Source of the DNA: Oceanidesulfovibrio marinus
GTDB lineage: Bacteria > Desulfobacterota > Desulfovibrionia > Desulfovibrionales > Desulfovibrionaceae
Reading direction: 5' to 3'
DNA length: 64,000 nucleotides
NCBI RefSeq assembly: GCF_013085545.1
Contig: NZ_CP039543.1
Location: 2,232,001-2,296,000 of the forward strand
The position numbers and the translations under genes are program-made. The notes below the pieces were generated by a model. It ran no database searches. It saw only the letters and a list, made by a program, of their open reading frames with translations, and was not told the DNA's origin. Position 1 is the stretch's first letter; the number at the start of each line of letters is the position of its first letter. This document shows, one piece after another, positions 1-64,000 of the stretch.

Positions 1-1201
1 TGAGCCCCATCTGGCGGTAGTACTCGGCAATGGTCACGGCCGTGTAGACCGAGGCTTCGCGCGCCGCCACGGGCATGGAGGAGGTGTTGCAGATGATGCA
101 GGTGCGCTCCATGAGCGAGCGGCCGGTGCGCGGGTCTTCCAGCTCCGGGAAGGTGCGGATGGTTTCCACCACCTCGCCGGCGCGTTCGCCGCAGGCGGCC
201 AGGACCACCACGTCCACCCGGGCGTGGCGGCTGGTTATCTGCTGGATCACGGTCTTGCCCGCGCCAAAGGGGCCGGGCACGCAGTACGTGCCGCCCAGGG
301 CCACGGGGAAGAAGGTGTCGATGATGCGGACCTTGGTGACCATGGGCTCGGCCGGCTTGAGCCGCTCGGTGTAGCCGCGCAGGGGAATCTTCACCGGCCA
401 CGTCTGAATCATGGATATAGTGCGGCGCTCGCCGTGTTCGTCCTCCAGCACGGCCATGTTCTGGTTTACGGTGTAGGAACCGGCGGGCTTGATCTCCACC
501 AGGCGGTAGTTGCCGTCGTCCTCGCCTGCCTCGAAGGAGAACGGCACCATGATGCGGTGGTCGAACACGGACTCCGGCACGGTGCCGATGGTGTCGCCGG
601 GCCGCAGCATGTCACCGGGTTTGGCCACGGGCGTAAAGTCCCACAGCTTCTGCCGGTCCAACGGCTTGAAGTAGCGCCCCCGGCCCAGGAAGAATCCCAG
701 CTCCGCGGCCATGTCCTCCAGGGGGTTCTGGAGCCCGTCAAAGATGCGTGCAAGCAGGCCGGGTCCCAGCTCCACGGAAAGCAGCTCTCCCGTGAAGCGC
801 ACGCGGTCGCCCACGGCCAGACCGCCGGTGTCCTCGAAGACCTGGAGATCGGCGTAGCGGCCGCGCACCCGGATGACCTCGGCCTTGAGGTCGAGCTCAC
901 CCTCTGGCGTGCGCAGGATGGCGTAGGCCACCTCGTTCTGGATCACGGGGAGCTCGAACTCCACGGTGAGCAGGTTGCCGTTGACGCCCACTACGCGGGC
1001 CTCGTTGGCGTAAAGGTCGTCGGAAGGCACGCCCTCCCAGCGCGAGGGACCTCCCTGCTCCGCCTCGGGCAGGACCTCGTTGTCCGCCGCATCGGCCGAC
1101 TGCGCGGCGGGTTCCTCCGGCGCCGTGCTCTGGTCGTTCATCTCGCCGGTCTCGTCGCTCGGCTTGCCGGCGTGTGGTTCGTTGGGGCCATTGCCGTTCA
1201 C
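1..1201 (-). CDS. atpA: V-type ATP synthase subunit A, 3' end off the window
   Basis: This is the catalytic nucleotide-binding subunit of a V/A-type ATPase, which couples ATP turnover to ion movement across the inner membrane. About 400 residues are present. The Walker A motif GPFGAGKT is at about residue 310, followed by the A-subunit continuation with GERAGEV and EDPRTGRSLMERT. The gene starts with GTG at 1201; this start overlaps the stop of the preceding gene (GTGA) and has GGAG 7 bases upstream. The first ~65 residues are an Asp/Glu/Pro/Ala-rich extension; the usual A-subunit start resembles the RVVGVNGNLLTVEF stretch near residues 69-82. Operon order is E, DUF2764, A. Identity is certain; the role of the extension is unknown. 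Confidence 0.95.
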   Translation of the reverse strand, partial: MNGNGPNEPHAGKPSDETGEMNDQSTAPEEPAAQSADAADNEVLPEAEQGGPSRWEGVPSDDLYANEARVVGVNGNLLTVEFELPVIQNEVAYAILRTPEGELDLKAEVIRVRGRYADLQVFEDTGGLAVGDRVRFTGELLSVELGPGLLARIFDGLQNPLEDMAAELGFFLGRGRYFKPLDRQKLWDFTPVAKPGDMLRPGDTIGTVPESVFDHRIMVPFSFEAGEDDGNYRLVEIKPAGSYTVNQNMAVLEDEHGERRTISMIQTWPVKIPLRGYTERLKPAEPMVTKVRIIDTFFPVALGGTYCVPGPFGAGKTVIQQITSRHARVDVVVLAACGERAGEVVETIRTFPELEDPRTGRSLMERTCIICNTSSMPVAAREASVYTAVTIAEYYRQMGL

Positions 1202-1770
1202 GCGTCACTCCTTGGCTGATCGTCGTTCGGCCGTCCGTCCATGGCGGCGCGCACGGCGCGGTCGGCCAGATCCCGAAATGTTTCCCGGCCCTCTTCCGGA
1301 TCGATGTTCGCCAGACGCAGCGCCAGCCGCAGCTTGAGGGCGTATGCGAGCACGGCTTCCTCGCCGTATGGTCTGACCACGAGCATGTCATCGAGAGCGC
1401 CGAAGCGCAGGGCCACGAGCTCGCGTTGCCTGTGCAGAGGGCTGTCCGCCTGGAACGCCTGCTCCACGCCGTGCGCTACGGAGAGGTCCACATGTGCGAA
1501 CGGCAGGTGCGGTCCCGGCTCAGTGCCCCGCTTTTCAGCGCGGCGCTCGGCCTCCGCGTTCCTGATCTGCGCCTCGGTGTCGGCCACGGCGGCCAGAAAG
1601 GGATGATCCCCGGCGCTCTCTTCTTCGCGCATGACCCGCTCCACAACCTCGTACAGACGCTGCGGCAGCGCCGTGACCGCCGCAGCGAGAAAGCCCCCGG
1701 ACGTCACGGCCGGCGTCTTGCCCGGTGTGAGCAGCGGCATGGAGGCGAGCAGATAGTAGTAATCGGCCAT
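1198..1770 (-). CDS. DUF2764-type protein of the V-ATPase operon
   Basis: A 190-residue protein with no signal peptide, starting MADYYYLLASMPLL. Proteins of this type (DUF2764) are known from bacterial V-type ATPase operons, between the E and A subunit genes, exactly as here; their function is not established, and a stalk or assembly role is a guess. The gene overlaps both neighbours: its TGA overlaps the GTG of atpA, and its start region overlaps the stop of atpE. I chose ATG 1770 because GGGAG lies 9 bases upstream. A GTG at 1776 would give the same GTGA overlap as downstream but leaves only 3 bases to the ribosome-binding site. The overlaps suggest translational coupling at fixed stoichiometry. 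Confidence 0.85.
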   Translation of the reverse strand: MADYYYLLASMPLLTPGKTPAVTSGGFLAAAVTALPQRLYEVVERVMREEESAGDHPFLAAVADTEAQIRNAEAERRAEKRGTEPGPHLPFAHVDLSVAHGVEQAFQADSPLHRQRELVALRFGALDDMLVVRPYGEEAVLAYALKLRLALRLANIDPEEGRETFRDLADRAVRAAMDGRPNDDQPRSDA

Positions 1771-1772
1771 GG

Positions 1773-2417
1773 TCACGCGCTCCCGGACGAGCCGGACTCG
1801 CCTTTGCCCGTTGCCGCGGTCTTGACGATCTCGGCCAGACGCGGTCGCAGGTACAGGGAGAGGGCCTCGGCCACCGCGTCGTTGGTGAAGTCCAGGTAGA
1901 CCTCGCCTTCCTTGAACGCGACCTTGAAGCCCTGCTCGATATCCCGGTCCACGCGAATCTTCACGCCCGAGGCCATCTTCTCGCGGTAGCGCGAGGCAAA
2001 GAAGGCCACGAGCTTTTCCTTGTCCCGTGGGCTCAGCAGAAACTCCAGGCGGTGGTCGCCGGAGCGATCCGCACAGGACTGCGCCATGCCGGCCAGCATC
2101 TGCTGGAGCACGTCGATGGTCATGGCCTCATCCACGGCCTCGGCCACGAGCTGCTTCAAAATGTTTTCAATACCCCGGCGTACGGAGATGAGCACATCGC
2201 GCGCCGACTGCTGGAGCTGGGCATCGGCCCGCTCGGCATAGGCGGCGGCTTCTTCCTGGCCGTTCTGAATTATCGCAGCCTTTTCCTGCTCGGCCTGCTC
2301 CAGTATTGCGGCGGCTTTTTCCTGCGCGTTGGAGACAATGACCCGGGCCTTGGACTCGGCCTCCTGCACAGCCTCCTGCTGCAGTCGCGATATGAGATGT
2401 TCTAACGATTCTGACAT
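1773..2417 (-). CDS. atpE: V-type ATP synthase subunit E (peripheral stalk)
   Basis: A 214-residue peripheral stalk subunit that tethers the catalytic head of the V-type ATPase to its membrane part. Residues ~1-85 form a long, Ala/Glu/Gln-rich amphipathic helix with no prolines, as expected for the E-subunit coiled coil. The C-terminal half is the globular head-binding domain, ending in a Gly/Ser tail. It is the first gene of the operon in this window. A good ribosome-binding site (AAGGAG, 8 bases from ATG 2417) precedes it, and the ~100-base gap to the histidine kinase upstream is the likely promoter region. The downstream DUF2764 gene begins within or next to its stop codon. Confidence 0.9.
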   Translation of the reverse strand: MSESLEHLISRLQQEAVQEAESKARVIVSNAQEKAAAILEQAEQEKAAIIQNGQEEAAAYAERADAQLQQSARDVLISVRRGIENILKQLVAEAVDEAMTIDVLQQMLAGMAQSCADRSGDHRLEFLLSPRDKEKLVAFFASRYREKMASGVKIRVDRDIEQGFKVAFKEGEVYLDFTNDAVAEALSLYLRPRLAEIVKTAATGKGESGSSGSA

Positions 2418-2517
2418 AAAGCCAGCTCCTTGCGGCGCTTTGATAACGTACGTTCACTTTCAAAATCCTACGCTACCCGCTTCCGCAACAAATGGGAATG
2501 GCGAGCCGAAAAAAAGT

Positions 2518-4083
2518 CTACGGCTCGTTGAAATTGCAAGCCGGGGAATCGTCGAAATAGGAGGCGAAGGGCACCGTGAAGTAGAAAGAGCTGCCCTCGT
2601 TTTCCACCGACTCCACCCAGATGTTCCCGCCCATGCGTTGCACCAGCCGGCGGGCAATGGAGAGCCCCAGGCCGGTGCCGCTGTACTCGCGGGTGAAGGA
2701 GCCGTCCACCTGTGAAAAGGTGTCGAATATCGAGGCAACCTTGTCCGGCGCGATGCCGATGCCCGTGTCCCTGACGATGAAGAGAAGGTGGATGCCCTCG
2801 GCGTTGTGGTTGTGCTCGCCATCCACAATACCGTAAGCGCGTACCTCCACCTCCACCCGGCCATTGCGGGTGAACTTGATGGCGTTGGAGATGATCCGGG
2901 AGAGCACCTGTCGCAGATGGTCCGGATCGCCGACCACCAGACCCGGCACGCTGGAGTGGATGGTGAAGCTCAGGCTGTTTCCTCGCTCGCAGGCCTTATC
3001 GGAGTAAGAATCGCACACCAGACGGAGCAGGCTCGACAGACTGAACGGTTCGGCGATTGCGGGCGCGCTCCCCGCCTCAATCTTGGAGAGTGCGAGAATG
3101 TCATCGATGATGCGCATGAGGTTGACGGCGGAGTCGCGCGCCGCCCCCAGATACTCCCGCTGCTCGTCGGTCAGCTCCATGTCGAGCACCAGCTCTGTCA
3201 TGCCCAGGATGCCGTTCATGGGCGTGCGGATTTCGTGGCTCATGTTCGCCAGGAACTCGCTTTTGACGCGGTTGGCGCTTTCGGCCTCGTCACGCGCAGC
3301 ACTCAGGGCCTGCTGCGTTTCCTTGAGATCCGTAATGTCCAGGCCGATCTTGATGGCGCCGACAACCGCACCGGACCCGTCACGAACAGGCCCTGCACGG
3401 AACCTGTACGACTTGCCGGTGCGCGCCTCTTCCTCGGCCGTGGAGTAACGCTCGGTAGGCCGTTCCGTGCGGAACATTTCTTCGACGATGCACATGTCGC
3501 ATGGTGTATCCCGGCCGTAGATGACCTCGTGGCACGGACGGCCGATGAGCTCGGGACGATCGCTCAGGCCGTACGCAGAGAGCATGTTTCCGTTGATATC
3601 CGTGATAATGAGATCGCGGTCCAGGGTGATGATGAAGCCGGGAATGGTATCGAACAGGGCGTCGAGCCGGCGGTGGGCCTCATCGCTGCAGCTCTGGCGC
3701 TCGTTGAGCGTTTCGTCCAGGGCGCACAGCAGCCGGCCGTACTCGCCCTCCACTTCGCCCGGGGTGAACCCGTTGCCGGACGCGATGCTGTCAAGCTGCT
3801 GCGCAAACTCCCGGATCACGGCGTCAAGCCCCTTGAGGGGAACGCTCGGCCCACAGCCGGCCGGGTACGCCACGCCGAGCTCGCCGCGGGAAAGATTCTG
3901 CGCGCACAGGCGCATGCCCGCCAGCTCATCGCACAGCTTGTTGATCGCGCGGATGGCGCGAACCGTCGCCGTGTCGGCGTCTGCGGGTTCTTCCAGCGAT
4001 TCGGGCTCGGCGCCGCTCTGCATCGCTTCCAGCGCCGCCGCTACCTGATCCATCATCGAGGGTTCGAAGCCGTTCATGGTCAT
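2518..4083 (-). CDS. PAS-domain sensor histidine kinase
   Basis: A 521-residue soluble sensor kinase with no membrane segment. Residues ~40-135 look like a degenerate HAMP-like helical region. A PAS domain spans about 141-252 and carries the Cys pattern CHEVIYGRDTPCDMC, common in PAS domains of anaerobes and possibly redox- or metal-sensitive (inference). The HisKA box with SEFLANMSHEIRTPMNG puts the phosphorylated His near residue 283. The HATPase domain has the N box (SNAIKF), DTGIGI and SGTGLGLSI. No receiver domain is attached and no response regulator is adjacent, so its partner is elsewhere. The frame stays open to 4311, but the first 76 residues are low-complexity read-through; ATG 4083 precedes the first protein-like sequence. 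It is divergent from the Hsp20 pair. Confidence 0.88.
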   Translation of the reverse strand: MTMNGFEPSMMDQVAAALEAMQSGAEPESLEEPADADTATVRAIRAINKLCDELAGMRLCAQNLSRGELGVAYPAGCGPSVPLKGLDAVIREFAQQLDSIASGNGFTPGEVEGEYGRLLCALDETLNERQSCSDEAHRRLDALFDTIPGFIITLDRDLIITDINGNMLSAYGLSDRPELIGRPCHEVIYGRDTPCDMCIVEEMFRTERPTERYSTAEEEARTGKSYRFRAGPVRDGSGAVVGAIKIGLDITDLKETQQALSAARDEAESANRVKSEFLANMSHEIRTPMNGILGMTELVLDMELTDEQREYLGAARDSAVNLMRIIDDILALSKIEAGSAPAIAEPFSLSSLLRLVCDSYSDKACERGNSLSFTIHSSVPGLVVGDPDHLRQVLSRIISNAIKFTRNGRVEVEVRAYGIVDGEHNHNAEGIHLLFIVRDTGIGIAPDKVASIFDTFSQVDGSFTREYSGTGLGLSIARRLVQRMGGNIWVESVENEGSSFYFTVPFASYFDDSPACNFNEP

Positions 4084-4451
4084 TCTATTCAATCCGACGA
4101 TATGCTGCCGGGATGCGGTCCGGCCGGAACGTCGTGCTTGCTCGTTACGCATCGGCGCGGACGCCCGGCTCGTTCCACACGGCCCACGGCGTCTGTGCAA
4201 ACCGGTGGAGCACCATCCGGGCTGGCCACCATCCGGACGGAGCGCCTTCTGCCACACCGAGCGGTCCACAGAAACGCGGCCCCGGTTGTTAACACCAGGC
4301 GCTTCCTCCACTATCTCCTATGTATCTACTCTCAACACATGCTGCAAGCCGTTGTCCCGGTCCATGGAAAAGACTGAATAAGGTTATTGACTGATTTTTA
4401 TCTGAATATACAATACACCGTATCATTCCATTTTTTGCAGGAGGTCCGACG
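4084..4451. other. Divergent intergenic region, histidine kinase / Hsp20
   Basis: A 368-base divergent region between the PAS kinase and the Hsp20 genes. The kinase-proximal half is GC-rich and has no clear signal. The Hsp20-proximal ~80 bases are AT-rich and hold the promoter listed separately. I see no CIRCE element (TTAGCACTC with its inverted partner). Confidence 0.5.
4387..4414 (+). promoter_or_regulatory. Sigma70-like promoter of the Hsp20 pair
   Basis: TTGACT (4387-4392), a 16-base AT-rich spacer and TACAAT (4409-4414), lying 37 bases before the first hsp20 ATG. It matches the housekeeping consensus well. A heat-shock sigma32 pattern is not evident, so heat induction, if any, would need another signal. 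Confidence 0.6.
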
Positions 4452-4859
4452 ATGGTCATCGATTTCAGCCCCTTCTACGATTTTCACAAGAACATCGACA
4501 AGTTGCTGAGCGATGTATGGAGTCCTGCCGGCGGGTCTCGCGGCCAGACGTCCTATCCTCTGGTCAACATCAGCGAGGATGACTCTGCGATCTATGTGCA
4601 ATGCGAGATGCCAGGTGTCGCGCGCGAAGATCTCGAGGTCACCATTGTGGAGTCAAGCCTCTCTATCAAGGGCGAACGCAAGCCGGCGCAAGGCAAGTAC
4701 TACCGGCAGGAACGCCCCACCGGCGTGTTCCAGCGGCTCATCGCCATCAACACGCCCGTAGACCCGGACAGAATCAAGGCCAGCCTGACCGACGGCGTAC
4801 TCTCCATCACCATGCCCAAAACAGCCTTGTCCAAGGCGCGTAAAATCGCCATAGACTAA
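4452..4859 (+). CDS. Small heat-shock protein, Hsp20 family (copy 1)
   Basis: A 135-residue ATP-independent holdase chaperone. The alpha-crystallin domain spans about residues 38-128, with the conserved core YVQCEMPGVAREDLEVTI, a GVFQR beta-strand and the LTDGVLSITMPK signature. The C-terminal KIAID contains an I-x-I type tail used for oligomer assembly. AGGAGG sits 8 bases before ATG 4452. It is followed after 15 bases by a second Hsp20 gene, so the two are cotranscribed and may form mixed oligomers (inference). The short N-terminal arm (~35 residues) is typical of class A bacterial sHsps. Confidence 0.95.
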   Translation: MVIDFSPFYDFHKNIDKLLSDVWSPAGGSRGQTSYPLVNISEDDSAIYVQCEMPGVAREDLEVTIVESSLSIKGERKPAQGKYYRQERPTGVFQRLIAINTPVDPDRIKASLTDGVLSITMPKTALSKARKIAID

Positions 4860-4874
4860 AGGAGGATATGGACA

Positions 4875-5264
4875 ATGGCAGCCAGCTTCATCAAGAAGGA
4901 AAAGGATTCTCTGGACTTACCCCGTTACCGCCCGGCAACGGACATCATCGAGATGGCCGACGGGTTCCATATCTTCATGGATGTTCCGGGCGTGACTCGC
5001 GACACACTCTCCATCGATCTCAACGAGGGCGAGCTGACCATCACGGCACGGACAGCGTACAAAGCCGATCCCTCCGAGCATGCCAAGCCCAAGTATCTGC
5101 ATATGGAGTTCGGAGGCGGCGAGTATCGCCGCATCTTCACACTGTCCGACGATGTGGACCGCGAGAAGATTACCGCGCACCTCGCCGACGGCGTGCTGGA
5201 GCTGATGCTGCCGCGTTCCACAGACAAGACGCCCAAGCGCATCGAGATCACCACCCAAAAGTAG
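4875..5264 (+). CDS. Small heat-shock protein, Hsp20 family (copy 2)
   Basis: A 129-residue Hsp20 holdase, clearly divergent from its upstream partner. It has the alpha-crystallin core MADGFHIFMDVPGVTRDTL, an R-R-I-F strand and LADGVLELMLPR, and ends with an R-I-E-I tail that provides the I-x-I motif. GGAGG at 4861-4865 serves ATG 4875. In bacteria with two linked sHsps, such as IbpA/IbpB of E. coli, the two paralogues usually have different substrate-binding and dissociation roles; whether that holds here cannot be read from sequence. Confidence 0.95.
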   Translation: MAASFIKKEKDSLDLPRYRPATDIIEMADGFHIFMDVPGVTRDTLSIDLNEGELTITARTAYKADPSEHAKPKYLHMEFGGGEYRRIFTLSDDVDREKITAHLADGVLELMLPRSTDKTPKRIEITTQK

Positions 5265-5473
5265 CGGCTGCGTTCTTCCTCTGCCAGGGGAGCTGCGGCG
5301 CCATCGCCAGGATCGCCATAGGCGCAATGCGCGGTATTGCTGGATTGCGGCTGCTTCCACCGCAGGATTTGCCGACTGATGCGCTCCGAAATGTGGCTTC
5401 TTGCTCTGCCTAACGCGCGTAAAGTACGCATACACTGCTTCCGCATCGCGCCGGCTTGCGCTATCGTACGGCC

Positions 5474-6331
5474 ATGCCACGCGAGCTCTGCATCCTTCAC
5501 GCTAACTGCCAGGGCGATCCCCTGCTCTGGCTGCTTCAGCGCCACCCGGGCTTTGCCGAACGCTATGAGCTGCGCCGTTACATAAACTTCGTGCGCGAGC
5601 CCATACCGGCGGAGGAGCTTGGCCGCGCCGCCGTGTTCATCCATCAGCAGCTCGGCCCGCAGTGGAATGAGCTTGCCAGCGACGCCCTGCGCCAGCAACT
5701 GCCCTTGCTGGCCGAAGCCATCTGCATGCCCAATCTGCTGTGCAAGGCGTACTGGCCGTTCTGGGAGTCCAAACCAGGCATCGACTTCAGTGATTTCTTC
5801 ATCAACGACCTGCAGGACCGCGGCCTGAACAAGGCAGAGGTCATCCATATCGCCCTGCACACCGATATTTCCAGATACCACGACATCCCGGCCCTGGCCG
5901 CGCGTTCCCTGGAGATCGAGCGGTACAAGGAGCGCGACTGGGACATCAAGCTCACTCCGCGCGTTGAGGCCGGCTACACGGAACGCCAGCTCTTCACCAC
6001 AATCAACCACCCCGGCCGGGAGCTCTGTCTTGAGATCGCCCGCGGCGTGCTGGAGCTTCTGGGCCTGGAGCCGCCCACCCCGGAGCTCGAAGCGGCCATG
6101 CCCGACATCGAGCCGGAGCTGGAGCTGCCCGTGCACCCGCAGCTGGCGGAAATCCTCGGCCTCAAGTGGCTGGAGCCCGACCACCGCTTCCGCATCTACG
6201 AGCACCGGCTCACCTATGAGGAGTACGTCTCCCACTACCTGGACTGCCGCAGCCTGGGGGAGTCCGGCCTCATCGCCTACATCCGCCTGCGCCACGGCGT
6301 GCCCGGCCGGGGCGTGCGCACTCTGGACTGA
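5474..6331 (+). CDS. WcbI-like polysaccharide biosynthesis protein
   Basis: A 285-residue soluble protein. Its N-terminus CILHANCQGDPL matches the start of the WcbI family (named after a Burkholderia capsule locus), whose members have an SGNH-like fold and are thought to act as acetyltransferases or hydrolases in polysaccharide modification. Further family-like stretches are HQQLGPQWN, PNLLCKAYWPFW and the FTTINHPGRELCLEIA region near residues 176-191. I chose ATG 5474 because the upstream TTG at 5456 adds only six atypical residues; neither has a strong ribosome-binding site. There are no glycan genes nearby, so the substrate is unknown. It converges with the next, minus-strand gene. Confidence 0.7.
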   Translation: MPRELCILHANCQGDPLLWLLQRHPGFAERYELRRYINFVREPIPAEELGRAAVFIHQQLGPQWNELASDALRQQLPLLAEAICMPNLLCKAYWPFWESKPGIDFSDFFINDLQDRGLNKAEVIHIALHTDISRYHDIPALAARSLEIERYKERDWDIKLTPRVEAGYTERQLFTTINHPGRELCLEIARGVLELLGLEPPTPELEAAMPDIEPELELPVHPQLAEILGLKWLEPDHRFRIYEHRLTYEEYVSHYLDCRSLGESGLIAYIRLRHGVPGRGVRTLD

Positions 6332-6373
6332 ACCGGTCCCGGCGACCGGATGCACAGCATGGTTATTGCGCGA

Positions 6374-7315
6374 TTACTGCGCGGCCCCCTGCCCGTTCTG
6401 CTTCGCGTTCTGCTGTCCCAGCGTTCCGGCCCGCGTCTCCAGCCGTCCGGCAAGATCCTGCAGCACGGCCGCAGTCTGTGCCTCCAACCGACCGACATCC
6501 ACCTCCGGCCCGGCCAGGCCCTGCATGAACGCATGGGCGAAGCGGCAGTCCGTGCGCCCTGCCTCCTGTGCCGTCCCATCGCCAGGCTGTTGTGTCTGCG
6601 ATTCCCTATCCCGGCATGCCGCCAGGTTCCGCGCCTTGGCCGCCGTCTGCATCAGCAGGCCGCGTGTCCACTCTTCTCCGGTTTCGGCATCCTGACCATT
6701 TTCCCCAACATTTTGCCTTTGTGTATTTGAATCCCCGCCGCTCTCGGCCAGATCGCGCTCCTGAACGGGCCGCAGCGCCTCGCCCTGTGCGACCAGGGTC
6801 TCCACAAAACGCGGCCCCACCACGAAGTAGCCAAGCTGCAACGCCACCGGCGTGACTCCCGGCGACGGCGGCTGCTCCCCCTGCGGCAGGGCGTACACGT
6901 CCAGGCCGTACAGCGCGGCCAGATCCCTGGCCGGCAGGAACACGCCGCCGCGTTGCCGCCACTCGGCATAGCGCTCGGCAATGTAGCGCGCAAAATCGGC
7001 AATGGGGTCGAGCATCTGCGTGGGGCACGCCTCCCGGCCACCCTGCTCTGGTGCGATACCCGTCGACGGCGCGGGCCTCGCGGCGTCCTCGGTAGTCGCA
7101 ACGCTGGAAGCGCCACCGCCTGTTTCCTCACGGCCCTGAACCGCCTCGCCGGCACTTGACGATCCGGCTGGCGCAGCTTCCGGCTGCGTCAACGGCGCGT
7201 TCCGCGCTTCTGGAAGCACCAGCTGCCGCAACGCCGGCACCCGCCACAGCGACACGGCGACAGCGGCCGTCAACAGCAGCGCGGCTAGCACCGCCAAAAG
7301 AACCCTGCTTCGCAT
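6374..7315 (-). CDS. Membrane-anchored or exported protein of unknown function
   Basis: A 313-residue protein that I do not recognise. Residues 1-27 form a basic start plus a hydrophobic stretch (RVLLAVLAALLLTAAVAVSLW), a signal anchor or signal peptide. Residues ~35-95 are a Pro/Ala/Gly/Ser-rich linker. A folded region of about 95-190 follows, rich in Tyr and Arg (DFARYIAERYAEW, LAALYGLDVYALP, VALQLGYFVVGPRFVETL). The C-terminal part holds spaced cysteines (C233, C258) and a Gln-rich tail. GAGGTG precedes ATG 7315. It stands alone between a convergent and a divergent gene. Confidence 0.75.
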   Translation of the reverse strand: MRSRVLLAVLAALLLTAAVAVSLWRVPALRQLVLPEARNAPLTQPEAAPAGSSSAGEAVQGREETGGGASSVATTEDAARPAPSTGIAPEQGGREACPTQMLDPIADFARYIAERYAEWRQRGGVFLPARDLAALYGLDVYALPQGEQPPSPGVTPVALQLGYFVVGPRFVETLVAQGEALRPVQERDLAESGGDSNTQRQNVGENGQDAETGEEWTRGLLMQTAAKARNLAACRDRESQTQQPGDGTAQEAGRTDCRFAHAFMQGLAGPEVDVGRLEAQTAAVLQDLAGRLETRAGTLGQQNAKQNGQGAAQ

Positions 7316-7454
7316 TTTTCACCTCAATAGTATGGATTGACTAATTAAATAATATACCCATCCATCTATTCTGATTAACTATTGGCGCATACTGCACAAC
7401 TCGGGCACATATTAGACAACGACCCATCCTCAACATAAATTGGGAGATAGGACT

Positions 7455-7964
7455 TTGCGCGTGCTCAAGCAGACTCCGCCTTCGCGGAACATACCTGCCG
7501 TCGTGGACGCCCTGCTCCACGGACGGTTCGCCTACCGTATTGCGCGCCTTATCCTGGCCGCCGCCTTTCTTGTCGCCGGCGTTATCAAGCTCTCCGACCC
7601 GGACGCCTTTGCCGGGACCATCGCCGCCTTCGGCATCCTGCCCGCGCCGCTGGTGGATTGGGCCGCGCTTTTGTTGCCCATCATCGAGGTCCTGGCCGCC
7701 ATTGCCCTGCTCTGGGACGCCCGCGGCGGCCTGTCCGTCATCACAGCGCTCACCCTCGTGTTCATCGCCGTGCTCGGTTACGGCCTCTGGCTCGGCCTGG
7801 ACATCGACTGTGGGTGCTACGGTCCGGGGGACCCGAATGCCGAGGCATTCTCCAGCCTGCGCACATCATTGTACCGCGATTTCGTCCTGCTGGGCATAGC
7901 CGGATACTGCATGTCATGGCGCATGATGAACCGGCGGACAGTTCCCGCATCCAAACATCAATGA
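7455..7964 (+). CDS. MauE/DoxX-like membrane protein
   Basis: A 169-residue inner-membrane protein with four predicted helices (about 28-46, 67-84, 90-108 and 137-153). It has the MauE/DoxX-type pattern, including an extracytoplasmic DCGCYGPGDP cysteine pair between helices 3 and 4. MauE-type proteins supply reducing equivalents or help disulfide handling in the periplasm. The start is uncertain: GGGAG at 7442-7446 best fits TTG 7455; GTG 7461 is an alternative. A periplasmic rhodanese gene follows after 50 bases in the same direction, so the two may form a periplasmic thiol/sulfur-handling pair (inference). Confidence 0.8.
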   Translation: MRVLKQTPPSRNIPAVVDALLHGRFAYRIARLILAAAFLVAGVIKLSDPDAFAGTIAAFGILPAPLVDWAALLLPIIEVLAAIALLWDARGGLSVITALTLVFIAVLGYGLWLGLDIDCGCYGPGDPNAEAFSSLRTSLYRDFVLLGIAGYCMSWRMMNRRTVPASKHQ

Positions 7965-8014
7965 TTGTAGAAATGTACGGAAGCAGCCACCCCAAACCCG
8001 ACAAAGGATATCAC

Positions 8015-8542
8015 ATGAAACGCATCGTGACTTTCGCCGTTCTGGTAATGGCAACCGTGGCGTTCGCCTCCCCGGCGTTCGCCCTCTTCGGTAACGACAA
8101 GTTCGAGCAGGAACTGGAAAAGGAAGCCGCCGTGGTCACGTACGTCGGCGAGATTGAACGCGGCGACTATAAAACAGTGGACACGCCCACCGTGAAGAAG
8201 TGGATCGACGAGGGCAAGGATTTCGTCATTGTGGACACCATGCCCTTCAAGGACAGCTACGCCAAGGAGCACATTCCGGGCGCGCTGAACTTCGTCTTCC
8301 CCATCCCGGAGATGACCGAGTGGGATGCGGCCGAGACCAGCGGCAGCCAGGAAGATTTCGAAAAGCTCCTGGGCCCGGACAAGGACAAGACCATCGTCAT
8401 CTACTGCGGTTTCGTGAAGTGCACCCGCAGCCACAACGGCGCCATGTGGGCGCGCAAGATGGGCTACACCGACGTCTACCGCCTGCCCGGCGGCATCTTC
8501 GCCTGGAAGGGCGCTGAATACCCGATCGAGAGCGCCGAGTAG
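8015..8542 (+). CDS. Periplasmic rhodanese-domain protein
   Basis: A 175-residue exported protein: cleavable signal peptide with the MATVAFASPAFA site near residue 23, then one rhodanese domain (~45-170). The domain shows the IVDTMPFKDSYAKEHIPGALNF strand/loop (CH2A-like box in two parts) and the active-site loop YCGFVKCTRSH with the catalytic Cys. The loop has a second cysteine five residues on, which may allow a disulfide or persulfide relay (inference). AGG precedes ATG 8015; the frame is open upstream but antisense-like there. A strong terminator follows at 8574. Sulfur carriage in the periplasm fits a sulfur-metabolising host. Confidence 0.88.
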   Translation: MKRIVTFAVLVMATVAFASPAFALFGNDKFEQELEKEAAVVTYVGEIERGDYKTVDTPTVKKWIDEGKDFVIVDTMPFKDSYAKEHIPGALNFVFPIPEMTEWDAAETSGSQEDFEKLLGPDKDKTIVIYCGFVKCTRSHNGAMWARKMGYTDVYRLPGGIFAWKGAEYPIESAE

Positions 8543-8573
8543 ATCATTTCTCAGGCGAACTTCACCTGCACCA

Positions 8574-8614
8574 CACGGTCGCGGCCATCCAAGGAAGGTC
8601 GCGGCCGTGTTTTC
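8574..8614 (+). terminator. Rho-independent terminator after the rhodanese gene
   Basis: Thirteen-base GC-rich stem (CACGGTCGCGGCC with its partner, two G-T pairs), a 10-base loop, then TTTT. It lies about 30 bases past the rhodanese stop. Confidence 0.75.
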
Positions 8615-8785
8615 ATTTGCATCCGGTATCCGTCCCGGCAGGATCGGGAGGAATGCGGCAAGGCGGTTTCGACGAACGAACCGCACAGCCGTACGCCGGC
8701 CCTCGCAGCGTTCGTGCCGTGTCTCGCAACAAGACGCCTGAGGGTGGGAACGGCCGCCTGATGGCCCCTCAGGGGGACCGCGCCG

Positions 8786-8980
8786 TTACTGGTCCTGAAA
8801 ATCATCATCCGCAGCCGGAGCATCCGTCCCATTCTTCTCTGTTTCCTGCTTCCGCTCCAGCTTGCGCTGCGCTTTTTCTTTTTTCTTTTTCTTCTTTGCC
8901 ATTTCGTTTTGGCGCTTCTCGAACTTGTAGTTGCGTTGGGCCAAAAATACCTCCGTGCTGATGTGTTTGTTGTCGGGCAC
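8786..8980 (-). CDS. Small lysine-rich basic protein
   Basis: A 64-residue protein with a strongly basic central block (six lysines in a row inside NEMAKKKKKKEKAQRK) and an acidic tail (PAADDDFQDQ). There is no signal peptide or membrane segment. Such composition suggests nucleic acid or ribosome contact but proves nothing. Start GTG 8980 has only a weak GGAAG upstream. It lies just downstream of the RRM-protein terminator on the same strand, so it needs its own promoter. No family recognised. Confidence 0.6.
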   Translation of the reverse strand: MPDNKHISTEVFLAQRNYKFEKRQNEMAKKKKKKEKAQRKLERKQETEKNGTDAPAADDDFQDQ

Positions 8981-9011
8981 AGCGTACGTTACGCTTCCTA
9001 TGCGGTAAAAT

Positions 9012-9047
9012 AAAAAAAACGCCCGCCTCCCAGTGCGGGAGGCGGGC
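9012..9047 (-). terminator. Rho-independent terminator of the RRM gene
   Basis: Perfect 11-base stem GCCCGCCTCCC / GGGAGGCGGGC with a 5-base loop, followed on the minus strand by a run of eight Ts. It ends 35 bases after the stop of the RRM gene. Confidence 0.92.
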
Positions 9048-9082
9048 GCCGTTGGGCGTATCTCGCTATTTTTCGCCGTGGG

Positions 9083-9346
9083 CTACCAGCGGGAACGCTC
9101 GGCGCGGGGGCGCGCCTCGTTCACTTTCAGGTTGCGGCCGCCAAAATCCTTGCCGTCCAGGTTCTTGATGGCCTCAGCAGCGCCGGCATCATCCATCTCA
9201 ACGAAACCGAAGCCACGCGGGCGGCCGGTCTCGCGGTCGTTGATGAGATTCACGGAATTTACCTCGCCATAGGCTTCGAAAGCTGCGCGGACTTCGTCTT
9301 CAGAAGCGGACCAGGGAAGATTACCAACATAAATGTTCTTGGACAT
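9083..9346 (-). CDS. RRM-type RNA-binding protein
   Basis: An 87-residue single RNA-recognition-motif protein of the cold-inducible/glycine-rich bacterial type. RNP2 is IYVGNL (residues 5-10) and RNP1 is RGFGFVEM (about 44-51). The C-terminal tail is short and basic (EARPRAERSRW). In cyanobacteria and some other bacteria such proteins bind mRNA and rise at low temperature; a similar role here is inference. GGAGGG lies 8 bases before ATG 9346. The reading frame stays open for kilobases upstream, but that is GC-rich read-through across murJ. It is monocistronic, closed by a strong terminator, and has an AT-rich leader (9366-9420). Confidence 0.93.
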   Translation of the reverse strand: MSKNIYVGNLPWSASEDEVRAAFEAYGEVNSVNLINDRETGRPRGFGFVEMDDAGAAEAIKNLDGKDFGGRNLKVNEARPRAERSRW

Positions 9347-9654
9347 GAAACGTTTCCCTCCAGGAGGATTGAAATGATGCTTTGAAAGTGTACAAAAAAA
9401 ATAGCAACGCACTAGATGCACACTGCTTCTCAGTCGCCCTGTTCCATTTCGAAAAACTAGCCGCCCAACAAACAGACCGTGCCCCCCACGGGTGTTGCTT
9501 ATACCTAATTTAGTTCTATCAACCATCATGGGAGGAAAGTCAAACTGTATTTTGGGCCATCCGAAATATCCCTGACGCCCGGACGCTGCACAAGACCCGT
9601 CCAAAAAACATAAATCCGGCCAGTAATGACGCCAGCGCAACCCGGGCATAGCAG
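9347..9654. other. Intergenic region upstream of the RRM gene
   Basis: This 308-base gap separates the end of murJ from the RRM gene, both on the minus strand. The ~75 bases next to the RRM start are AT-rich, with an eight-T run on the minus strand at about 9399, as in leaders of cold-regulated genes. I could not fix -35/-10 boxes. No terminator is evident after murJ. Confidence 0.4.
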
Positions 9655-11067
9655 TCAGTCGCCAAGCCCGGCTGGCGGTTCGTCCATATGTGCTGCGGCG
9701 TCCGCCGACCCAGGACCGGCGGGATGTTCCTCCGCAAGCACCCGCCGCGCAAGAACCTGCGTGGCCACAAAGATGAAGAGGTTCACGATGGATGTGGACC
9801 AGGCGATCCCCACCACTCCGAAGAACTGCATGAGCACCAGGTTGCCGGCAACGTTGAGGGCCAGGGCCGTGGCTGTTGCCCGGGCTATGGTTCCGGTGCG
9901 GCCCAGCGCGGCCAGCAGCCGCATGGACACCGCGGCGGCCAGGTTGAACGGCACCTGGAACAGATACGCCGCCTGCACCGAGGCCACCAGGGCCGCGTCC
10001 GATGCGCCGAACTCGCCGCGCATGAACAGGAGCTGGATAATCTCCCTGGAGAACACGACCGAGATAATGGTGATCGGCACGCCAGCGGCCAACGCCAGCA
10101 GGGAGAAGCGGTTCAGGATGCGCCGTGCGCCCTGCCAGTCCTGCACGGCGGCCTGCTCGCTGTAGAAGGGCAGTACGGCCGTGGCCAGCGCCACGGAGCC
10201 CAGCCCGCGGAACAGATTCGGAACCCGGTCGCCGTAGCTCAGCGCGGCCACCGAGCCCTCGCCCAGCACGGCGGCCATGCCGCGGTCCACCAGAATGGTG
10301 AGCGACATGAAGACCGAGGCCACGGCCAGCCGGCTCGCATGGGAAAGAAGCCTGCGCTCCCGTGCGCCAGAGAACCGTCCCGGCAAAAGGCGCAGCCCGC
10401 GCCTGGCCAGCAGCGTGGCCAACGCCGCCGTCTCCAGCGCCAGCCCGGCGACCACGGCCAGGGCCAGCAGCGATACCGTGGCCTCCTTGCCCGCCAGGTA
10501 CAGGGCCGTGAACGCGGCCAGGTGGCTGCACGCCGGCAGCAGGCTGGAGAGGAAGAAGCGCCGCTCGCTCTGCAACACGCCGTGCGCCAGGCCGTTGACC
10601 GGCGAGATGACCAGCAACGCCCCCAAGATGAACGCGAGCTGCCGCGTCTCCCCTGCCCCGGACTGGGCCATGGAGGAGGAAAGCAGCGGCAGCACGGCCG
10701 GCAACGCCGCCACGACGGTGATCCAGAACGCGCCGCCCGCAGTGAGCGCCATGGTCACGGCGGCGGAGAGCAGGCTCTGGCGTTCCTCGCCCCGCGCCGC
10801 AGCCTCGCTCCAGGCCGGCACGAATGAAATCTGGAATGCGCCGGACAGCAGCCCGGAGCCCAGCACCACCACGGCCAGGACCAGGAGATAGAGGTCCAGC
10901 CCGGCCGACAGACCGAAGGACGCCGCGACCTGGATCTCCTTGAGAAAACCGGCGCCGAACACCAGCCCCGTGCCCAGGGCCACGCGCACCGCGCCGGAAA
11001 AGACTGAAGCGTGGAGCCCGCCCGAAGCTCCAGAGCCGCGGCGTTGCGTTGTTCCCTGTCTGCCCAT
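9655..11067 (-). CDS. MurJ/MviN-family lipid II flippase
   Basis: A 470-residue polytopic inner-membrane protein of the MOP superfamily, with about 14 hydrophobic helices. It carries MurJ/MviN signatures such as FGLSAGLDLYLL, FQISFVPAWSE, LPLLSSSMAQ and the SYGDRVPNLFRGLGSVALATAVLP block around residues 277-300. MurJ moves lipid II to the periplasm for peptidoglycan synthesis; sequence alone cannot exclude another lipid-linked glycan as substrate. The Arg triad expected in the central cavity would need alignment to confirm. It has a weak ribosome-binding site at ATG 11067 and no cell-wall genes beside it. Confidence 0.85.
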   Translation of the reverse strand: MGRQGTTQRRGSGASGGLHASVFSGAVRVALGTGLVFGAGFLKEIQVAASFGLSAGLDLYLLVLAVVVLGSGLLSGAFQISFVPAWSEAAARGEERQSLLSAAVTMALTAGGAFWITVVAALPAVLPLLSSSMAQSGAGETRQLAFILGALLVISPVNGLAHGVLQSERRFFLSSLLPACSHLAAFTALYLAGKEATVSLLALAVVAGLALETAALATLLARRGLRLLPGRFSGARERRLLSHASRLAVASVFMSLTILVDRGMAAVLGEGSVAALSYGDRVPNLFRGLGSVALATAVLPFYSEQAAVQDWQGARRILNRFSLLALAAGVPITIISVVFSREIIQLLFMRGEFGASDAALVASVQAAYLFQVPFNLAAAVSMRLLAALGRTGTIARATATALALNVAGNLVLMQFFGVVGIAWSTSIVNLFIFVATQVLARRVLAEEHPAGPGSADAAAHMDEPPAGLGD

Positions 11068-11335
11068 GAACGCCGTGTACCAGATTCCTGCAGGTTACGG
11101 CAGTGCCTATATTCAACATGGTGCGCCTGGAACGAAGCGACGACAGGAAGCCTCGGTGCAAGGCCATGGCCTCGGGACAGGCGCCGGGGCATGGGAACGC
11201 GGCGCTCCCCAGGCCGAGCTTGTGAAAAAGCTCCCGCTGCTTGACCCGCTTCCAAATACCCGTAGTGTAGTCAAATATCCTTGCCCTGAATCGCCGGCCC
11301 ACGCGCCGGCAACGTACCATCATCGAGGTGTAATG

Positions 11336-12415
11336 ATGTCCAGTATGGAAGCCATGGACTTCGGCTTTCTTCGTAAAGAACCGTTGCCGCCCAAGGACCA
11401 CAAGGTGGCCGTGATCGGTGCCGGACCGTCCGGTCTGGCTGCGGCCGGCTACCTGGCCAGCCAGGGATACCAGGTGGACGTGTACGACAAGCTGCCCCAG
11501 GCCGGCGGCTTGATGACCTTCGGCATCCCCAGCCACCGCATCCCGGCGGACCGCATCCAGGCCGGTGTGCGCCAGCTCTCCCACCAGTACGGGGTCAACT
11601 TCCACCTGAAGACCAAAATTTGCTGCTCCGCCCCTCTGCACGAGGAAGAAGGCGACCACTTCTCCTGCGATATCCACGGATTGGGCGAGCTTGTCGAGGA
11701 CTTTGACGCCGTGATCATCTGCACCGGCTCGTGGCGCTCCCGCAAGCTGTGCATCGAGGGCGAGGACCTGCCCGGCGTCTTTTCCGGGCTGGAGTTCCTT
11801 TTCCCCATCCGCGCCGCCCGATACGACACCTCCCTGGTCAAGGTGCCGCAGATAAAGGGCCGCGACATTGTGGTCATCGGCGCCGGCCACTCCGCCGTGG
11901 ACGTGGCTTCCAGCTCCATACACCTGGGAGCCGCCTCCGTGGCCATGGTCTACCGCCGCACGGCCAAAGAAGCCCCCTGCGGCCAGTACGAGATAGATCA
12001 GCTTGTGGAGAGCGGAATGCAGTTCATGGGGAATATGACTCCGGTGCGGTTCACAGGCAAAGACGCCGTGGACGGCGTGGAGTGCACGCGCAAAAACGCG
12101 GACGGCTCAACGGAGACGGTTCACCTCCCCTGCCAGATCGCCGTCACTGCCATTGGCGAGATTCCCACGCCGCCCTTTGCCAAGGAGCTTGGCCTGGAAA
12201 AGGTCCGCAAGGGCGAGGTCAAATGGCTCAACATGACGGCCATCGAAAATGTCTTTGTTGCCGGCGACGTGCTCACCGGACCGTCCAAGATCGGCAAGGC
12301 CATCTACAGCGGTCTCATGGCCGCGCGCAGCCTGGCCAACTGGATGGACCTCAAGGTGCTGCACCGCGAGGACGAGTTCACAGCCGACGGCGGCCCTATG
12401 ATGCCGCCGCGATGA
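11336..12415 (+). CDS. FAD/NAD(P)-dependent oxidoreductase (GltD/FNOR-like)
   Basis: A 359-residue flavoprotein of the glutamate synthase small subunit type. The FAD-binding GAGPSGLAAAGYLASQG is at residues ~26-42, the NAD(P)-binding GAGHSAVDVAS near 183-193, and the second FAD segment VFVAGDVLTGPSKIGKAI near 304. The N-terminal Fe-S domain of GltD is absent; the adjacent ferredoxin gene supplies clusters instead. Start choice: GAGG at 11325 gives 7 bases to ATG 11336 and 4 to ATG 11333. The ferredoxin starts 18 bases after the stop. This pair resembles the CooF-FNOR unit next to CO dehydrogenase in several anaerobes, but no cooS is present here. Likely role: electron transfer between NAD(P)H and a ferredoxin-type carrier. 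Confidence 0.85.
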   Translation: MSSMEAMDFGFLRKEPLPPKDHKVAVIGAGPSGLAAAGYLASQGYQVDVYDKLPQAGGLMTFGIPSHRIPADRIQAGVRQLSHQYGVNFHLKTKICCSAPLHEEEGDHFSCDIHGLGELVEDFDAVIICTGSWRSRKLCIEGEDLPGVFSGLEFLFPIRAARYDTSLVKVPQIKGRDIVVIGAGHSAVDVASSSIHLGAASVAMVYRRTAKEAPCGQYEIDQLVESGMQFMGNMTPVRFTGKDAVDGVECTRKNADGSTETVHLPCQIAVTAIGEIPTPPFAKELGLEKVRKGEVKWLNMTAIENVFVAGDVLTGPSKIGKAIYSGLMAARSLANWMDLKVLHREDEFTADGGPMMPPR

Positions 12416-12433
12416 CGCAGGAGCGTTTTTCAC

Positions 12434-13000
12434 ATGTCTGAACCCAAGAACGATGTCTGCGTGGACGAGTCCCTGCTGGACGAGAACGAGACCGCAGCGC
12501 CCGAGGGTATGACCCTCTTCATCGACTACTCCAAGTGCATCGGCTGCGAGACGTGCGAGGCGGTCTGCGGCTTTATCCACGATGCGCCGCGCATCAACAT
12601 GACCCGTACGCCGGACGGCGTGATGGTGCCGCTGTACTGCCACCACTGCGACAAGCCCCACTGTCTGCGCGTGTGCACCAAGGGCGCGGTGGCGCGAGAC
12701 CGCGACGGCGCCGTGGTCCTGCAGCCCATGCTCTGCCGCGGCTGCGAGACCCGCCAGTGCGTGCAGTCCTGCCCGTACAGCGCCATGTTCCTTTCGGACA
12801 GGGGCGGCCTGGTGCGCAAGTGCGACCTGTGCGCCTCCCGGCGCGATCTGGGCATGGGCCCGGCCTGCGTGGCCATGTGCCCCACCGGCGCCATCCAGTA
12901 TGTGGACCGCAGCGAGGTGGCCGGGCTGGAGACCGAGGAGTCCAAGGAAGCGCTGGAAAAGGTGCTCACCTACCTGCGCCCCTCGTCCCACAAGTGCTGA
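12434..13000 (+). CDS. CooF-like 4x[4Fe-4S] ferredoxin
   Basis: A 188-residue electron-transfer protein of the CooF/HycB/DmsB type, with 16 motif cysteines in four groups that bind four [4Fe-4S] clusters: CIGCETCEAVC, CHHCDKPHCLRVC, CRGCETRQCVQSC and CDLCASRRDLGMGPACVAMC. There is no signal peptide, so it is cytoplasmic. AGGAG serves ATG 12434, and the upstream flavoprotein gene ends 18 bases before. The N-terminal 25 residues are acidic and not part of the fold. Family members link a catalytic subunit (CO dehydrogenase, hydrogenase, formate dehydrogenase) to acceptors; that subunit is not in the window. Confidence 0.9.
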   Translation: MSEPKNDVCVDESLLDENETAAPEGMTLFIDYSKCIGCETCEAVCGFIHDAPRINMTRTPDGVMVPLYCHHCDKPHCLRVCTKGAVARDRDGAVVLQPMLCRGCETRQCVQSCPYSAMFLSDRGGLVRKCDLCASRRDLGMGPACVAMCPTGAIQYVDRSEVAGLETEESKEALEKVLTYLRPSSHKC

Positions 13001-13022
13001 AGCCAGGGTTCCGGAAAAATGA

Positions 13023-13058
13023 AACGCCGCGGCGGTTACCCCCTCGCGGCGTTCTTTA
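13023..13058 (+). terminator. Terminator after the ferredoxin gene
   Basis: Nine-base stem AACGCCGCG / CGCGGCGTT with a 13-base loop, then CTTT. It closes the oxidoreductase-ferredoxin operon. Confidence 0.75.
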
Positions 13059-13117
13059 CTGCATCGATGTACAAACGCGCCCCAGGCGCGCGGAGCAGAC
13101 GCTCCGGATAAAATCGG

Positions 13118-13684
13118 CTACCAGTAGCCGCGCTTCACGGCCGGCTTGTTCAGCGTGGTGATGAACGAGTCCGCATCCTCGGCGGCCACCTCCGGCGGCA
13201 AGTGAATGTAGGCGATGCGGAACTTGCCTGTGTTGCGATCGGCCTTATGTGTCACAATAAGGCGTCCGAGCCGCCAGCGCACGTAGCTGACGCCGAACTT
13301 GGTCCAGCGCTCGCCCTCGCCGTACTCCAGCCGGAGCGAGGTGAGCATGGTCGTCGCTTCGTCCGCGGACTGCGGCTGGATGTAGACGCCCTGCAAGGCG
13401 TCCTGGTAGAATACGTACACGGTGGGAACGGGAGCGAGCCCGGCCGGGCGGTACTCCTGGTCCTTGCGGCGGTAGAACTGTATCGCCCCCTCGCGGCGGT
13501 CCGCCGGGGCCATATCGCTTTCCACGTCCTCCAGGGGCGTGCCCCAGGCCAGGCCGTCAAAGGCAGCCGGACCGTTGTCCGTGGCCGCTTCGGCTGTATC
13601 GGACAACGAGACGCACAGCGCAAAGGATGCCAGAACGAGAAAGAACGCCGCCTCGTGCCACCGTATCGATTGTAAGCGGTTCAT
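13118..13684 (-). CDS. Small exported protein, F-x-G-x-x-WG-x-P family (copy 1)
   Basis: A 188-residue protein with an N-terminal membrane-export signal (residues ~12-34, ending DTAEAA). The mature part begins FDGLAWGTPLEDV, a short motif seen at the start of many small secreted bacterial domains, followed by alternating strands rich in Tyr and Arg (TVYVFYQDALQGVYI, FGVSYVRWRLGRLIVTHK). It resembles the product at 19689-20279 in motif order and length. The frame is open to 13816, but ATG 13684 immediately precedes the signal peptide. No function is known to me; a periplasmic or envelope location is likely. Confidence 0.78.
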   Translation of the reverse strand: MNRLQSIRWHEAAFFLVLASFALCVSLSDTAEAATDNGPAAFDGLAWGTPLEDVESDMAPADRREGAIQFYRRKDQEYRPAGLAPVPTVYVFYQDALQGVYIQPQSADEATTMLTSLRLEYGEGERWTKFGVSYVRWRLGRLIVTHKADRNTGKFRIAYIHLPPEVAAEDADSFITTLNKPAVKRGYW

Positions 13685-13783
13685 GGCCGGGTAGTTACGC
13701 GAACCGGACGCAGGCCGCAAGGAAGCACTGTCCATATCACGCATCCGGCCCCAAAGGCCGCACCAATACCGACGCACTGAACC

Positions 13784-14425
13784 ATGGCCAAGATCATCCC
13801 CATCTCCAGTCCCCATACCACCAAGGACAAGCTCGTCGAGGCCACCGCCGCCGTGCTGGCCAGGGACGGCTACAACAAGCTGCGGCTGCAGACCGTGGCC
13901 GATGAAGCAGGCGTGAGCTACGGCGTGGCCCTGCGCAAGTACGGCGGATTGCGCTGCCTGGTGAAATCCCTGGGTGCAAGTCCGGCCTTCTGGCCTCCGG
14001 CCTCCGAGCTTCTGGGCGACGACACCGCTTCACTGAGCGCTCTTGAGCCCCACGCGCAGATGGCCGCCTTTTTCAAACGCAGCCTGCGCGCCCTGCTGGA
14101 CCGGCCGCAAACCCTGGACATCCTTGCCTGGGAGGCCGTGGAGCGCAACGAGCTGACCAAGCTCATGGAGGACTGCCGCGTGCACACCGCGCTGGAGTTC
14201 TTCGAGCACCTCTCCGGCGAGGTGCCGGAAGAGGACGACCTTTCCACGGTGGTGCTCATCCTGGCCGTGGCCATCCAGCACCTTGCAGTGCGCTCGCGCA
14301 ACACCAAAAGCATGGGCGGCGTGGATCTGACCTCGGACAAGGGCTGGGACAGGGTGGAGCGCGCCATCGACAAGCTGGTGGAAGGGTTCTTCACCCTGTA
14401 CAGCGACAGCTCCGCCGGCGGCTGA
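13784..14425 (+). CDS. TetR/AcrR-family transcriptional regulator
   Basis: A 213-residue repressor-type protein. The N-terminal helix-turn-helix spans about residues 13-58 (KLVEATAAVLARDGYNKLRLQTVADEAGVSYGVALRKYGG). The usual Y-x-Y/H-F of the recognition helix is altered to ALRKYGGLRCLV. The C-terminal ligand domain is helical (MAAFFKRSLRALLDRP; FFEHLSGEVP). It is codirectional with the deacetylase-like gene 108 bases downstream, and an 18-base inverted repeat lies just after its stop (14429-14446), a possible operator. Its ligand is unknown. Confidence 0.88.
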   Translation: MAKIIPISSPHTTKDKLVEATAAVLARDGYNKLRLQTVADEAGVSYGVALRKYGGLRCLVKSLGASPAFWPPASELLGDDTASLSALEPHAQMAAFFKRSLRALLDRPQTLDILAWEAVERNELTKLMEDCRVHTALEFFEHLSGEVPEEDDLSTVVLILAVAIQHLAVRSRNTKSMGGVDLTSDKGWDRVERAIDKLVEGFFTLYSDSSAGG

Positions 14426-14428
14426 TTT

Positions 14429-14446
14429 TGTCTCAATTTATGGACA
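14429..14446. promoter_or_regulatory. 18-bp inverted repeat TGTCY-N8-RGACA (site 1)
   Basis: TGTCTCAATTTATGGACA lies between the TetR gene and the deacetylase-like gene. Two further sites of the same form occur at 45346 and 45413. Regulator unknown; the adjacent TetR protein is one candidate. Confidence 0.5.
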
Positions 14447-14533
14447 GAATCAGCCCACTTTTCCGGACACTCGCCTCTTCCTGATGGAGCTTGCGCGCGG
14501 ATCATGCTACGTCCTTGCCCCTGGAGGACGCCC

Positions 14534-15601
14534 ATGCTGCTCTACGATCCCGACATCGCCATCCGCTTTTCCGCCTACGGATTCCAGATTCCCGACCCCG
14601 GCGACCGCGCTGCCCGCGTGATCTGCGACCTCCTGGAGCCCGGCTCCCAGACAACCGAGCCGGACACCGCTTCCACAGAATGCCACCTGGACGGTGCGCG
14701 GCAATCCGTGCTCCTGGAGCCGGCAAGCGCCGAAGACCTAGCCCGCGTCCATACGCCGGAGTACCTCGACGTCATCCTTTCCGACGATCCCTCGCCAGCG
14801 CTGCACGTAGTTTATGAGCTCTTCGACGAGCAGGGCCGGCCCAACCGTTATGACCCGGCTGCGGCCACCCTGCCTTTGACCGACCTGGTGGACCGCGCCC
14901 GCCGCCACGTGGCCGGCACCATCCGCGCCGTGGCGATCGCCCTGGACCCCGCCAACGCGGGCCGCTTCTGCTACTTCCTGGGGGGCGGCATGCACCACGG
15001 CATGGCGGGCGAGGGCCGGGGATTCTGCCCCTTCAACGACATCGTGGCCGCCCTGCGCGCCGCACGCGCCGCCGACACGGCCAAACGGTTCTGGATAATC
15101 GACACCGACGCCCACCGCGGCGACGGCACTGCCGCGCTCTGCCTGGAAGACCCGGACACCGCCACCCTCTCCATCCACATGGCCTCGGGCTGGCCCCTGG
15201 ACGGTCCGTTCTGCGAGGCCGACGGCCGGCTGCACCGCGCGCGCATTCCCTCCACCTTGGATATTCCGGTGGCCGAAGGGTGCGACGCCTTCTATCTGCC
15301 TGCTCTGGAAAAAGGGCTGCACACGCTGGAGAGCGTGACCCACGCCAACTGGAACGGCGCCGGTCCGGACGCCGCCATCGTGGTGGCCGGGTGCGACCCC
15401 TACAAGCACGACGAGCTGCCCAGCGCACGGCCCCTGCAGCTGACATTGGAGCAGCTGGGCCAGCGCGACCGGCTCGTACACCGGTTTCTGGCCCAGCGCT
15501 CTATCCCCCAGGCCTGGATTATGGCCGGCGGCTACGGCTCCCGCGCCCACGAGCCGGTAACGCAATTCCTGCGCTACGCCGCCTCCAACGGGCTGATCTG
15601 A
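14534..15601 (+). CDS. Histone deacetylase-like amidohydrolase
   Basis: A 355-residue member of the arginase/deacetylase superfamily (HDAC, AcuC and acetylpolyamine amidohydrolase relatives). Visible motifs in order are: GGGMHHGMAGEGRGFCPFND, which holds the catalytic His pair (~residues 153-172); IDTDAHRGDGT with the first metal ligands Asp and His; GCDPYKHDELP with the third metal Asp; and a C-terminal GGYGS in place of the usual Gly-rich Tyr loop. The substrate could be an acetylated protein lysine, polyamine or small molecule. GGAGG precedes ATG 14534. Its partner may be the TetR gene upstream. The Arg in DAHRGDG replaces the more common His. Confidence 0.85.
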   Translation: MLLYDPDIAIRFSAYGFQIPDPGDRAARVICDLLEPGSQTTEPDTASTECHLDGARQSVLLEPASAEDLARVHTPEYLDVILSDDPSPALHVVYELFDEQGRPNRYDPAAATLPLTDLVDRARRHVAGTIRAVAIALDPANAGRFCYFLGGGMHHGMAGEGRGFCPFNDIVAALRAARAADTAKRFWIIDTDAHRGDGTAALCLEDPDTATLSIHMASGWPLDGPFCEADGRLHRARIPSTLDIPVAEGCDAFYLPALEKGLHTLESVTHANWNGAGPDAAIVVAGCDPYKHDELPSARPLQLTLEQLGQRDRLVHRFLAQRSIPQAWIMAGGYGSRAHEPVTQFLRYAASNGLI

Positions 15602-15710
15602 CCGATTCGCTGTTCCTTCGCTACCAGGAAAGAATAAGCGCCGGCGTCAAACGAAAACTGTAGGTGCTCATCCGCCGCGCTCCACGTATCGGAGGCCATT
15701 CCCGGACAAC

Positions 15711-16547
15711 TCAGCCCTGCTCGTCCAACAGTCCGCCGGAATCCTTCAAAATGAGATCGACGAGCAGGTTCTCCACGGACAGGGATGTGGTGTTCTGCCG
15801 CCGCGCTTCCACGGCCTGGTCCAGGAGCGTGGCCTGGTTTTCCAGCGAAGACGCCTGGGACTCCAGCATGCTCTCGCGGCTCTGGTAGATGTCGTCGATG
15901 GTGGTGATCGCGCTGGTGAAGTCGTCCACCAGAAGCGTCTGGCCGGCGAGGTCCGTGGCCAGACTGCTGCCCTGCAGATCGCTCCAGCTGCTGCCGGAGA
16001 CCGGGTCGTCCACGGCGTGGAAGCTCACGTTGAACCCGCCGTCCTTGAACGCCTGGATGTAGACCTGCCCGCTGGAGTTGATCTGCTCCGTGCCCCACTG
16101 GCTGGAGTCCAGCATGTAGATGCCGTTGTAGTCCGTGCTCTCGTAGATGCCGGTGATCTGGTCGCGCAGGGCATCGTAGTCGGCCTGCACCGAGGGGTCG
16201 GAGGCAATCAGCTCACCCGAGTTGATCTTGTCGATGATGTCTTCCATGGACGAGAGCGCGTCCAGAATCTGGCTGGTGCCGCTCTGGGCCACCCCCATCA
16301 TCGTGGCCGCCTCGGTCACGTTGTCCGCGTTGCGGCGCACGGCCGCCGCATCCCCGCGCAGGGTTCCGGTTATGGCCTCGTCAAACGGGTTGGTCAGCGG
16401 CTGCACCGGCTGCCTGGCCAGCACCATGTCGCGCAGGGAGCTGCCCACCTGGGAGTTCATGAAGTAGGCGTTGGTGAGCAGGTCCTGCGAGAGCAGCCTG
16501 CTGGAGATGTCGTAGATGAAGTTCTTCTCGAAATCGTTGAGCGCCAT
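15711..16547 (-). CDS. Flagellin-like protein
   Basis: A 278-residue protein without a signal peptide. Residues ~65-140 and ~225-278 have the heptad-rich, Ala/Asn/Ser/Gln pattern of flagellin and hook-associated protein D1 helices (NADNVTEAATMMGVAQSGTSQ; SQASSLENQATLLDQAVEAR). A central stretch has the Tyr-Asn-Gly-Ile segment (STDYNGIYMLD) like flagellin YNGQKLL. The N-terminus (MALNDFEKNFIYDISSRLL) is not the usual MxINTNxxAL, and the C-terminus lacks the canonical flagellin end. No flagellar genes are close, so this may be a minor filament, hook-filament junction protein or relic. GAGGTG precedes ATG 16547. Confidence 0.75.
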   Translation of the reverse strand: MALNDFEKNFIYDISSRLLSQDLLTNAYFMNSQVGSSLRDMVLARQPVQPLTNPFDEAITGTLRGDAAAVRRNADNVTEAATMMGVAQSGTSQILDALSSMEDIIDKINSGELIASDPSVQADYDALRDQITGIYESTDYNGIYMLDSSQWGTEQINSSGQVYIQAFKDGGFNVSFHAVDDPVSGSSWSDLQGSSLATDLAGQTLLVDDFTSAITTIDDIYQSRESMLESQASSLENQATLLDQAVEARRQNTTSLSVENLLVDLILKDSGGLLDEQG

Positions 16548-16752
16548 GGCGTCACCTCGCGGGCTTGTCCCTCGCCCTGTCTGAACGGCGGAAGGACAAA
16601 CAAAGCCGTATATCGGTCATATCGGCAGCCAGGCAGATAACCTTTAGAGTTCGGGGATATTTGTGGTTAGCCTGGAGATTACGCTTGCCTCCGTCGCGCC
16701 GCCGCATAGGATGGGCATGGTAGGTAAACCACAATCACCAAGGAGCATCCCT

Positions 16753-17055
16753 ATGCGTATCCGTCTGTACAGTGTGATTCTTGCCGCGCTCGTCGCCATA
16801 ACCTTGATGTTCGCCGGAATCGCCATTGCCGGTGAGGGCGCGGACGAGAGCTTCAGGAGCATGGATGTGAACGGCGACCAGATGCTGGACCCGAACGAGT
16901 TTGCCCAGGGGTACGAGGGCACGAGCGACGCCCAGGCCGAGTTCGACGCCGCTGACGAGGACATGAGTGGCACCATGGACGCCACCGAGTGGGCCAAGTA
17001 CCAGAAGGCGCACGGCATGGAAGGCCAGGGCGGGAGCGGCATGAAGAGCGAGTAG
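16753..17055 (+). CDS. Small exported EF-hand protein (copy 1)
   Basis: A 100-residue protein with a signal peptide (residues ~1-25, AGIAIAG) and two EF-hand calcium loops: DVNGDQMLDPNE and DEDMSGTMDATE, both with acidic residues at positions 1, 3, 9 (or equivalent) and 12. The tail is Gly/Lys-rich (KAHGMEGQGGSGMKSE). AGGAG lies 9 bases before ATG 16753. It resembles the second EF-hand protein at 19183, also in its E-W-x4-K-x-H-G junction. Likely a periplasmic calcium-binding protein; the partner is unknown, but the large repeat protein between the two copies is a candidate. Confidence 0.88.
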   Translation: MRIRLYSVILAALVAITLMFAGIAIAGEGADESFRSMDVNGDQMLDPNEFAQGYEGTSDAQAEFDAADEDMSGTMDATEWAKYQKAHGMEGQGGSGMKSE

Positions 17056-17087
17056 CCCTGCCGCGCCATCCGCCGGAAAAGAACACG

Positions 17088-17116
17088 CGCCGGTTCCGCA
17101 AGGGGCCGGCGTTTTT
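17088..17116 (+). terminator. Terminator after EF-hand gene 1
   Basis: Ten-base stem CGCCGGTTCC / GGGGCCGGCG with two G-T pairs, a GCAA tetraloop, then TTTTT. Confidence 0.9.
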
Positions 17117-17296
17117 ATTGTGATTCTGGAAAACTTTTTCGTGCACCGTCTTTGCATGGACACGCCGTTTTTCCTTGAAACAACGCGTATCCACATTTTG
17201 CGAGTATGTTTTTCCCGGCGCATTTCAGCTTCAAGTCCTTTATCCACGGGGAAATTCAGCCTAAAGAACATTCCACCCCGGACCGATACATGGGGT

Positions 17297-19003
17297 ATGA
17301 TCGCTCCTATCGATACCAATTATTCACAGCTTCAATCGGCTAAGTCCGCCGGCGCTGCCTCCCCGACCGAGGCAGAAACCGCCGCCGCAAAAGCCGGGCT
17401 GTCCGGAAAGTCCGGCCAAATTCTGGATACTGTGAACATCTCCAGCGAGGCCCGGACCAAGTGGGCCACGCTCTCCGTGGAGTCTCCCGAAGAGAACGCC
17501 ACAGAGAGTATGGACACCTGGGAAAGCCGGCTGGGCCTGCAGAGCGGGACCACCAAGCTGGAGAACGGCCACACCCGCGTCGTGAAGATAGAGGGCTCAA
17601 ACCTGGAGATTCAGGAGTTCGCCAATGGCAAGCTGGTGCAGTCCACCACCGGCGGGCTGACCGAATCGGGCATATCCCTGAACACCGAGATCTACAACAA
17701 GTGGGGCAAGGTCAGCCAGACGATCCAGACGGAGCTGGAAGAAGCAGAGGACGGCACGGTCAAGGCCTCGCGCTCCCTCCAGTGGTTCGACGGCGAGGAA
17801 CTGACCCGATCCATGCACGAGGAGATGTCGCTCAACAGCCAGTACAGCAAGGTCTCCGACCTAAGCAGCGGCATGCAGTTCCAGATAACGCAGTTCCTGG
17901 GCGGCGAGACCCAGGTCGATCCGGAAGACCTGAAGAATCTGACCCTGGACAAGCACGTCACCAAATATTCCGCGAACATACAGGACTATGCCAACGGCAC
18001 GCTCATCCGGGACACCGCCATCCGCCAGAATGCGAGCTACGACAATGTGACCAACAGGTCCGACCAACGCATCGGCAACCTGGAGGCCAGACACACTGCC
18101 GAGCTCAGCCACTCGGTCAACCTGTCCTTTGAAACCAGTGAGTACGACAAGGACGGCGAGCTGATCCGCCAGGTTAGCTTTACGGAAGCACAGGCGGACG
18201 GGCAGGACGCCAACGACGGCAAGTTGCAACAGGATCTGTCCGTGTCCTGGTACGTTGACGGCGAGATCGTGAAGCAGAGTTCCGGCAGCCTGACGCTGGA
18301 GGAGACGGAGAACGCCAAGCTCCACAAGCGGCCAAACCTCCTGGAGATGCTCGATCTGAGTCAGGAGGAGTATTCCACAGACGAGCCGCAATCGTCGGCC
18401 GATCTCCTGTCCAGGAACTTGCTGGACAACATCTCCGAGGCCGATACGCACAACAAGGGCCTTAAGCGGCACATCGGCAAGGGCCATTACAACTCGGCCG
18501 ACGACATCGCCAAATGGGGCGCGGGCAGCCAGCCCTACAGCATCTCCTGGACCGATACCCTCTACGCCGACGGCGACATGGTCTCCCGTCAGACTGACGA
18601 GGAGTCCGCCAGGAAGAACCCGGCGTATAACCCGCTGGAGTTCCACGTGGCCCGCGGCCTGACCGAGAACGACCCTGCCGCCATCCTGCGCAGCACCAGC
18701 CATACGGATGTGGGCTACGAAAACGGCTTCGAGAAAAGCCGTGGCACTGTGGAGTCCCACGAGTACACCCATCCGGACAAGGACGGCGTGGACGAGCTCA
18801 AGACCCACACCCGAGGCGTCGTGGAAAAGGGACTGCACAAGGAGTCCGCCAGCCGGTCCTATGACGGCGGCATCGAGGCCCACGATCCGGAAGCGGACAA
18901 GGCGTCCCACTCCATGGCCCGGGAGATGACCCTGACCTTTGATGATCTCTTTGACCAGCTCCATGGCCTTGACGACACGCTGAAGCCGCAAGAGCAGTGG
19001 TAG
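17297..19003 (+). CDS. Large repeat protein of unknown function
   Basis: A 568-residue, highly polar and acidic protein with no signal peptide or membrane helix that I can see. The N-terminal ~55 residues are Ala/Ser-rich, ending DTVNISSEARTKW, a VNISSEA-type motif seen in small flagellum-linked proteins. The rest holds at least seven irregular copies of an aromatic-x(1-2)-D/N-G turn followed by a strand: EFANGKLVQS, QWFDGEELTRS, DYANGTLIRD, EYDKDGELIRQ, WYVDGEIVKQ, TLYADGDMVSRQ and GYENGFEKSR. This suggests stacked beta-hairpins. ATG 17297 has GGGG just before it; upstream sequence in frame is not protein-like. A strong terminator follows. No function assigned. Confidence 0.8.
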   Translation: MIAPIDTNYSQLQSAKSAGAASPTEAETAAAKAGLSGKSGQILDTVNISSEARTKWATLSVESPEENATESMDTWESRLGLQSGTTKLENGHTRVVKIEGSNLEIQEFANGKLVQSTTGGLTESGISLNTEIYNKWGKVSQTIQTELEEAEDGTVKASRSLQWFDGEELTRSMHEEMSLNSQYSKVSDLSSGMQFQITQFLGGETQVDPEDLKNLTLDKHVTKYSANIQDYANGTLIRDTAIRQNASYDNVTNRSDQRIGNLEARHTAELSHSVNLSFETSEYDKDGELIRQVSFTEAQADGQDANDGKLQQDLSVSWYVDGEIVKQSSGSLTLEETENAKLHKRPNLLEMLDLSQEEYSTDEPQSSADLLSRNLLDNISEADTHNKGLKRHIGKGHYNSADDIAKWGAGSQPYSISWTDTLYADGDMVSRQTDEESARKNPAYNPLEFHVARGLTENDPAAILRSTSHTDVGYENGFEKSRGTVESHEYTHPDKDGVDELKTHTRGVVEKGLHKESASRSYDGGIEAHDPEADKASHSMAREMTLTFDDLFDQLHGLDDTLKPQEQW

Positions 19004-19028
19004 CCGCCACACCCATCGAGCACCCAGA

Positions 19029-19058
19029 ACGCCGGCGAATCACCCCGCCGGCGTTTTT
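19029..19058 (+). terminator. Terminator after the large repeat-protein gene
   Basis: Nine-base perfect stem ACGCCGGCG / CGCCGGCGT with an 8-base loop, followed by TTTTT. Confidence 0.92.
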
Positions 19059-19182
19059 ATTTGGCGCTCCATTGCCAATCCTTCATCGACGGTCGCCACT
19101 CCTCGCTTGCCAAAACAGCGGCCATGGCTATGATGTGGGTTACCCGTTCCAATCTTTTTGACACGCAGCCCAGGAGAAACCC

Positions 19183-19578
19183 ATGCGCATTACGATATCC
19201 CGCACCATCCTCGTTCTCGCGGCCCTTGCCACTCTCGCCGTGGCAGGCACGGCCTTTGCCGGCGGAGCCGCCGGATTCAGCGCCAAGTTCGAGGACATGG
19301 ACAAGAACAGCGACAACACCGTGGATCAGGACGAGTTCGTCACCCACTTCAAGGACAACAACAACGCCGCCGGCGCATTCACCATTATCGATCGGGACAA
19401 GAGCGGCGGCCTGAACCAGGAAGAGTGGGACGGGTTCATGAAGGTGCACGGCGGCGGCCAGCACATGAAGCCCGGCTCCGGCATGGGCGGCATGCCGCCC
19501 CACGGCATGATGAAGGCCCCCCACGGCAAGATGCCGCCGCACCAGGGCCAGGCGCCCCAGGGCAACGGCACCGAGTAG
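19183..19578 (+). CDS. Small exported EF-hand protein (copy 2)
   Basis: A 131-residue protein with a clear signal peptide (LATLAVAGTAFAGG, cleavage near residue 26). Two EF-hand loops follow: DKNSDNTVDQDE and DRDKSGGLNQEE. The C-terminal ~45 residues are a His/Met/Pro/Gly-rich tail (MPPHGMMKAPHGKMPPHQG), which could bind copper or another soft metal; copy 1 lacks this tail. GGAG precedes ATG 19183. It is probably a periplasmic calcium-binding protein that arose by duplication, and it shares the E-E-W/T-E-W and K-x-H-G features of copy 1. Confidence 0.88.
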   Translation: MRITISRTILVLAALATLAVAGTAFAGGAAGFSAKFEDMDKNSDNTVDQDEFVTHFKDNNNAAGAFTIIDRDKSGGLNQEEWDGFMKVHGGGQHMKPGSGMGGMPPHGMMKAPHGKMPPHQGQAPQGNGTE

Positions 19579-19605
19579 CATCGGCCGCGCATATCCTTGC
19601 ACTAT

Positions 19606-19645
19606 AAAAAGGCGCCGATCCCACACGAGGGGTCGGCGCCTTTTT
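19606..19645. terminator. Bidirectional terminator between convergent genes
   Basis: AAAAAGGCGCCGATCCC pairs with GGGGTCGGCGCCTTTTT across a 6-base loop. It serves EF-hand gene 2 on the plus strand and the exported-protein gene on the minus strand. Confidence 0.92.
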
Positions 19646-19688
19646 GGGTTGTCTATCGTATCCGGATAGCTCCGGGACAGCAGAACCG

Positions 19689-20279
19689 CTACGGCATGGA
19701 GGTGCCGCGCATGCGCATCATCTCCAGCCAGTAGAGCCGGTCCAGCTTCTGCTCGTCGATGTCCTCTGCGCCCTGGTCCAGGGCCAGCTCCACGTGCTCG
19801 TACAGTGGCAGAAAGTAGTAGGCGAGCTTCATGGCCCCAGTGCGCTTGATCTTTTTGAGCTTCACCTTGAGGTGCTCGAAGCGCCACTGCCGGACGTACG
19901 TCTCGGTCTCGTCTATGATGCGTGGCTCGCCGTACTCCTTGGTCCAGCGTTGCAGCAGCATGTCGAAAAGTTCCTGCGTGGCCACGTCCACATACACGCC
20001 GTAAAGCCTGCCTTCGATAAAGCCATAGATGATGCGTGGCTGGGGGAACCCTTCGAACTCGAAGTCCTCCTGCGTGTTCAGGTAGAACTCGGCATTGCCG
20101 CGCTGCTTGAGCTTGGCGAAGTGCTCAAGCCCTTCCCGCGGCGCACCCCAGGGAATGCCGTTAAACCCTGGCGGCCCCTGCGGTTCCGCCTGTGCGACGG
20201 CGACCAGGGCGACAAGGAGCGCTGCCGCAAAAAGCGATGCGAGCCAAAGGCGCGGGCAAGGCGATCCGTTGGTTGCCAT
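19689..20279 (-). CDS. Small exported protein, F-x-G-x-x-WG-x-P family (copy 2)
   Basis: A 196-residue protein with a signal peptide (ASLFAAALLVALVAVAQA, about residues 14-31). The mature start FNGIPWGAPREGLEHF matches FDGLAWGTPLEDVESD of the product at 13118-13684, and both continue with a Tyr-rich strand (RIIYGFIEGRLYGVYVDV here) and a W-x-x-EYGE segment before a charged end. GGAG precedes ATG 20279. It ends at a shared bidirectional terminator. Function unknown; envelope location likely. Confidence 0.78.
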   Translation of the reverse strand: MATNGSPCPRLWLASLFAAALLVALVAVAQAEPQGPPGFNGIPWGAPREGLEHFAKLKQRGNAEFYLNTQEDFEFEGFPQPRIIYGFIEGRLYGVYVDVATQELFDMLLQRWTKEYGEPRIIDETETYVRQWRFEHLKVKLKKIKRTGAMKLAYYFLPLYEHVELALDQGAEDIDEQKLDRLYWLEMMRMRGTSMP

Positions 20280-20493
20280 GATCAGACTCCAGGTGGCGGC
20301 GGTTGACGTATCCTCCGGCGATCATTGCCGGTGCGTCCTGGCGGCAGAACATCCGCCACCGGGAAATGCACCCCAAATCTACCAGAAAGGCCGCGCTGCT
20401 CAAAGGAAAAAGGCCGGAAAAGTGGACGCGAGTCATACTGATTGTTATCATTACTGTTCGATTCTCGAACCTCAACATCAAGGAGCAACCCGC

Positions 20494-21138
20494 ATGCCTC
20501 ACTTCCACCGCCCGAAGCTCGTGACCCGGGCCGTGCTCATCGGTGCGTGCCTGGCCATCCTGATCATAGCCGGATGTACATCGCGAGGAGCGCTGGTGCA
20601 GACCGCGCCGCCAGAGCAGATGGAGCTCTTCAAGGAGTACAGCTTCAAGCACAAGGTTTCGGACGACTTTTCCCACGGGCCGAAGTTCCGCATAGATAAA
20701 TACTCGACCATCGGCCTGTTCAACCCCCGCAACCCGAAATGGCCCAGAGACACCACCCTGACCCTCACCGGCCTGCCTGCGGGCAAGCGCGTGGTCATCA
20801 CGTATGATCTCTTCATGGTCGGCGAGTGGGAAAACCACGGCAAGTTCACCGACCACTACTATGTGTACGTGCCAGACGGCCCCACCGTGTACGAGCTGCA
20901 GGACTTCCCATGCAAGCTCGCGCAGTACGGCGTCGAGGAATCTGCCATCGGCAGCGACGGCTTTGTGCGCGTCAAACGCCGCACCCTGGGCTACTGGATT
21001 CAGCCCATCACCGTGGTGGTTCCCGCCTCGGCCGTGGTCAATGGAACCCTCAAGGTCACCTTCTACGCCGACCTTTCCGGTCGCGGCACCGAGTTCATGG
21101 CTATGGACAATTTCAAGGTTTTCGTGGAGAAATCCTAG
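20494..21138 (+). CDS. Lipoprotein of unknown function
   Basis: A 214-residue lipoprotein: basic start, hydrophobic helix and lipobox IIAGC with Cys28 as the lipidation site. The mature part has an all-beta character with a jelly-roll-like pattern (FSHGPKFRIDKYSTIGLFNP; LTLTGLPAGKRVVITYDLFMVGEWENH; GTLKVTFYADLSG), as in carbohydrate-binding or C2-like secreted domains. A single Cys pair is not conserved. AAGGAG lies 8 bases before ATG 20494; the frame is open upstream but not protein-like. It stands alone before glnS. Confidence 0.82.
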   Translation: MPHFHRPKLVTRAVLIGACLAILIIAGCTSRGALVQTAPPEQMELFKEYSFKHKVSDDFSHGPKFRIDKYSTIGLFNPRNPKWPRDTTLTLTGLPAGKRVVITYDLFMVGEWENHGKFTDHYYVYVPDGPTVYELQDFPCKLAQYGVEESAIGSDGFVRVKRRTLGYWIQPITVVVPASAVVNGTLKVTFYADLSGRGTEFMAMDNFKVFVEKS

Positions 21139-21227
21139 CGCAACGCGCGAAACACCGGCGCGCCCGGCTGAAACAATGCTCGGGGCCGGGCGCGCCTTCA
21201 TGAACCCATGCTGAACGAGCACGTAGA

Positions 21228-22940
21228 ATGAGCAACAAAGAGACCATGCCGGACAACACTACCCCCGAGACAGCCTCCCGCACCAACTTTATCCGCGAAG
21301 TCATCGACGCCGATCTGGAAAGCGGCAAGTACGACGGCCGCGTGCAGACACGGTTTCCCCCGGAACCCAACGGCTATCTGCACATCGGCCACGCCAAGTC
21401 CATCTGCCTGAACTTCGGCATTGCACGCGACTATGAAGGCCGCTGCAACATGCGCTTCGACGATACCAACCCGCTGACCGAAGAGGTGGAGTACGTGGAC
21501 TCCATCCAGGCGGACGTCCGCTGGCTCGGCTTTGACTGGAGCGAGCGCCACTTCGCCTCCGATTACTTCGACCAGCTTTTCGAGTACGCCGTACAGCTCA
21601 TCAAGAAGGGCAAGGCGTACGTGGACGACCTTTCGGCCGAGGAAATCCGCGAGCACCGCGGCACCCTGACCGAGCCGGGCACGAACAGCCCGTACCGCGA
21701 CCGCACCATCGAGGAGAACCTCGACCTCTTCATGCGCATGAAGAACGGAGAGTTCGAGGATGGCAGCCGCGTGCTGCGCGCCAAGATCGACATGAGCCAT
21801 CCCAACATCGTGATGCGCGACCCCACGCTCTACCGCATCCGCAAGGCGCCGCACCACCGCACCGGGGACAAGTGGGTCATCTACCCCATGTACGACTTCA
21901 CCCACTGCATCTCGGACTCCATCGAGAAGGTCACCCACTCCCTCTGCACCCTGGAGTTCAAGAACAACCGCGAGCTGTACGACTGGGTGCTGGACACTTT
22001 GGAGGTCTACCACCCGCAGCAGATCGAGTTCGCGCGGCTCAACCTTTCCTACACCGTGCTCTCCAAGCGCCGGCTTATCCAGCTCGTGCGCGAGGGCTAT
22101 GTGGACGGGTGGGACGATCCCCGCATGCCCACCATGGTCGGCCTGCGCCGGCGCGGCATTCCGGCGGCTGCCATCCGGGACTTCTGCGAGCGCATCGGCG
22201 TAGCCAAGGCGGACAACCTCGTGGACATCGCCCTCCTGGAGCACTGCGTGCGCGAGGAGCTGAACCGCACGGCCCCGCGCATCATGGGCGTTCTGAACCC
22301 CATCAAGGCAACCATCGAGAACTACCCGGAAGACCAGGTTGAGTGGTTCGAGATGCCGTACTTCCCGGACGAGCCCGAAAAAGGCACGCGGCAGGTGCCC
22401 TTCTCCCGTACGCTCTACCTGGAGCGCGACGACTTCCGCGAGGAGGCGCCCAGGAAGTTCTTCCGGCTCGCCCCGGGCCGCGAGGTGCGGCTGCGCTATG
22501 CCTACTACGTGACCTGCACGGACGTGATCAAGGACGCCGAGGGCAACGTGACCGAGCTCATCCTGCGCTACGACCCGGAAACCAAGGGCGGCTGGTCCAA
22601 GGACGGCCGCAAGGTCAAGGGCACGCTCCACTGGGTCAGCGCAAACCACGCCCTGGAGTGCGAGACACGGCTCTACGACCGGCTCTTTACCGTGGAAAAC
22701 CCCATGGACAAGCAGCACGGAGATTTCAAGAACACCATCAACGAGGACTCGCTGGAGATGGTGACGAGCTACGTGGAACCGTCGCTCAAGGACGCCGAGC
22801 CCGGCCTGCAGGTGCAGTTCGAACGCCTCGGCTACTTCTGCGTGGACACGAGAGACTCCAAACCGGGCCAGCCGGTCTTCAACCGCACGGTTACTCTGCG
22901 CGACAGCTGGGCGCGCATCGAGCGTTCGCAGAAGAAGTAG
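21228..22940 (+). CDS. glnS: Glutaminyl-tRNA synthetase
   Basis: A 570-residue class I aminoacyl-tRNA synthetase that charges tRNA-Gln. The HIGH-type motif is in [15 protein letters not shown] (~residues 44-58), followed by MRFDDTNP and DWSE. The KMSKS counterpart is VLSKRRL (~residue 270), and the C-terminal half is the anticodon-binding beta-barrel region ([26 protein letters not shown]). The length is normal for bacterial GlnRS. ATG 21228 has a weak ribosome-binding site; ATG 21246 is an alternative. The presence of GlnRS means glutamine is charged directly, though a GatCAB route for Asn may still exist. Confidence 0.97.
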
Positions 22941-23030
22941 GAAAGATAAGGACGGCGGCAGCCGTTTCCGGATTGATTATACAATGCAATCCGGCAGGCT
23001 GTTAAGAAAGGTTTGAGAGCAAGGGACAAG

Positions 23031-23081
23031 AAAAATTCAAGAACGACGCGTAGTTTCTCATACGCGAGGGTTTGAATTTTT
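23031..23081. repeat. Nested inverted repeat (hairpin)
   Basis: AAAAATTCAA (23031-23040) pairs perfectly with TTGAATTTTT (23072-23081). Inside, CGCGTA (23047-23052) pairs with TACGCG (23061-23066) over an 8-base loop. The outer A/T arms would let it end transcription in both directions. Confidence 0.7.
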
Positions 23082-23139
23082 TGATGGAACGCAGCTATCG
23101 GGCCTTTATCAGCAGCCTGACTAGAGGCTGAAAACAGCA

Positions 23140-23172
23140 ACGCGGCGTCCCGGACCATCCGGGGCGCCGCGT
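23140..23172. repeat. Long GC-rich hairpin
   Basis: ACGCGGCGTCCCGG pairs with CCGGGGCGCCGCGT (one G-T pair) around a 5-base loop; ACAGCA / TGCTGT extends the stem after a 2-base bulge. No T tract follows, so it is not a classic terminator. Confidence 0.6.
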
Positions 23173-23488
23173 GCTGCTGTGGAGGAGTGTGCCTTTACCG
23201 TGCGTGTCCCGCTTAGAAATTAGCAGGAAGCGGGCCAGAAAAAGAGCCCCTTCTCATATTTGTTTTTAACACTCTATAATTACTGATTAATTAATTTCAG
23301 ACCTGACCGATACCGCCAAAAATGAAATGTTTTGTCGCTGCCCGGTATCGTTTTCTTGTCGCTTCCGTTAACATTTTAGTAACTCCATCTACAATTTTGT
23401 AGCATTTATACGCCGCACGACAAAACCGTCACAGCGCCTGCGACAATCTATACTGAACCGCCTCGTCGCCTGCTGCCTTTTCACGTCA

Positions 23489-24433
23489 TCATTCCTTTGC
23501 AATACCAGCAAGTTGCCGCAGCAGACCCAGATTTTTGAAGTCGTACTCCAGATTCTCGCCCTTGGGCATCTCTATGACCATGGGGATGGTCCGCAGGTAC
23601 GGGTCTTTGACGACTCCGGCAAATCCTTCCACACCGATGAACCCTTCGCCGATGTGGGTGTGCCTGTCTTTTCTGGACCCGAGCTCGGTCTTGGAGTCGT
23701 TCAGATGCAGCAGGCCCAGCCGCCCCCGCAGGCCGGCGGCGTCCATCTCCGCCAGGGTCTTTGATAAACCAGCCGGCGTGGACAGGTCGTATCCGGCGGC
23801 AAAGGCGTGGCACGTATCCACGCAGATGCCCAGCCGCGACTCGTTTTCTGCCGCAGCGATGATCGCGGCGAGCTCGGCAAAGGTGCTACCCAGGGTGGAG
23901 CCCTGCCCGGCCGTGATCTCCAGAAGCACTTTGGGCTCGGCGTGCACAGCCGCGCCTTCTTTGGCCAGCATCTCTCCGGCCATGGCGAAGGCCGCGTCCA
24001 ACCCCCTGGCAACGGCGGCAATGCCTGCCTCCGGCCCGGCCTCCTGCGGCGCGCCGGGGTGCAGCACGATGTCGGTCACGCCCAGCCGTGCGCAGCGGTA
24101 GATTTCCCGCGCCAGCGAGGCCACGGACTTCTCCACGATCTCCGGCTTGGGGCTGGCCAGGTTGATAAGATAGGAGGCGTGCGAGGCCACGGGGTACGGT
24201 CCCCACTCGGCCCAGGCCGAGCGGAAGGCCTCCACCTCGGCCTCGTCCATGGGCGCGTCCTTCCACGTCCGCTGGTTGCGGGTAAAGAGCTGCAGGGCCG
24301 TGCCCCGGACCTTGCGTATGCGTCCGAACGCCGTGTCCAGCCCACCAGCCACGCTCATGTGCGCGCCGAGCATCAATACGTTCGCGGGCTGCGCCGCCGT
24401 GCTTTGTTTTTCCGTTGTCCCTTGCTCAGGCAT
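23489..24433 (-). CDS. nfo: Endonuclease IV (apurinic/apyrimidinic endonuclease)
   Basis: A 314-residue zinc-dependent AP endonuclease of base-excision repair that cuts the DNA backbone 5' of abasic sites. Signatures in order: LGAHMSVAGGLDTA (~22-35), LQLFTRNQRTW, VASHASYLINLASP, the GICVDTCHAFAAGYD box (~206-220), LHLNDSKTELGSRKDRH and HIGEGFIG. These carry the His/Asp/Glu ligands for the three-zinc site. The first ~18 residues are an unconserved extension; the core length is normal. ATG 24433 has AAGGA upstream. The gene is monocistronic and divergent from the binding-protein gene. Confidence 0.95.
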   Translation of the reverse strand: MPEQGTTEKQSTAAQPANVLMLGAHMSVAGGLDTAFGRIRKVRGTALQLFTRNQRTWKDAPMDEAEVEAFRSAWAEWGPYPVASHASYLINLASPKPEIVEKSVASLAREIYRCARLGVTDIVLHPGAPQEAGPEAGIAAVARGLDAAFAMAGEMLAKEGAAVHAEPKVLLEITAGQGSTLGSTFAELAAIIAAAENESRLGICVDTCHAFAAGYDLSTPAGLSKTLAEMDAAGLRGRLGLLHLNDSKTELGSRKDRHTHIGEGFIGVEGFAGVVKDPYLRTIPMVIEMPKGENLEYDFKNLGLLRQLAGIAKE

Positions 24434-24739
24434 ACCGTGTCTGTCCTTGTCGATGTGTGGCGAATCCCGTCCCGGATTTCTTTACCGAAGCCGGCCCCCG
24501 AGGTCCGCAATCGAAGCATGGTAATCACGGAAAATGATTCCGGCCAGCCGGGCAGGTGTTTTTTCTGAAACGATCGGGCTCCGCGGTATACGCGGCCGCG
24601 CTTCAAATGGCGAACGATTTGGACATATTTCTCTGGGATCAATTGTGGACGTGATGTTTTCCCCAGGCTATTATGGGTATAATGCTGGGGTAGATATCCA
24701 TTAATCGGGCCGATACACTCCGAATTTACACAAGGCGCC
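24434..24739. other. Divergent intergenic region, nfo / binding protein
   Basis: This 306-base region separates nfo from the plus-strand binding-protein operon. It holds a candidate promoter for the latter at 24655-24683 (listed separately). I see no terminator or operator in the rest. Confidence 0.4.
24655..24683 (+). promoter_or_regulatory. Candidate promoter of the binding protein / hybrid kinase operon
   Basis: A perfect -10 TATAAT (24678-24683), preceded by GGG, has a poor -35 (TGTTTT, 24655-24660) at 17-base spacing, 57 bases before ATG 24740. A weak -35 suggests activator dependence (inference). Confidence 0.45.
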
Positions 24740-25519
24740 ATGTCACGTTTGCAGCTATCGCCATTCGCATACTGCGTCCGAAGCTCCATTGCATGGTCTT
24801 TTGCTCTCGCGGCCCTGATGATCGCGGCGCTGGCCGTTCCGTCATCTGCCTCGCAGCAGATCACCATCAATTCGACCTACTCGCCGCCCTACACCACGCC
24901 GAACCGTGACGGCTACTTCGACCTCCTGCTCATCGAGGCCTTCGGCAGGCTGGGCTACCAGGTGCATGTGAACATGCTGCCAGCCCAGCGAGCCCTGGCG
25001 GACGCGGCCAGCGGACGCGCCGACGGCGACATAGGCCGCATAGCCGGTCTTGATAAATCGTATCCCTCTTTGGTGCGCGTGCCGGAACCGGCGCTGGACT
25101 CCCGCGAGTTCGTGGGTTTCTCGCGGCATGTGGATATCGCGACCACGAGCTGGGAGACGCTCGCCCCATACCACCTGGCCTACGTGGAGGGCTGGCAGAT
25201 ATTCCGCGACAATATTCCGAAACAGGCCACCGTGACCGCGCTCCACTCCACCGACGCCCTCTTCCGCTTTCTGGACAAGGATCGCTGCGACATCGCCTTG
25301 ACCGCGCGCTTCGACGGTTTGGCAATGCTCAAGGCGCTGCACATCGAGGACGTGCACATCCTTGAACCGCCCCTCGCCTCTCTCAAGATGTACCTGTACC
25401 TCAACAGAAACCGGATCGACCTGGTCGAGCCGCTGGCCGAAATCTTTCGGGAGATGAAGGCGGACGGCTCCATTGATTCGATCCGGACTCAGGTATTCGG
25501 GCGCTACGCCCGGCGTTGA
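24740..25519 (+). CDS. Periplasmic solute-binding protein (SBP_bac_3-like)
   Basis: A 259-residue exported protein with a signal peptide (LAALMIAALAVPSSAS, cleavage near residue 38). The mature part resembles family 3 amino-acid-type binding proteins: ITINSTYSPPYTTPNRDGYFDLLLIEAFGRLGYQV, then a central LAYVEGWQIFRDN lobe and a C-terminal MKADGSIDSIRTQVFGRY, which matches the usual gdGtl..i..ky ending. The arginine and aspartate of amino-acid ligand binding are not obvious, so the ligand is open. The hybrid kinase starts 4 bases after its stop, so the protein may deliver a ligand signal to that kinase rather than to a transporter (inference). Confidence 0.85.
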   Translation: MSRLQLSPFAYCVRSSIAWSFALAALMIAALAVPSSASQQITINSTYSPPYTTPNRDGYFDLLLIEAFGRLGYQVHVNMLPAQRALADAASGRADGDIGRIAGLDKSYPSLVRVPEPALDSREFVGFSRHVDIATTSWETLAPYHLAYVEGWQIFRDNIPKQATVTALHSTDALFRFLDKDRCDIALTARFDGLAMLKALHIEDVHILEPPLASLKMYLYLNRNRIDLVEPLAEIFREMKADGSIDSIRTQVFGRYARR

Positions 25520-25523
25520 AAAC

Positions 25524-29234
<3,711 letters not shown>

Positions 29235-29314
29235 TCAGCCGGGCAAGGGTTCCGAGCTCCGCGGACACCCATCCGCAGGCTCTTCGAGCAGCACAAACAC
29301 ATCAGGAGGACGTC

Positions 29315-29500
29315 ATGCTCCACCGCATCCTGCGCGGCGTCGCCGGCTTTTTCGTACTCCTCAGCCTTGTTCTGGCGCAGACCCACTCCAAGTCCTGGCT
29401 CCTGTTCACGGCCTTTGTCGGCCTCAACCTCCTGCAATCCGCCTTTACCGACTGGTGCCCGCTCAAGAGGCTGCTGGAGCGGCTCGGCGTGCGCGGGTGA
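29315..29500 (+). CDS. DUF2892 (YgaP-like) small membrane protein
   Basis: A 61-residue inner-membrane protein with two hydrophobic helices (FFVLLSLVLAQ and WLLFTAFVGLNLLQSAFT), followed by the W-C-P-L-K-R-L-L motif of the DUF2892 family. Relatives are the membrane part of YgaP and stand-alone proteins often found near rhodaneses. The Cys in DWCPLKRLL is the family hallmark. AGGAGG precedes ATG 29315. It lies 80 bases after the hybrid kinase, perhaps a separate unit. Confidence 0.88.
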   Translation: MLHRILRGVAGFFVLLSLVLAQTHSKSWLLFTAFVGLNLLQSAFTDWCPLKRLLERLGVRG

Positions 29501-29663
29501 GCCTGTCCGGCTTCCAGACCCCGCTCGCGCTCGCCTCTGGTCGGAAATTATTCAGGCGCGGCCCTTCCACGGGCTGACCGCCTACCGCCTGCTGTGGTAC
29601 GGTCATCCGTATGCATGCAGCGGCGACCACAGCCGCCGCAGGAATACCGAACAGGAGGACCAG

Positions 29664-30536
29664 ATGCCAGAAGCAATCGGGTTCGTCGGAATGGGCATCA
29701 TGGGCGTTCCCATGGCCCTGAACCTCGTGAAAGCCGGTTTCGACGTCACCGTCACCAACCGCACCATCGAAAAATGCAAGCCCCTGGCCGATGCCGGGGC
29801 CACAGTGGCCGAATCGCCGGAGGATATTTCCAAGCGAACGCCCATCATCGTCACCATGCTCACCGGCCCCCAGGCCGTGGACCAGGCCCTGTTCGGCGAG
29901 GACGGCGCCGCCGCCGGGCTGGGCAAGGGCAAGCTGGTGATCAACATGAGCAGCGTGCCGCCTTCATACAGCAAGGACCTTGCCCGCCGCGTGGGCAACT
30001 ACGGGGCATCGTTCATCGACGCTCCGGTCTCCGGCTCCAAGAAACCGGCCGAGGACGGGACCCTGGTTATCCTGGCCGGCGGTGAGGCCGACCAGGTGGA
30101 GCGCGCCACGCCCTACTTCGAGGCCATGGGCAAGAAGACCATCCACTGCGGCCCGGCCGGAAGCGGCTCGCACATGAAGATGTCCATCAATCTCCTGCTG
30201 GGCTCCATGCTCTCCGGGCTGGCCGAGATGCTCGCCTTTGGCGAAAAGGGCGGCCTTTCCCGCGAGGTGATGCTCAACGTGGTGCTTGCCGGCCCGCTCT
30301 CCAACGAGCTCTTTGCCATGAAGCGCGATCTTCTGGCCTCCAACGAGTACACCCCGCAGTTTCCGGCAAAGCACATGGCCAAGGACCTCAAGTTCGCCCT
30401 CGACACGGCGCATGAGACCGGGGCCTGGGCCCCGGCCACCCACCTGGCGGCGCAGCTCTATCGCATGCTGGTGGCGGCCGATCGCGGCGACGAGGACTTT
30501 TCCGCCGTCTTCGACGTCCTGCGCGGCGCGCTGTAG
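29664..30536 (+). CDS. Beta-hydroxyacid dehydrogenase (GarR/GLYR-like)
   Basis: A 290-residue NAD(P)H-dependent dehydrogenase of the 3-hydroxyisobutyrate/tartronate-semialdehyde/glyoxylate reductase family. It has the N-terminal Rossmann motif GFVGMGIMGVPMALNLVKAG (residues ~6-25), the substrate loop DAPVSGSKKPAEDGTL (~119-134), the catalytic Lys in GSGSHMKMSINLLLG (~172) and a C-terminal helical domain with the FPAKHMAKDLKFA signature. N-R-T after the second strand (VTNRT) suggests NADP binding. Plant and bacterial glyoxylate/succinic-semialdehyde reductases share these features. AGGAGG serves ATG 29664. The physiological substrate is not known. Confidence 0.9.
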   Translation: MPEAIGFVGMGIMGVPMALNLVKAGFDVTVTNRTIEKCKPLADAGATVAESPEDISKRTPIIVTMLTGPQAVDQALFGEDGAAAGLGKGKLVINMSSVPPSYSKDLARRVGNYGASFIDAPVSGSKKPAEDGTLVILAGGEADQVERATPYFEAMGKKTIHCGPAGSGSHMKMSINLLLGSMLSGLAEMLAFGEKGGLSREVMLNVVLAGPLSNELFAMKRDLLASNEYTPQFPAKHMAKDLKFALDTAHETGAWAPATHLAAQLYRMLVAADRGDEDFSAVFDVLRGAL

Positions 30537-31049
30537 CGCAGTTCATGCCTCCGGCGACCCAGTGTGGGTGACGCTGTCCCCCCACGCCCCTGCTCGGGGA
30601 ACACTGTTCCCCGGGCCCCCTATTCTGGGTCTTGGGGGCAATGCGTCCTGGCAAGATCCCGATCGGAGCAGTAAACGAATCGACCATAAGGTAAGCCCCC
30701 AGGTCGGAGCACCTGTGAGGTCCATCTCTGCCGGCGCGCGATCATTCTTACCCGGCCCCGGTGAAATAACGGGCAGGATCGAGAGGTTCTCCGTGCGCCC
30801 CTCAAAAAAAATTGAATTCTCGTGTCAACCTGCACGTTCCATGTGCGTTCTCAAGTCACAAAGGATATGAACTAACCGCCGATCCTGGTCCGGGAGGACC
30901 ATTGTGATTGTTGCGTAAAAGGGAACACCCAAGACTTGGCGAAGATTCGCGCAAGCTTGTACTCTCCCGAAAATTCTTTCATAACATACGCATGTATTTC
31001 CCGACCGCTTTGGTGCGGCCGGCCTAAACTTTTTCAAGGAGACCTCAAC
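30537..31049. other. 513-base intergenic region with multi-hairpin repeat copy A
   Basis: The first ~105 bases hold repeat copy A (listed separately). The rest, about 30650-31030, is lower in GC near 30780-30870 and has no convincing open reading frame. The ribosome-binding site and presumably the promoter of the next lipoprotein gene lie at the right end. Confidence 0.5.
30547..30641 (-). repeat. Dispersed multi-hairpin repeat, copy A (minus orientation)
   Basis: Read on the minus strand it aligns with copy B at 32931-33012: both share CGGGGAACAGTGTTCCCCG-type and GGGGGACAG-type hairpins in the same order and end in GCCGGAGGC. Visible stems: GGGGAAC-act-GTTCCCC (30596-30612) and ACCCA-gtg-TGGGT (30557-30569). 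It resembles intergenic palindromic elements of other bacteria. Possible roles are transcription termination or RNA processing. Confidence 0.75.
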
Positions 31050-31535
31050 ATGCAACGAATCCCGACCAAGCCGATCATTGTGCTCCTCATCCTGAGCATG
31101 CTCTCCATCCCCCTGCTCGGCTGCCAGACCCAGCGTTCGGCAGGCGCTGCTCTTGGCGGTGCGGCCGGCGCAGGCGTCGGCTACGCCGTGGCCGGCGGCG
31201 GTCCTGGCCAGCGTGCTGCCGGCGCGGCCATCGGCCTGGCCCTCGGTGCTCTGGCCGGCTACGCCATTGGTGATTACCTGGAAGCCCGTGACCAGGAGCA
31301 AGTCGCCTATACATTGGAGCAGCAGCCTTCCAATCAGCCCACAACCTGGGAAAACCCGGACACCGGCTACCAGTGGCAGGCAACGCCGTATGAAGCGTAC
31401 CGCCGCGACGGCCGTATCTACCGCAAGGTCCGCATCGGCGTGGATAACAACAACGACGGCTACTACGACGAGTGGACAACGGCCACGGCCTACCGCCGCT
31501 CCGACGGTAGCTGGGAGATCGTCTCCTACGACTAG
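31050..31535 (+). CDS. Glycine-zipper lipoprotein
   Basis: A 161-residue lipoprotein with lipobox PLLGC (Cys25). Two stretches of small residues follow (SAGAALGGAAGAGVGYAVAG and AAGAAIGLALGALAGYAIGD), forming a glycine-zipper 2TM-type domain as in the 17-kDa surface antigen, SlyB and OsmB families; these sit in or on the outer membrane. The C-terminal half has a secreted-domain look (WENPDTGYQWQATPYEAYRRDGRIYRKVRIGVDNNNDGYYDEW), much like surface antigen C-termini. AAGGAG precedes ATG 31050. It is the first of three codirectional envelope-protein genes. Confidence 0.88.
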   Translation: MQRIPTKPIIVLLILSMLSIPLLGCQTQRSAGAALGGAAGAGVGYAVAGGGPGQRAAGAAIGLALGALAGYAIGDYLEARDQEQVAYTLEQQPSNQPTTWENPDTGYQWQATPYEAYRRDGRIYRKVRIGVDNNNDGYYDEWTTATAYRRSDGSWEIVSYD

Positions 31536-31622
31536 CAGCAGGACTTCGAACCGCTTGAACACGGGAGGGCGTCGCACGGCGCCCTCCTCCCCCCAGAATC
31601 ATTGCGGAACCGGAGGAACATC

Positions 31623-32009
31623 ATGCGCTTTCACCTCAAGACACTCACTCTTTTCGCAGCGCTCATGCTCGCGTTGCTGCTGACGGCCCCGGTCGCCTTT
31701 GCGCAGCCCAAGCATATGCCGCCCGGCCAGGCCAAGAAGATGATGCCCGGCCAGAAGGCGCCAGGGCCACCGCCCCACGCTCCTGCGCACGGCTACCGCC
31801 ACAAGTACCGCTTCTATCCGGAGCAGAAGCTTTACTACGACATCGACGACGGCTGGTACTACCACTACGAGGGCGGCCAGTGGCGGCGCTTCGACAACAA
31901 CCCGCTGCTCAACATACAGCTTGGACCGTTCTTCACCATCGATATGGATACGGACCTGCCCTACACGCACTACCAGGAGCACAGGACCCGCTACAAAGTC
32001 AGCCCCTGA
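31623..32009 (+). CDS. Secreted protein with YRFYP...LYYD domain (copy 1)
   Basis: A 128-residue protein with a signal peptide (ALMLALLLTAPVAFAQ, cleavage near residue 26) and a short Pro/Lys/Met-rich linker. The C-terminal ~72-residue domain begins YRFYPEQKLYYD and runs YHYEGGQWRRF, NPLLNIQLGP, DTDLPYTHYQEH. The same domain occurs in the next gene. GGAGG lies before ATG 31623. Its aromatic, beta-rich pattern suggests a small envelope domain; I know no function. A perfect 11-base stem follows at 32028. Confidence 0.82.
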   Translation: MRFHLKTLTLFAALMLALLLTAPVAFAQPKHMPPGQAKKMMPGQKAPGPPPHAPAHGYRHKYRFYPEQKLYYDIDDGWYYHYEGGQWRRFDNNPLLNIQLGPFFTIDMDTDLPYTHYQEHRTRYKVSP

Positions 32010-32027
32010 TCGCTTCCGGATGCACCC

Positions 32028-32056
32028 TCCGGCGGTGACTCGTCTTCACCGCCGGA
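32028..32056 (+). terminator. Hairpin after the first YRFYP-domain gene
   Basis: Perfect 11-base stem TCCGGCGGTGA / TCACCGCCGGA with a 7-base loop, 19 bases after the stop. The following bases are only mildly T-rich (CGTTCTCTC), so termination efficiency is uncertain. Confidence 0.55.
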
Positions 32057-32099
32057 CGTTCTCTCAACAGTAGTGGAACACGGTTCCAGCACGGCAGCG

Positions 32100-32128
32100 C
32101 ACGGTTTTTTTCAACACGAAAAACCGTG
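32100..32128. repeat. Inverted repeat CACGGTTTTT / AAAAACCGTG
   Basis: A perfect 10-base stem with its T and A runs facing inwards, between the two YRFYP-domain genes. Purpose unclear. Confidence 0.5.
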
Positions 32129-32183
32129 GAGGCTACCGTTGCGCCCTGCGCCCGCCAGCTTTGGCCCAGGCGCGCGCAGTACA

Positions 32184-32217
32184 CGAACCTGTTCGGGTCC
32201 GGGGGATCGGTCCCCCG
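32184..32217. repeat. Double hairpin between the paralogous secreted genes
   Basis: CGAAC-ct-GTTCG (32184-32195) is followed at once by GGGGGA-tcgg-TCCCCC (32201-32216). It is similar in style to the multi-hairpin repeats on either side, but I could not align it to them. Confidence 0.5.
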
Positions 32218-32296
32218 AACCGCCGCACGCAGTACGCACGTTCAACAGCCGGCACGAAGCTGACCCTTCTTCCCGGCACACGAGAGGGAGACTCAT

Positions 32297-32797
32297 ATGA
32301 CCCAATCGAAACGACGTGGATGTATCACCTGTGTCCTGATGCTCCTCGCAGCAATCCTGCTGCTGACCGCTACGCCGTCGTACGCCGGGCATGGACGCCA
32401 CGGCGGGCATGGCAATCGCCATAACCATCACGACTACCGTGGGCACCATGGCCGCGGACACCGCGGACCGCCGCCCAGGGTGATCCACAGGGATCACTAC
32501 TACCCGCAGCCCGTGCCGGCCCCCGTCATGGTCCCGACCCCGGTGCCTGTCCCTGTTCCGGCGCCTGCCCCGGTTATCGTGCGACCCCACAGGTACCGCT
32601 TCTACCCCAAGCACAAGCTGTACTACGACGTCTCGCGCGACCGCTACTTCCACTACGAGGGTGGCGCATGGCGGCTGTTCACCAGCAACCCGCTGATCAA
32701 CATCCAGCTCGGGCCGGCCTTCTCCTTCGAGATGAACTCCGACCGGCCCTACACCAGCTACTCCGAGCACGTGGAGATATACCGGACCTATCCGTAA
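32297..32797 (+). CDS. Secreted protein with YRFYP...LYYD domain (copy 2)
   Basis: A 166-residue protein with a signal peptide (MLLAAILLLTATPSYAG, cleavage near residue 31). A His/Gly/Arg-rich segment follows (GRHGGHGNRHNHHDYRGHHG), then a Pro/Val stretch of PVPVP type that probably spans the envelope or wall, and finally the same C-terminal domain as the upstream protein (YRFYPKHKLYYD, YFHYEGGAWRLF, NPLINIQLGP, NSDRPYTSYSEH). The His-rich part could bind metal. GGGAG precedes ATG 32297. A duplication with diverged linkers is the simplest origin. Confidence 0.82.
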   Translation: MTQSKRRGCITCVLMLLAAILLLTATPSYAGHGRHGGHGNRHNHHDYRGHHGRGHRGPPPRVIHRDHYYPQPVPAPVMVPTPVPVPVPAPAPVIVRPHRYRFYPKHKLYYDVSRDRYFHYEGGAWRLFTSNPLINIQLGPAFSFEMNSDRPYTSYSEHVEIYRTYP

Positions 32798-32821
32798 CCC
32801 GAACATGACCCTGCACTAACA

Positions 32822-32856
32822 AAGGCGGCGGCCTCCTTCGTGGAGGCCGCCGCCTT
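32822..32856 (+). terminator. Strong hairpin after the second YRFYP-domain gene
   Basis: Perfect 15-base stem AAGGCGGCGGCCTCC / GGAGGCCGCCGCCTT with a TTCGT loop, 24 bases after the stop. The T run is short (TT). Confidence 0.75.
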
Positions 32857-32884
32857 GATTGTGTGGCAGTGGAATGACTGGTGT

Positions 32885-33012
32885 CGAGGGGCGTTGCCCC
32901 TCGAACTCCCCACCAGGGAGCACTGCTCCCTGGACCCAAATATTGGGGTCCGGGGACCAGTGGTCCCCGGCAGGAGGCGCTGGGGGACAGAGTCCCCCGG
33001 CCCGCCGGAGGC
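32885..33012 (+). repeat. Dispersed multi-hairpin repeat, copy B
   Basis: A chain of hairpins, each with a 3-base loop: CGAGGGGC-gtt-GCCCCTCG (32885-32903), CCAGGGAGC-act-GCTCCCTGG (32913-32933), CCGGGGACC-agt-GGTCCCCGG (32950-32970) and GGGGGAC-aga-GTCCCCC (32982-32998), ending GCCGGAGGC. The right ~80 bases align with copy A in reverse orientation. It lies between convergent genes and could end transcription from both. Confidence 0.8.
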
Positions 33013-33033
33013 TGATTGTTATAACTTTTTTTG

Positions 33034-33761
33034 CTAGCCGCCGAGGTAGGCTTTTTTGACCTCGGGGTCTTCCATGAGCGTTGCGGACGGGCCTTCGGCC
33101 ACGATCTCGCCGGTATCAAGCACGTAGCCGCGGTGGGCGAACTGGAGGGCGACGCGGGCGTTCTGCTCCACGACGAGGATGGTCATGCCTTCCTCGTTGA
33201 GCTGCTTGAGGGTGCGAAACAGCTCGTACATGAGCAGCGGGGCCAGGCCCATGGAGGGTTCGTCCAGCAGGATGACGTCGCACTTGGACATGAGGGCGCG
33301 GCCCACGGCGAGCATCTGCTGCTCACCGCCGGAGAGGGACTCGCTCTGCTGGCGTTTGCGTTCGGCCAGTCTGGGAAAGAGCGAGAAGACCCGCTCGAAG
33401 TCCTTGTCTATGTTTTCCTGGCCATCGGTGCGCGCGGTGGTGGCGATCCAGAGGTTCTCGTACACGGAGAGGTTGCCGAAGATATGCCGGCCCTCGGGCA
33501 CGAGGTTCATGTTCATCTTGCGCACCACGTCGTACGGCTCGGTGGTCAGGATGGACTGGCCGCGGAAGCGGATGTCGCCTTCCACCACCTTGGGCGCTTC
33601 CGGCGGAGGGAGGCGCATGATGGAGTGCAGCGTGGTGGTCTTGCCGGCGCCGTTGGCGCCGAGCAGCGCGACGATCTCGCCCTTGTCCACGGAAAAGGAT
33701 ATCCCGTGCAGCGCCTCGATGGTTCCGTAACGGACCTTGAGATTTTCGATTTCGAGCAGCA

Positions 33762-33762
<1 letters not shown>
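33034..33762 (-). CDS. livF: Branched-chain amino acid ABC transporter ATP-binding protein LivF
   Basis: A 242-residue ABC ATPase. Walker A is GANGAGKTT (~36-44), the ABC signature LSGGEQQM (~142-149), and Walker B VILLDEPSMGLAP (~163-175), followed by the H-loop region VVEQNA (Gln where many ABC proteins have His-rich text, normal for LivF). LivF and LivG form the nucleotide-binding pair of the branched-chain amino acid importer. ATG 33762 overlaps the LivG stop (ATGA), so the two are translationally coupled. It is the last gene of the five-gene operon; the hairpin repeat copy B follows it. Confidence 0.95.
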
Positions 33763-34529
<767 letters not shown>

Positions 34530-34533
34530 GGCA

Positions 34534-35550
34534 TCACTTCTTGAACGCGGTGAATTTCTTGAGCCGCGGGAACACGTCCGTCAGCTCGCGGTTGCCCATG
34601 ATACCCTCGGGCCGCATGTGCATGAGCAGCACCAGCATGAGGGGGATGACCACCCACTTGATAATTTGCAGCGGCCGCAACGCCTCCAGCAGCAGGGTGA
34701 AGAGGATGGCGCTCATCACCGAGCCGGAGAGGGAGCCCATGCCGCCCAGGTAGACCATGACCATGACCTCGGTGGACTTGAGGATGGTGAACGAGCCCGG
34801 GTTCACGTAGCCCAGCACGTGGGCGAAGAGCCCGCCGGCCAGTCCGGCCAGTCCGGAGGAGAGCATGAACGCGACGATCTTCATCTTGTTCGTGTTCACG
34901 CTCATGATCTCGGCCGCGATCTCGTCCTGGCAGATGGCGATGATGCCCTTGCCATAGGTAGAGGAGATGAATCGCCGGATGATCCAGATGGTGAAGATGG
35001 TGCCCACGAACACCCAGATCACCATCCACGGCAGGTCGATTGTCTTCTCCATGGCCTTGGTCACCCGGCTCATGCCCATGAACCCGCGCGCGCCGCCGAT
35101 GGTGTCGATATTCTCGATGGTGGACTTGACGATGTAGTTGGCCGCGATGGTGATGATGGCCAGGTAGTCGCCGCGTGTCTTGAAGGACGGGATGGCCACG
35201 ATGAGGCCGGTGACAGCCGCCACAAGCGCGCCCACCAGCAGTATGACCGGGAACAGGGGCAGCGCCAGGTCCGGGCTGAGCAGCGCCGCGCCAAAGACCT
35301 TGTCCTTGGCGAACAGCAGCACAGACAGCAGCGAGGAGACGTACGCACCCACGGCCATGAAGCCGGCGTGGCCGCACGCGAACTCACCCATGCTGCCGTT
35401 GATGATGTTCAGGCTGGCGGCGAGAATGACGTTGATGCCCATGAACATGAACACCGACTGCCAGTAGAGGTTCATCGCGCCCGTGGCTGCGGTGATCACG
35501 AAAAAGCCGAACAATGCGCCGACAAGAATGGGGACAGCTAACTTTTGCAT
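34534..35550 (-). CDS. livM: Branched-chain amino acid ABC transporter permease LivM
   Basis: A 338-residue inner-membrane permease with about 8-10 hydrophobic helices. The LivM signature appears as NIINGSMGEFACGHAGFMAVGAY (early) and the coupling-helix stretch AICQDEIAAEIMSVNTNKMKIVAF (~210-233). LivM pairs with LivH to form the transport channel. ATG 35550 has AGGAG very close upstream. The gene is followed by livG after only 4 bases. Confidence 0.95.
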   Translation of the reverse strand: MQKLAVPILVGALFGFFVITAATGAMNLYWQSVFMFMGINVILAASLNIINGSMGEFACGHAGFMAVGAYVSSLLSVLLFAKDKVFGAALLSPDLALPLFPVILLVGALVAAVTGLIVAIPSFKTRGDYLAIITIAANYIVKSTIENIDTIGGARGFMGMSRVTKAMEKTIDLPWMVIWVFVGTIFTIWIIRRFISSTYGKGIIAICQDEIAAEIMSVNTNKMKIVAFMLSSGLAGLAGGLFAHVLGYVNPGSFTILKSTEVMVMVYLGGMGSLSGSVMSAILFTLLLEALRPLQIIKWVVIPLMLVLLMHMRPEGIMGNRELTDVFPRLKKFTAFKK

Positions 35551-35564
35551 CGCTCCTGCCCCCT

Positions 35565-36476
35565 CTAGATCTTCTGGAAACGGGCCACGCCGAAAAGCCC
35601 CGTGGGTTTGTAGGTGAGAATGACCAGCAGGATGGTGAAGGCGATGAGGTCACGGTACGTGGACGGGAAGAACGCCACGACCATGATCTCCACGAAGCCC
35701 AGCAGGAACCCGCCGGCAAATGCGCCGCGCACGGAGCCGATGCCGCCCACCACCGCCGCGATAAAGGCCTTCCAGCCGATGAGCGCGCCCATGTAGGGGT
35801 CCAGCACCGGGTAGCTCATGGCGAACATCAGGCCGGCCAGGCCGGCAAAGGACGAGCCCAGGACGAAGGTGAACACCACCACCTTGTCCGGCGCGATGCC
35901 CATGAGCGGGATGGCGAACTTGTCGTAGGAGATGGCGCGCATGGCCATGCCCATCTTGGTTCTGGAGACCACCGTCTCCAGGAAGACAAAGGCCAGGATC
36001 GCCACCAGGATGACCGCGATCTTGAGGTTGGTCACGGCCACGCCGCCTATATTGTAGACGTGCGTCTCCACCAGCGTGGGGAAGAGCCGGCGGCTGGCGC
36101 CCAGCAGGGCCAGGTTGCCGTTCTCCAGGATCAGACCGCACATCAGGGCGGTGATGACCACGTAGAGACGGTGCGCGCCCTTGCGCCGCAAAGGCCGGTA
36201 GGCTACGCGCTCCAGCGTGACGCCCACCAGCGCCGTCAGCGCCATGGTCAGCGGTACGCACAGCACGATGACCGCCCACCCCGGCAGCCCCACGGCGGCG
36301 AGGAAAAATGTCGCAACGAAAAAGGCGATGTACGCGCCCACCATGAAGATATCGCCATGGGCGAAGTTGATGAGCAGGAGCACGCCGTAGACGAGACAGT
36401 AGCCCAACGCGATGAGCGAGTAGAAGCTGCCCCACTGCAGCGCGTTGAGAATGTTCTGAATAATCGGGCCGAGCAC
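35565..36476 (-). CDS. livH: Branched-chain amino acid ABC transporter permease LivH
   Basis: A 303-residue permease with the LivH start pattern LQWGSFYSLIALGYCLVYGVLLLINFAHGD, the V-x-x-E-R-V-A-Y-R-P-L-R-R motif (~88-100) and the coupling segment RTKMGMAMRAISYDKFAIPLMGI (~170-192). About eight membrane helices. The start is GTG 36476 with little ribosome-binding sequence, so translation may depend on readthrough from livK. A 10-base GC stem lies between livK and this gene. Confidence 0.94.
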   Translation of the reverse strand: MLGPIIQNILNALQWGSFYSLIALGYCLVYGVLLLINFAHGDIFMVGAYIAFFVATFFLAAVGLPGWAVIVLCVPLTMALTALVGVTLERVAYRPLRRKGAHRLYVVITALMCGLILENGNLALLGASRRLFPTLVETHVYNIGGVAVTNLKIAVILVAILAFVFLETVVSRTKMGMAMRAISYDKFAIPLMGIAPDKVVVFTFVLGSSFAGLAGLMFAMSYPVLDPYMGALIGWKAFIAAVVGGIGSVRGAFAGGFLLGFVEIMVVAFFPSTYRDLIAFTILLVILTYKPTGLFGVARFQKI

Positions 36477-36520
36477 GGATCAAACCCCGGTGCGCATAGG
36501 ATTCTGGTCAGAGTGCAAAG

Positions 36521-36553
36521 GCGAGGCCGGAACGCGGAACGTCCCGGCCTCGC
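36521..36553 (-). terminator. Intercistronic hairpin between livK and livH
   Basis: Perfect 10-base stem GCGAGGCCGG / CCGGCCTCGC with no T tract. Such stems after a binding-protein gene often stabilise its mRNA or reduce readthrough into the permease genes (inference). Confidence 0.6.
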
Positions 36554-36571
36554 GGCTTCATCCAATTGTAT

Positions 36572-37729
36572 CTACGGACAAACCTGCTTGTAGAAGCTGA
36601 ACTCGCCCGCGTCGTTGATCTTCACGACCACGGCGCACTTGATGGGGTCGCCTTCAGGAGTGAAGGTCATGTTGCCGGTGATGCCCTTGAAGTCCTTGAT
36701 GGTGCCAAGCGCATCCTTGACCTTGATGCGGTCCTCGTCGATGTCGCCGGTCAGGCCGCCGGTGGCCTGGATGGCTTCGAGCATCAGGTTGGTGGAGTCC
36801 CAGGTCAGAGCGGCCACGTCGTCGGGAGTCTTGTCGTAGATGGCCTTGTAGTCCTCGATGAACTCCTTGGTGGCGCCCTGAGCGCCGGCAGCGGCGTAGT
36901 GGGTAGAGAAGAAGTAACCCTTGCAGTCGTCGCCGCACAGGCTCATCAGGTCACCGCCGGCCCAGGCGTCGCCGCCGATGATCGGCTTGTCCCAACCCAG
37001 GCTCTGGGCCTGCTTCACGATCAGCGGAACCTCGTTGTAGTACTGGGGCACAAAGAGGATCTCGGCGTCGGAGTTGACGATATTGGTCAACTGGGCGCTG
37101 AAGTCCACGTCCTTGGTGGTGAAGGTCTCGAAGGCAACCACAGAGCCGGCGCCGTGCTTCTTCTCCCAGGCTTCCTTGAACACCTCGGCCAGGCCCTTGG
37201 GATAGTCGCTGGCGATGTCATACAGCACGGCGGCCTTGGTGGCGCCGAACTCGTCGCTGGCGAAGTTCACGACCACAGGACCCTGGAAGGGGTCGAGGAA
37301 GCAGCCGCGGAAGACGAAGGGACGGTCCTTGGTGGTGTCGGGGTTGGTGGACCAGGGGGAAATCATCGGGGTTTCCAGGTCGTTGGCGGCCTCGCCGGCA
37401 GGCACGGCCTGCTTGGAGGATTGCGGTCCGATGATGCCCAGGACGTCGTCCTGGGTGACGAGCTTGCGAGCAGCGGAGAGCGCAGACTCGGCCTTGGATT
37501 CGTTATCCTCGTACACGAACTCGAGGGTGTACTTCGTGCCGCCGACATCGATGCCGCCGGCGTCGTTGATCTGCTTCAGCAACATCTCGGCGGCGTTCTT
37601 GGAGGACTCGCCGACGTCCGGAATGTCACCGGTCAAAGGGATGTTGAATCCGATCTTGATGCTCTCAGCGTGCGCCACGCTGGAAAACACCAGGACACTG
37701 GCCAGGAGCGCGAACAGAATTTTCTTCAT
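36572..37729 (-). CDS. livK: Branched-chain amino acid ABC transporter substrate-binding protein
   Basis: A 385-residue periplasmic binding protein of the Peripla_BP_6 type. Signal peptide: residues ~1-21 (LLASVLVFSSVAHA). The mature part begins ESIKIGFNIPLTGDIPDVGESSKNAAEM, with the fold-typical VYEDNESKAESALSAARKLV and DDVLGIIGPQSSKQAVPAGEAANDL and a Cys pair near the end (LCGDDCKGYF). AGGAG lies 8 bases before ATG 37729; six upstream codons in frame are unlikely. It is the first gene of the operon and probably the most expressed. Substrate could be Leu/Ile/Val or another amino acid or amide. Confidence 0.93.
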   Translation of the reverse strand: MKKILFALLASVLVFSSVAHAESIKIGFNIPLTGDIPDVGESSKNAAEMLLKQINDAGGIDVGGTKYTLEFVYEDNESKAESALSAARKLVTQDDVLGIIGPQSSKQAVPAGEAANDLETPMISPWSTNPDTTKDRPFVFRGCFLDPFQGPVVVNFASDEFGATKAAVLYDIASDYPKGLAEVFKEAWEKKHGAGSVVAFETFTTKDVDFSAQLTNIVNSDAEILFVPQYYNEVPLIVKQAQSLGWDKPIIGGDAWAGGDLMSLCGDDCKGYFFSTHYAAAGAQGATKEFIEDYKAIYDKTPDDVAALTWDSTNLMLEAIQATGGLTGDIDEDRIKVKDALGTIKDFKGITGNMTFTPEGDPIKCAVVVKINDAGEFSFYKQVCP

Positions 37730-37882
37730 GCCTTTCTCCTCAAGATGAAGTTCCCTTACTGATATGCCCGTCACCAGGGCGACACATTATGCGCCAATCA
37801 GAAGTCTGCGTGATAACGCATTTTTCACAAGAAGAAAACACCTGAAGTTACAATATTGAAAAGATCACATGATTGCAGGCGA

Positions 37883-38506
37883 TTATTCGCAGTCCTCGCC
37901 TGTCACCTCGGCCTTCTCAATCACTACCGGAGAGGTGGGCACATCCTCATGAAATCCCTTGCGGCCTGTGGGCACCTCTTTGATCTCATCGACCACGTCC
38001 TGGCCTTCCACGACCTTGCCGAACACGGCGTAGCCCCAGCCCTGCGGCGTCTTGTTGCGGTGGTTCAGGAAGTTGTTGTCCGCGACGTTGATGAAGAACT
38101 GCGCCGTGGCGGAGTGCGGGTCCTGCGTGCGCGCCATGGCCACGGTGTACGCCTCGTTCTGCAGACCGTTGTCGGCCTCGTTCTCGATGGGCTCGTTGGT
38201 GGGGCGCTCCTGCATTTCGGCGTCCATGCCGCCGCCCTGGATCATGAAGCCGTTGATGACGCGGTGAAATATGGTGCCGTCGTAATGTCCGCTGCGGACG
38301 TACTCCAGGAAGTTGGCGCTGGTGACCGGAGCCTTCTCCTGGTTCAATTCGATGACGATATCGCCCTTGCTCGTATGTAAAGTGACCATGCAGTCGCTCC
38401 TTTGCGCTGCCGCGCCGTCGGCCGTCGTCAACAGAAAAAATGCCGCCAGTACCGGCCAGATGTACCGGACGACAAGAGAATTGACCTCGTGATGGAAGTT
38501 TCTCAT
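37883..38506 (-). CDS. Periplasmic peptidyl-prolyl cis-trans isomerase (cyclophilin)
   Basis: A 207-residue exported cyclophilin that speeds Xaa-Pro isomerisation in folding proteins. It has an N-terminal signal ([23 protein letters not shown], about residues 12-34) and then the cyclophilin core: [33 protein letters not shown] (with the catalytic Arg in FHRV), [19 protein letters not shown], and [19 protein letters not shown]. It most resembles PpiA. A Cys at each end (C39, C206) might form a disulfide. Start ATG 38506. It is a single gene. Confidence 0.93.
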
Positions 38507-38665
38507 GATGCAAGCCTCTTGCTGCTGATTCTACAGGTGTACCGCGGCCTTACTCGCATGTTTCAGGCCCACTGTCGAGCCTTTGGCCGTTTACCTTCCG
38601 ACCGATCCGCGGTAGGATTTATATAAGTTCAGTTCTAAGCACAAACAAACCTTACCAAAACACTC

Positions 38666-38935
38666 ATGTTTACGCTCAACGGCGTCGCCATAGACACATC
38701 CACCATGGCCTACACGGCTCCGGCCGCGCGGGAGGTCTACACTGCGCCGGCGGCACGGATCACCTTCACGGCGCCGGCCGCACGGGAAGTCTACACGGCC
38801 CCTGCCGCGCGCGAGATCTACGCCCACCCTGCCGGCTCCACCGTGGTGGAAGGCGGCGGCATCCTTATAACCCAGCCCGCCACGAACATGAACTTCGACG
38901 TACTCGCCGGCCGCATCGTTGACGCGCGGGCTTAA
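38666..38935 (+). CDS. Small TAPAARE-repeat protein
   Basis: An 89-residue protein with no signal peptide or recognised family. After a 15-residue start (MFTLNGVAIDTSTM) it has five consecutive 9-10 residue repeats of the form Y-T-A-P-A-A-R-E-V: YTAPAAREV, YTAPAARIT, FTAPAAREV, YTAPAAREI and YAHPAGST. A non-repeat tail with ILITQPATNMNFDVLAGRIVDARA follows. The DNA repeats are not identical, so the peptide pattern seems to be under selection. No convincing ribosome-binding site precedes ATG 38666, and the minus-strand frame over it is probably a shadow. Confidence 0.6.
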   Translation: MFTLNGVAIDTSTMAYTAPAAREVYTAPAARITFTAPAAREVYTAPAAREIYAHPAGSTVVEGGGILITQPATNMNFDVLAGRIVDARA

Positions 38936-38964
38936 CGCTCGCCACGTCTGTCCCCGATACGCCA

Positions 38965-39576
38965 TCACTGCACCGCGGCGGCGCAACGCGCCACGCAGCC
39001 GCGCACCATCTCGGAGTAATCGCTCTCGCCGTGCTGCTCGTTGCATGCATCTTCGCAGGCTTCCAGCGTTTTCTGGGTGATATCGGCTGCAATGACCAGC
39101 GAGTAGACGCCGGCCTCCTGCATGTGCTCCGGCGCATACTCCAGCATGAACCGCCGGATGGCCGCGGACTCGCCGTGCAGCGTATGGAAGTCGTGCTCCT
39201 CGTCGTGCTCCACATCCACGCCGTACTGCTTCTGCGCGGCCGGGTCCACGTCGCCCGAGAGATCGAACATGATGAAGCGGCGGCCTTCTTCCACGGCCGT
39301 CCAGAACAGCATATAGTCGTTCCCAGACTTGATCTGCACGAGCCGCCGTCCATTAATCTCCTTGGACAGGACATGCTCGCCGTCAAAGACGTGGAGCATG
39401 GCGCTCTCATCCCAGCCCACGGCCACGGCATCCTCGCATGACTCGCAGAGATACACGCCCGGCGTGACAATGCGGCCGCGCTGGGCTTCGGATTCCTCGA
39501 AGATGGGCGCGTCGCTCTGCACGCAGCCTGCCGCCAGCATCACGAGAACGATGAGGTACGGCAACGGGTTCCGCAT
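38965..39576 (-). CDS. Cysteine-rich lipoprotein of unknown function
   Basis: A 203-residue lipoprotein with lipobox LAAGC (Cys18). The mature protein contains YLCESCEDAVAV near the start and CEDACNEQHGE...MVRGCVARCAAA at the C-terminal end, giving two C-x(2-3)-C pairs that could bind metal or form disulfides in the periplasm. The middle is beta-rich (GRRLVQIKSGNDYMLFWTAVEEGRRFIMFDLSG). GGAGG precedes ATG 39576. It does not resemble a family I can name. It ends convergently with the TAPAARE-repeat gene (29 bases). Confidence 0.8.
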   Translation of the reverse strand: MRNPLPYLIVLVMLAAGCVQSDAPIFEESEAQRGRIVTPGVYLCESCEDAVAVGWDESAMLHVFDGEHVLSKEINGRRLVQIKSGNDYMLFWTAVEEGRRFIMFDLSGDVDPAAQKQYGVDVEHDEEHDFHTLHGESAAIRRFMLEYAPEHMQEAGVYSLVIAADITQKTLEACEDACNEQHGESDYSEMVRGCVARCAAAVQ

Positions 39577-39835
39577 GGGTATCCTCCACTATATGGGCTC
39601 GCGTAGCTCGTGCTGTCCCGCTTTCAGGAACGCCGGAAAGGCCGCCGGGTGCTCGGCCCTGTGTCGGGTTTATCGGGAAGCCCCAGCACATGCCCGCCTC
39701 CAGACGCGCCGGCCCGCTCAAAGCCAGCGCTTCGGCTGCTCTGCCGGGCGGATCAGGACACCAGCCCAAAGGCACCGGTCGTCAACACCCGCCGATGATG
39801 CGTCGGTTTTACCCTTTATGCACAAAGAGCCGGGG

Positions 39836-40372
39836 TCATGTATAGCAAATGATGTTCTCGAAGACGGCCGTTTCGGTGACGGCCCGGTAGGCGTGGGGGA
39901 CATCGGCGTGGAAGCGGATGGGCGAGTCCGGCGTGGCCGTGCGCCAGCTGTCCTCGTACCATACGTCTATGATACCGCTTATTGGAACGACATGCTCGAC
40001 AACCCCTATCTGATGAGCCAAAGAACGCTGAAGGTGGTGGTTTTTCAACGTCACCCGCAGCATCTCCATCCGCGTGACCGGGTTATACGGAAAGACGAGC
40101 ACCACGCGCATATCGGGATCGTGGGGGAAAAGCGGTCTGTCCGGTTGGGCCGGCGAGGGCTCCGGAAAGAACGAGGAGAAGGAGATACCCAGGCCCCGCG
40201 CGATCTTCCACAGGGTTGCGATGGTCGGTGCAGACTCCCGCCGCTCGATCTGCCCGAGCATGGCCTTGGAAACGCCGGTGGCAGCAGCAGCCGCGTCCAG
40301 GCTCATTCCAGAACGCGTGCGGTGCGCTCGCAGCCTGTTGGCTACGGACTCCTTGATGATATCGGAGGACAC
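39836..40372 (-). CDS. XRE-cupin transcriptional regulator
   Basis: A 178-residue two-domain regulator: an XRE-type helix-turn-helix at residues ~9-68 (LRAHRTRSGMSLDAAAAATGVSKAMLGQIERRESAPTIATLWKIARGLGISFSSFF) and a C-terminal cupin (~85-175). The cupin is degenerate, with a single His region (FHADVPHAYRA). Such proteins sense a small metabolite and often control the adjacent transport or catabolic gene. Start GTG 40372 has GGGG upstream. Two palindromic sites lie just upstream (40385-40434), between this gene and ybaK, which argues for autoregulation. Confidence 0.88.
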   Translation of the reverse strand: MSSDIIKESVANRLRAHRTRSGMSLDAAAAATGVSKAMLGQIERRESAPTIATLWKIARGLGISFSSFFPEPSPAQPDRPLFPHDPDMRVVLVFPYNPVTRMEMLRVTLKNHHLQRSLAHQIGVVEHVVPISGIIDVWYEDSWRTATPDSPIRFHADVPHAYRAVTETAVFENIICYT

Positions 40373-40384
40373 GGATTACCCCTT

Positions 40385-40434
40385 GTGCGTTATAACGCAC
40401 GGTGCTACGAGTGCCCATGTGCGTTATAACGTAC
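40385..40434. promoter_or_regulatory. Paired operator palindromes of the XRE-cupin / YbaK divergent region
   Basis: Perfect palindrome GTGCGTTATAACGCAC at 40385-40400 and a near-copy GTGCGTTATAACGTAC at 40419-40434 (one mismatched pair). Their centres are 34 bases apart, about three helical turns. They fit a dimeric XRE-family repressor binding both gene promoters. Confidence 0.8.
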
Positions 40435-40507
40435 GGTACCAGGACCGCCGCAGTGATGCAATCAACAAACCGTGCATAATTACACGGAATCGACCAGGAG
40501 AATCGCC

Positions 40508-40996
40508 ATGGCAGAGGAGTTGAGCAGGAGCGCACAGAAGGTGCAGGAGTATCTATCGAAGTTCGACAGCTCCCTTGAGGTCATGGAGCTGGCCGGCTCC
40601 ACACGCACAGCCCAGGACGCCGCAGACAGCGTGGGCTGCAGTGTTGCGCAGATAGCCAAGTCACTGGTCTTTCAGGATAAGAATTCCGATGAGCTGGTGT
40701 TGGTCATCGCTTCGGGCATCAACCGCGTGGACACGAAGAAGATCGCCAAGACCACCGGCAGCAACCTGAAGCAGGCCAAGGCCGATCTCGTCAAGGAGAA
40801 GACAGGCTTCGCCATCGGCGGCATTCCGCCGGTTGGCCATGCCGAGCCGCTGAAGACCGTGCTCGACGAGGACCTCCAGCACTACGAGACGATCTGGGCC
40901 GCGGCCGGAACGCCCTTCGCCGTGGTCAAGCTCACACCGGAGCTGCTGTGGAGCCTGACTGGCGGAACGTGGCTGGACGTCCGGCAGGAGCGGTAA
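40508..40996 (+). CDS. YbaK/ProX-type aminoacyl-tRNA deacylase
   Basis: A 162-residue single-domain trans-editing protein. It has the YbaK/ProX core: AQIAKSLVFQDKNSDELVLVIASGINRVDTKKIAK (with the catalytic Lys within AKSLVF) and GFAIGGIPPVGHAE (the GXXXP loop, residues ~103-116). Members hydrolyse mischarged aminoacyl-tRNA, for example Cys-tRNA-Pro or Ala-tRNA-Pro. AGGAG precedes ATG 40508. Its location behind XRE-cupin operators is unusual for a housekeeping editing gene. Confidence 0.9.
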   Translation: MAEELSRSAQKVQEYLSKFDSSLEVMELAGSTRTAQDAADSVGCSVAQIAKSLVFQDKNSDELVLVIASGINRVDTKKIAKTTGSNLKQAKADLVKEKTGFAIGGIPPVGHAEPLKTVLDEDLQHYETIWAAAGTPFAVVKLTPELLWSLTGGTWLDVRQER

Positions 40997-41059
40997 CCGC
41001 ACTACAACCGCCCCATCACGCCCCGTGCTCGCCCCCCCTGAAGCAGCCGGCCCCCTCCT

Positions 41060-41908
41060 CTACTCCTGCCCGGCCCGCGTCTGGTTCCCGGCCTTCGGCG
41101 CCGGCTCCACCGTAAACTTCTGCACGCCGCACGGCTCCGGCGTCAGCGGCGGCAGCAGCTCCGCATCCGGCGCCTTGCGCAGCGCGGTGAGCAAGGCCTC
41201 GGTGCGCTTGGTCTGCGCCGCCAGACCGGACCACGGGGCATCGACCCCCGCCAGCGCGCTGGCCTGCATGGACAAATCCTCCGGCGACGCCGCCGTGTAC
41301 CAGGCCACGGCTGCCATGGGTAAGTCGCCCTGCCCGGCCAGTTTTTTCAGCCGCGGGATCAGGGTTGATTGCTGCCAGGCTGCGTCCAGGGGAAGCCCCC
41401 GCCGCGCCAGGACAAACGTCTGGTAGGACGTTGCCGCGTCGAACACCGGGGGCGCGGGCCAGCCCGCCTCGCCCAGTGCCGCGCTTTCGGCCAGAATGCG
41501 CTTCAGCAATGTATAATGATCGCGGTCCAACCGCTGGAGATAGCCCATGTCCTCGTCCCCGGCCGGACGCGGATTGATGAAGAACTGCACAAATGTTGCG
41601 AACACGTCCGGCTCCCAGGATGAGTCCAAAGCGTGGAACAGGGCGTCGCGCGCCGTGTCGTCCACCTGCGCCATATGCGCGATGGCCGAGCGCACCCACT
41701 CGGGATCGTTCAGCATTTCCGGCTGGGCCTGGAACTCCGCATCCATCGCGTCAATGGCGGCGACCATCGTGTGCAGCGTGTCCTGGGCCTCGCAGAGCTG
41801 CTGCTCCTGCAGAAACTGCTCGCCGGGCAGGCCGGCCATGGCCGGAGCGGTGCCCAAAACAGCGGTAATTATAACAAATCCACAACAAATACGGCATAAT
41901 ACACACAT
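41060..41908 (-). CDS. Exported protein of unknown function
   Basis: A 282-residue protein with an odd, Cys-rich signal region (CVLCRICCGFVIITAVLGTAPAMAG, cleavage near residue 26). GGAG lies 5 bases before ATG 41908, better than the upstream ATG at 41947. The mature part is nearly all helical, with repeated Leu/Ala/Asp patterns (QLCEAQDTLHTMVAAIDAMDAEFQAQ; LFHALDSSWEPDVFATFVQFF; ATSYQTFVLARRGLPLD) and could be an alpha-solenoid. The tail has PAPKAGNQTRAGQE. No family recognised. Confidence 0.75.
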   Translation of the reverse strand: MCVLCRICCGFVIITAVLGTAPAMAGLPGEQFLQEQQLCEAQDTLHTMVAAIDAMDAEFQAQPEMLNDPEWVRSAIAHMAQVDDTARDALFHALDSSWEPDVFATFVQFFINPRPAGDEDMGYLQRLDRDHYTLLKRILAESAALGEAGWPAPPVFDAATSYQTFVLARRGLPLDAAWQQSTLIPRLKKLAGQGDLPMAAVAWYTAASPEDLSMQASALAGVDAPWSGLAAQTKRTEALLTALRKAPDAELLPPLTPEPCGVQKFTVEPAPKAGNQTRAGQE

Positions 41909-42053
41909 GAAAGCTCCAAGGGATATGGGTGCGAAAAGGGATTCCACTACCTAAGACGACGCCCGGAAAATCGCAAGACTCGCCTTGTCCGGGCCGCGGC
42001 TTTGTGGAAGCATTGCTGATCGGAATCCTGTTCCTTCATCAACTGGAGAACGC

Positions 42054-42581
42054 ATGACCGCACGACGCATCAACCCGTACGCGACCATATCTGACCATGA
42101 ACGCTGGACCAGCGTGGACCCGGCGCTGATGGCCGCCAAGGCGGCAGCCGCCGCAGCTAACCCACGCCGCCGCGAGATCCATGTGCTCCACGCCGGGGAC
42201 GACGACCCGCTGCAGCGCATGCTCAACGCCATGCAGCCTGGAACGTACATCCGGCCGCACCGCCATCTGCATCCGGCCAAGTCCGAGACCTTCATCGTGC
42301 TCACCGGCCGGGCCGGGTTCGTACTCTGGGAGGACGATACGCCGGACCTGAACAGCGCCGGTTACGTGCTGCTCGGTCGCGACCACGGCTCATACGTCGT
42401 GGATATCCGGCCTGGCGTCTGGCACGGCCTTGTCTGCCTGGCGCCGGATACCGTGCTCTTCGAGGTCAAAAACGGCCCGTACGCGCCCCACTCGGACAAG
42501 GACTTCGCGCCCTGGGCCCCAGAGCCAAACACGCCCGAGGCGGTGGCTTATGTGAAGGAGCTGGAGCAGCGGTTTTTGTGA
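42054..42581 (+). CDS. WbuC-family cupin protein
   Basis: A 175-residue cupin. The sequence QRMLNAMQPGTYIRPHRHLHPAKSETFIVLTGRAGFVLWED (residues ~60-101) has the His pair and Glu of the metal-binding cupin motif 1, in the arrangement of WbuC-type (cupin fold metalloprotein) proteins found in surface-polysaccharide loci. A second motif is DIRPGVWHGLVCLAPDTVLFEVKNGPY. The metal is probably Fe, Mn or Zn (family inference). GGAG precedes ATG 42054. No polysaccharide genes are adjacent. Confidence 0.83.
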   Translation: MTARRINPYATISDHERWTSVDPALMAAKAAAAAANPRRREIHVLHAGDDDPLQRMLNAMQPGTYIRPHRHLHPAKSETFIVLTGRAGFVLWEDDTPDLNSAGYVLLGRDHGSYVVDIRPGVWHGLVCLAPDTVLFEVKNGPYAPHSDKDFAPWAPEPNTPEAVAYVKELEQRFL

Positions 42582-42900
42582 GCCCGATCCGATCCTGAGC
42601 AACGTAACGCGCCTGTACCCCTTCGTGTAGAGGACTCTTCCCCCTGTCATCACGCCTCTAAATATCTAACGTCTGAAATCCCATCTGATCTCTATACAAA
42701 CACTCCGAGCTATCGGGCAAGCGATGCCTGTTCCGAAGATCACAGCAGTCGTAATTCGCAGGTCGGCCAGCAATTCCCCGCGCCAACATTCCGTATTTCT
42801 TTGTGTTTTTTCGACACAGTTCCGTAACTGAATCATCGCCCACGCGTCACAGCATAAAGGCAGTATGGCACGCCGTATTGCTAATCCCTTTGGAGATACC
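42582..42900. other. Intergenic region upstream of the MCP gene
   Basis: A 319-base gap, moderately AT-rich around 42650-42830. I see no clear terminator, operator or convincing small gene, and no good sigma28 (TAAA-N15-GCCGATAA) match, which one might expect for a chemoreceptor gene. Confidence 0.35.
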
Positions 42901-45324
42901 ATGCTGCGACCCGCACAGATTGCCTTCCACAACAAGCTGCTCCTCGGCACCATCGCGTCCGTAACCCTGGCCATCGCCTGCCTCACCGCGGCAAACCTCT
43001 TCCAGGTGGATCGCTCCCTGAAGAGCCTGGGTCGGACCTCCATCAAGTCCTTTGCCGACAGCGTGAGCGCCATGATGGACATGCAGACCATGCTCCTGCG
43101 AGACAAGGCCAAGGCCGACCTCGCGTTCATGGCCAAGACCATCTACTCCATGGGCTTTCCCGCGCTGAACCAGATGACCACGGTCGACATGAGTGTGGCC
43201 GACCAGGACAGCGACGCGTCCGACAGTGTCACCATGCCCGCGCTGGAGATCTCCGGTACGCTGGTCACCGGCAACGCCACCATGGCCGACCTCATCAAGA
43301 ACAAGATGGCCAGCGAGGCGACCTTTTTCCAGTTCGACAACGACCGCCTCGTACGCGTCTCCACCTCCATCCCCAACAAGGACGGCAGCGACGCCGCGGG
43401 CAGCGCCATTCCCGCGGACGATCCCATCGCCAAGGCCCTGCTCGCCGGCGAGACGTACTCCGGCATAGTCCAGGAGCCGGACGGCTGGTACCAGTCCGCC
43501 TACATGCCACTCAAGGATTTCTCGGAGCGAATCATCGGGGCCATCGCCGTGGGCCGGGAGGTGGTCACGCCCGAGTTCCGGCGCATCATCGCCGCGCAGA
43601 AGATCGGCGGCAAAGGGCACGGCTTCATCTTCACCGAGGACGGGGCGCTGGTCAGCCATCCCACGCGCCAGGGCCAGAACCTGGCCGACGAGCCGTACTG
43701 GAAGGAGTTCCAGGCCACCAGGGACGGGCTTGTGGAGTTCGAGCAGGACGGCGTGCCCATGGCCGCCTACCTTAAATACTTCGAACCCTGGCGCATGACC
43801 TACGCCTTTGCCATGCCCATTTCCGACATGGCCCACGGCCTGGACGAGAAGCTGACGCTCATCGGCTCGGTGCTCGCCGTGGTAGCCATCGTGCTGGTCG
43901 TTGTGGTCATCCTGCTTGTGGTGCGCATAGCCACCCGGCCGCTGCGCGAGCTTTCCGACTACACCAAGGCCGTGTCTGACGGGCACTACGACGCCGAAAT
44001 CGAGTACGAAGCAAACGACGTCATCGCCCGGACCATCTCCTCTACCCAGGACATGGTAAGTGACCTGAAGGCCAAGCTGGGCTTTGCTCAGGGCGTGCTG
44101 GGCGGCGTCACGCTGCCGGCCGCCGTTGTGGACAAGGACGGCGCCGTCACCTGGGCCAACCGCCAGATGCTCGATATGCTCAAAAAAAGCGGCAATCCCG
44201 AGGATTACGCCGGACAATCATTCGGCGATATGGTCTTTGGCGACGGCTCGCGCCGAACGCTCTCCCACCGCGCCATGGACGAAGGCCGCCAGATGCACGA
44301 TGTGATGGAGCTGGACCTGCCAGCCCTGGGCATGCGCACCGTGGATGTGACCACCACGCCCTTCCGCGATATGGACGGCAACCTGCTCGGCACGCTCACT
44401 GTCTGGTACGACCTCACGGACATCACGCAGCAGCGCCTGCGCATCGAGGAGCAGAACAAGACCATTGCCGAAGCGGCCAAGCGCGCCGACGGCATTGCCG
44501 AGGAATTGAACCAGGCGGCCATGACCCTTTCCTCCCGCGCGGAGGTGGCCAGAAACGGAGCCGACCGCCAGCGCTCCAGGTCCAGTGAGAACTCCCTGTC
44601 CATGGAGCGCATGAACGAGTCCGTGGTGCTCATCGCGCAGTCCGCCTCCAACGCCTCGCTCACGGCCGAGGACGCCAAATCACACGCGCAGAACGGCGCC
44701 AATCTCGTGTCCCGCGTGGCCGAGGTGTTCCAGACGCTCAAGGCGCACTCCGGCGAGCTGGAGCAGAGCCACACCGAGCTTTCCACCCTGGCGCACAATG
44801 TGGGCTCCATCATTTCGGTAATCCAGGACATCGCGGACCAGACCAACCTGCTGGCCTTGAACGCGGCCATCGAGGCGGCTCGGGCCGGCGAGGCAGGCCG
44901 AGGATTCGCCGTTGTTGCGGACGAAGTGCGCAAGCTGGCCGAAAAGACCATGAACGCCACAAGCGACGTGGGCCGCGTGATCACTGACATCCAGAACGGG
45001 ACAAAGCGCAACTCGGAGGCGACCGAGGTGGCCATCAACTCGGTGGTGGAGTCCGGCTCCCTGGTGGACGAGTCCCGCTCCTCCCTGGAGGCCATCGTGG
45101 CCATGAGCGAGGAGACGGCCGGGCAGATCCAGGCCATCGCCACTACGGCCGAGGAGCAGTCCTCTGTGTCCGACGCCGTGAACCAGGCCACCAGCGAGAT
45201 CGAAACCATTTCCGCGGACGTGGCCAACGCCATGGACGAGTCCACCCAGGCCATTCAGGAGCTGACTGACCTGTCCGGACAGCTCAAGACGCTCATCGCG
45301 ACCATGCGCGGGCAGGCGGCCTGA
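42901..45324 (+). CDS. Methyl-accepting chemotaxis protein with Cache and PAS domains
   Basis: An 807-residue chemoreceptor. TM1 (~12-32) and TM2 (~318-342) enclose a periplasmic region with a Cache-type sensor ([47 protein letters not shown]). Then follow HAMP (~343-395), a PAS domain (~405-515, [19 protein letters not shown] and a C-terminal [13 protein letters not shown]), and the signalling hairpin with [38 protein letters not shown] at its tip. GGAG lies 5 bases before ATG 42901, better placed than ATG 42865. There is no C-terminal tethering pentapeptide. The ligand is unknown; Cache domains bind small organic acids or amino acids. Confidence 0.93.
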
Positions 45325-45345
45325 GATCGCAGCAGTCGCACTCTC

Positions 45346-45363
45346 TGTCTCAATTATTAGACA
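45346..45363. promoter_or_regulatory. 18-bp inverted repeat TGTCY-N8-RGACA (site 2)
   Basis: TGTCTCAATTATTAGACA, 21 bases after the MCP stop, with an additional flanking C/G pair. It shares TGTCTCAATT with site 1. Confidence 0.5.
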
Positions 45364-45412
45364 GCTACGCGCTTGCGAGCCACCACCGATTGTTGGCCGG
45401 ACCCATGCCATC

Positions 45413-45430
45413 TGTCCAATATTCTGGACA
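45413..45430. promoter_or_regulatory. 18-bp inverted repeat TGTCY-N8-RGACA (site 3)
   Basis: TGTCCAATATTCTGGACA, 67 bases from site 2 centre to centre, near the 3' end of the minus-strand AlbA_2 gene. Being between convergent genes, it is not in an obvious promoter. Confidence 0.5.
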
Positions 45431-45493
45431 CAGCGTCGTGAAGAATTTTGAGTCAGGGAATGGAGCCGGAAGCGGCAACGCCTTGACCGCGCC

Positions 45494-46738
45494 CTACTCC
45501 TTGAAGCGCAGCCTGGTGTACTCCAGCACTTCGCGCACGCCGAGCTGCCGGCTGGAGGCGCCTACGCGAACCCAGAACTCCTGCCCGCCCTTCTTGGCCT
45601 CCAGAAAGACAGGTCGCGGGCTTTCTGAGCACGTGACGCAGCAAATGGTGCGGCCGTTCAGCCGCTCGAACCGGCTGGCCACGAACGGGCAGGCGCAGCC
45701 GCCCAGAGACGATTCCATGGACTGCCAGAGATGCAGGCCAAAACGGTCGTCATTGGGAAAGCCGTCCGTCTCGATGCCTTCGATGGAACCGTCGTCGCGC
45801 ACGCCCACCAGCAGCGTGCCGCCGGAGGAGTTGAGGAACGCGGCGATTGTCTTCAGGCTTGCGTGGGTAATGCTCGGGTCGCTCTTCTGGGTATGCAGGT
45901 TGAGCCGCAGCGTGGACTTGAACTCCACATGATGGCTCTCGCCGCGGGCGATGATCTCCGGAGCCCTCGGCCCCAGCGCTTCTCCACCGGACACGGCCAT
46001 GCAGACATCCACATACTCCACCACCACGCGCGCCTCGTCCCGCAGTGCGCGGAAGCGCTGTGACGCCGATGCTGCATCGTGGCGGAACCACTCGATATTC
46101 ATGATGGCGTTGGCGTACTCGGAGGGTCCCAGCCGTCCAGCCAGCAGCAAAAACGGCAGCAGTCCGCCGGCCTGGTGCCGCTCCGCCAGTACGAGAATGC
46201 CGGCGCGGCGGTACGGCGCCATGTCGCGGAAGGTCTGCAGCAGCAGCGCGCTGAACATGGCAAAATCGCTGAGCGCGGTCTGGTCGCCATGCTCCATCAG
46301 GTAGCTGGTAGCCTTGCCCAGGGCCTCGCTCAAGCCGCCGTACAGAAAGAACAGCGGCGGCATGTCCGGGTCCACGTTTTCCAGCGCGATATCCACAGGC
46401 GCGCACTGCGCCCCAAGCTCCGGAAAGCGCCTGGCGGCCACGGGGTCTGTCTGCAGGGCGGACACGAACCGCTCTTCGGCGGCGGCCGGCTCCCCTTCCA
46501 CCACGTCGTGCTCGCAGGCAAACACATCCAGGGCGGTCAGGCTACCCGGTTCGGCCACGGTCAGGTCGCGGACAATGTGCTCCAGCAGGCGGAGCTTGGG
46601 CGAGGCCACAGGCGCTCCGCCAGGGGTGACAAGCACGGCGCCGTCGCCATACACGGCGTAGTCCAGGTCGCGTTTAACGACGTCGATGGAGGCGTTGCGT
46701 TCTATGGGCGTCATGAAAACCATCCGGCGAGAGGCCAT
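45494..46738 (-). CDS. AlbA_2 (Schlafen-type) putative DNA-binding protein
   Basis: A 414-residue protein. Residues ~270-400 form an AlbA_2/Schlafen-type domain: GESHHVEFKSTLR at its start, TIAAFLNSSGGTLLVGVRDDGSIEGIETD in the middle and EFWVRVGASSRQL at the end. The ~265-residue N-terminal part is helical and not recognised (VDIALENVDPDMPPLFFLYGGLSEAL; YANAIMNIEWFRHDAAS). AlbA_2 domains occur in transcription regulators, helicase-like proteins and some phage-defence proteins. Start ATG 46738 has no clear ribosome-binding site; ATG 46714 is the alternative. It stands alone on the minus strand. Confidence 0.8.
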   Translation of the reverse strand: MASRRMVFMTPIERNASIDVVKRDLDYAVYGDGAVLVTPGGAPVASPKLRLLEHIVRDLTVAEPGSLTALDVFACEHDVVEGEPAAAEERFVSALQTDPVAARRFPELGAQCAPVDIALENVDPDMPPLFFLYGGLSEALGKATSYLMEHGDQTALSDFAMFSALLLQTFRDMAPYRRAGILVLAERHQAGGLLPFLLLAGRLGPSEYANAIMNIEWFRHDAASASQRFRALRDEARVVVEYVDVCMAVSGGEALGPRAPEIIARGESHHVEFKSTLRLNLHTQKSDPSITHASLKTIAAFLNSSGGTLLVGVRDDGSIEGIETDGFPNDDRFGLHLWQSMESSLGGCACPFVASRFERLNGRTICCVTCSESPRPVFLEAKKGGQEFWVRVGASSRQLGVREVLEYTRLRFKE

Positions 46739-46874
46739 CTCTGAAATAGAAGTTTAGGTTTGTAGCAAAAGAAGACGAGTTCCGCGCGGAAGGAGTCTAT
46801 CCAATACTATTCGGCCTCTGAGCAGGACGAGTCTGACGCCGCCACAGAGCAAAAGGGCTTTTCTGAGATGGCTT

Positions 46875-47888
46875 CTACTGGCGCGGCAGGGTCTTGGGGA
46901 TGTCCACCTCGCCGTCGGCCACCTTTGTCTCGATCTCCTTGAGCGCTTCGAGCACGCCCTTGCCGATCACGTCGCGCGTGTAGGTCATGGGCGAGAGGCC
47001 CACGCCGCCGTTCTTCACGCCGTACACATGCACGCCCGGGGAGAACTTGCCGGCCACCACGCTGGAAACCTCCAGGAGCACGGCGTTGTTCACCTGCTTG
47101 ACCACACTGGTAAGCACGTGGCCCGCGGCCAGGTGGTCCTGGTCGTAGTCCACGCCGATTGCCCAGGCTCCGGTCTCCTGCGCGGCGCGGATAACGCCCT
47201 CGCCGGAGGCGCCGGCGGCCGCGAAGATGACGTCCACGCCCTTGGCGTACATGCGGCTGGCCATGGTGTAGCCCTGCTCCGGCGAGCGGAACCCGGCAAA
47301 TGTCTCCTCATCGTCCGAGATGTACTCCACATAGACGGATGCCCTGGGCCCCACGTCGTGCACACCGGCGGCGTAGCCGGCCGCAAAGGATTCGATCTCG
47401 GGAATATCCATGCCGCCGATGAACCCGACCAGACCGGTCTTGGTGGTCAGCGCGGCCAGCGCGCCGGCCAGATAGCCGCCCTCCTGGTCCGCGAACACGA
47501 TGCAGGAGACGTTGTCCAACCCCTCCAGCCTGGCGTTAACCAGCGTATAATAGACGTCGGGATGCTTCTGCGCGCTCTGCTGTACGGCTTCCACCCACTC
47601 GCTGCCGCTGGCGATGACGTACTCGGCGTCGCCCAGCTCGATCACCCGTTTCAGGGCATCGCGCTTCAGGGCGGGATCGTTGGCGTCGGCCAGCGTGGTG
47701 TCCACGATGACCTCCAGCGAGAGGTTCTCGGACGCCTCCATCAGGCCGTCGTAGGCAAGCTGGTTGAAGGGGCTTTTCAACCCGCCGGCTCCGGCGAGAA
47801 AGGCCACGGTGAGCGGCTCTGCGGCATGGCCAGCTCCCGGCAGACACAGGACCAACAGGAATGCGAAACAGACGGCAAGGCGCTGCAT
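46875..47888 (-). CDS. BMP-family (PnrA-like) solute-binding protein
   Basis: A 337-residue periplasmic binding protein. Signal peptide: residues ~1-23 (AFLLVLCLPGAGHA). The mature part follows the BMP/Med pattern: LTVAFLAGAGGLKSPFNQLAYDGLMEA, KHPDVYYTLVNARLEGLDNVSCIVFADQEGGYLAGALAAL, GVDVIFAAAGASGEGVIRAAQE and IGVDYDQDHLAAGHVLTSVVK. Relatives bind purine nucleosides or autoinducer-like molecules and usually feed an ABC transporter; none is nearby. AAGGAG precedes ATG 47888. It lies 136 bases downstream of the glutamate decarboxylase gene on the same strand. Confidence 0.9.
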   Translation of the reverse strand: MQRLAVCFAFLLVLCLPGAGHAAEPLTVAFLAGAGGLKSPFNQLAYDGLMEASENLSLEVIVDTTLADANDPALKRDALKRVIELGDAEYVIASGSEWVEAVQQSAQKHPDVYYTLVNARLEGLDNVSCIVFADQEGGYLAGALAALTTKTGLVGFIGGMDIPEIESFAAGYAAGVHDVGPRASVYVEYISDDEETFAGFRSPEQGYTMASRMYAKGVDVIFAAAGASGEGVIRAAQETGAWAIGVDYDQDHLAAGHVLTSVVKQVNNAVLLEVSSVVAGKFSPGVHVYGVKNGGVGLSPMTYTRDVIGKGVLEALKEIETKVADGEVDIPKTLPRQ

Positions 47889-48024
47889 GGAAGCACTCTC
47901 CTTGGAGGTGGTCAGGGACTTTTCGTATATCAGGGGGTTTGAAGACGGGCAATCGGCGCAAAGGGCTTTTCCAGACATATCAACAATCCGGCGCTGGCCT
48001 TGCCTTGCCTGCCAGGACTGAGTC

Positions 48025-49416
48025 TCAGCAGATTCCGTGCCCTTCCTTGCCATGGTCCGTGGCGTGGGACGGCGGCGAGGCGTCCAGCTTCTGCATCACG
48101 TTCTGCAGGTCCGCGGCAAAGAGCTCGGCCATGTCGCGGCTGAAGTTCTCCTTGACCACGATGCGCAGCACGGCCGTGCCGTCCGCCTTAGGCGGCAGGG
48201 TGTACGCCGGCACGATCCAGCCCTTGGCGCGGATGGCCTCCGAGATGTGGAACACGGTGTAGCGCGAGTCGTCCAGCAGCCGCAGCGCGATGACCGGCAG
48301 CATGGGGCTGTCGCCGATAACCTCGAACTTGCCGCTGTCCGTGATGGTCCGCGCCAACTGCTGCGCCGTTTCCACGCAATTGGAGAGCACCTGGCGGTAT
48401 CCCTCCCGGCCGAAGCGCAGGAAGTTGTAGTACTGGCCCATGACCAGCGCCGAACCGCGCGAGAAGTTCAGGCTGTAGTTCTCCATCTCGCCGCCCAGGT
48501 AGTTGATTTTGTAGACCAGATCTTCGGGAACGTCGCTGGCGTCGCGGAAGATGAGCGAGCCCAGGCCAGGGTAGACCAGCCCGTACTTGTGGTTGGAGAC
48601 GTTGATGGAGCGCACCGTGGGCAGGCGGAAGTCCCATGCCTCGTCCGGATGCACGAAGGGCATGACAAACCCGCCGCTGGCGCCGTCCACATGCATGGGA
48701 ATGGACAGGCCACGCTCGGCGTTCAGCTTCTGCAGCAAGGCGTCGATGCCGGCCACGTCGTCCATCTGGCCGGTGTAGGTGGTGCCCACCACCGCACCCA
48801 CGGCGATGGTGTTCTCGTCCACCAGCGGAGCCACGTCGTCCGGCCCGATAACGTACTTGCCGGGCCCAAGCTCGATGGTCCGCGCCTCCACCTCGAAGTA
48901 GTTGGCGAACTTCTCCCAGCAGGAGTGCACGTCCAGCCCGTAGATGATGTTGGGCCTGTCGGCCGGTTTGCCGGCCGCCTTGCGGCGATGCTGCCAGGAG
49001 CGCTTGTGCGCCAGCAGCCCCAGCATGATGGCCTCGCTGGAGCCGATGGTCACCGTGCCCACGGCCCGGCCTTGTTCCGGCGCGTTCAGCAGATGGGCCA
49101 GCATGCTCACCACCCGCTCGTGAATCTTCTGTGTCTGCGGGTACTCATCCTGGTCGATGAAGTTCTTGTTCACACACATGGCCATCAGCTCGTTGGCCTC
49201 GGGGTCCATCCACGTGGTCACAAAGGAGGCGAGGTTCAGAGCCGGGTTGCCGTCCAGATTCAGCTCGTCCTGGACAAGCTGCTTCACTGTGCGGGGGTCC
49301 ATGGGCGATTCGGGTATTTCGTACCTGGGGATCGGTTCGCAGAACGACCGACAACCGTATGTGGGGGCGATGGTGGAAGAGCCGGCGTCGCTCGTCTTCA
49401 CTTGCTTCTTCAGCAC
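48025..49416 (-). CDS. gadB: Glutamate decarboxylase
   Basis: A 463-residue PLP enzyme that decarboxylates glutamate to GABA, consuming a proton. The start (GTG 49416) has AAGGAG 8 bases upstream and gives the standard GadB N-terminal layout; ATG 49299 would remove a conserved part. Features: QLVQDELNLDGNPALNLASFVTTWMD, KNFIDQDEYPQ, GTVTIGSSEAIMLGLLAHKR, MHVDGASGGFVMPF, and the PLP lysine in SINVSNHKYGLVYPG. The C-terminal region is like GadB and should be involved in pH gating. No GadC antiporter lies in this window, so an acid-resistance circuit is not visible here. Confidence 0.95.
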   Translation of the reverse strand: MLKKQVKTSDAGSSTIAPTYGCRSFCEPIPRYEIPESPMDPRTVKQLVQDELNLDGNPALNLASFVTTWMDPEANELMAMCVNKNFIDQDEYPQTQKIHERVVSMLAHLLNAPEQGRAVGTVTIGSSEAIMLGLLAHKRSWQHRRKAAGKPADRPNIIYGLDVHSCWEKFANYFEVEARTIELGPGKYVIGPDDVAPLVDENTIAVGAVVGTTYTGQMDDVAGIDALLQKLNAERGLSIPMHVDGASGGFVMPFVHPDEAWDFRLPTVRSINVSNHKYGLVYPGLGSLIFRDASDVPEDLVYKINYLGGEMENYSLNFSRGSALVMGQYYNFLRFGREGYRQVLSNCVETAQQLARTITDSGKFEVIGDSPMLPVIALRLLDDSRYTVFHISEAIRAKGWIVPAYTLPPKADGTAVLRIVVKENFSRDMAELFAADLQNVMQKLDASPPSHATDHGKEGHGIC

Positions 49417-49832
49417 AGGGCGCGCTCCTTGCGTGAGTGAACAGTAGACTTCTGGCTTTGGTGCGGATGGTTTCCGAAAGACCCGTATGGGACGGACACA
49501 TCTGGGCCTAGCCCATTTACAGCGGGGCGTCCACCGCGGCCGGCGGGAAACCTGGTCCATCCCGACAAAATCTCAGTCTTTGCATTTCCTAATAGCGCCA
49601 CGCCAGAAAATACACCCCAGCCGAACTATACCCGACGCCTGGAATGTCAACTAAGCACCTGACATCTCGACGAATCAGTCACAGATCGGAAAGGTTTCGG
49701 ATGCCCGCTGGAAAAAGCGACACAAACCATGTACTTGTCCATGGCTCCACGCCGGGGAGTCTGCTAAAATACGAGCCATCATTCCATTTCTCCCCCCGCG
49801 TTTGTGGACTTTTGGAGCACGAGGGTATCACC
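49417..49832. other. Divergent intergenic region, gadB / small membrane protein
   Basis: A 416-base divergent gap. I see no strong promoter, terminator or inverted repeat apart from scattered short AT stretches around 49555-49640, and no protein-coding frame with good ribosome-binding site. Confidence 0.35.
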
Positions 49833-50048
49833 ATGAACCGCAAAGAAGACAACCGAACCCACACATACGTTCTCAGAAACGGCGAACACATTCCCCCTGT
49901 CAGGTCTTTCGATCCGTTCAAAACCCTGATACTTACCCTGGTAGCCATCCTGCTGTTGATTTCCATGGTGCTTCCCGGGCATGTTCATATCGGCTCCGGC
50001 CTGGCAACGCAGGATATATACGCCGGCGGCGCGCCGGTCTCTGAATAA
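49833..50048 (+). CDS. Small single-pass membrane protein
   Basis: A 71-residue protein with a charged N-terminal half (MNRKEDNRTHTYVLRNGEHIPPVRSFDPFK) and one membrane helix (LILTLVAILLLISMVLPG, about residues 32-49), then a short tail. GAGGG precedes ATG 49833. Longer frame upstream is not protein-like. It lies 34 bases before the sulfotransferase-like gene in the same direction. No family recognised. Confidence 0.7.
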   Translation: MNRKEDNRTHTYVLRNGEHIPPVRSFDPFKTLILTLVAILLLISMVLPGHVHIGSGLATQDIYAGGAPVSE

Positions 50049-50081
50049 CATCTTACGTAGAACGAGAGCGACCGCGAGCCA

Positions 50082-50798
50082 GTGCGTGACCGTCTGATTT
50101 TTCAACATATTCCGAAAACCGCCGGCTCGACGGCCCGTGCGGGGTTCGCTGCACTCTATCCGTCCCAGTCCGTGTTTGCGTTTGATCAGGACGGGGTGCT
50201 GGACAACCTGCTGACCCTTCCTCGCGAGAAGAAGGACGCTATCCGCTTTTTCTCCGGCCACGTGGATTACGGCATCCACAAGATTTTCAACGGCCCCACC
50301 GTTTATGCCGCCTTCCTGCGCGATCCGGTGGAACGCGTCTTCTCCCACTGGTGGCACATCTTCACCCGACCGGAGCACCGCTTTCACGACTTTGCCCAGT
50401 CCACCACCCTGGACGAGTTCCTGGACGCCGCGGTGCGGCCGCGAATGAACAACTGCATGACGCGCATGCTCTCGGGCATCAACCCACCATACGGCGAGTG
50501 CCCGGAGTCCATGCTCAAGGCGGCGACGCGCAACATCTCTGAATCGTACTGTTTTCTTGGAACAAAGGAGCGCTTCGAGGAATCCTACGCCATGCTCGCC
50601 CAGATGCTTGGCGCCGATGAGAAGCAGCTGACCCCACCTCCCTCGCGCAACCTCTCCGAGAACAGACCCCGCGTGGAGGAGCTGCCGCGGGAGACACGCC
50701 GCTGCATCGAGCGGCTCAACGGCCTGGACATCGAGCTCTACGAGAAGTTCAAACCGCGGTTGCCCATGGTGCTGACTCCCAAGGTCACCACCGGCTGA
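50082..50798 (+). CDS. Sulfotransferase-family protein
   Basis: A 238-residue soluble protein of the sulfotransferase family 2 / heparan sulfotransferase-like type. The PAPS 5'-phosphosulfate-binding loop is HIPKTAGSTARAGF (residues ~9-22). The 3'-phosphate-binding region is LRDPVERVFSHWWH (~79-92). A normal dinucleotide-binding fold follows. Such enzymes add sulfate to sugars or lipids, or, in some bacteria, act on unknown acceptors. The start GTG 50082 has a weak GAG upstream. Downstream gene order does not reveal an acceptor. Confidence 0.85.
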   Translation: MRDRLIFQHIPKTAGSTARAGFAALYPSQSVFAFDQDGVLDNLLTLPREKKDAIRFFSGHVDYGIHKIFNGPTVYAAFLRDPVERVFSHWWHIFTRPEHRFHDFAQSTTLDEFLDAAVRPRMNNCMTRMLSGINPPYGECPESMLKAATRNISESYCFLGTKERFEESYAMLAQMLGADEKQLTPPPSRNLSENRPRVEELPRETRRCIERLNGLDIELYEKFKPRLPMVLTPKVTTG

Positions 50799-50953
50799 GG
50801 CCGCATACTCATAGATCGCGGCGGCGAGTCCTGCCGCCACGCCCTCCCCTCCCTTCAGATGCGTCCCAGTACGGGACAACCCCCGGACGCGGCGACCACG
50901 CCGCCCGGCGGTTCATGCTCTGGCGCCGGCTGTAGCAGCCAACCACAGCGTTG

Positions 50954-51160
50954 CTACTTGTGCAACGAGCCGATCTCCTTGATGACCTCGTCCATGTGGA
51001 TGTAATCGCGCTCCGGCAGCCCGGCCAGCGCCTCCAGCGATTCCTCGGGCGCGCCGTTCTCCACGGCGAGGTCGATAATTGTTTTCCGCGTCGCCGGAAA
51101 ATTGGCGTCTTTGAGGTAGCGGGACAGCGCGGCGATATCGTCTGGCGTGTAGTGGGACAC
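50954..51160 (-). CDS. DUF2795 small protein (copy 1)
   Basis: A 68-residue helical protein of the DUF2795 type: ALSRYLKDANFPATRKTIIDLAVENGAP...LEALAGLPERDYIHMDEVIKEIG. DUF2795 proteins are small helical proteins widespread in bacteria, with no proven function; the second half of the pattern (R-D-Y-x-x-M-D-E-V) matches the usual ending. Start GTG 51160 has AAGGAG upstream. A second member lies ~300 bases upstream on the same strand. Confidence 0.88.
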   Translation of the reverse strand: MSHYTPDDIAALSRYLKDANFPATRKTIIDLAVENGAPEESLEALAGLPERDYIHMDEVIKEIGSLHK

Positions 51161-51456
51161 TCGTTCAAGCTCCTTTCTTTACGGAAGGTTCAAAGAAATT
51201 CCAGTGCGCGTGCGATCAGATCCCTGGCGCAACGGTCTGGTTCCATGGATATCCCTGGCCGCAGAAAAGCCGGCCAAGGAAACGACTCCCGCTGATGGCT
51301 TCCCTACAGGCGGATGCCCCGGAACGGGTTTCCTTGGATGGACTGCATTTCTGCGCCGGGTGATGAGGGGAGAGACGCAAGGGCGGCGGAGAGTGCGGGT
51401 GCAGAGCGAATCTACGCGCCGCGCATGACGCATATGCTGACGTCTAGCTATGCTTC

Positions 51457-51663
51457 TTAGCTATGGTGGAAGAGCTGCTCCAGCTCCCTTCGCGCCTCGT
51501 CCTCGCTTTGAATATCGTGACGCGAGGTATCCGTCAGGACGCTGAGCATGGAGGACTCGATGCCCTGCGAAAAGAGCTGATCCTTGAGCTGTTTACGGGT
51601 TGCGGGCCAGTTCATGCCCTCCAGGTAGGACTGGATTTCTTTTTGCGTCAAACGTCTTTCCAT
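51457..51663 (-). CDS. DUF2795 small protein (copy 2)
   Basis: A 68-residue protein similar to copy 1: IQSYLEGMNWPATRKQLKDQLFSQGIE...LSVLTDTSRHDIQSEDEARRELEQLF. P-A-T-R-K is shared exactly. AGGAG lies 8 bases before ATG 51663; an upstream ATG in frame would add ten non-conserved residues. The two copies have diverged strongly apart from the PATRK segment, so the duplication is old. Confidence 0.85.
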   Translation of the reverse strand: MERRLTQKEIQSYLEGMNWPATRKQLKDQLFSQGIESSMLSVLTDTSRHDIQSEDEARRELEQLFHHS

Positions 51664-51839
51664 GATGCACGCTCCTGTGATGGTGGTCTGCATAGCAGCG
51701 CCAAATCATTAGACAATGCACTCATCATGACATGCATCATACAGCGGCAGAGCGCCCATGGAAACAGCTGCGTGAAATTATGGCCGAAAGATACCGGCGG
51801 CACGGAAGCCGGCCGGTGTGGGGGATCATCCGAATACGG

Positions 51840-51989
51840 CTAGTTGCACGGGAACGCGAGAACGAAGATCCGTTCCCAGGCGCCGCAGAGGCGCATTGCG
51901 GCGCTGGCGCTGATGCCCAGCATGCGCAGACGGCAGTATACGTGCAATGGATTCAGATGGTGCTGGATGTTGTCTCTGAAAGTACGCAT
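51840..51989 (-). CDS. 49-residue conserved-looking small basic protein
   Basis: A short gene: MRTFRDNIQHHLNPLHVYCRL at the start, then a helix with LRMLGISASAAMRLCGAWERI. It has AGGAG six bases before ATG 51989 and no signal or membrane segment. The N-terminal HLNPLHVYCRLR pattern resembles small proteins I associate with Desulfovibrio genomes, but I cannot name a family. It lies ~180 bases upstream of the second DUF2795 gene, on the same strand, so these three small genes may belong together. Confidence 0.6.
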   Translation of the reverse strand: MRTFRDNIQHHLNPLHVYCRLRMLGISASAAMRLCGAWERIFVLAFPCN

Positions 51990-52185
51990 GACCAACTCCT
52001 GTTGCTACATATATCGACGGGATTCGAGGTTTCTTGACCCCCGGGATATGACTTTTCTATAGCAATGAACGGGCCAACTTTTTTAACCCGTTACAACAGC
52101 AGAACAATATTTTTTCGGGGATGGAATGGGTGTGTCAAAGAGACCCGTGCGGCGCATTTTCCAATAAAAACAGACACACACCGAC

Positions 52186-52983
52186 TTACGGTGGAAAAGG
52201 CCTGACCGGAAAGACTTGATTGAAGGGAAGATGCGGAATAGCCCATCGATCAAGGTCTTCGCAGCCCGGCGTCCAGATTCCGGCGCACAGCTCGCGCTCC
52301 TGGTTGCGCGGGGCAAAGGACATGCGCGTCATGCCGCCGATGTTGGACCAGCGCGTCATGCCGAGGGTTTCCGTAGGTTGGTGCCAATGCATGTGGCCGT
52401 TCATTACCCAGTCCACGCCTGGAATTTCATGCAGGGGCGGATACTTATGCCTCTTATCACGAAAGCCCAGGCCGCAGTGGCTGCCCCACAGCACGTACTC
52501 GGCATCGCCGCGAACATCAGAATCCACTGCATCGGGATGCGGCGAGCCATACGGCGTACCGCCCAGGGCCACGCGATGGCCAGCCGCGTCAAAGCGGCAA
52601 TGGATGCCCGATGTGTCCATCAGGTGGATCATGCCGGCAAGCGCTGTCACGGTCAGGCAGGAATCCTCCGGGCTGGCGCCCTCCCACTGGTCGTGGTTGC
52701 CCTGCAGCACCCACGGCCGGAACTTTGTGCCGGCGTACGGGCCCAGGACCTCGAAGGCGCGCCGCAGCACACGGTGTACATCGCCGGGATTGCGGTGGAA
52801 CAGATCACCAAGCAGCACCGGCAGAAGCTGCCGCTCTTGCGCAAGCTCCAGGCACGCCGAAATTTTGGCGAGCACATGCTCCAGGTAGTTCTCCCGCCGC
52901 TCGAACGGCGGCGTGGCCGCCAGGTGCGGGTCGGTAAAGAACAGGACGCCGGTATATGGCTCCTGTGACTCATACACAGTCAT
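52186..52983 (-). CDS. Calcineurin-like metallophosphoesterase
   Basis: A 265-residue phosphoesterase with the full two-metal signature set: D-x-H in FTDPHL (~17-22), GD in LLGDLFHR (~58-65), GNHD in LQGNHDQWE (~93-101) and GHMH in NGHMHWHQ (~196-203). Substrates in this superfamily include nucleotides, DNA and proteins; the order resembles Mre11/SbcD-like single-domain enzymes, but the assignment is open. Its ATG overlaps the 3' end of the methyltransferase gene (ATGA). It is the last gene of the long minus-strand operon. Confidence 0.88.
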   Translation of the reverse strand: MTVYESQEPYTGVLFFTDPHLAATPPFERRENYLEHVLAKISACLELAQERQLLPVLLGDLFHRNPGDVHRVLRRAFEVLGPYAGTKFRPWVLQGNHDQWEGASPEDSCLTVTALAGMIHLMDTSGIHCRFDAAGHRVALGGTPYGSPHPDAVDSDVRGDAEYVLWGSHCGLGFRDKRHKYPPLHEIPGVDWVMNGHMHWHQPTETLGMTRWSNIGGMTRMSFAPRNQERELCAGIWTPGCEDLDRWAIPHLPFNQVFPVRPFPP

Positions 52984-53906
52984 GCGCCCTCCTCCGGGCG
53001 GTTCTCAGGGCAATTGTCTGAGCTGTTCTCCGAGGCCCCGGCCGGACCATCACCAATCGCATTACACGCCATGAACGGGCAGAAGCCCCGCGCCCGGGAT
53101 GTCAGCACGCCGCGGCCGCCGGATGGGGACGGCTCATACATCACCAGGGGCGGCTCCCAGGCCAGCTCGGGCCCGCCGTTCTTGCGCGCCTCCACCAGCA
53201 CCAGCCGCGCCGGCTTGTCCGCATAGGGATGCACGGCGAGCACGCGCTTGGGCTCCAGCCGGTGGGCGGCCAGGCTCTGGAACAACCGGGCAGCGCCGTC
53301 GGCCGCAAAGATGAAAAACGCCTGGCCGCGGTTTTTCAGCAGAAAGGCCGCGGCAGAGACAAAGTCGTCGAGCGAGCCGCGCGTTTCCGACAGCGCGCCC
53401 TGGCGGACATCGCCCGCAGGCCTGCGTCCCCGGCCTGGCTCGCGATATGGCGGATTGGCCGCGACAGCATCCATGGACTCGGCACCAAGCAGCGCCAGTC
53501 CTTGTTTTTCGGATTCCTCGGCAACGGACACGCCACCGCGCAGCGTTGCGAGGTCCGCTTCCACAATGCGCACGCGATGCTCCAGTCCCAGCCGGACGGC
53601 GTTCTCATGCGCCGCGGCGGCCAGAGTGGGCTCGATCTCCACGCCGGCCACGGCCACGTCCTCGCGCAGCAGGGCCAGAGCCAGCCCCACCACGCCGCAG
53701 CCGGCCCCCAGGTCGGCCGCCATGGGTTCCTTCCCGCCGCGCAGGGCCCGCGCAAAGCAGGCCAGCAACAGCGCATCCACGGAGAAGCGGAACGCGCCTT
53801 CGGGCTGCGTGAGCCCGCGAGGAAAAAAGGCGCGCGCCTCGGCGGCGGAACCAGTGGTCCCCTCCGCCTGGGCGCGCCCTGTATGAGTAGTCTTGTCGAC
53901 GGCCAT
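52980..53906 (-). CDS. TrmN6-like class I methyltransferase
   Basis: A 308-residue SAM-dependent methyltransferase. The SAM-binding motif I is ADLGAGCGVVGLALAL (~63-78), and the NPPY catalytic motif, typical of adenine-N6 methyltransferases, is in AANPPYREPGRGRR (~147-160). TrmN6 (YfiC) methylates A37 of tRNA-Val, and homologues with this R-x-R extension are common. The protein carries an extra ~50-residue C-terminal tail not expected in TrmN6. GGGAG precedes ATG 53906. The frame continues upstream into icd but is not protein there. Confidence 0.85.
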   Translation of the reverse strand: MAVDKTTHTGRAQAEGTTGSAAEARAFFPRGLTQPEGAFRFSVDALLLACFARALRGGKEPMAADLGAGCGVVGLALALLREDVAVAGVEIEPTLAAAAHENAVRLGLEHRVRIVEADLATLRGGVSVAEESEKQGLALLGAESMDAVAANPPYREPGRGRRPAGDVRQGALSETRGSLDDFVSAAAFLLKNRGQAFFIFAADGAARLFQSLAAHRLEPKRVLAVHPYADKPARLVLVEARKNGGPELAWEPPLVMYEPSPSGGRGVLTSRARGFCPFMACNAIGDGPAGASENSSDNCPENRPEEGA

Positions 53907-53935
53907 GCACACTCCCGAGGCCGGCGCGTCCGGCG

Positions 53936-55084
<1,149 letters not shown>

Positions 55085-55162
55085 AATACTCCTTCCTGCG
55101 GCAGGTGATGTTTCCGCAGCGTTGTATGCAATTGATTTACGGCTTGGCAAGTCGGAGGGGCG

Positions 55163-55942
55163 TCAAATCCCGGCCACGAAGAACTCGTTCTCCAGGCTCG
55201 GCTTGTTGTAACGGAAGCGGTCGCCGTGAAGATCGCGAACACTGCCGCCGGCCCCTTCCAGCAGGGCCTGCCCGGCGGCGGTGTCCCATTCCGAGGTGGG
55301 GTGGAAGCAGGGGTAGATCTGGCCGAAGCCCGAGGCGAGCATGCAGAACTTCACGGCTCCGCCCACGTGGAGCTTTCCGAGGTACGGCTTGCCCGCCATG
55401 TAGGCGTCCAATCTGGGGGTACGCCTGGCGCGGCTGGTAAGCACGATGCGCTCTTCCGGCCGCACAGGCTGCGGATGCAGGCTCAAAGGCGATTCGCCGT
55501 CTGGGATGCGCCATGCGCCGAGCTCCGGACCGCCGGCAAAGAGCTCGCCTGTAAGCGGCAAGAAGATGACGCCGGCCACGGGGTATCGCCCGTGCACCAG
55601 GGCGATGTTCACGCAGAAATCGCCGGTGCCCTGGACAAAGCCCTTGGTGCCGTCCAGAGGATCGACCAGGAAGAACTCGGGCCAGTCCTTGCGCGCCTCG
55701 AAGCCTGGGAGCGCGGACTCCTCCGAGATGACGGGCACGCCGGGGAACGCCTCGGCCAGCCCGGTCGCGATGATCGCCTGGGCCGCGTCGTCGGCATCGG
55801 TCACCGGAGTCCTGTCCGCCTTGTAGCGCACGGCCAGGCCGGTCCGCACGGCGTACCGGACGACCAGCTCACGACCGGCGGCCGCAGCTATCTCGCCCAT
55901 GCGCACAAGGGCATCGTCCGGTTTGCGCGCGCCTGCCGTCAT
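55163..55942 (-). CDS. cysQ: 3'(2'),5'-bisphosphate nucleotidase (CysQ)
   Basis: A 259-residue inositol monophosphatase-fold phosphatase. It has PVTDADDAAQAII (~46-58), SEESALP (~73), the metal motif VDPLDGTKGFVQGTGDFCVNIAL (~94-115) and the C-terminal EWDTAAGQALLEGAGG (~218-233). CysQ hydrolyses PAP/PAPS-derived nucleotides to AMP, linked to sulfate activation, so its conservation in a sulfate reducer is not surprising; relatives may also hydrolyse inositol phosphates. ATG 55942 overlaps the stop of the HD-GYP gene (ATGA). Confidence 0.9.
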   Translation of the reverse strand: MTAGARKPDDALVRMGEIAAAAGRELVVRYAVRTGLAVRYKADRTPVTDADDAAQAIIATGLAEAFPGVPVISEESALPGFEARKDWPEFFLVDPLDGTKGFVQGTGDFCVNIALVHGRYPVAGVIFLPLTGELFAGGPELGAWRIPDGESPLSLHPQPVRPEERIVLTSRARRTPRLDAYMAGKPYLGKLHVGGAVKFCMLASGFGQIYPCFHPTSEWDTAAGQALLEGAGGSVRDLHGDRFRYNKPSLENEFFVAGI

Positions 55943-56931
55943 ACGATCCTTGAGTCCGACAGCACGCCGATGAGCCGCTTGAACACGTCCAGATCAAAGG
56001 CGCCGTTCATCTCGTCGCGCATCAGCTTGAGCGCCGCGTAGGGCTCCAGGGCCGGGGCATAGGGTCTGTCGGAGGTCAGGGCGTCGTACGTATCGCACAC
56101 CGTGACCACCCGGACAGGCAGCGGAATGTTCTCTGCCGGCATGCCGGACGGATAGCCTTTGCCGTCCATGCGCTCGTGGTGGAAGAGGATGCAGTTGAGC
56201 GCCGTCTGGGCCAGGGGCATGGTGGCGCACAGGGAGACGCCTTGCACAGGATGCGTATTGATGAGCTCGCGCTCCTCGCGGTCCAGGCGGCCGGGTTTGT
56301 CCAGAATGCGCCTGGGAATGGACGACTTGCCGATATCGTGCAGCACGGCGCCGAGGCCCACCTGGACAAGCTCCTCCCGGGGCAGGTCGTACGCCTGGAG
56401 CATGGCTGTGGCGTACACAAACACGTGCACCGAGTGCGTGTAGGTCTGGTAGTGGTTGGATATAAGCGAGGCCATGGCTCGCAGTGAGTCCTTGTGGGAG
56501 AGGAACTCCGTGCCCTTGCGGACCATGGCGGTGACGCGTTCGAAGGACTCGCGCTTGATGGACGACGGCAGCCGGGTGCGGAAGGTCTCCTCCACCAGGG
56601 ACGAGGACACCGAGTAGAGCACGCGGGAGCGCTCCTTGAGCGGCAGGGCCTCGTTGGTCAGTATCTCGCCGAGGTGGTCTTCCAGATAGCGCTCGAACTG
56701 GTCCTTCTCCTTGAGCTGAACATAGACCTCGGCCACGCCGTTCTCGTACAGCAGCCGGCGATGCTTCTCCGTGAACCGCTCGTCCGCATGGCAGTACAGG
56801 GTGTAGCCGCTCTCGTGCTTCAGATAGACGCTGAAGTCGTTCATAGTCTCCGGAAAAAGGAGCATGGGCGAAACGTGGAAAAAATCCTTGCCCGTGAGCG
56901 GGGAGGTGGCGTTGGCGTCGGACGAGGTCAT
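55939..56931 (-). CDS. HD-GYP domain c-di-GMP phosphodiesterase (copy 1)
   Basis: A 330-residue c-di-GMP hydrolase. The first ~100 residues form an N-terminal domain common to HD-GYP proteins of this group (LFPETMNDFSVYLKHESGYTLYCHADERFTEKHRRLL). The HD-GYP domain (~140-325) has the metal His-Asp in VLHDIGK, the downstream HHERMDGKGYP motif and the IPLPVRVVTVCDTYDAL segment. ATG 56931 lies 3 bases after the stop of the upstream paralogue; cysQ begins at its stop codon. It therefore belongs to a six-gene minus-strand operon. Confidence 0.92.
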   Translation of the reverse strand: MTSSDANATSPLTGKDFFHVSPMLLFPETMNDFSVYLKHESGYTLYCHADERFTEKHRRLLYENGVAEVYVQLKEKDQFERYLEDHLGEILTNEALPLKERSRVLYSVSSSLVEETFRTRLPSSIKRESFERVTAMVRKGTEFLSHKDSLRAMASLISNHYQTYTHSVHVFVYATAMLQAYDLPREELVQVGLGAVLHDIGKSSIPRRILDKPGRLDREERELINTHPVQGVSLCATMPLAQTALNCILFHHERMDGKGYPSGMPAENIPLPVRVVTVCDTYDALTSDRPYAPALEPYAALKLMRDEMNGAFDLDVFKRLIGVLSDSRIV

Positions 56932-56933
56932 GG

Positions 56934-57914
56934 TCAGATGATCTCCGCGCCGCTCAGGACGGTGATGAGCCGCTTGTACACGTCCAGGTCGAAGGCGCCC
57001 TTCATGCCGTCCCGCATCATCTTCAACGCCTCGTAAGGCCGCAGCGCCTGGGCGTACGGCTTGTTGGTGATGAGCATGTCGTACACGTCGCACACCGAGG
57101 CCACGCGCACGCACAGGGGGATGTCCTCGCCCTTGAGCTTTGTGGGGTAGCCTTTGCCGTCCATACGCTCGTGGTGGAAGAGGATGGTGTTGGTGGCGTG
57201 GGACGAAAGAGGGAGTTGCGCGCACATGGAGACGCCGAGCACGGGGTGCGCGTTCACCTGCTCGCGCTCCTCGTCCGTCAGGGAGCCCGGCTTGTACAGG
57301 ATGTACTTGGGAATCCTGGCCTTGCCCAGGTCGTGCAGGATGGCGCCCAGCCCGCTCTGCACCAGGGTCTCCTTGTCCAGATCGTACGTGGAGAGAATGG
57401 AGAGCACATAGACGAAAACCTGCACGCTGTGGGTGAAGGTCTTGTAGTCGTGGGAGATGAAGCCGGCCACGGCCTTGAGCGCGCGCTCCATGGTCAGAAA
57501 AGAGGCTGAGTAGCGAACGAGCTCGGTGAGGCGCTCGAACTGCTTATGGCCCAGGGGCATGGGCAGGCTGGTCTCGAAGGTATCGCGCATGAGCTCTACC
57601 GAGGCGTTGTAGAGCACGCCGGCGCGCTCGCGCAAGGGCAGGTCCTCGTCGTTCAGGATGCGGCCCAGGTTTTCCTCCACGTAGCGGTCGTACAGCTCCT
57701 TGTGCTGGGGCAGGATGAACACCTGGCTGACGCCGATATCGTGCAGAGCCTCGCGGTGGCGCTCGGTGAACCGCTCGTTCTTTCCGGAGTACAGGACGTA
57801 CTTGTCGTCCTGTCGGAGATAGACGCTGAACTGCCCCATGGTGCTGGGGAAGATCATCATGGGGGATATGGGTATCAGCTTCTGCGCTGCGGCCGCAGAA
57901 TTGGATTCGCTCAT
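56934..57914 (-). CDS. HD-GYP domain c-di-GMP phosphodiesterase (copy 2)
   Basis: A 326-residue paralogue of the preceding gene with the same layout: N-terminal domain (IFPSTMGQFSVYLRQDDKYVLYSGKNERFTERH), then HD-GYP with ILHDLGKARIP and HHERMDGKGYPTKLKGE. The C-terminal end (GAFDLDVYKRLITVLSG) closely matches copy 1 (GAFDLDVFKRLIGVLSD). All catalytic residues are present in both. It is the first gene of the minus-strand operon. Start ATG 57914 has GGAAG upstream. Confidence 0.92.
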   Translation of the reverse strand: MSESNSAAAAQKLIPISPMMIFPSTMGQFSVYLRQDDKYVLYSGKNERFTERHREALHDIGVSQVFILPQHKELYDRYVEENLGRILNDEDLPLRERAGVLYNASVELMRDTFETSLPMPLGHKQFERLTELVRYSASFLTMERALKAVAGFISHDYKTFTHSVQVFVYVLSILSTYDLDKETLVQSGLGAILHDLGKARIPKYILYKPGSLTDEEREQVNAHPVLGVSMCAQLPLSSHATNTILFHHERMDGKGYPTKLKGEDIPLCVRVASVCDVYDMLITNKPYAQALRPYEALKMMRDGMKGAFDLDVYKRLITVLSGAEII

Positions 57915-58184
57915 GAAGGGAAGCTCCGGAAAAAAAACAGCATATACGCTGTGTGCGATTCAACGGCAGTAGATATCATTGCAGGGGGCCATGTCAACGC
58001 GGAGAGATCGACCAGATCCTTCCACCAGGAACGATAGACAACAACTCCACTGGAAAGTATTATCCGTTTCAGGAAACGCTATTATCAGAAAAGCTGCCAT
58101 ATATGTCAGAATAGCACCGAATTTCAGCAGGCTACCAGATGCACCTGCTGGACACGAACAACAGCACAGGCTACGTTTAATGGC

Positions 58185-59447
58185 ATGGGGATGATTTTCA
58201 TAGATGATCTGACGCCCGGTATGAAACTCGCCGATGACCTCCGGGGGCCGAACGGCCGCATGCTCCTGCCCAAGCATACGGTCCTTGATGAATCGCATCT
58301 ACGGATTATCACCATCTGGGGCGTCACCGAGGCCAACATCGAGGGCTACGACCAAAGCACCTGCGCCGCCGCTTCCATCGAGGCTCTCGATCCGACTATT
58401 CTCGCCAAGAGCGACCGTTTCGCCCAGCGGCTGTTCCGTTTCTGCGACAAGAACGACCCCGTCGTGCAGGAGCTCTGCCGCCTTGCCACGCTGCGCACTG
58501 CAGCGGACCTGACAGCAGGAAAACACGTGCCGGACGTGGACGAGGTGCAGGACCTTCCCGCCCTGCCCGACTCCGAGCTTCTGAGCCCACCCCTGCCGGA
58601 AAGCGTGGCGCAGGTGGTATCCCAGGAGGTGCAGCTTGCCACCTTCCCGGATATCTACTTCCAGGTCATGCGCGTTCTGGAGAACCCGAACAGCTCCTCG
58701 GCCCAGGTCGCCAACGTGGTCAGCAAGGACCCGAGCCTGACCACCCGGCTCATGCAGCTCGTGAACAGCCCCTTCTACGGCCTGCACTCCAAAATCGACT
58801 CGATCGCCCGCGCCACCACCATCGTCGGCTCCCAGGAGCTGTCCATCCTCACCCTGGGGATAACCGTGCTCCAGTACTTCGAGGATATTCCGCCGGACTT
58901 CTTCAACATGAAGCGCTTCTGGACCCATTCCATCGCTTCCGGCATCTACGCAAAGCTCATCGCCTCGCGCCTGCCCGGCTTTTTCGAGGAACGCTATTTC
59001 ATGCTCGGGCTGATCCACGACATCGGCCGGCTCGTCATCTTCAAGACATTCCCCCACGCCGCCCTGGAGGTCTTCCGGCTTGCCATGGGGGCGCCATGCC
59101 TCATCCATAAGGCGGAGCGCACCATCCTGGGCTTCGACCACACCGAGGTTGCCGAGGCCATGCTTGAGGCCTGGGACTTCCCGGACAGCCTGCGCGGCGT
59201 CATCGGTTGCCACCACGATCCTGTTTCGGACGACAAGGAGCTGGACTGCGCAGTGCTCCATGTGGCAGACGTGCTGGCACGCGCTCTGCGCAGCGGCTAC
59301 CGTGGCAAGTTCTCCGTGTCCACGCTCTCGGCCGAGGCGTGGGAGCGACTCGGCCTCTCGATCTCGGATATCGCGCCACTGGCCAGCCAGGCCGACCACA
59401 TGATCGACGATATCGTCCTCAGCTTCCTGCCCGGGGGAAACTTTTAA
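58185..59447 (+). CDS. HDOD-domain signalling protein
   Basis: A 420-residue protein. Residues ~1-60 form a domain (FIDDLTPGMKLADDLRGPNGRMLLPKHTVL) that resembles the N-terminal part of HD-GYP-linked proteins. Residues ~145-345 form an HDOD domain: LATFPDIYFQVMRVLENPNSSSAQVANVVSKDPSLTTRLMQLVNSPFYGL and later RYFMLGLIHDIGRLVIFK. HDOD proteins lack a full HD catalytic site and act as signalling scaffolds. Start is ATG 58185 (ATG 58191 is a nearby alternative). It is followed by the GGDEF gene with a 1-base stop/start overlap. Confidence 0.88.
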   Translation: MGMIFIDDLTPGMKLADDLRGPNGRMLLPKHTVLDESHLRIITIWGVTEANIEGYDQSTCAAASIEALDPTILAKSDRFAQRLFRFCDKNDPVVQELCRLATLRTAADLTAGKHVPDVDEVQDLPALPDSELLSPPLPESVAQVVSQEVQLATFPDIYFQVMRVLENPNSSSAQVANVVSKDPSLTTRLMQLVNSPFYGLHSKIDSIARATTIVGSQELSILTLGITVLQYFEDIPPDFFNMKRFWTHSIASGIYAKLIASRLPGFFEERYFMLGLIHDIGRLVIFKTFPHAALEVFRLAMGAPCLIHKAERTILGFDHTEVAEAMLEAWDFPDSLRGVIGCHHDPVSDDKELDCAVLHVADVLARALRSGYRGKFSVSTLSAEAWERLGLSISDIAPLASQADHMIDDIVLSFLPGGNF

Positions 59448-61846
59448 TGATCGCGCCGGACAAGAGCGACCAGATCAAAATTCTCGAAAAGCGGGTGCGC
59501 TCCCTTATCCGTGACAAGGACCTCGCCATGAGCGCCCTGGAGACTGCCGTCAGCATCAGCGCGCTCCATGGCGGCGACACCGACCCGCACTCCTTTCTGG
59601 GCTCCGTGCTGGAACATCTGGAGTCTGTGCTGCCGAGCCTGGCCTCCGGCTTCTTCATGGTGGACGAGGAGACCTCGGACTTCGTGCTCCGGTCGTTCCG
59701 CCCCGCCGCCTCCGGCGACCGGATTCAGCAGGAGATGGACGCACTGGTCAAGGACCGGATGTTCTCCTACGCCGTACAACGCAGAACGCCGGTGGTCGTC
59801 TCCTCCATGGACCGCTCCTGCCAGCTTGTGCTGCAGAGCGTGGCTACGGCATCCCGCATCCGGGGCATGTTCCTCGCCGTTCTGGAAAACGATGCTGCCA
59901 TCGCCGACACTATCCTCGCGCTGCTGCCTGTACTGCTCATCTCCACGGCCAACTCCATGGAGAGCCTCGAGACCTACCGCTACATCCAGTCCGTGAACGC
60001 CACGCTGGAGGCGACCATCGAGCGGCTGGAGGCATCGGAACAGCAGCTCATGTCCCACGGCAAGCAGCTTGCCAAGGAGGTGGCCAACCGCACCTGCGAC
60101 CTGACGCGCGCCAACGAGCAGCTCACCGAGGAGGTGAGCGAACGCCGCAAGGCGCAGCAGGCCCTGTCCCTGGAGCGCGACTACATCACCGCCGTGCTGG
60201 ATACGGCGGGCGCGCTCATCCTGGTCATGGACTCCAACCACACGGTGCTGCGCTGCAACAGCACCTGCAGCGAGTACTTCTGCACATGCGGCGAGAAGTG
60301 CGGGGGGGCCCGTTTCCTGGAGTTCTTTGTCCCGGAGGACGTGGACCACGTCCGCGACCGACTCCGCGCCGTATCGCAATCCCTGGACGGCTCGGCCCGG
60401 GAGCTCTTCGAAGCCACGATTGTGGACGACAACGGATCGCGCCACACCCTCTCATGGTCGTGCTCCGCCCTGCCCGGTCCCGTTGGCGAGCCCAGACAGC
60501 TCATCGTCTCCGGCATCGACATCAGCGAGAAGATCCTGGCCGAGCAGGCCCTGCGAGACAGCGAGGCCCGCTTCCGCGCCGTATTCATGTCCGCCGGCCT
60601 CGGCATCGTTCTCGGCGGCCTGGATGGCGTGTTTATTGATGCGAACCCGGCCTTCTGCGCCATGATGGGCTACTCCCGCGAGGAGATCCCAGGGCTGACC
60701 ATCTTCGACCTCACAAAGCCCGAGGACCACGGCCCGGATTTCCATGCGCGTCTGCAACGGCTCCTCGACGACGAAATTTCGACCCTGACAAGCGAAAAGC
60801 AGTACATTCGCAAGGATGGTTCCTGGGTCTGGGGCCAGTCCACACTGTCCTGCATCCGCACCATGGACGGCGGCACATCCTATCTTATCGGAATGATTTC
60901 AGACACATCCGAACGCAAGGTGCTGGAAGAAGCCTTGCGCGCCGCGGAGTCCACCTACCGCAACATCTTCGAGAACGCCGTGGAGGGCATCTTTCTCGCA
61001 CCGGTGGACGGGCCGTATCTCAGAGTGAACCCGGCCATGGCCGCCATATTCGGCTACTCGTCTCCGGAGTCCATAGTCCAAGATGTCTCCTCGGCAATGG
61101 AGCAGCTTTTTCCGGACCCGGAAACCCGCGCCAAGTGCTTTCACAGCCTGCAAGAAGACGGAACGGTCAGGCACTTTGAAAGTCGCACCCGCGGACGCAA
61201 CGGCGAGGCCATCTGGATATCCATCAGCGCCCGCGCCCTGAGCGACGCCTCCGGCGCCGTCGTCTCCCTGGAGGGACTGGCCGAGGACATCACGGAACGC
61301 AAGGCCCGCGAACAGCAGCTCAAGCGCCTTGCCACCATCGACGAGCTGACCAGTATCCCCAACCGCCACCTCTTTCTCGACCGCTTCGCCGAGATGATCG
61401 AGCAGTCCTCGCGCCTGGGGCTCTCCATCGCCCTGCTGTACATCGATCTCGACGACTTCAAGCTGGTCAACGACAACCACGGCCACCACATTGGCGACAA
61501 GGTGCTCTCCCTGGCGGCGGAACGGTTGCGCCACAGGGTCCGCAAGACCGACATTGTGGCCCGCCTCGGCGGCGACGAGTTCTGCGTGCTGATCTCCAAC
61601 CCGGCCACCGGCGCGGACGTCCAGGCCGCGGCCACGCACATCATCGCCACACTCTCCGCCCCATACACCTTCGAAGACTTCACCTGCCACATTGGCGTGT
61701 CCATCGGCATCGCCATGTTCCCTGGCGACGGCGACTCCTCGGACGAGCTGCTGCGCAAGGCGGACGCCGCCATGTACGTCGCAAAACGCAGCGGCGGCAA
61801 CAGCTTCGCCGTCTACACGCAAGACGACGACAACGCCTGGGGCTAG
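59447..61846 (+). CDS. PAS-GGDEF diguanylate cyclase
   Basis: A 799-residue c-di-GMP synthase with no membrane segments. Residues ~20-180 form a GAF-like domain; a coiled coil lies at ~185-245. Three PAS-type segments follow (~250-370, with Cys in STCSEYFCTCGEKCGG; ~375-500; ~505-620), the last ending TERKAREQQLKRLATIDELTSIPNRHLF. The GGDEF domain (~630-795) has RLGGDEFCVLI with an intact active site and an RKTD inhibitory I-site five residues upstream. There is no EAL domain. Its ATG overlaps the HDOD stop (TAATG), so the two are translationally coupled. Confidence 0.93.
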   Translation: MIAPDKSDQIKILEKRVRSLIRDKDLAMSALETAVSISALHGGDTDPHSFLGSVLEHLESVLPSLASGFFMVDEETSDFVLRSFRPAASGDRIQQEMDALVKDRMFSYAVQRRTPVVVSSMDRSCQLVLQSVATASRIRGMFLAVLENDAAIADTILALLPVLLISTANSMESLETYRYIQSVNATLEATIERLEASEQQLMSHGKQLAKEVANRTCDLTRANEQLTEEVSERRKAQQALSLERDYITAVLDTAGALILVMDSNHTVLRCNSTCSEYFCTCGEKCGGARFLEFFVPEDVDHVRDRLRAVSQSLDGSARELFEATIVDDNGSRHTLSWSCSALPGPVGEPRQLIVSGIDISEKILAEQALRDSEARFRAVFMSAGLGIVLGGLDGVFIDANPAFCAMMGYSREEIPGLTIFDLTKPEDHGPDFHARLQRLLDDEISTLTSEKQYIRKDGSWVWGQSTLSCIRTMDGGTSYLIGMISDTSERKVLEEALRAAESTYRNIFENAVEGIFLAPVDGPYLRVNPAMAAIFGYSSPESIVQDVSSAMEQLFPDPETRAKCFHSLQEDGTVRHFESRTRGRNGEAIWISISARALSDASGAVVSLEGLAEDITERKAREQQLKRLATIDELTSIPNRHLFLDRFAEMIEQSSRLGLSIALLYIDLDDFKLVNDNHGHHIGDKVLSLAAERLRHRVRKTDIVARLGGDEFCVLISNPATGADVQAAATHIIATLSAPYTFEDFTCHIGVSIGIAMFPGDGDSSDELLRKADAAMYVAKRSGGNSFAVYTQDDDNAWG

Positions 61847-62061
61847 CGTCCGCGCACGCCTGTGCAACCTGCGAGGGAGCCCTCGCCTCATTCCCGAACC
61901 TGTCGAGGTAGATCACGCACAGGCCAGGATGTACGGGGTGCCCGGGCCTCGATGTGATGCCGTCGTTCTCGGGGCATCATCAAGCCTGCTCGAATCATAA
62001 CCCGTGCGCCCATTCGCTTTCATCGATTGACAGCATTGTTCGGCTCCCTTACAAACAAACC

Positions 62062-62529
62062 ATGGGCGATGAGAAAATGCGGTTCAATCAGATGTTGGAA
62101 GCGTTGATGGCATTTGTCGACGCTATCAACGCAAGCCATTCCAGAGGGGTGCGTTTCGGGACGGATATCCGCATTCATCCGGCGGAAATCCACACCATCG
62201 CCGCCATAGGCATGAATCAGGGAATCAGTCTGACCAGGCTTGCCGAGAATCTGAAAATTTCCAAACCCACCCTCTCGGAGCGCATCAAAATTCTCGTGGG
62301 AAAAGGCCTGGTGGAAAAGCGGAAGAACCCCGAAGACCGGAAAGCGGTGACCCTCTGGCTGACCCCGGAGGGCAAGAAGGCAGACCAGCACCACACCCTG
62401 CATCACGAAGAGTTGTACGCGACCTTCCGCCAGTACTTCGGCGAGGAATCATCGCAAAAAATCGACCTGTTCACCCGAAGCTTCCAGGAACTCATGTTGT
62501 TCGGCAAGGATGCCGACGGCCACGACTGA
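62062..62529 (+). CDS. MarR-family transcriptional regulator
   Basis: A 155-residue winged-helix repressor. The DNA-binding region is LTRLAENLKISKPTLSERIKILVGKGLVEKRKNPEDRKAVTLWLTPEGKK (~63-112), including the D-R-K/R wing. The rest is helical dimerisation. Start is uncertain: ATG 62062 or, 15 bases later, ATG 62077. The stop is 16 bases before an inverted repeat that covers the ribosome-binding site of the next gene, so the protein likely regulates the ferredoxin/MBL genes. Confidence 0.88.
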   Translation: MGDEKMRFNQMLEALMAFVDAINASHSRGVRFGTDIRIHPAEIHTIAAIGMNQGISLTRLAENLKISKPTLSERIKILVGKGLVEKRKNPEDRKAVTLWLTPEGKKADQHHTLHHEELYATFRQYFGEESSQKIDLFTRSFQELMLFGKDADGHD

Positions 62530-62545
62530 TCTTTTTTTAACCAGA

Positions 62546-62564
62546 TTGTTAGCATCACTAACAA
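62546..62564. promoter_or_regulatory. MarR-type operator over the ferredoxin ribosome-binding site
   Basis: TTGTTAG-CATCA-CTAACAA is a perfect inverted repeat of 7 bases with a 5-base spacer. Its right arm runs into the AAGGAGG ribosome-binding site of the ferredoxin gene (62563-62569). The arrangement suits a MarR dimer. Confidence 0.75.
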
Positions 62565-62573
62565 GGAGGCGCT

Positions 62574-63395
62574 ATGAACATCGCCATCGCGTTTTTCTCT
62601 GCCACAGGCAATACCAGGGCCATGGCCCGGATCATCCGGAACAACTTCAAGGCCCTTTCCGCCAAGGTGGACCTTCATGATGTAACCGTTCCGGCTGCCA
62701 GACAAAAGGGCGTTGATCTGTCGGCTTACGACGCAGCCGTCTTCGGCTCCCCGGTCCACTCCCTTCGCGCCCCCCAATTGATGCGCGACTGGCTTGCCAC
62801 CCTGGACGGGAATGGCATGCGCTGCGCCATGTTCTTCACCTTCGGCGGGTTCATGGCCCATCCCGCCCACCACTCAACCGCCGAGATACTGAAGCGCCGC
62901 GGTTTCACGGTGGTCGCGTCGGCGGAGTTTCCGGGCAAGCACACCTACAACCTGGGCGGCTGGCGTGCTTTTCCGGACCGCCCGGACGACAGAGAACGCG
63001 ACCTCGCCGCCCGGTATGCAGAGGCCGCGTACAACCGCTTTGCCGGGAACGATCCTGGCGAGCTCTCCGACCTGCCCCAGGGGCCTTTCAGCGAGGCGGA
63101 GCTGACGCACTTCGAGTCCTTCAGGTTCAAAATGGTGAGCAAGCTGCCCACCAGGGATGGAACCGAGTGCAGCCTGTGCGGCCTGTGTGAGGAAATCTGC
63201 CCGTCCGGCGCCATGAACCACGCCACCGGTATAGCTGATCCCCACGCCTGCATCGCCTGCCTCGGCTGCGTGGCCGCCTGCCCGGAAAACGCACTCGTCA
63301 TCAACAGCACCAGGGAGTCCTGGCAGCCCAAGCTCTCCATGAGCAACACCACCGAGGCGGAGCTCAACGCCCAGACGGGAAAAATCTATCTGTAA
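62574..63395 (+). CDS. EFR1-type flavodoxin-ferredoxin fusion
   Basis: A 273-residue protein that joins a flavodoxin-like domain (FFSATGNTRAMARII phosphate loop at residues ~8-22) to two [4Fe-4S] motifs near the C-terminus: CSLCGLCEEICP and CIACLGCVAACP. This is the EFR1 family layout, thought to carry electrons via FMN and clusters. It has no signal peptide. AGGAGG precedes ATG 62574. The neighbouring MarR gene and the MBL-fold gene suggest an inducible redox or detoxification unit (inference). Confidence 0.9.
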   Translation: MNIAIAFFSATGNTRAMARIIRNNFKALSAKVDLHDVTVPAARQKGVDLSAYDAAVFGSPVHSLRAPQLMRDWLATLDGNGMRCAMFFTFGGFMAHPAHHSTAEILKRRGFTVVASAEFPGKHTYNLGGWRAFPDRPDDRERDLAARYAEAAYNRFAGNDPGELSDLPQGPFSEAELTHFESFRFKMVSKLPTRDGTECSLCGLCEEICPSGAMNHATGIADPHACIACLGCVAACPENALVINSTRESWQPKLSMSNTTEAELNAQTGKIYL

Positions 63396-63406
63396 GAGAG
63401 AGCGGT

Positions 63407-64000
63407 ATGGAAACCGGGTTTTTCCAATTCACTGTCGGCAATCTCCAGTGCACCCTCATCACCGACGGGAAGCACGCGTATGCCGATCCAAAAGCATTGC
63501 TCTTCCCGGACGCTCCGGAGGCAGAGCTCGCCAGCGAGCTTGCGATGCACGGTATATCTGCCGACAACTGGCCCTGTTGGGTGAGCGACTATACTTGCCT
63601 ACTGATCGACACCGGAAAGCGTAAGATTCTGCTGGACACCGGAGCGGGCGAGATGCTCCCCGAGGCCGGCAAGGTGGTGGAGAACATGCGGGCGGCAGGC
63701 ATCAGCCCGGAATCCGTGGATTGCGTACTGATATCCCACGCCCACCCCGACCACGTAGGCGGCGCCGGCTATTTTCCGGATGCAAGGATTGTCATGAGCC
63801 ACAGGGAATGGCAGTTCTGGACTGGAAGTCCGACGCTGCCGCGCCTGCCGGATGACTTCAGAAACCTGCTGACGGGCATGGTCTCATCCCTTCTCGCCCC
63901 GCTGCGAGAGCGGGTGGAGCTGGTGGACGGCGACACGGAAATCGCGCCCGGCATCCGTCTGGTCGAAGCGCCTGGACACACGCCCGGGCACATGGCTCTG
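63407..64000 (+). CDS. MBL-fold metallo-hydrolase, 3' end off the window
   Basis: The first 198 residues of a metallo-beta-lactamase-fold enzyme, starting 11 bases after the ferredoxin stop. The metal motif HAHPDHVGG (~residues 110-118) and a second region with VEAPGHTPGHMAL at the window edge are both present. Such enzymes hydrolyse lactones, thioesters or other small molecules; the closest group is not clear. The ferredoxin gene upstream is probably cotranscribed. Confidence 0.88.
   Translation, partial: METGFFQFTVGNLQCTLITDGKHAYADPKALLFPDAPEAELASELAMHGISADNWPCWVSDYTCLLIDTGKRKILLDTGAGEMLPEAGKVVENMRAAGISPESVDCVLISHAHPDHVGGAGYFPDARIVMSHREWQFWTGSPTLPRLPDDFRNLLTGMVSSLLAPLRERVELVDGDTEIAPGIRLVEAPGHTPGHMAL

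What the first reader, a model, noticed from the sequence alone, without database searches (positions are those of the whole stretch)
17297..19003. 568-residue acidic protein with repeated aromatic-x-x-D/N-G turns, flanked by two EF-hand proteins
At least seven irregular turns of the form EFANG, QWFDG, DYANG, EYDKDG, WYVDG, TLYADG and GYENG recur with a following strand, suggesting a stacked beta-hairpin fold. It has no signal peptide, but its two neighbours are secreted EF-hand proteins that share an EW-x(3-4)-K-x-HG junction. The N-terminal DTVNISSEAR segment is a motif I associate with flagellum-linked proteins, and a flagellin-like gene lies 0.75 kb upstream.
Basis: partly seen in the sequence, partly recalled or inferred. 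Interest (0 to 1): 0.6.

Follow-up and report, generated by a model that had tools for sequence, protein, structure and literature searches.

The report
Flagellar-regulon stacked-hairpin protein, probably exported
This is a member of an unnamed bacterial protein family that appears to be switched on together with the flagellum and is probably pushed out of the cell through it, to fold outside into a long flat sheet of repeated hairpins.

Summary
Window 17297-19003 (+) is a real gene for a 568-aa acidic protein; all seven turns fall at strand-turn-strand boundaries of a good AlphaFold model (pLDDT 84, pTM 0.80). It belongs to an uncurated family: 39 copies in 35 of 288 genomes of its taxonomic family, none found outside. 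A sigma-28 (FliA) box of 12 or more of 16 lies upstream of 33 of 39 copies but of only 7 of 423 neighbouring ORFs (the window gene itself scores 11, yet matches an exact genome pattern). The N-terminal DTVNISSEA resembles the first segment of the FlgM anti-sigma-28 domain, equally far from the start (30 of 30 extracted FlgM, in a slightly looser form). Cysteine is almost absent (7 in 22,063 residues; neighbours 1.34%). No homologue of the EF-hand neighbours lies near the gene in 36 other loci. Best reading: a sigma-28-class protein exported by the flagellar type III apparatus behind a FlgM-like tag, folding outside into an OspA-like single-layer sheet that serves as a surface or extracellular scaffold or adhesin. 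Promoter linkage and family are shown by computation; export and function are inferred.

The parts
17262..17289 (+). sigma-28 (FliA)-type promoter box TAAAG...CCGATAC, with 7 bases between it and the start codon, so the transcript may be almost leaderless
   Evidence: One of 12 exact TAAAG-N15/16-YCGATA sites in the 4.76-Mb genome, against 2 for the reversed control pattern. It scores only 11 of 16 against the E. coli consensus. The relative L056 has its box at nearly the same distance. Leaderlessness is inferred.
17297..19003 (+). gene of the 568-aa sigma-28-class stacked-hairpin protein
   Evidence: ORF; 38 homologues at 25-38% identity in the alignment
17297..17425 (+). residues 1-43: predicted disordered Ala/Ser-rich N-terminus without a signal peptide; putative flagellar export region
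   Evidence: pLDDT about 30; most hydrophobic 12-residue stretch averages only 0.26 on the Kyte-Doolittle scale
17426..17467 (+). residues 44-57: FlgM-type tag DTVNISSEA and short helix
   Evidence: 38 of 39 family members and 0 of 507 neighbouring ORFs by D.[VIAM].[ILF]S.[EDQKA][AG] in the first 90 residues; 30 of 30 extracted FlgM by D.[VI].[LIVF]S..A; helix 50-59 at low confidence
17546..18301 (+). residues 84-335: first antiparallel beta-sheet, 14 strands with hairpin turns
   Evidence: AlphaFold model, pLDDT mostly above 85
18338..18517 (+). residues 348-407: conserved helical linker
   Evidence: models; alignment
18536..18865 (+). residues 414-523: second sheet, 6 strands
   Evidence: model
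18899..18973 (+). residues 535-559: C-terminal helix
   Evidence: models; alignment
19026..19057 (+). stem-loop followed by a T-rich tail, probable terminator
   Evidence: fold -21.7 kcal/mol, z -6.8; not reported by the consensus scan
17087..17112 (+). terminator-like stem-loop of the upstream EF-hand gene, separating it from this gene
   Evidence: 3 such sites found, 3.0 expected by chance
16620..16646 (-). sigma-28-type box of the flagellin-like gene
   Evidence: exact site; 14 of 16
15711..16547 (-). 278-aa flagellin-like gene, no Cys; neighbour in the same predicted regulon
   Evidence: Flagellin_N E 6.9e-11; Cys count

Best explanation
The protein is a late-class member of the flagellar regulon. 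FliA (sigma-28) transcribes it once the hook is complete and FlgM has left. The chain is exported unfolded by the flagellar type III apparatus, led by about 43 disordered residues and a FlgM-like D-x-V-x-I-S-x-E-A segment. Outside, it folds into a long, mostly polar single-layer sheet of stacked hairpins (OspA-like, MORN_2-like), closed by a C-terminal helix. It then works without enzymatic activity as a surface, filament-associated or extracellular-matrix scaffold or adhesin. Shown here by computation: gene, family, promoter linkage, shared tag, cysteine depletion, predicted fold. Inferred: export route, place outside the cell, scaffold or adhesin role.
For: Sigma-28 box of at least 12 of 16 within 200 nt upstream: 33 of 39 members against 7 of 423 neighbouring ORFs (Fisher 1.8e-37); at least 13: 21 of 39 against 1 of 423, that one being the window's flagellin-like gene; 50 first-order Markov shuffles give on average 1.5 of 39, at most 5. 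34 of 35 carrier genomes have a strong FliA match (E <= 1e-69); the exception is 81% complete. FlgM in 33 of 34 carriers searched. Tag: 38 of 39 members, 0 of 507 neighbours; it starts at residue 32-47 in 36 of these 38 (two short chosen starts give 4 and 15) against 38-45 in 30 FlgM. Cys: 7 in 22,063 residues, 33 of 39 members without any, against 4 of 236 neighbour ORFs of 300 aa or more; Ser 10.2% and Thr 8.1%. The eight invariant residues show no obvious catalytic set (judgement). Fold.
Against: No secretion data. The window's own box scores only 11 of 16 and lies very close to the ATG; five other members also score below 12. Three other tagged proteins in relatives have no box, and the window genome's orthologue of one boxed, tagged gene lacks the tag, so tag and promoter are not strictly coupled. 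In FlgM this segment opens the domain named for sigma-28 binding, so it may be a binding rather than an export element. Only 35 of 288 genomes carry the gene although 237 of 288 pass the FliA cut-off, so it is an accessory. Start codons of the relatives were chosen by me. Neighbour ORFs were called crudely and omit some real small genes.
Confidence: 0.55

Rival explanations
1. A cytoplasmic FlgM-like regulator: the tag docks on FliA (or competes with FlgM), and the sheet is a scaffold that senses or titrates a flagellar component.
For: The tag resembles the first segment of the Pfam FlgM domain, and FlgM of this genome aligns there with DKVTLSKIAQ of the FlgM chain of 1rp3 (E 0.001). The protein has no signal peptide.
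Against: Cysteine depletion and Ser/Thr-rich composition are unusual among neighbouring large ORFs. It lacks the rest of the FlgM domain (no FlgM hit).
Confidence: 0.2
2. A structural flagellar part (cap, junction or filament sheath) that assembles into the organelle itself.
For: Sigma-28 control, almost no Cys, a C-terminal helix.
Against: No flagellin, FliD or FlgK/L family among the hits of 39 members. No long N-terminal helix to pair with the C-terminal one. Missing from most relatives that pass the FliA cut-off.
Confidence: 0.12
3. An outer-membrane or pore-forming beta-barrel.
Against: TM-scores of the listed Foldseek rows are low (query-normalised 0.06-0.19, target-normalised 0.05-0.24), and the porin rows fit loosely (for example rmsd 7.3 over 214). 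OspA rows fit more tightly (2.8 over 166; 3.7 over 217). Strand GRAVY is -0.66 and few strands have a hydrophobic face. No signal peptide.
Confidence: 0.04
4. A partner of the two secreted EF-hand proteins in a calcium-dependent extracellular system.
For: Adjacent in this window.
Against: No homologue of either EF-hand protein and no strict EF-loop match in 36 other loci (one possible short EF ORF in L041 by a looser pattern); terminator-like signals on both sides.
Confidence: 0.04

Closest known systems
Fed/FspA/FlaC-type proteins of Campylobacter jejuni (sigma-28-dependent, secreted non-flagellar proteins; passages of PMC5223770)
   Same: Working principle: the Fed group depends on sigma-28 for production and secretion, and FlaC and FspA need a minimal flagellum for export.
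   Different: No sequence link was tested. This family is about 570 aa, beta-hairpin-repeat and found only in one other taxonomic family; its secretion is unproven.
FlgM anti-sigma-28 factor (Pfam PF04316)
   Same: Segment D-x-[VI]-x-[LVIF]-S-x-[EDQ]-A at residue 38-45 of FlgM, close to the family's D-x-V-x-I-S-x-E-A; no cysteine in 30 FlgM; same regulatory circuit.
   Different: Only the first segment is shared; the rest of the FlgM domain is replaced by a 500-aa beta protein; no FlgM match.
MORN_2 repeat (PF07661, YwqK-type)
   Same: Short repeat with matches at the hairpins; 21 of 39 members give weak hits, best E 3.7e-6.
   Different: No hit for the window protein. All six hits that I saw singly (10 proteins scanned) are below the gathering score. 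Strands are longer and spacing irregular.
Borrelia OspA and its engineered variants (PDB 6kk9, 5z1o, 2fkj)
   Same: Single-layer sheet of stacked hairpins (recalled for OspA): Z 9.7, rmsd 2.8 over 166; Z 12.0, rmsd 3.7 over 217.
   Different: OspA is a lipoprotein (recalled); identity in the listed OspA rows is 10-15%. Unrelated barrels and an apolipoprotein B row reach similar or higher Z, so only an arrangement is shared.

Membership tests
Sigma-28 (FliA) regulon | TAAAGTTT-N11-GCCGATAA-type promoter upstream | tested here: met
   33 of 39 at 12 or more of 16 against 7 of 423 controls; window site found by exact pattern but only 11 of 16
Sigma-28 (FliA) regulon | expression lost without fliA | not testable with these tools
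   needs transcriptomics or a reporter
Flagellar type III substrate | flagellum-dependent appearance outside the cell | not testable with these tools
   needs a secretion assay
Flagellar type III substrate | no Sec signal, disordered N-terminus, Cys-poor (features recalled) | tested here: met
   supportive features, not definitive
FlgM (PF04316) | match to the FlgM domain model | tested here: not met
   no Pfam hit at E <= 10 for the window protein; FlgM not among the 22 families hit by any of 39 members at E <= 1
FlgM (PF04316) | first segment D-x-V-x-[IL]-S-x-E-A or close variant at about residue 40 | tested here: met
MORN_2 (PF07661) | gathering-score match | tested here: not met
   window protein no hit; the six hits seen singly are below 29.6 bits; the best-scoring member was not looked at singly
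Flagellin / FliD / FlgK-L | family model match | tested here: not met
OspA-like single-layer sheet | fold match above unrelated rows | tested here: inconclusive
   OspA rows have the lowest rmsd, but unrelated rows reach similar or higher Z
Known enzyme family | match to an enzyme model | tested here: not met
   none for the window protein; only isolated weak hits in single members

The most novel reading that the evidence does not exclude
The FlgM segment D-x-V-x-[IL]-S-x-E-A is a portable tag. By binding FliA, already reported as the export chaperone of FlgM, or the export gate, it pilots a whole set of unrelated proteins out through the completed hook. FliA would then both transcribe these genes and escort their products, and each exported tagged protein would also report on, or feed back to, FliA availability. 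Besides FlgM and this family, relatives carry the tag in the gene next to flgM (box 14 of 16 in two genomes) and in a 116-118-aa family (boxes 12-13 of 16 in three genomes), as well as in three proteins without a box.
Probability: 0.15. Interest if true: 0.8.

Novelty: new variant of a known kind. Interest (0 to 1): 0.55.

Why it matters
It adds an uncurated, sigma-28-linked protein family to the flagellar regulon of one bacterial family and suggests that these flagella carry out cargo beyond their own parts. The shared FlgM-like segment makes an open question testable: PMC5223770 says that no conserved amino-acid sequence had been identified in this context for Campylobacter (a truncated passage on non-flagellar proteins secreted via the flagellum).

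Tried and rejected
EF-hand partnership and conserved synteny with the flagellin-like gene: 0 homologues in 36 loci (with the window as positive control; the earlier tests agreed but lacked a self-control for the EF-hand proteins, and the two extra EF patterns tried would not have flagged the window's own). Neighbour clustering: no neighbour family was shared by more than 9 of 37 loci. Barrel reading: rejected on hydropathy and fit. Enzyme reading: no family match for the window protein. Phage origin: only isolated PHROG hits, 13 families with one member each, best E 2.5e-4. PDB sequence search with the family profile: nothing better than E 0.54. Naming the organism: both genome-contig scans found no relative; my guess that the group is Desulfovibrionaceae is recall only. 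Family outside its taxonomic family: 35 of 348 genomes in the order, all in the one family; profile search of 395 phylum genomes, 3 matches, all in the family. One search scanned a wrongly framed stretch and says nothing. The first FlgM extraction found only 6 of 30 and was redone by coordinates. Papers: searches; none of the titles or abstract starts listed points to this family, which has no name to search for; Desulfovibrio + MORN repeat + flagell gave one paper, on SAR324, not read. Seen as passages only: PMC3595227, PMC7725318, PMC5223770, PMC7643111. The general lack of cysteine in exported flagellar proteins is recalled; only the lack in one flagellin was seen in print (PMC7643111).

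Full report
WHAT IS THERE. The ORF 17297-19003 (+) encodes 568 aa, pI 4.7, 62.7 kDa. A second member, L047, modelled with a 36-row alignment drawn from the same family, gives nearly the same order of strands and helices (pLDDT 79.8, pTM 0.77). Layout: residues 1-43 disordered, a short helix at 50-59, a first sheet 84-335, a helical linker 348-407, a second sheet 414-523, and a C-terminal helix 535-559. The gene lies between a terminator-like stem-loop of the upstream gene (17087-17112; such sites are as frequent as chance in that scan) and a strong stem-loop with a T-rich tail at 19026-19057 (-21.7 kcal/mol, z -6.8).

FAMILY. 39 copies in 35 of 288 genomes of the same taxonomic family, 10 of 44 genera. 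Widening to the order (348 genomes) adds none, and a profile search of 395 genomes drawn across the phylum finds 3 carriers, all in this family. One genome has three copies, two genomes have two each. The one other genome of the window's genus that was searched has no match. Identity to the window protein is 25-38%. In a tree of 38 rows the genus labels need 9 changes, the least possible for 10 groups, although one genus on its own needs 2; this fits mostly vertical inheritance with losses, but no species tree was compared. The window protein itself has no Pfam or NCBIfam match. Across 39 members, MORN_2 is the only Pfam family that recurs widely (21 of 39 at E <= 1, best 3.7e-6); the six hits seen singly, of 10 proteins, are below the curated score.

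SIGMA-28 CONTROL. The best match to the E. coli FliA consensus (16 positions, spacer 10-12; consensus from recall) in the 200 nt upstream reaches 12 or more in 33 of 39 members and in 7 of 423 neighbouring ORFs (Fisher 1.8e-37); at 13 or more it is 21 of 39 against 1 of 423. That single control is the window's flagellin-like gene. Fifty rounds of first-order Markov shuffles of the upstream regions give on average 1.5 of 39, at most 5. The members are related, so the 39 are not independent. The window gene itself scores 11 of 16, below that line; its support comes from an exact-pattern search in which it is one of 12 sites in 4.76 Mb (2 for the reversed control), with another, that of the flagellin-like gene, about 0.6 kb away. 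Seven bases separate its box from the ATG; L056 has nearly the same spacing, so both messages may start almost at the ATG (inference). Six members fall below 12: the window, L058, L061, L041, L045 and L046. FliA is detected strongly in 34 of 35 carriers (the other is G246, 81% complete) and passes the cut-off in 237 of 288 genomes overall: FliA is needed for the reading but does not predict the gene.

FLGM-LIKE TAG. In the window genome a GC-biased degenerate DNA pattern for it hits four places: this gene, FlgM, and two unrelated proteins in mid-sequence. In FlgM it is where the Pfam domain match begins. All 30 FlgM proteins extracted from carriers have D.[VI].[LIVF]S..A at residue 38-45; the E position is E in 18, D in 6, Q in 6, and the fifth position is L in 22, V in 6. 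Family members have the motif at 32-47 except two with short chosen starts. By sequence, FlgM of this genome aligns with the FlgM chain of 1rp3 across this segment (E 0.001). In 18 relatives searched with the same DNA pattern (15 with a match; three carriers without any, so the pattern is not exhaustive), other tagged proteins appear: the gene upstream of flgM (two genomes, box 14 of 16 each; the window genome's orthologue lacks the tag), a 116-118-aa family (three genomes, boxes 12-13), and three proteins without a box (L129, L141, L145). GrpE in one genome (identified by eye) also matches near its N-terminus and is read as chance, and several unrelated proteins match in mid-sequence. So the tag often, but not always, goes with a sigma-28 box.

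EXPORT. There is no signal peptide (judged from hydropathy). Cysteine is 7 in 22,063 residues (33 of 39 members have none) against 1.34% in neighbouring ORFs of 300 aa or more, of which 4 of 236 have none (crude ORF calls). Serine and threonine are about doubled. FlgM (0 Cys in 3,067 residues) and the window's flagellin-like protein (0) share the lack. This fits an exported flagellar-class protein; it is not proof. The strands are hydrophilic (GRAVY -0.66).

FOLD. Foldseek against the PDB gives only weak matches, mainly outer-membrane barrels with TM-scores of 0.05-0.24 in the listed rows. On realignment OspA variants have the lowest deviations (2.8 A over 166 residues, Z 9.7; 3.7 A over 217, Z 12.0), but an apolipoprotein B row (Z 12.2 and 12.5) and porins (up to 11.4 and 11.6) reach similar or higher Z, so only the arrangement 'stacked hairpins in one layer' is claimed. 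Invariant columns are S49, W75, G119, R159, G287, Y423, G426, D530, with no evident catalytic set (judgement).

SURROUNDINGS. In six-frame ORFs (40 aa or more) of 36 loci around the other members (603 kb; most about 18 kb each, some cut by contig ends), there is no homologue of the two EF-hand proteins, the flagellin-like protein or the histone-deacetylase-type neighbour, and no strict EF-loop match, whereas the window's own are found. A looser EF pattern gives single matches in 8 loci; one, in a 58-aa ORF of L041, could be real. The EF-hand pair is therefore most likely a local coincidence. The flagellin-like gene shares the promoter type but not conserved neighbourhood.

MECHANISM. Step 1, transcription by FliA after FlgM export: promoter evidence shown, expression untested. 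Step 2, export of the unfolded chain by the flagellar apparatus with the N-terminal region and tag: inferred from tag, composition and lack of another signal. Step 3, folding outside into the sheet: predicted. Step 4, scaffold or adhesin action: inference from hydrophilic repeats, no catalytic set and accessory distribution. Campylobacter Fed proteins are described as dependent on sigma-28 for production and secretion (passages of PMC5223770). That sigma-28 is the type III chaperone of FlgM is taken from a title in the reference list of PMC3595227.

VERDICT. It is a new family working, in the best reading, like known flagellum-coexpressed secreted proteins, with an unusual tag shared with FlgM.

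Noticed in passing
window 15711-16547 (-), box at 16646-16620: Short orphan flagellin-like gene (278 aa, Flagellin_N match, no Cys) with its own strong sigma-28 box; no homologue near the family in 36 other loci.
   Followed up: partly
window 13118-13816 (-) and 19689-20279 (-): Two paralogous proteins of unknown family (phmmer E 2.4e-16; no Pfam hit) on either side of the region.
   Followed up: no
window 14504-15601 (+): Histone-deacetylase-family protein (Pfam E 2.7e-39) beside the flagellin-like gene.
   Followed up: no
L138, L139, L142 (tag at about residues 32-42 of 116-118-aa proteins): Another small Cys-free family with the FlgM-like tag and sigma-28 boxes (12-13 of 16).
   Followed up: partly
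L120 and L140; own orthologue in L077: The gene upstream of flgM carries the same tag and a sigma-28 box in two relatives; the window genome's orthologue lacks the tag.
   Followed up: partly
L129, L141, L145: Three proteins with a similar N-terminus and tag but no sigma-28 box (best 10, 9 and 8 of 16 within 350 nt).
   Followed up: partly
L055 6134-11969 (-): Three tandem copies of the family, each with its own sigma-28 box (13 of 16).
   Followed up: partly
L041, a 58-aa ORF: A lone EF-loop-like sequence near one family member, found only by a loose pattern.
   Followed up: no
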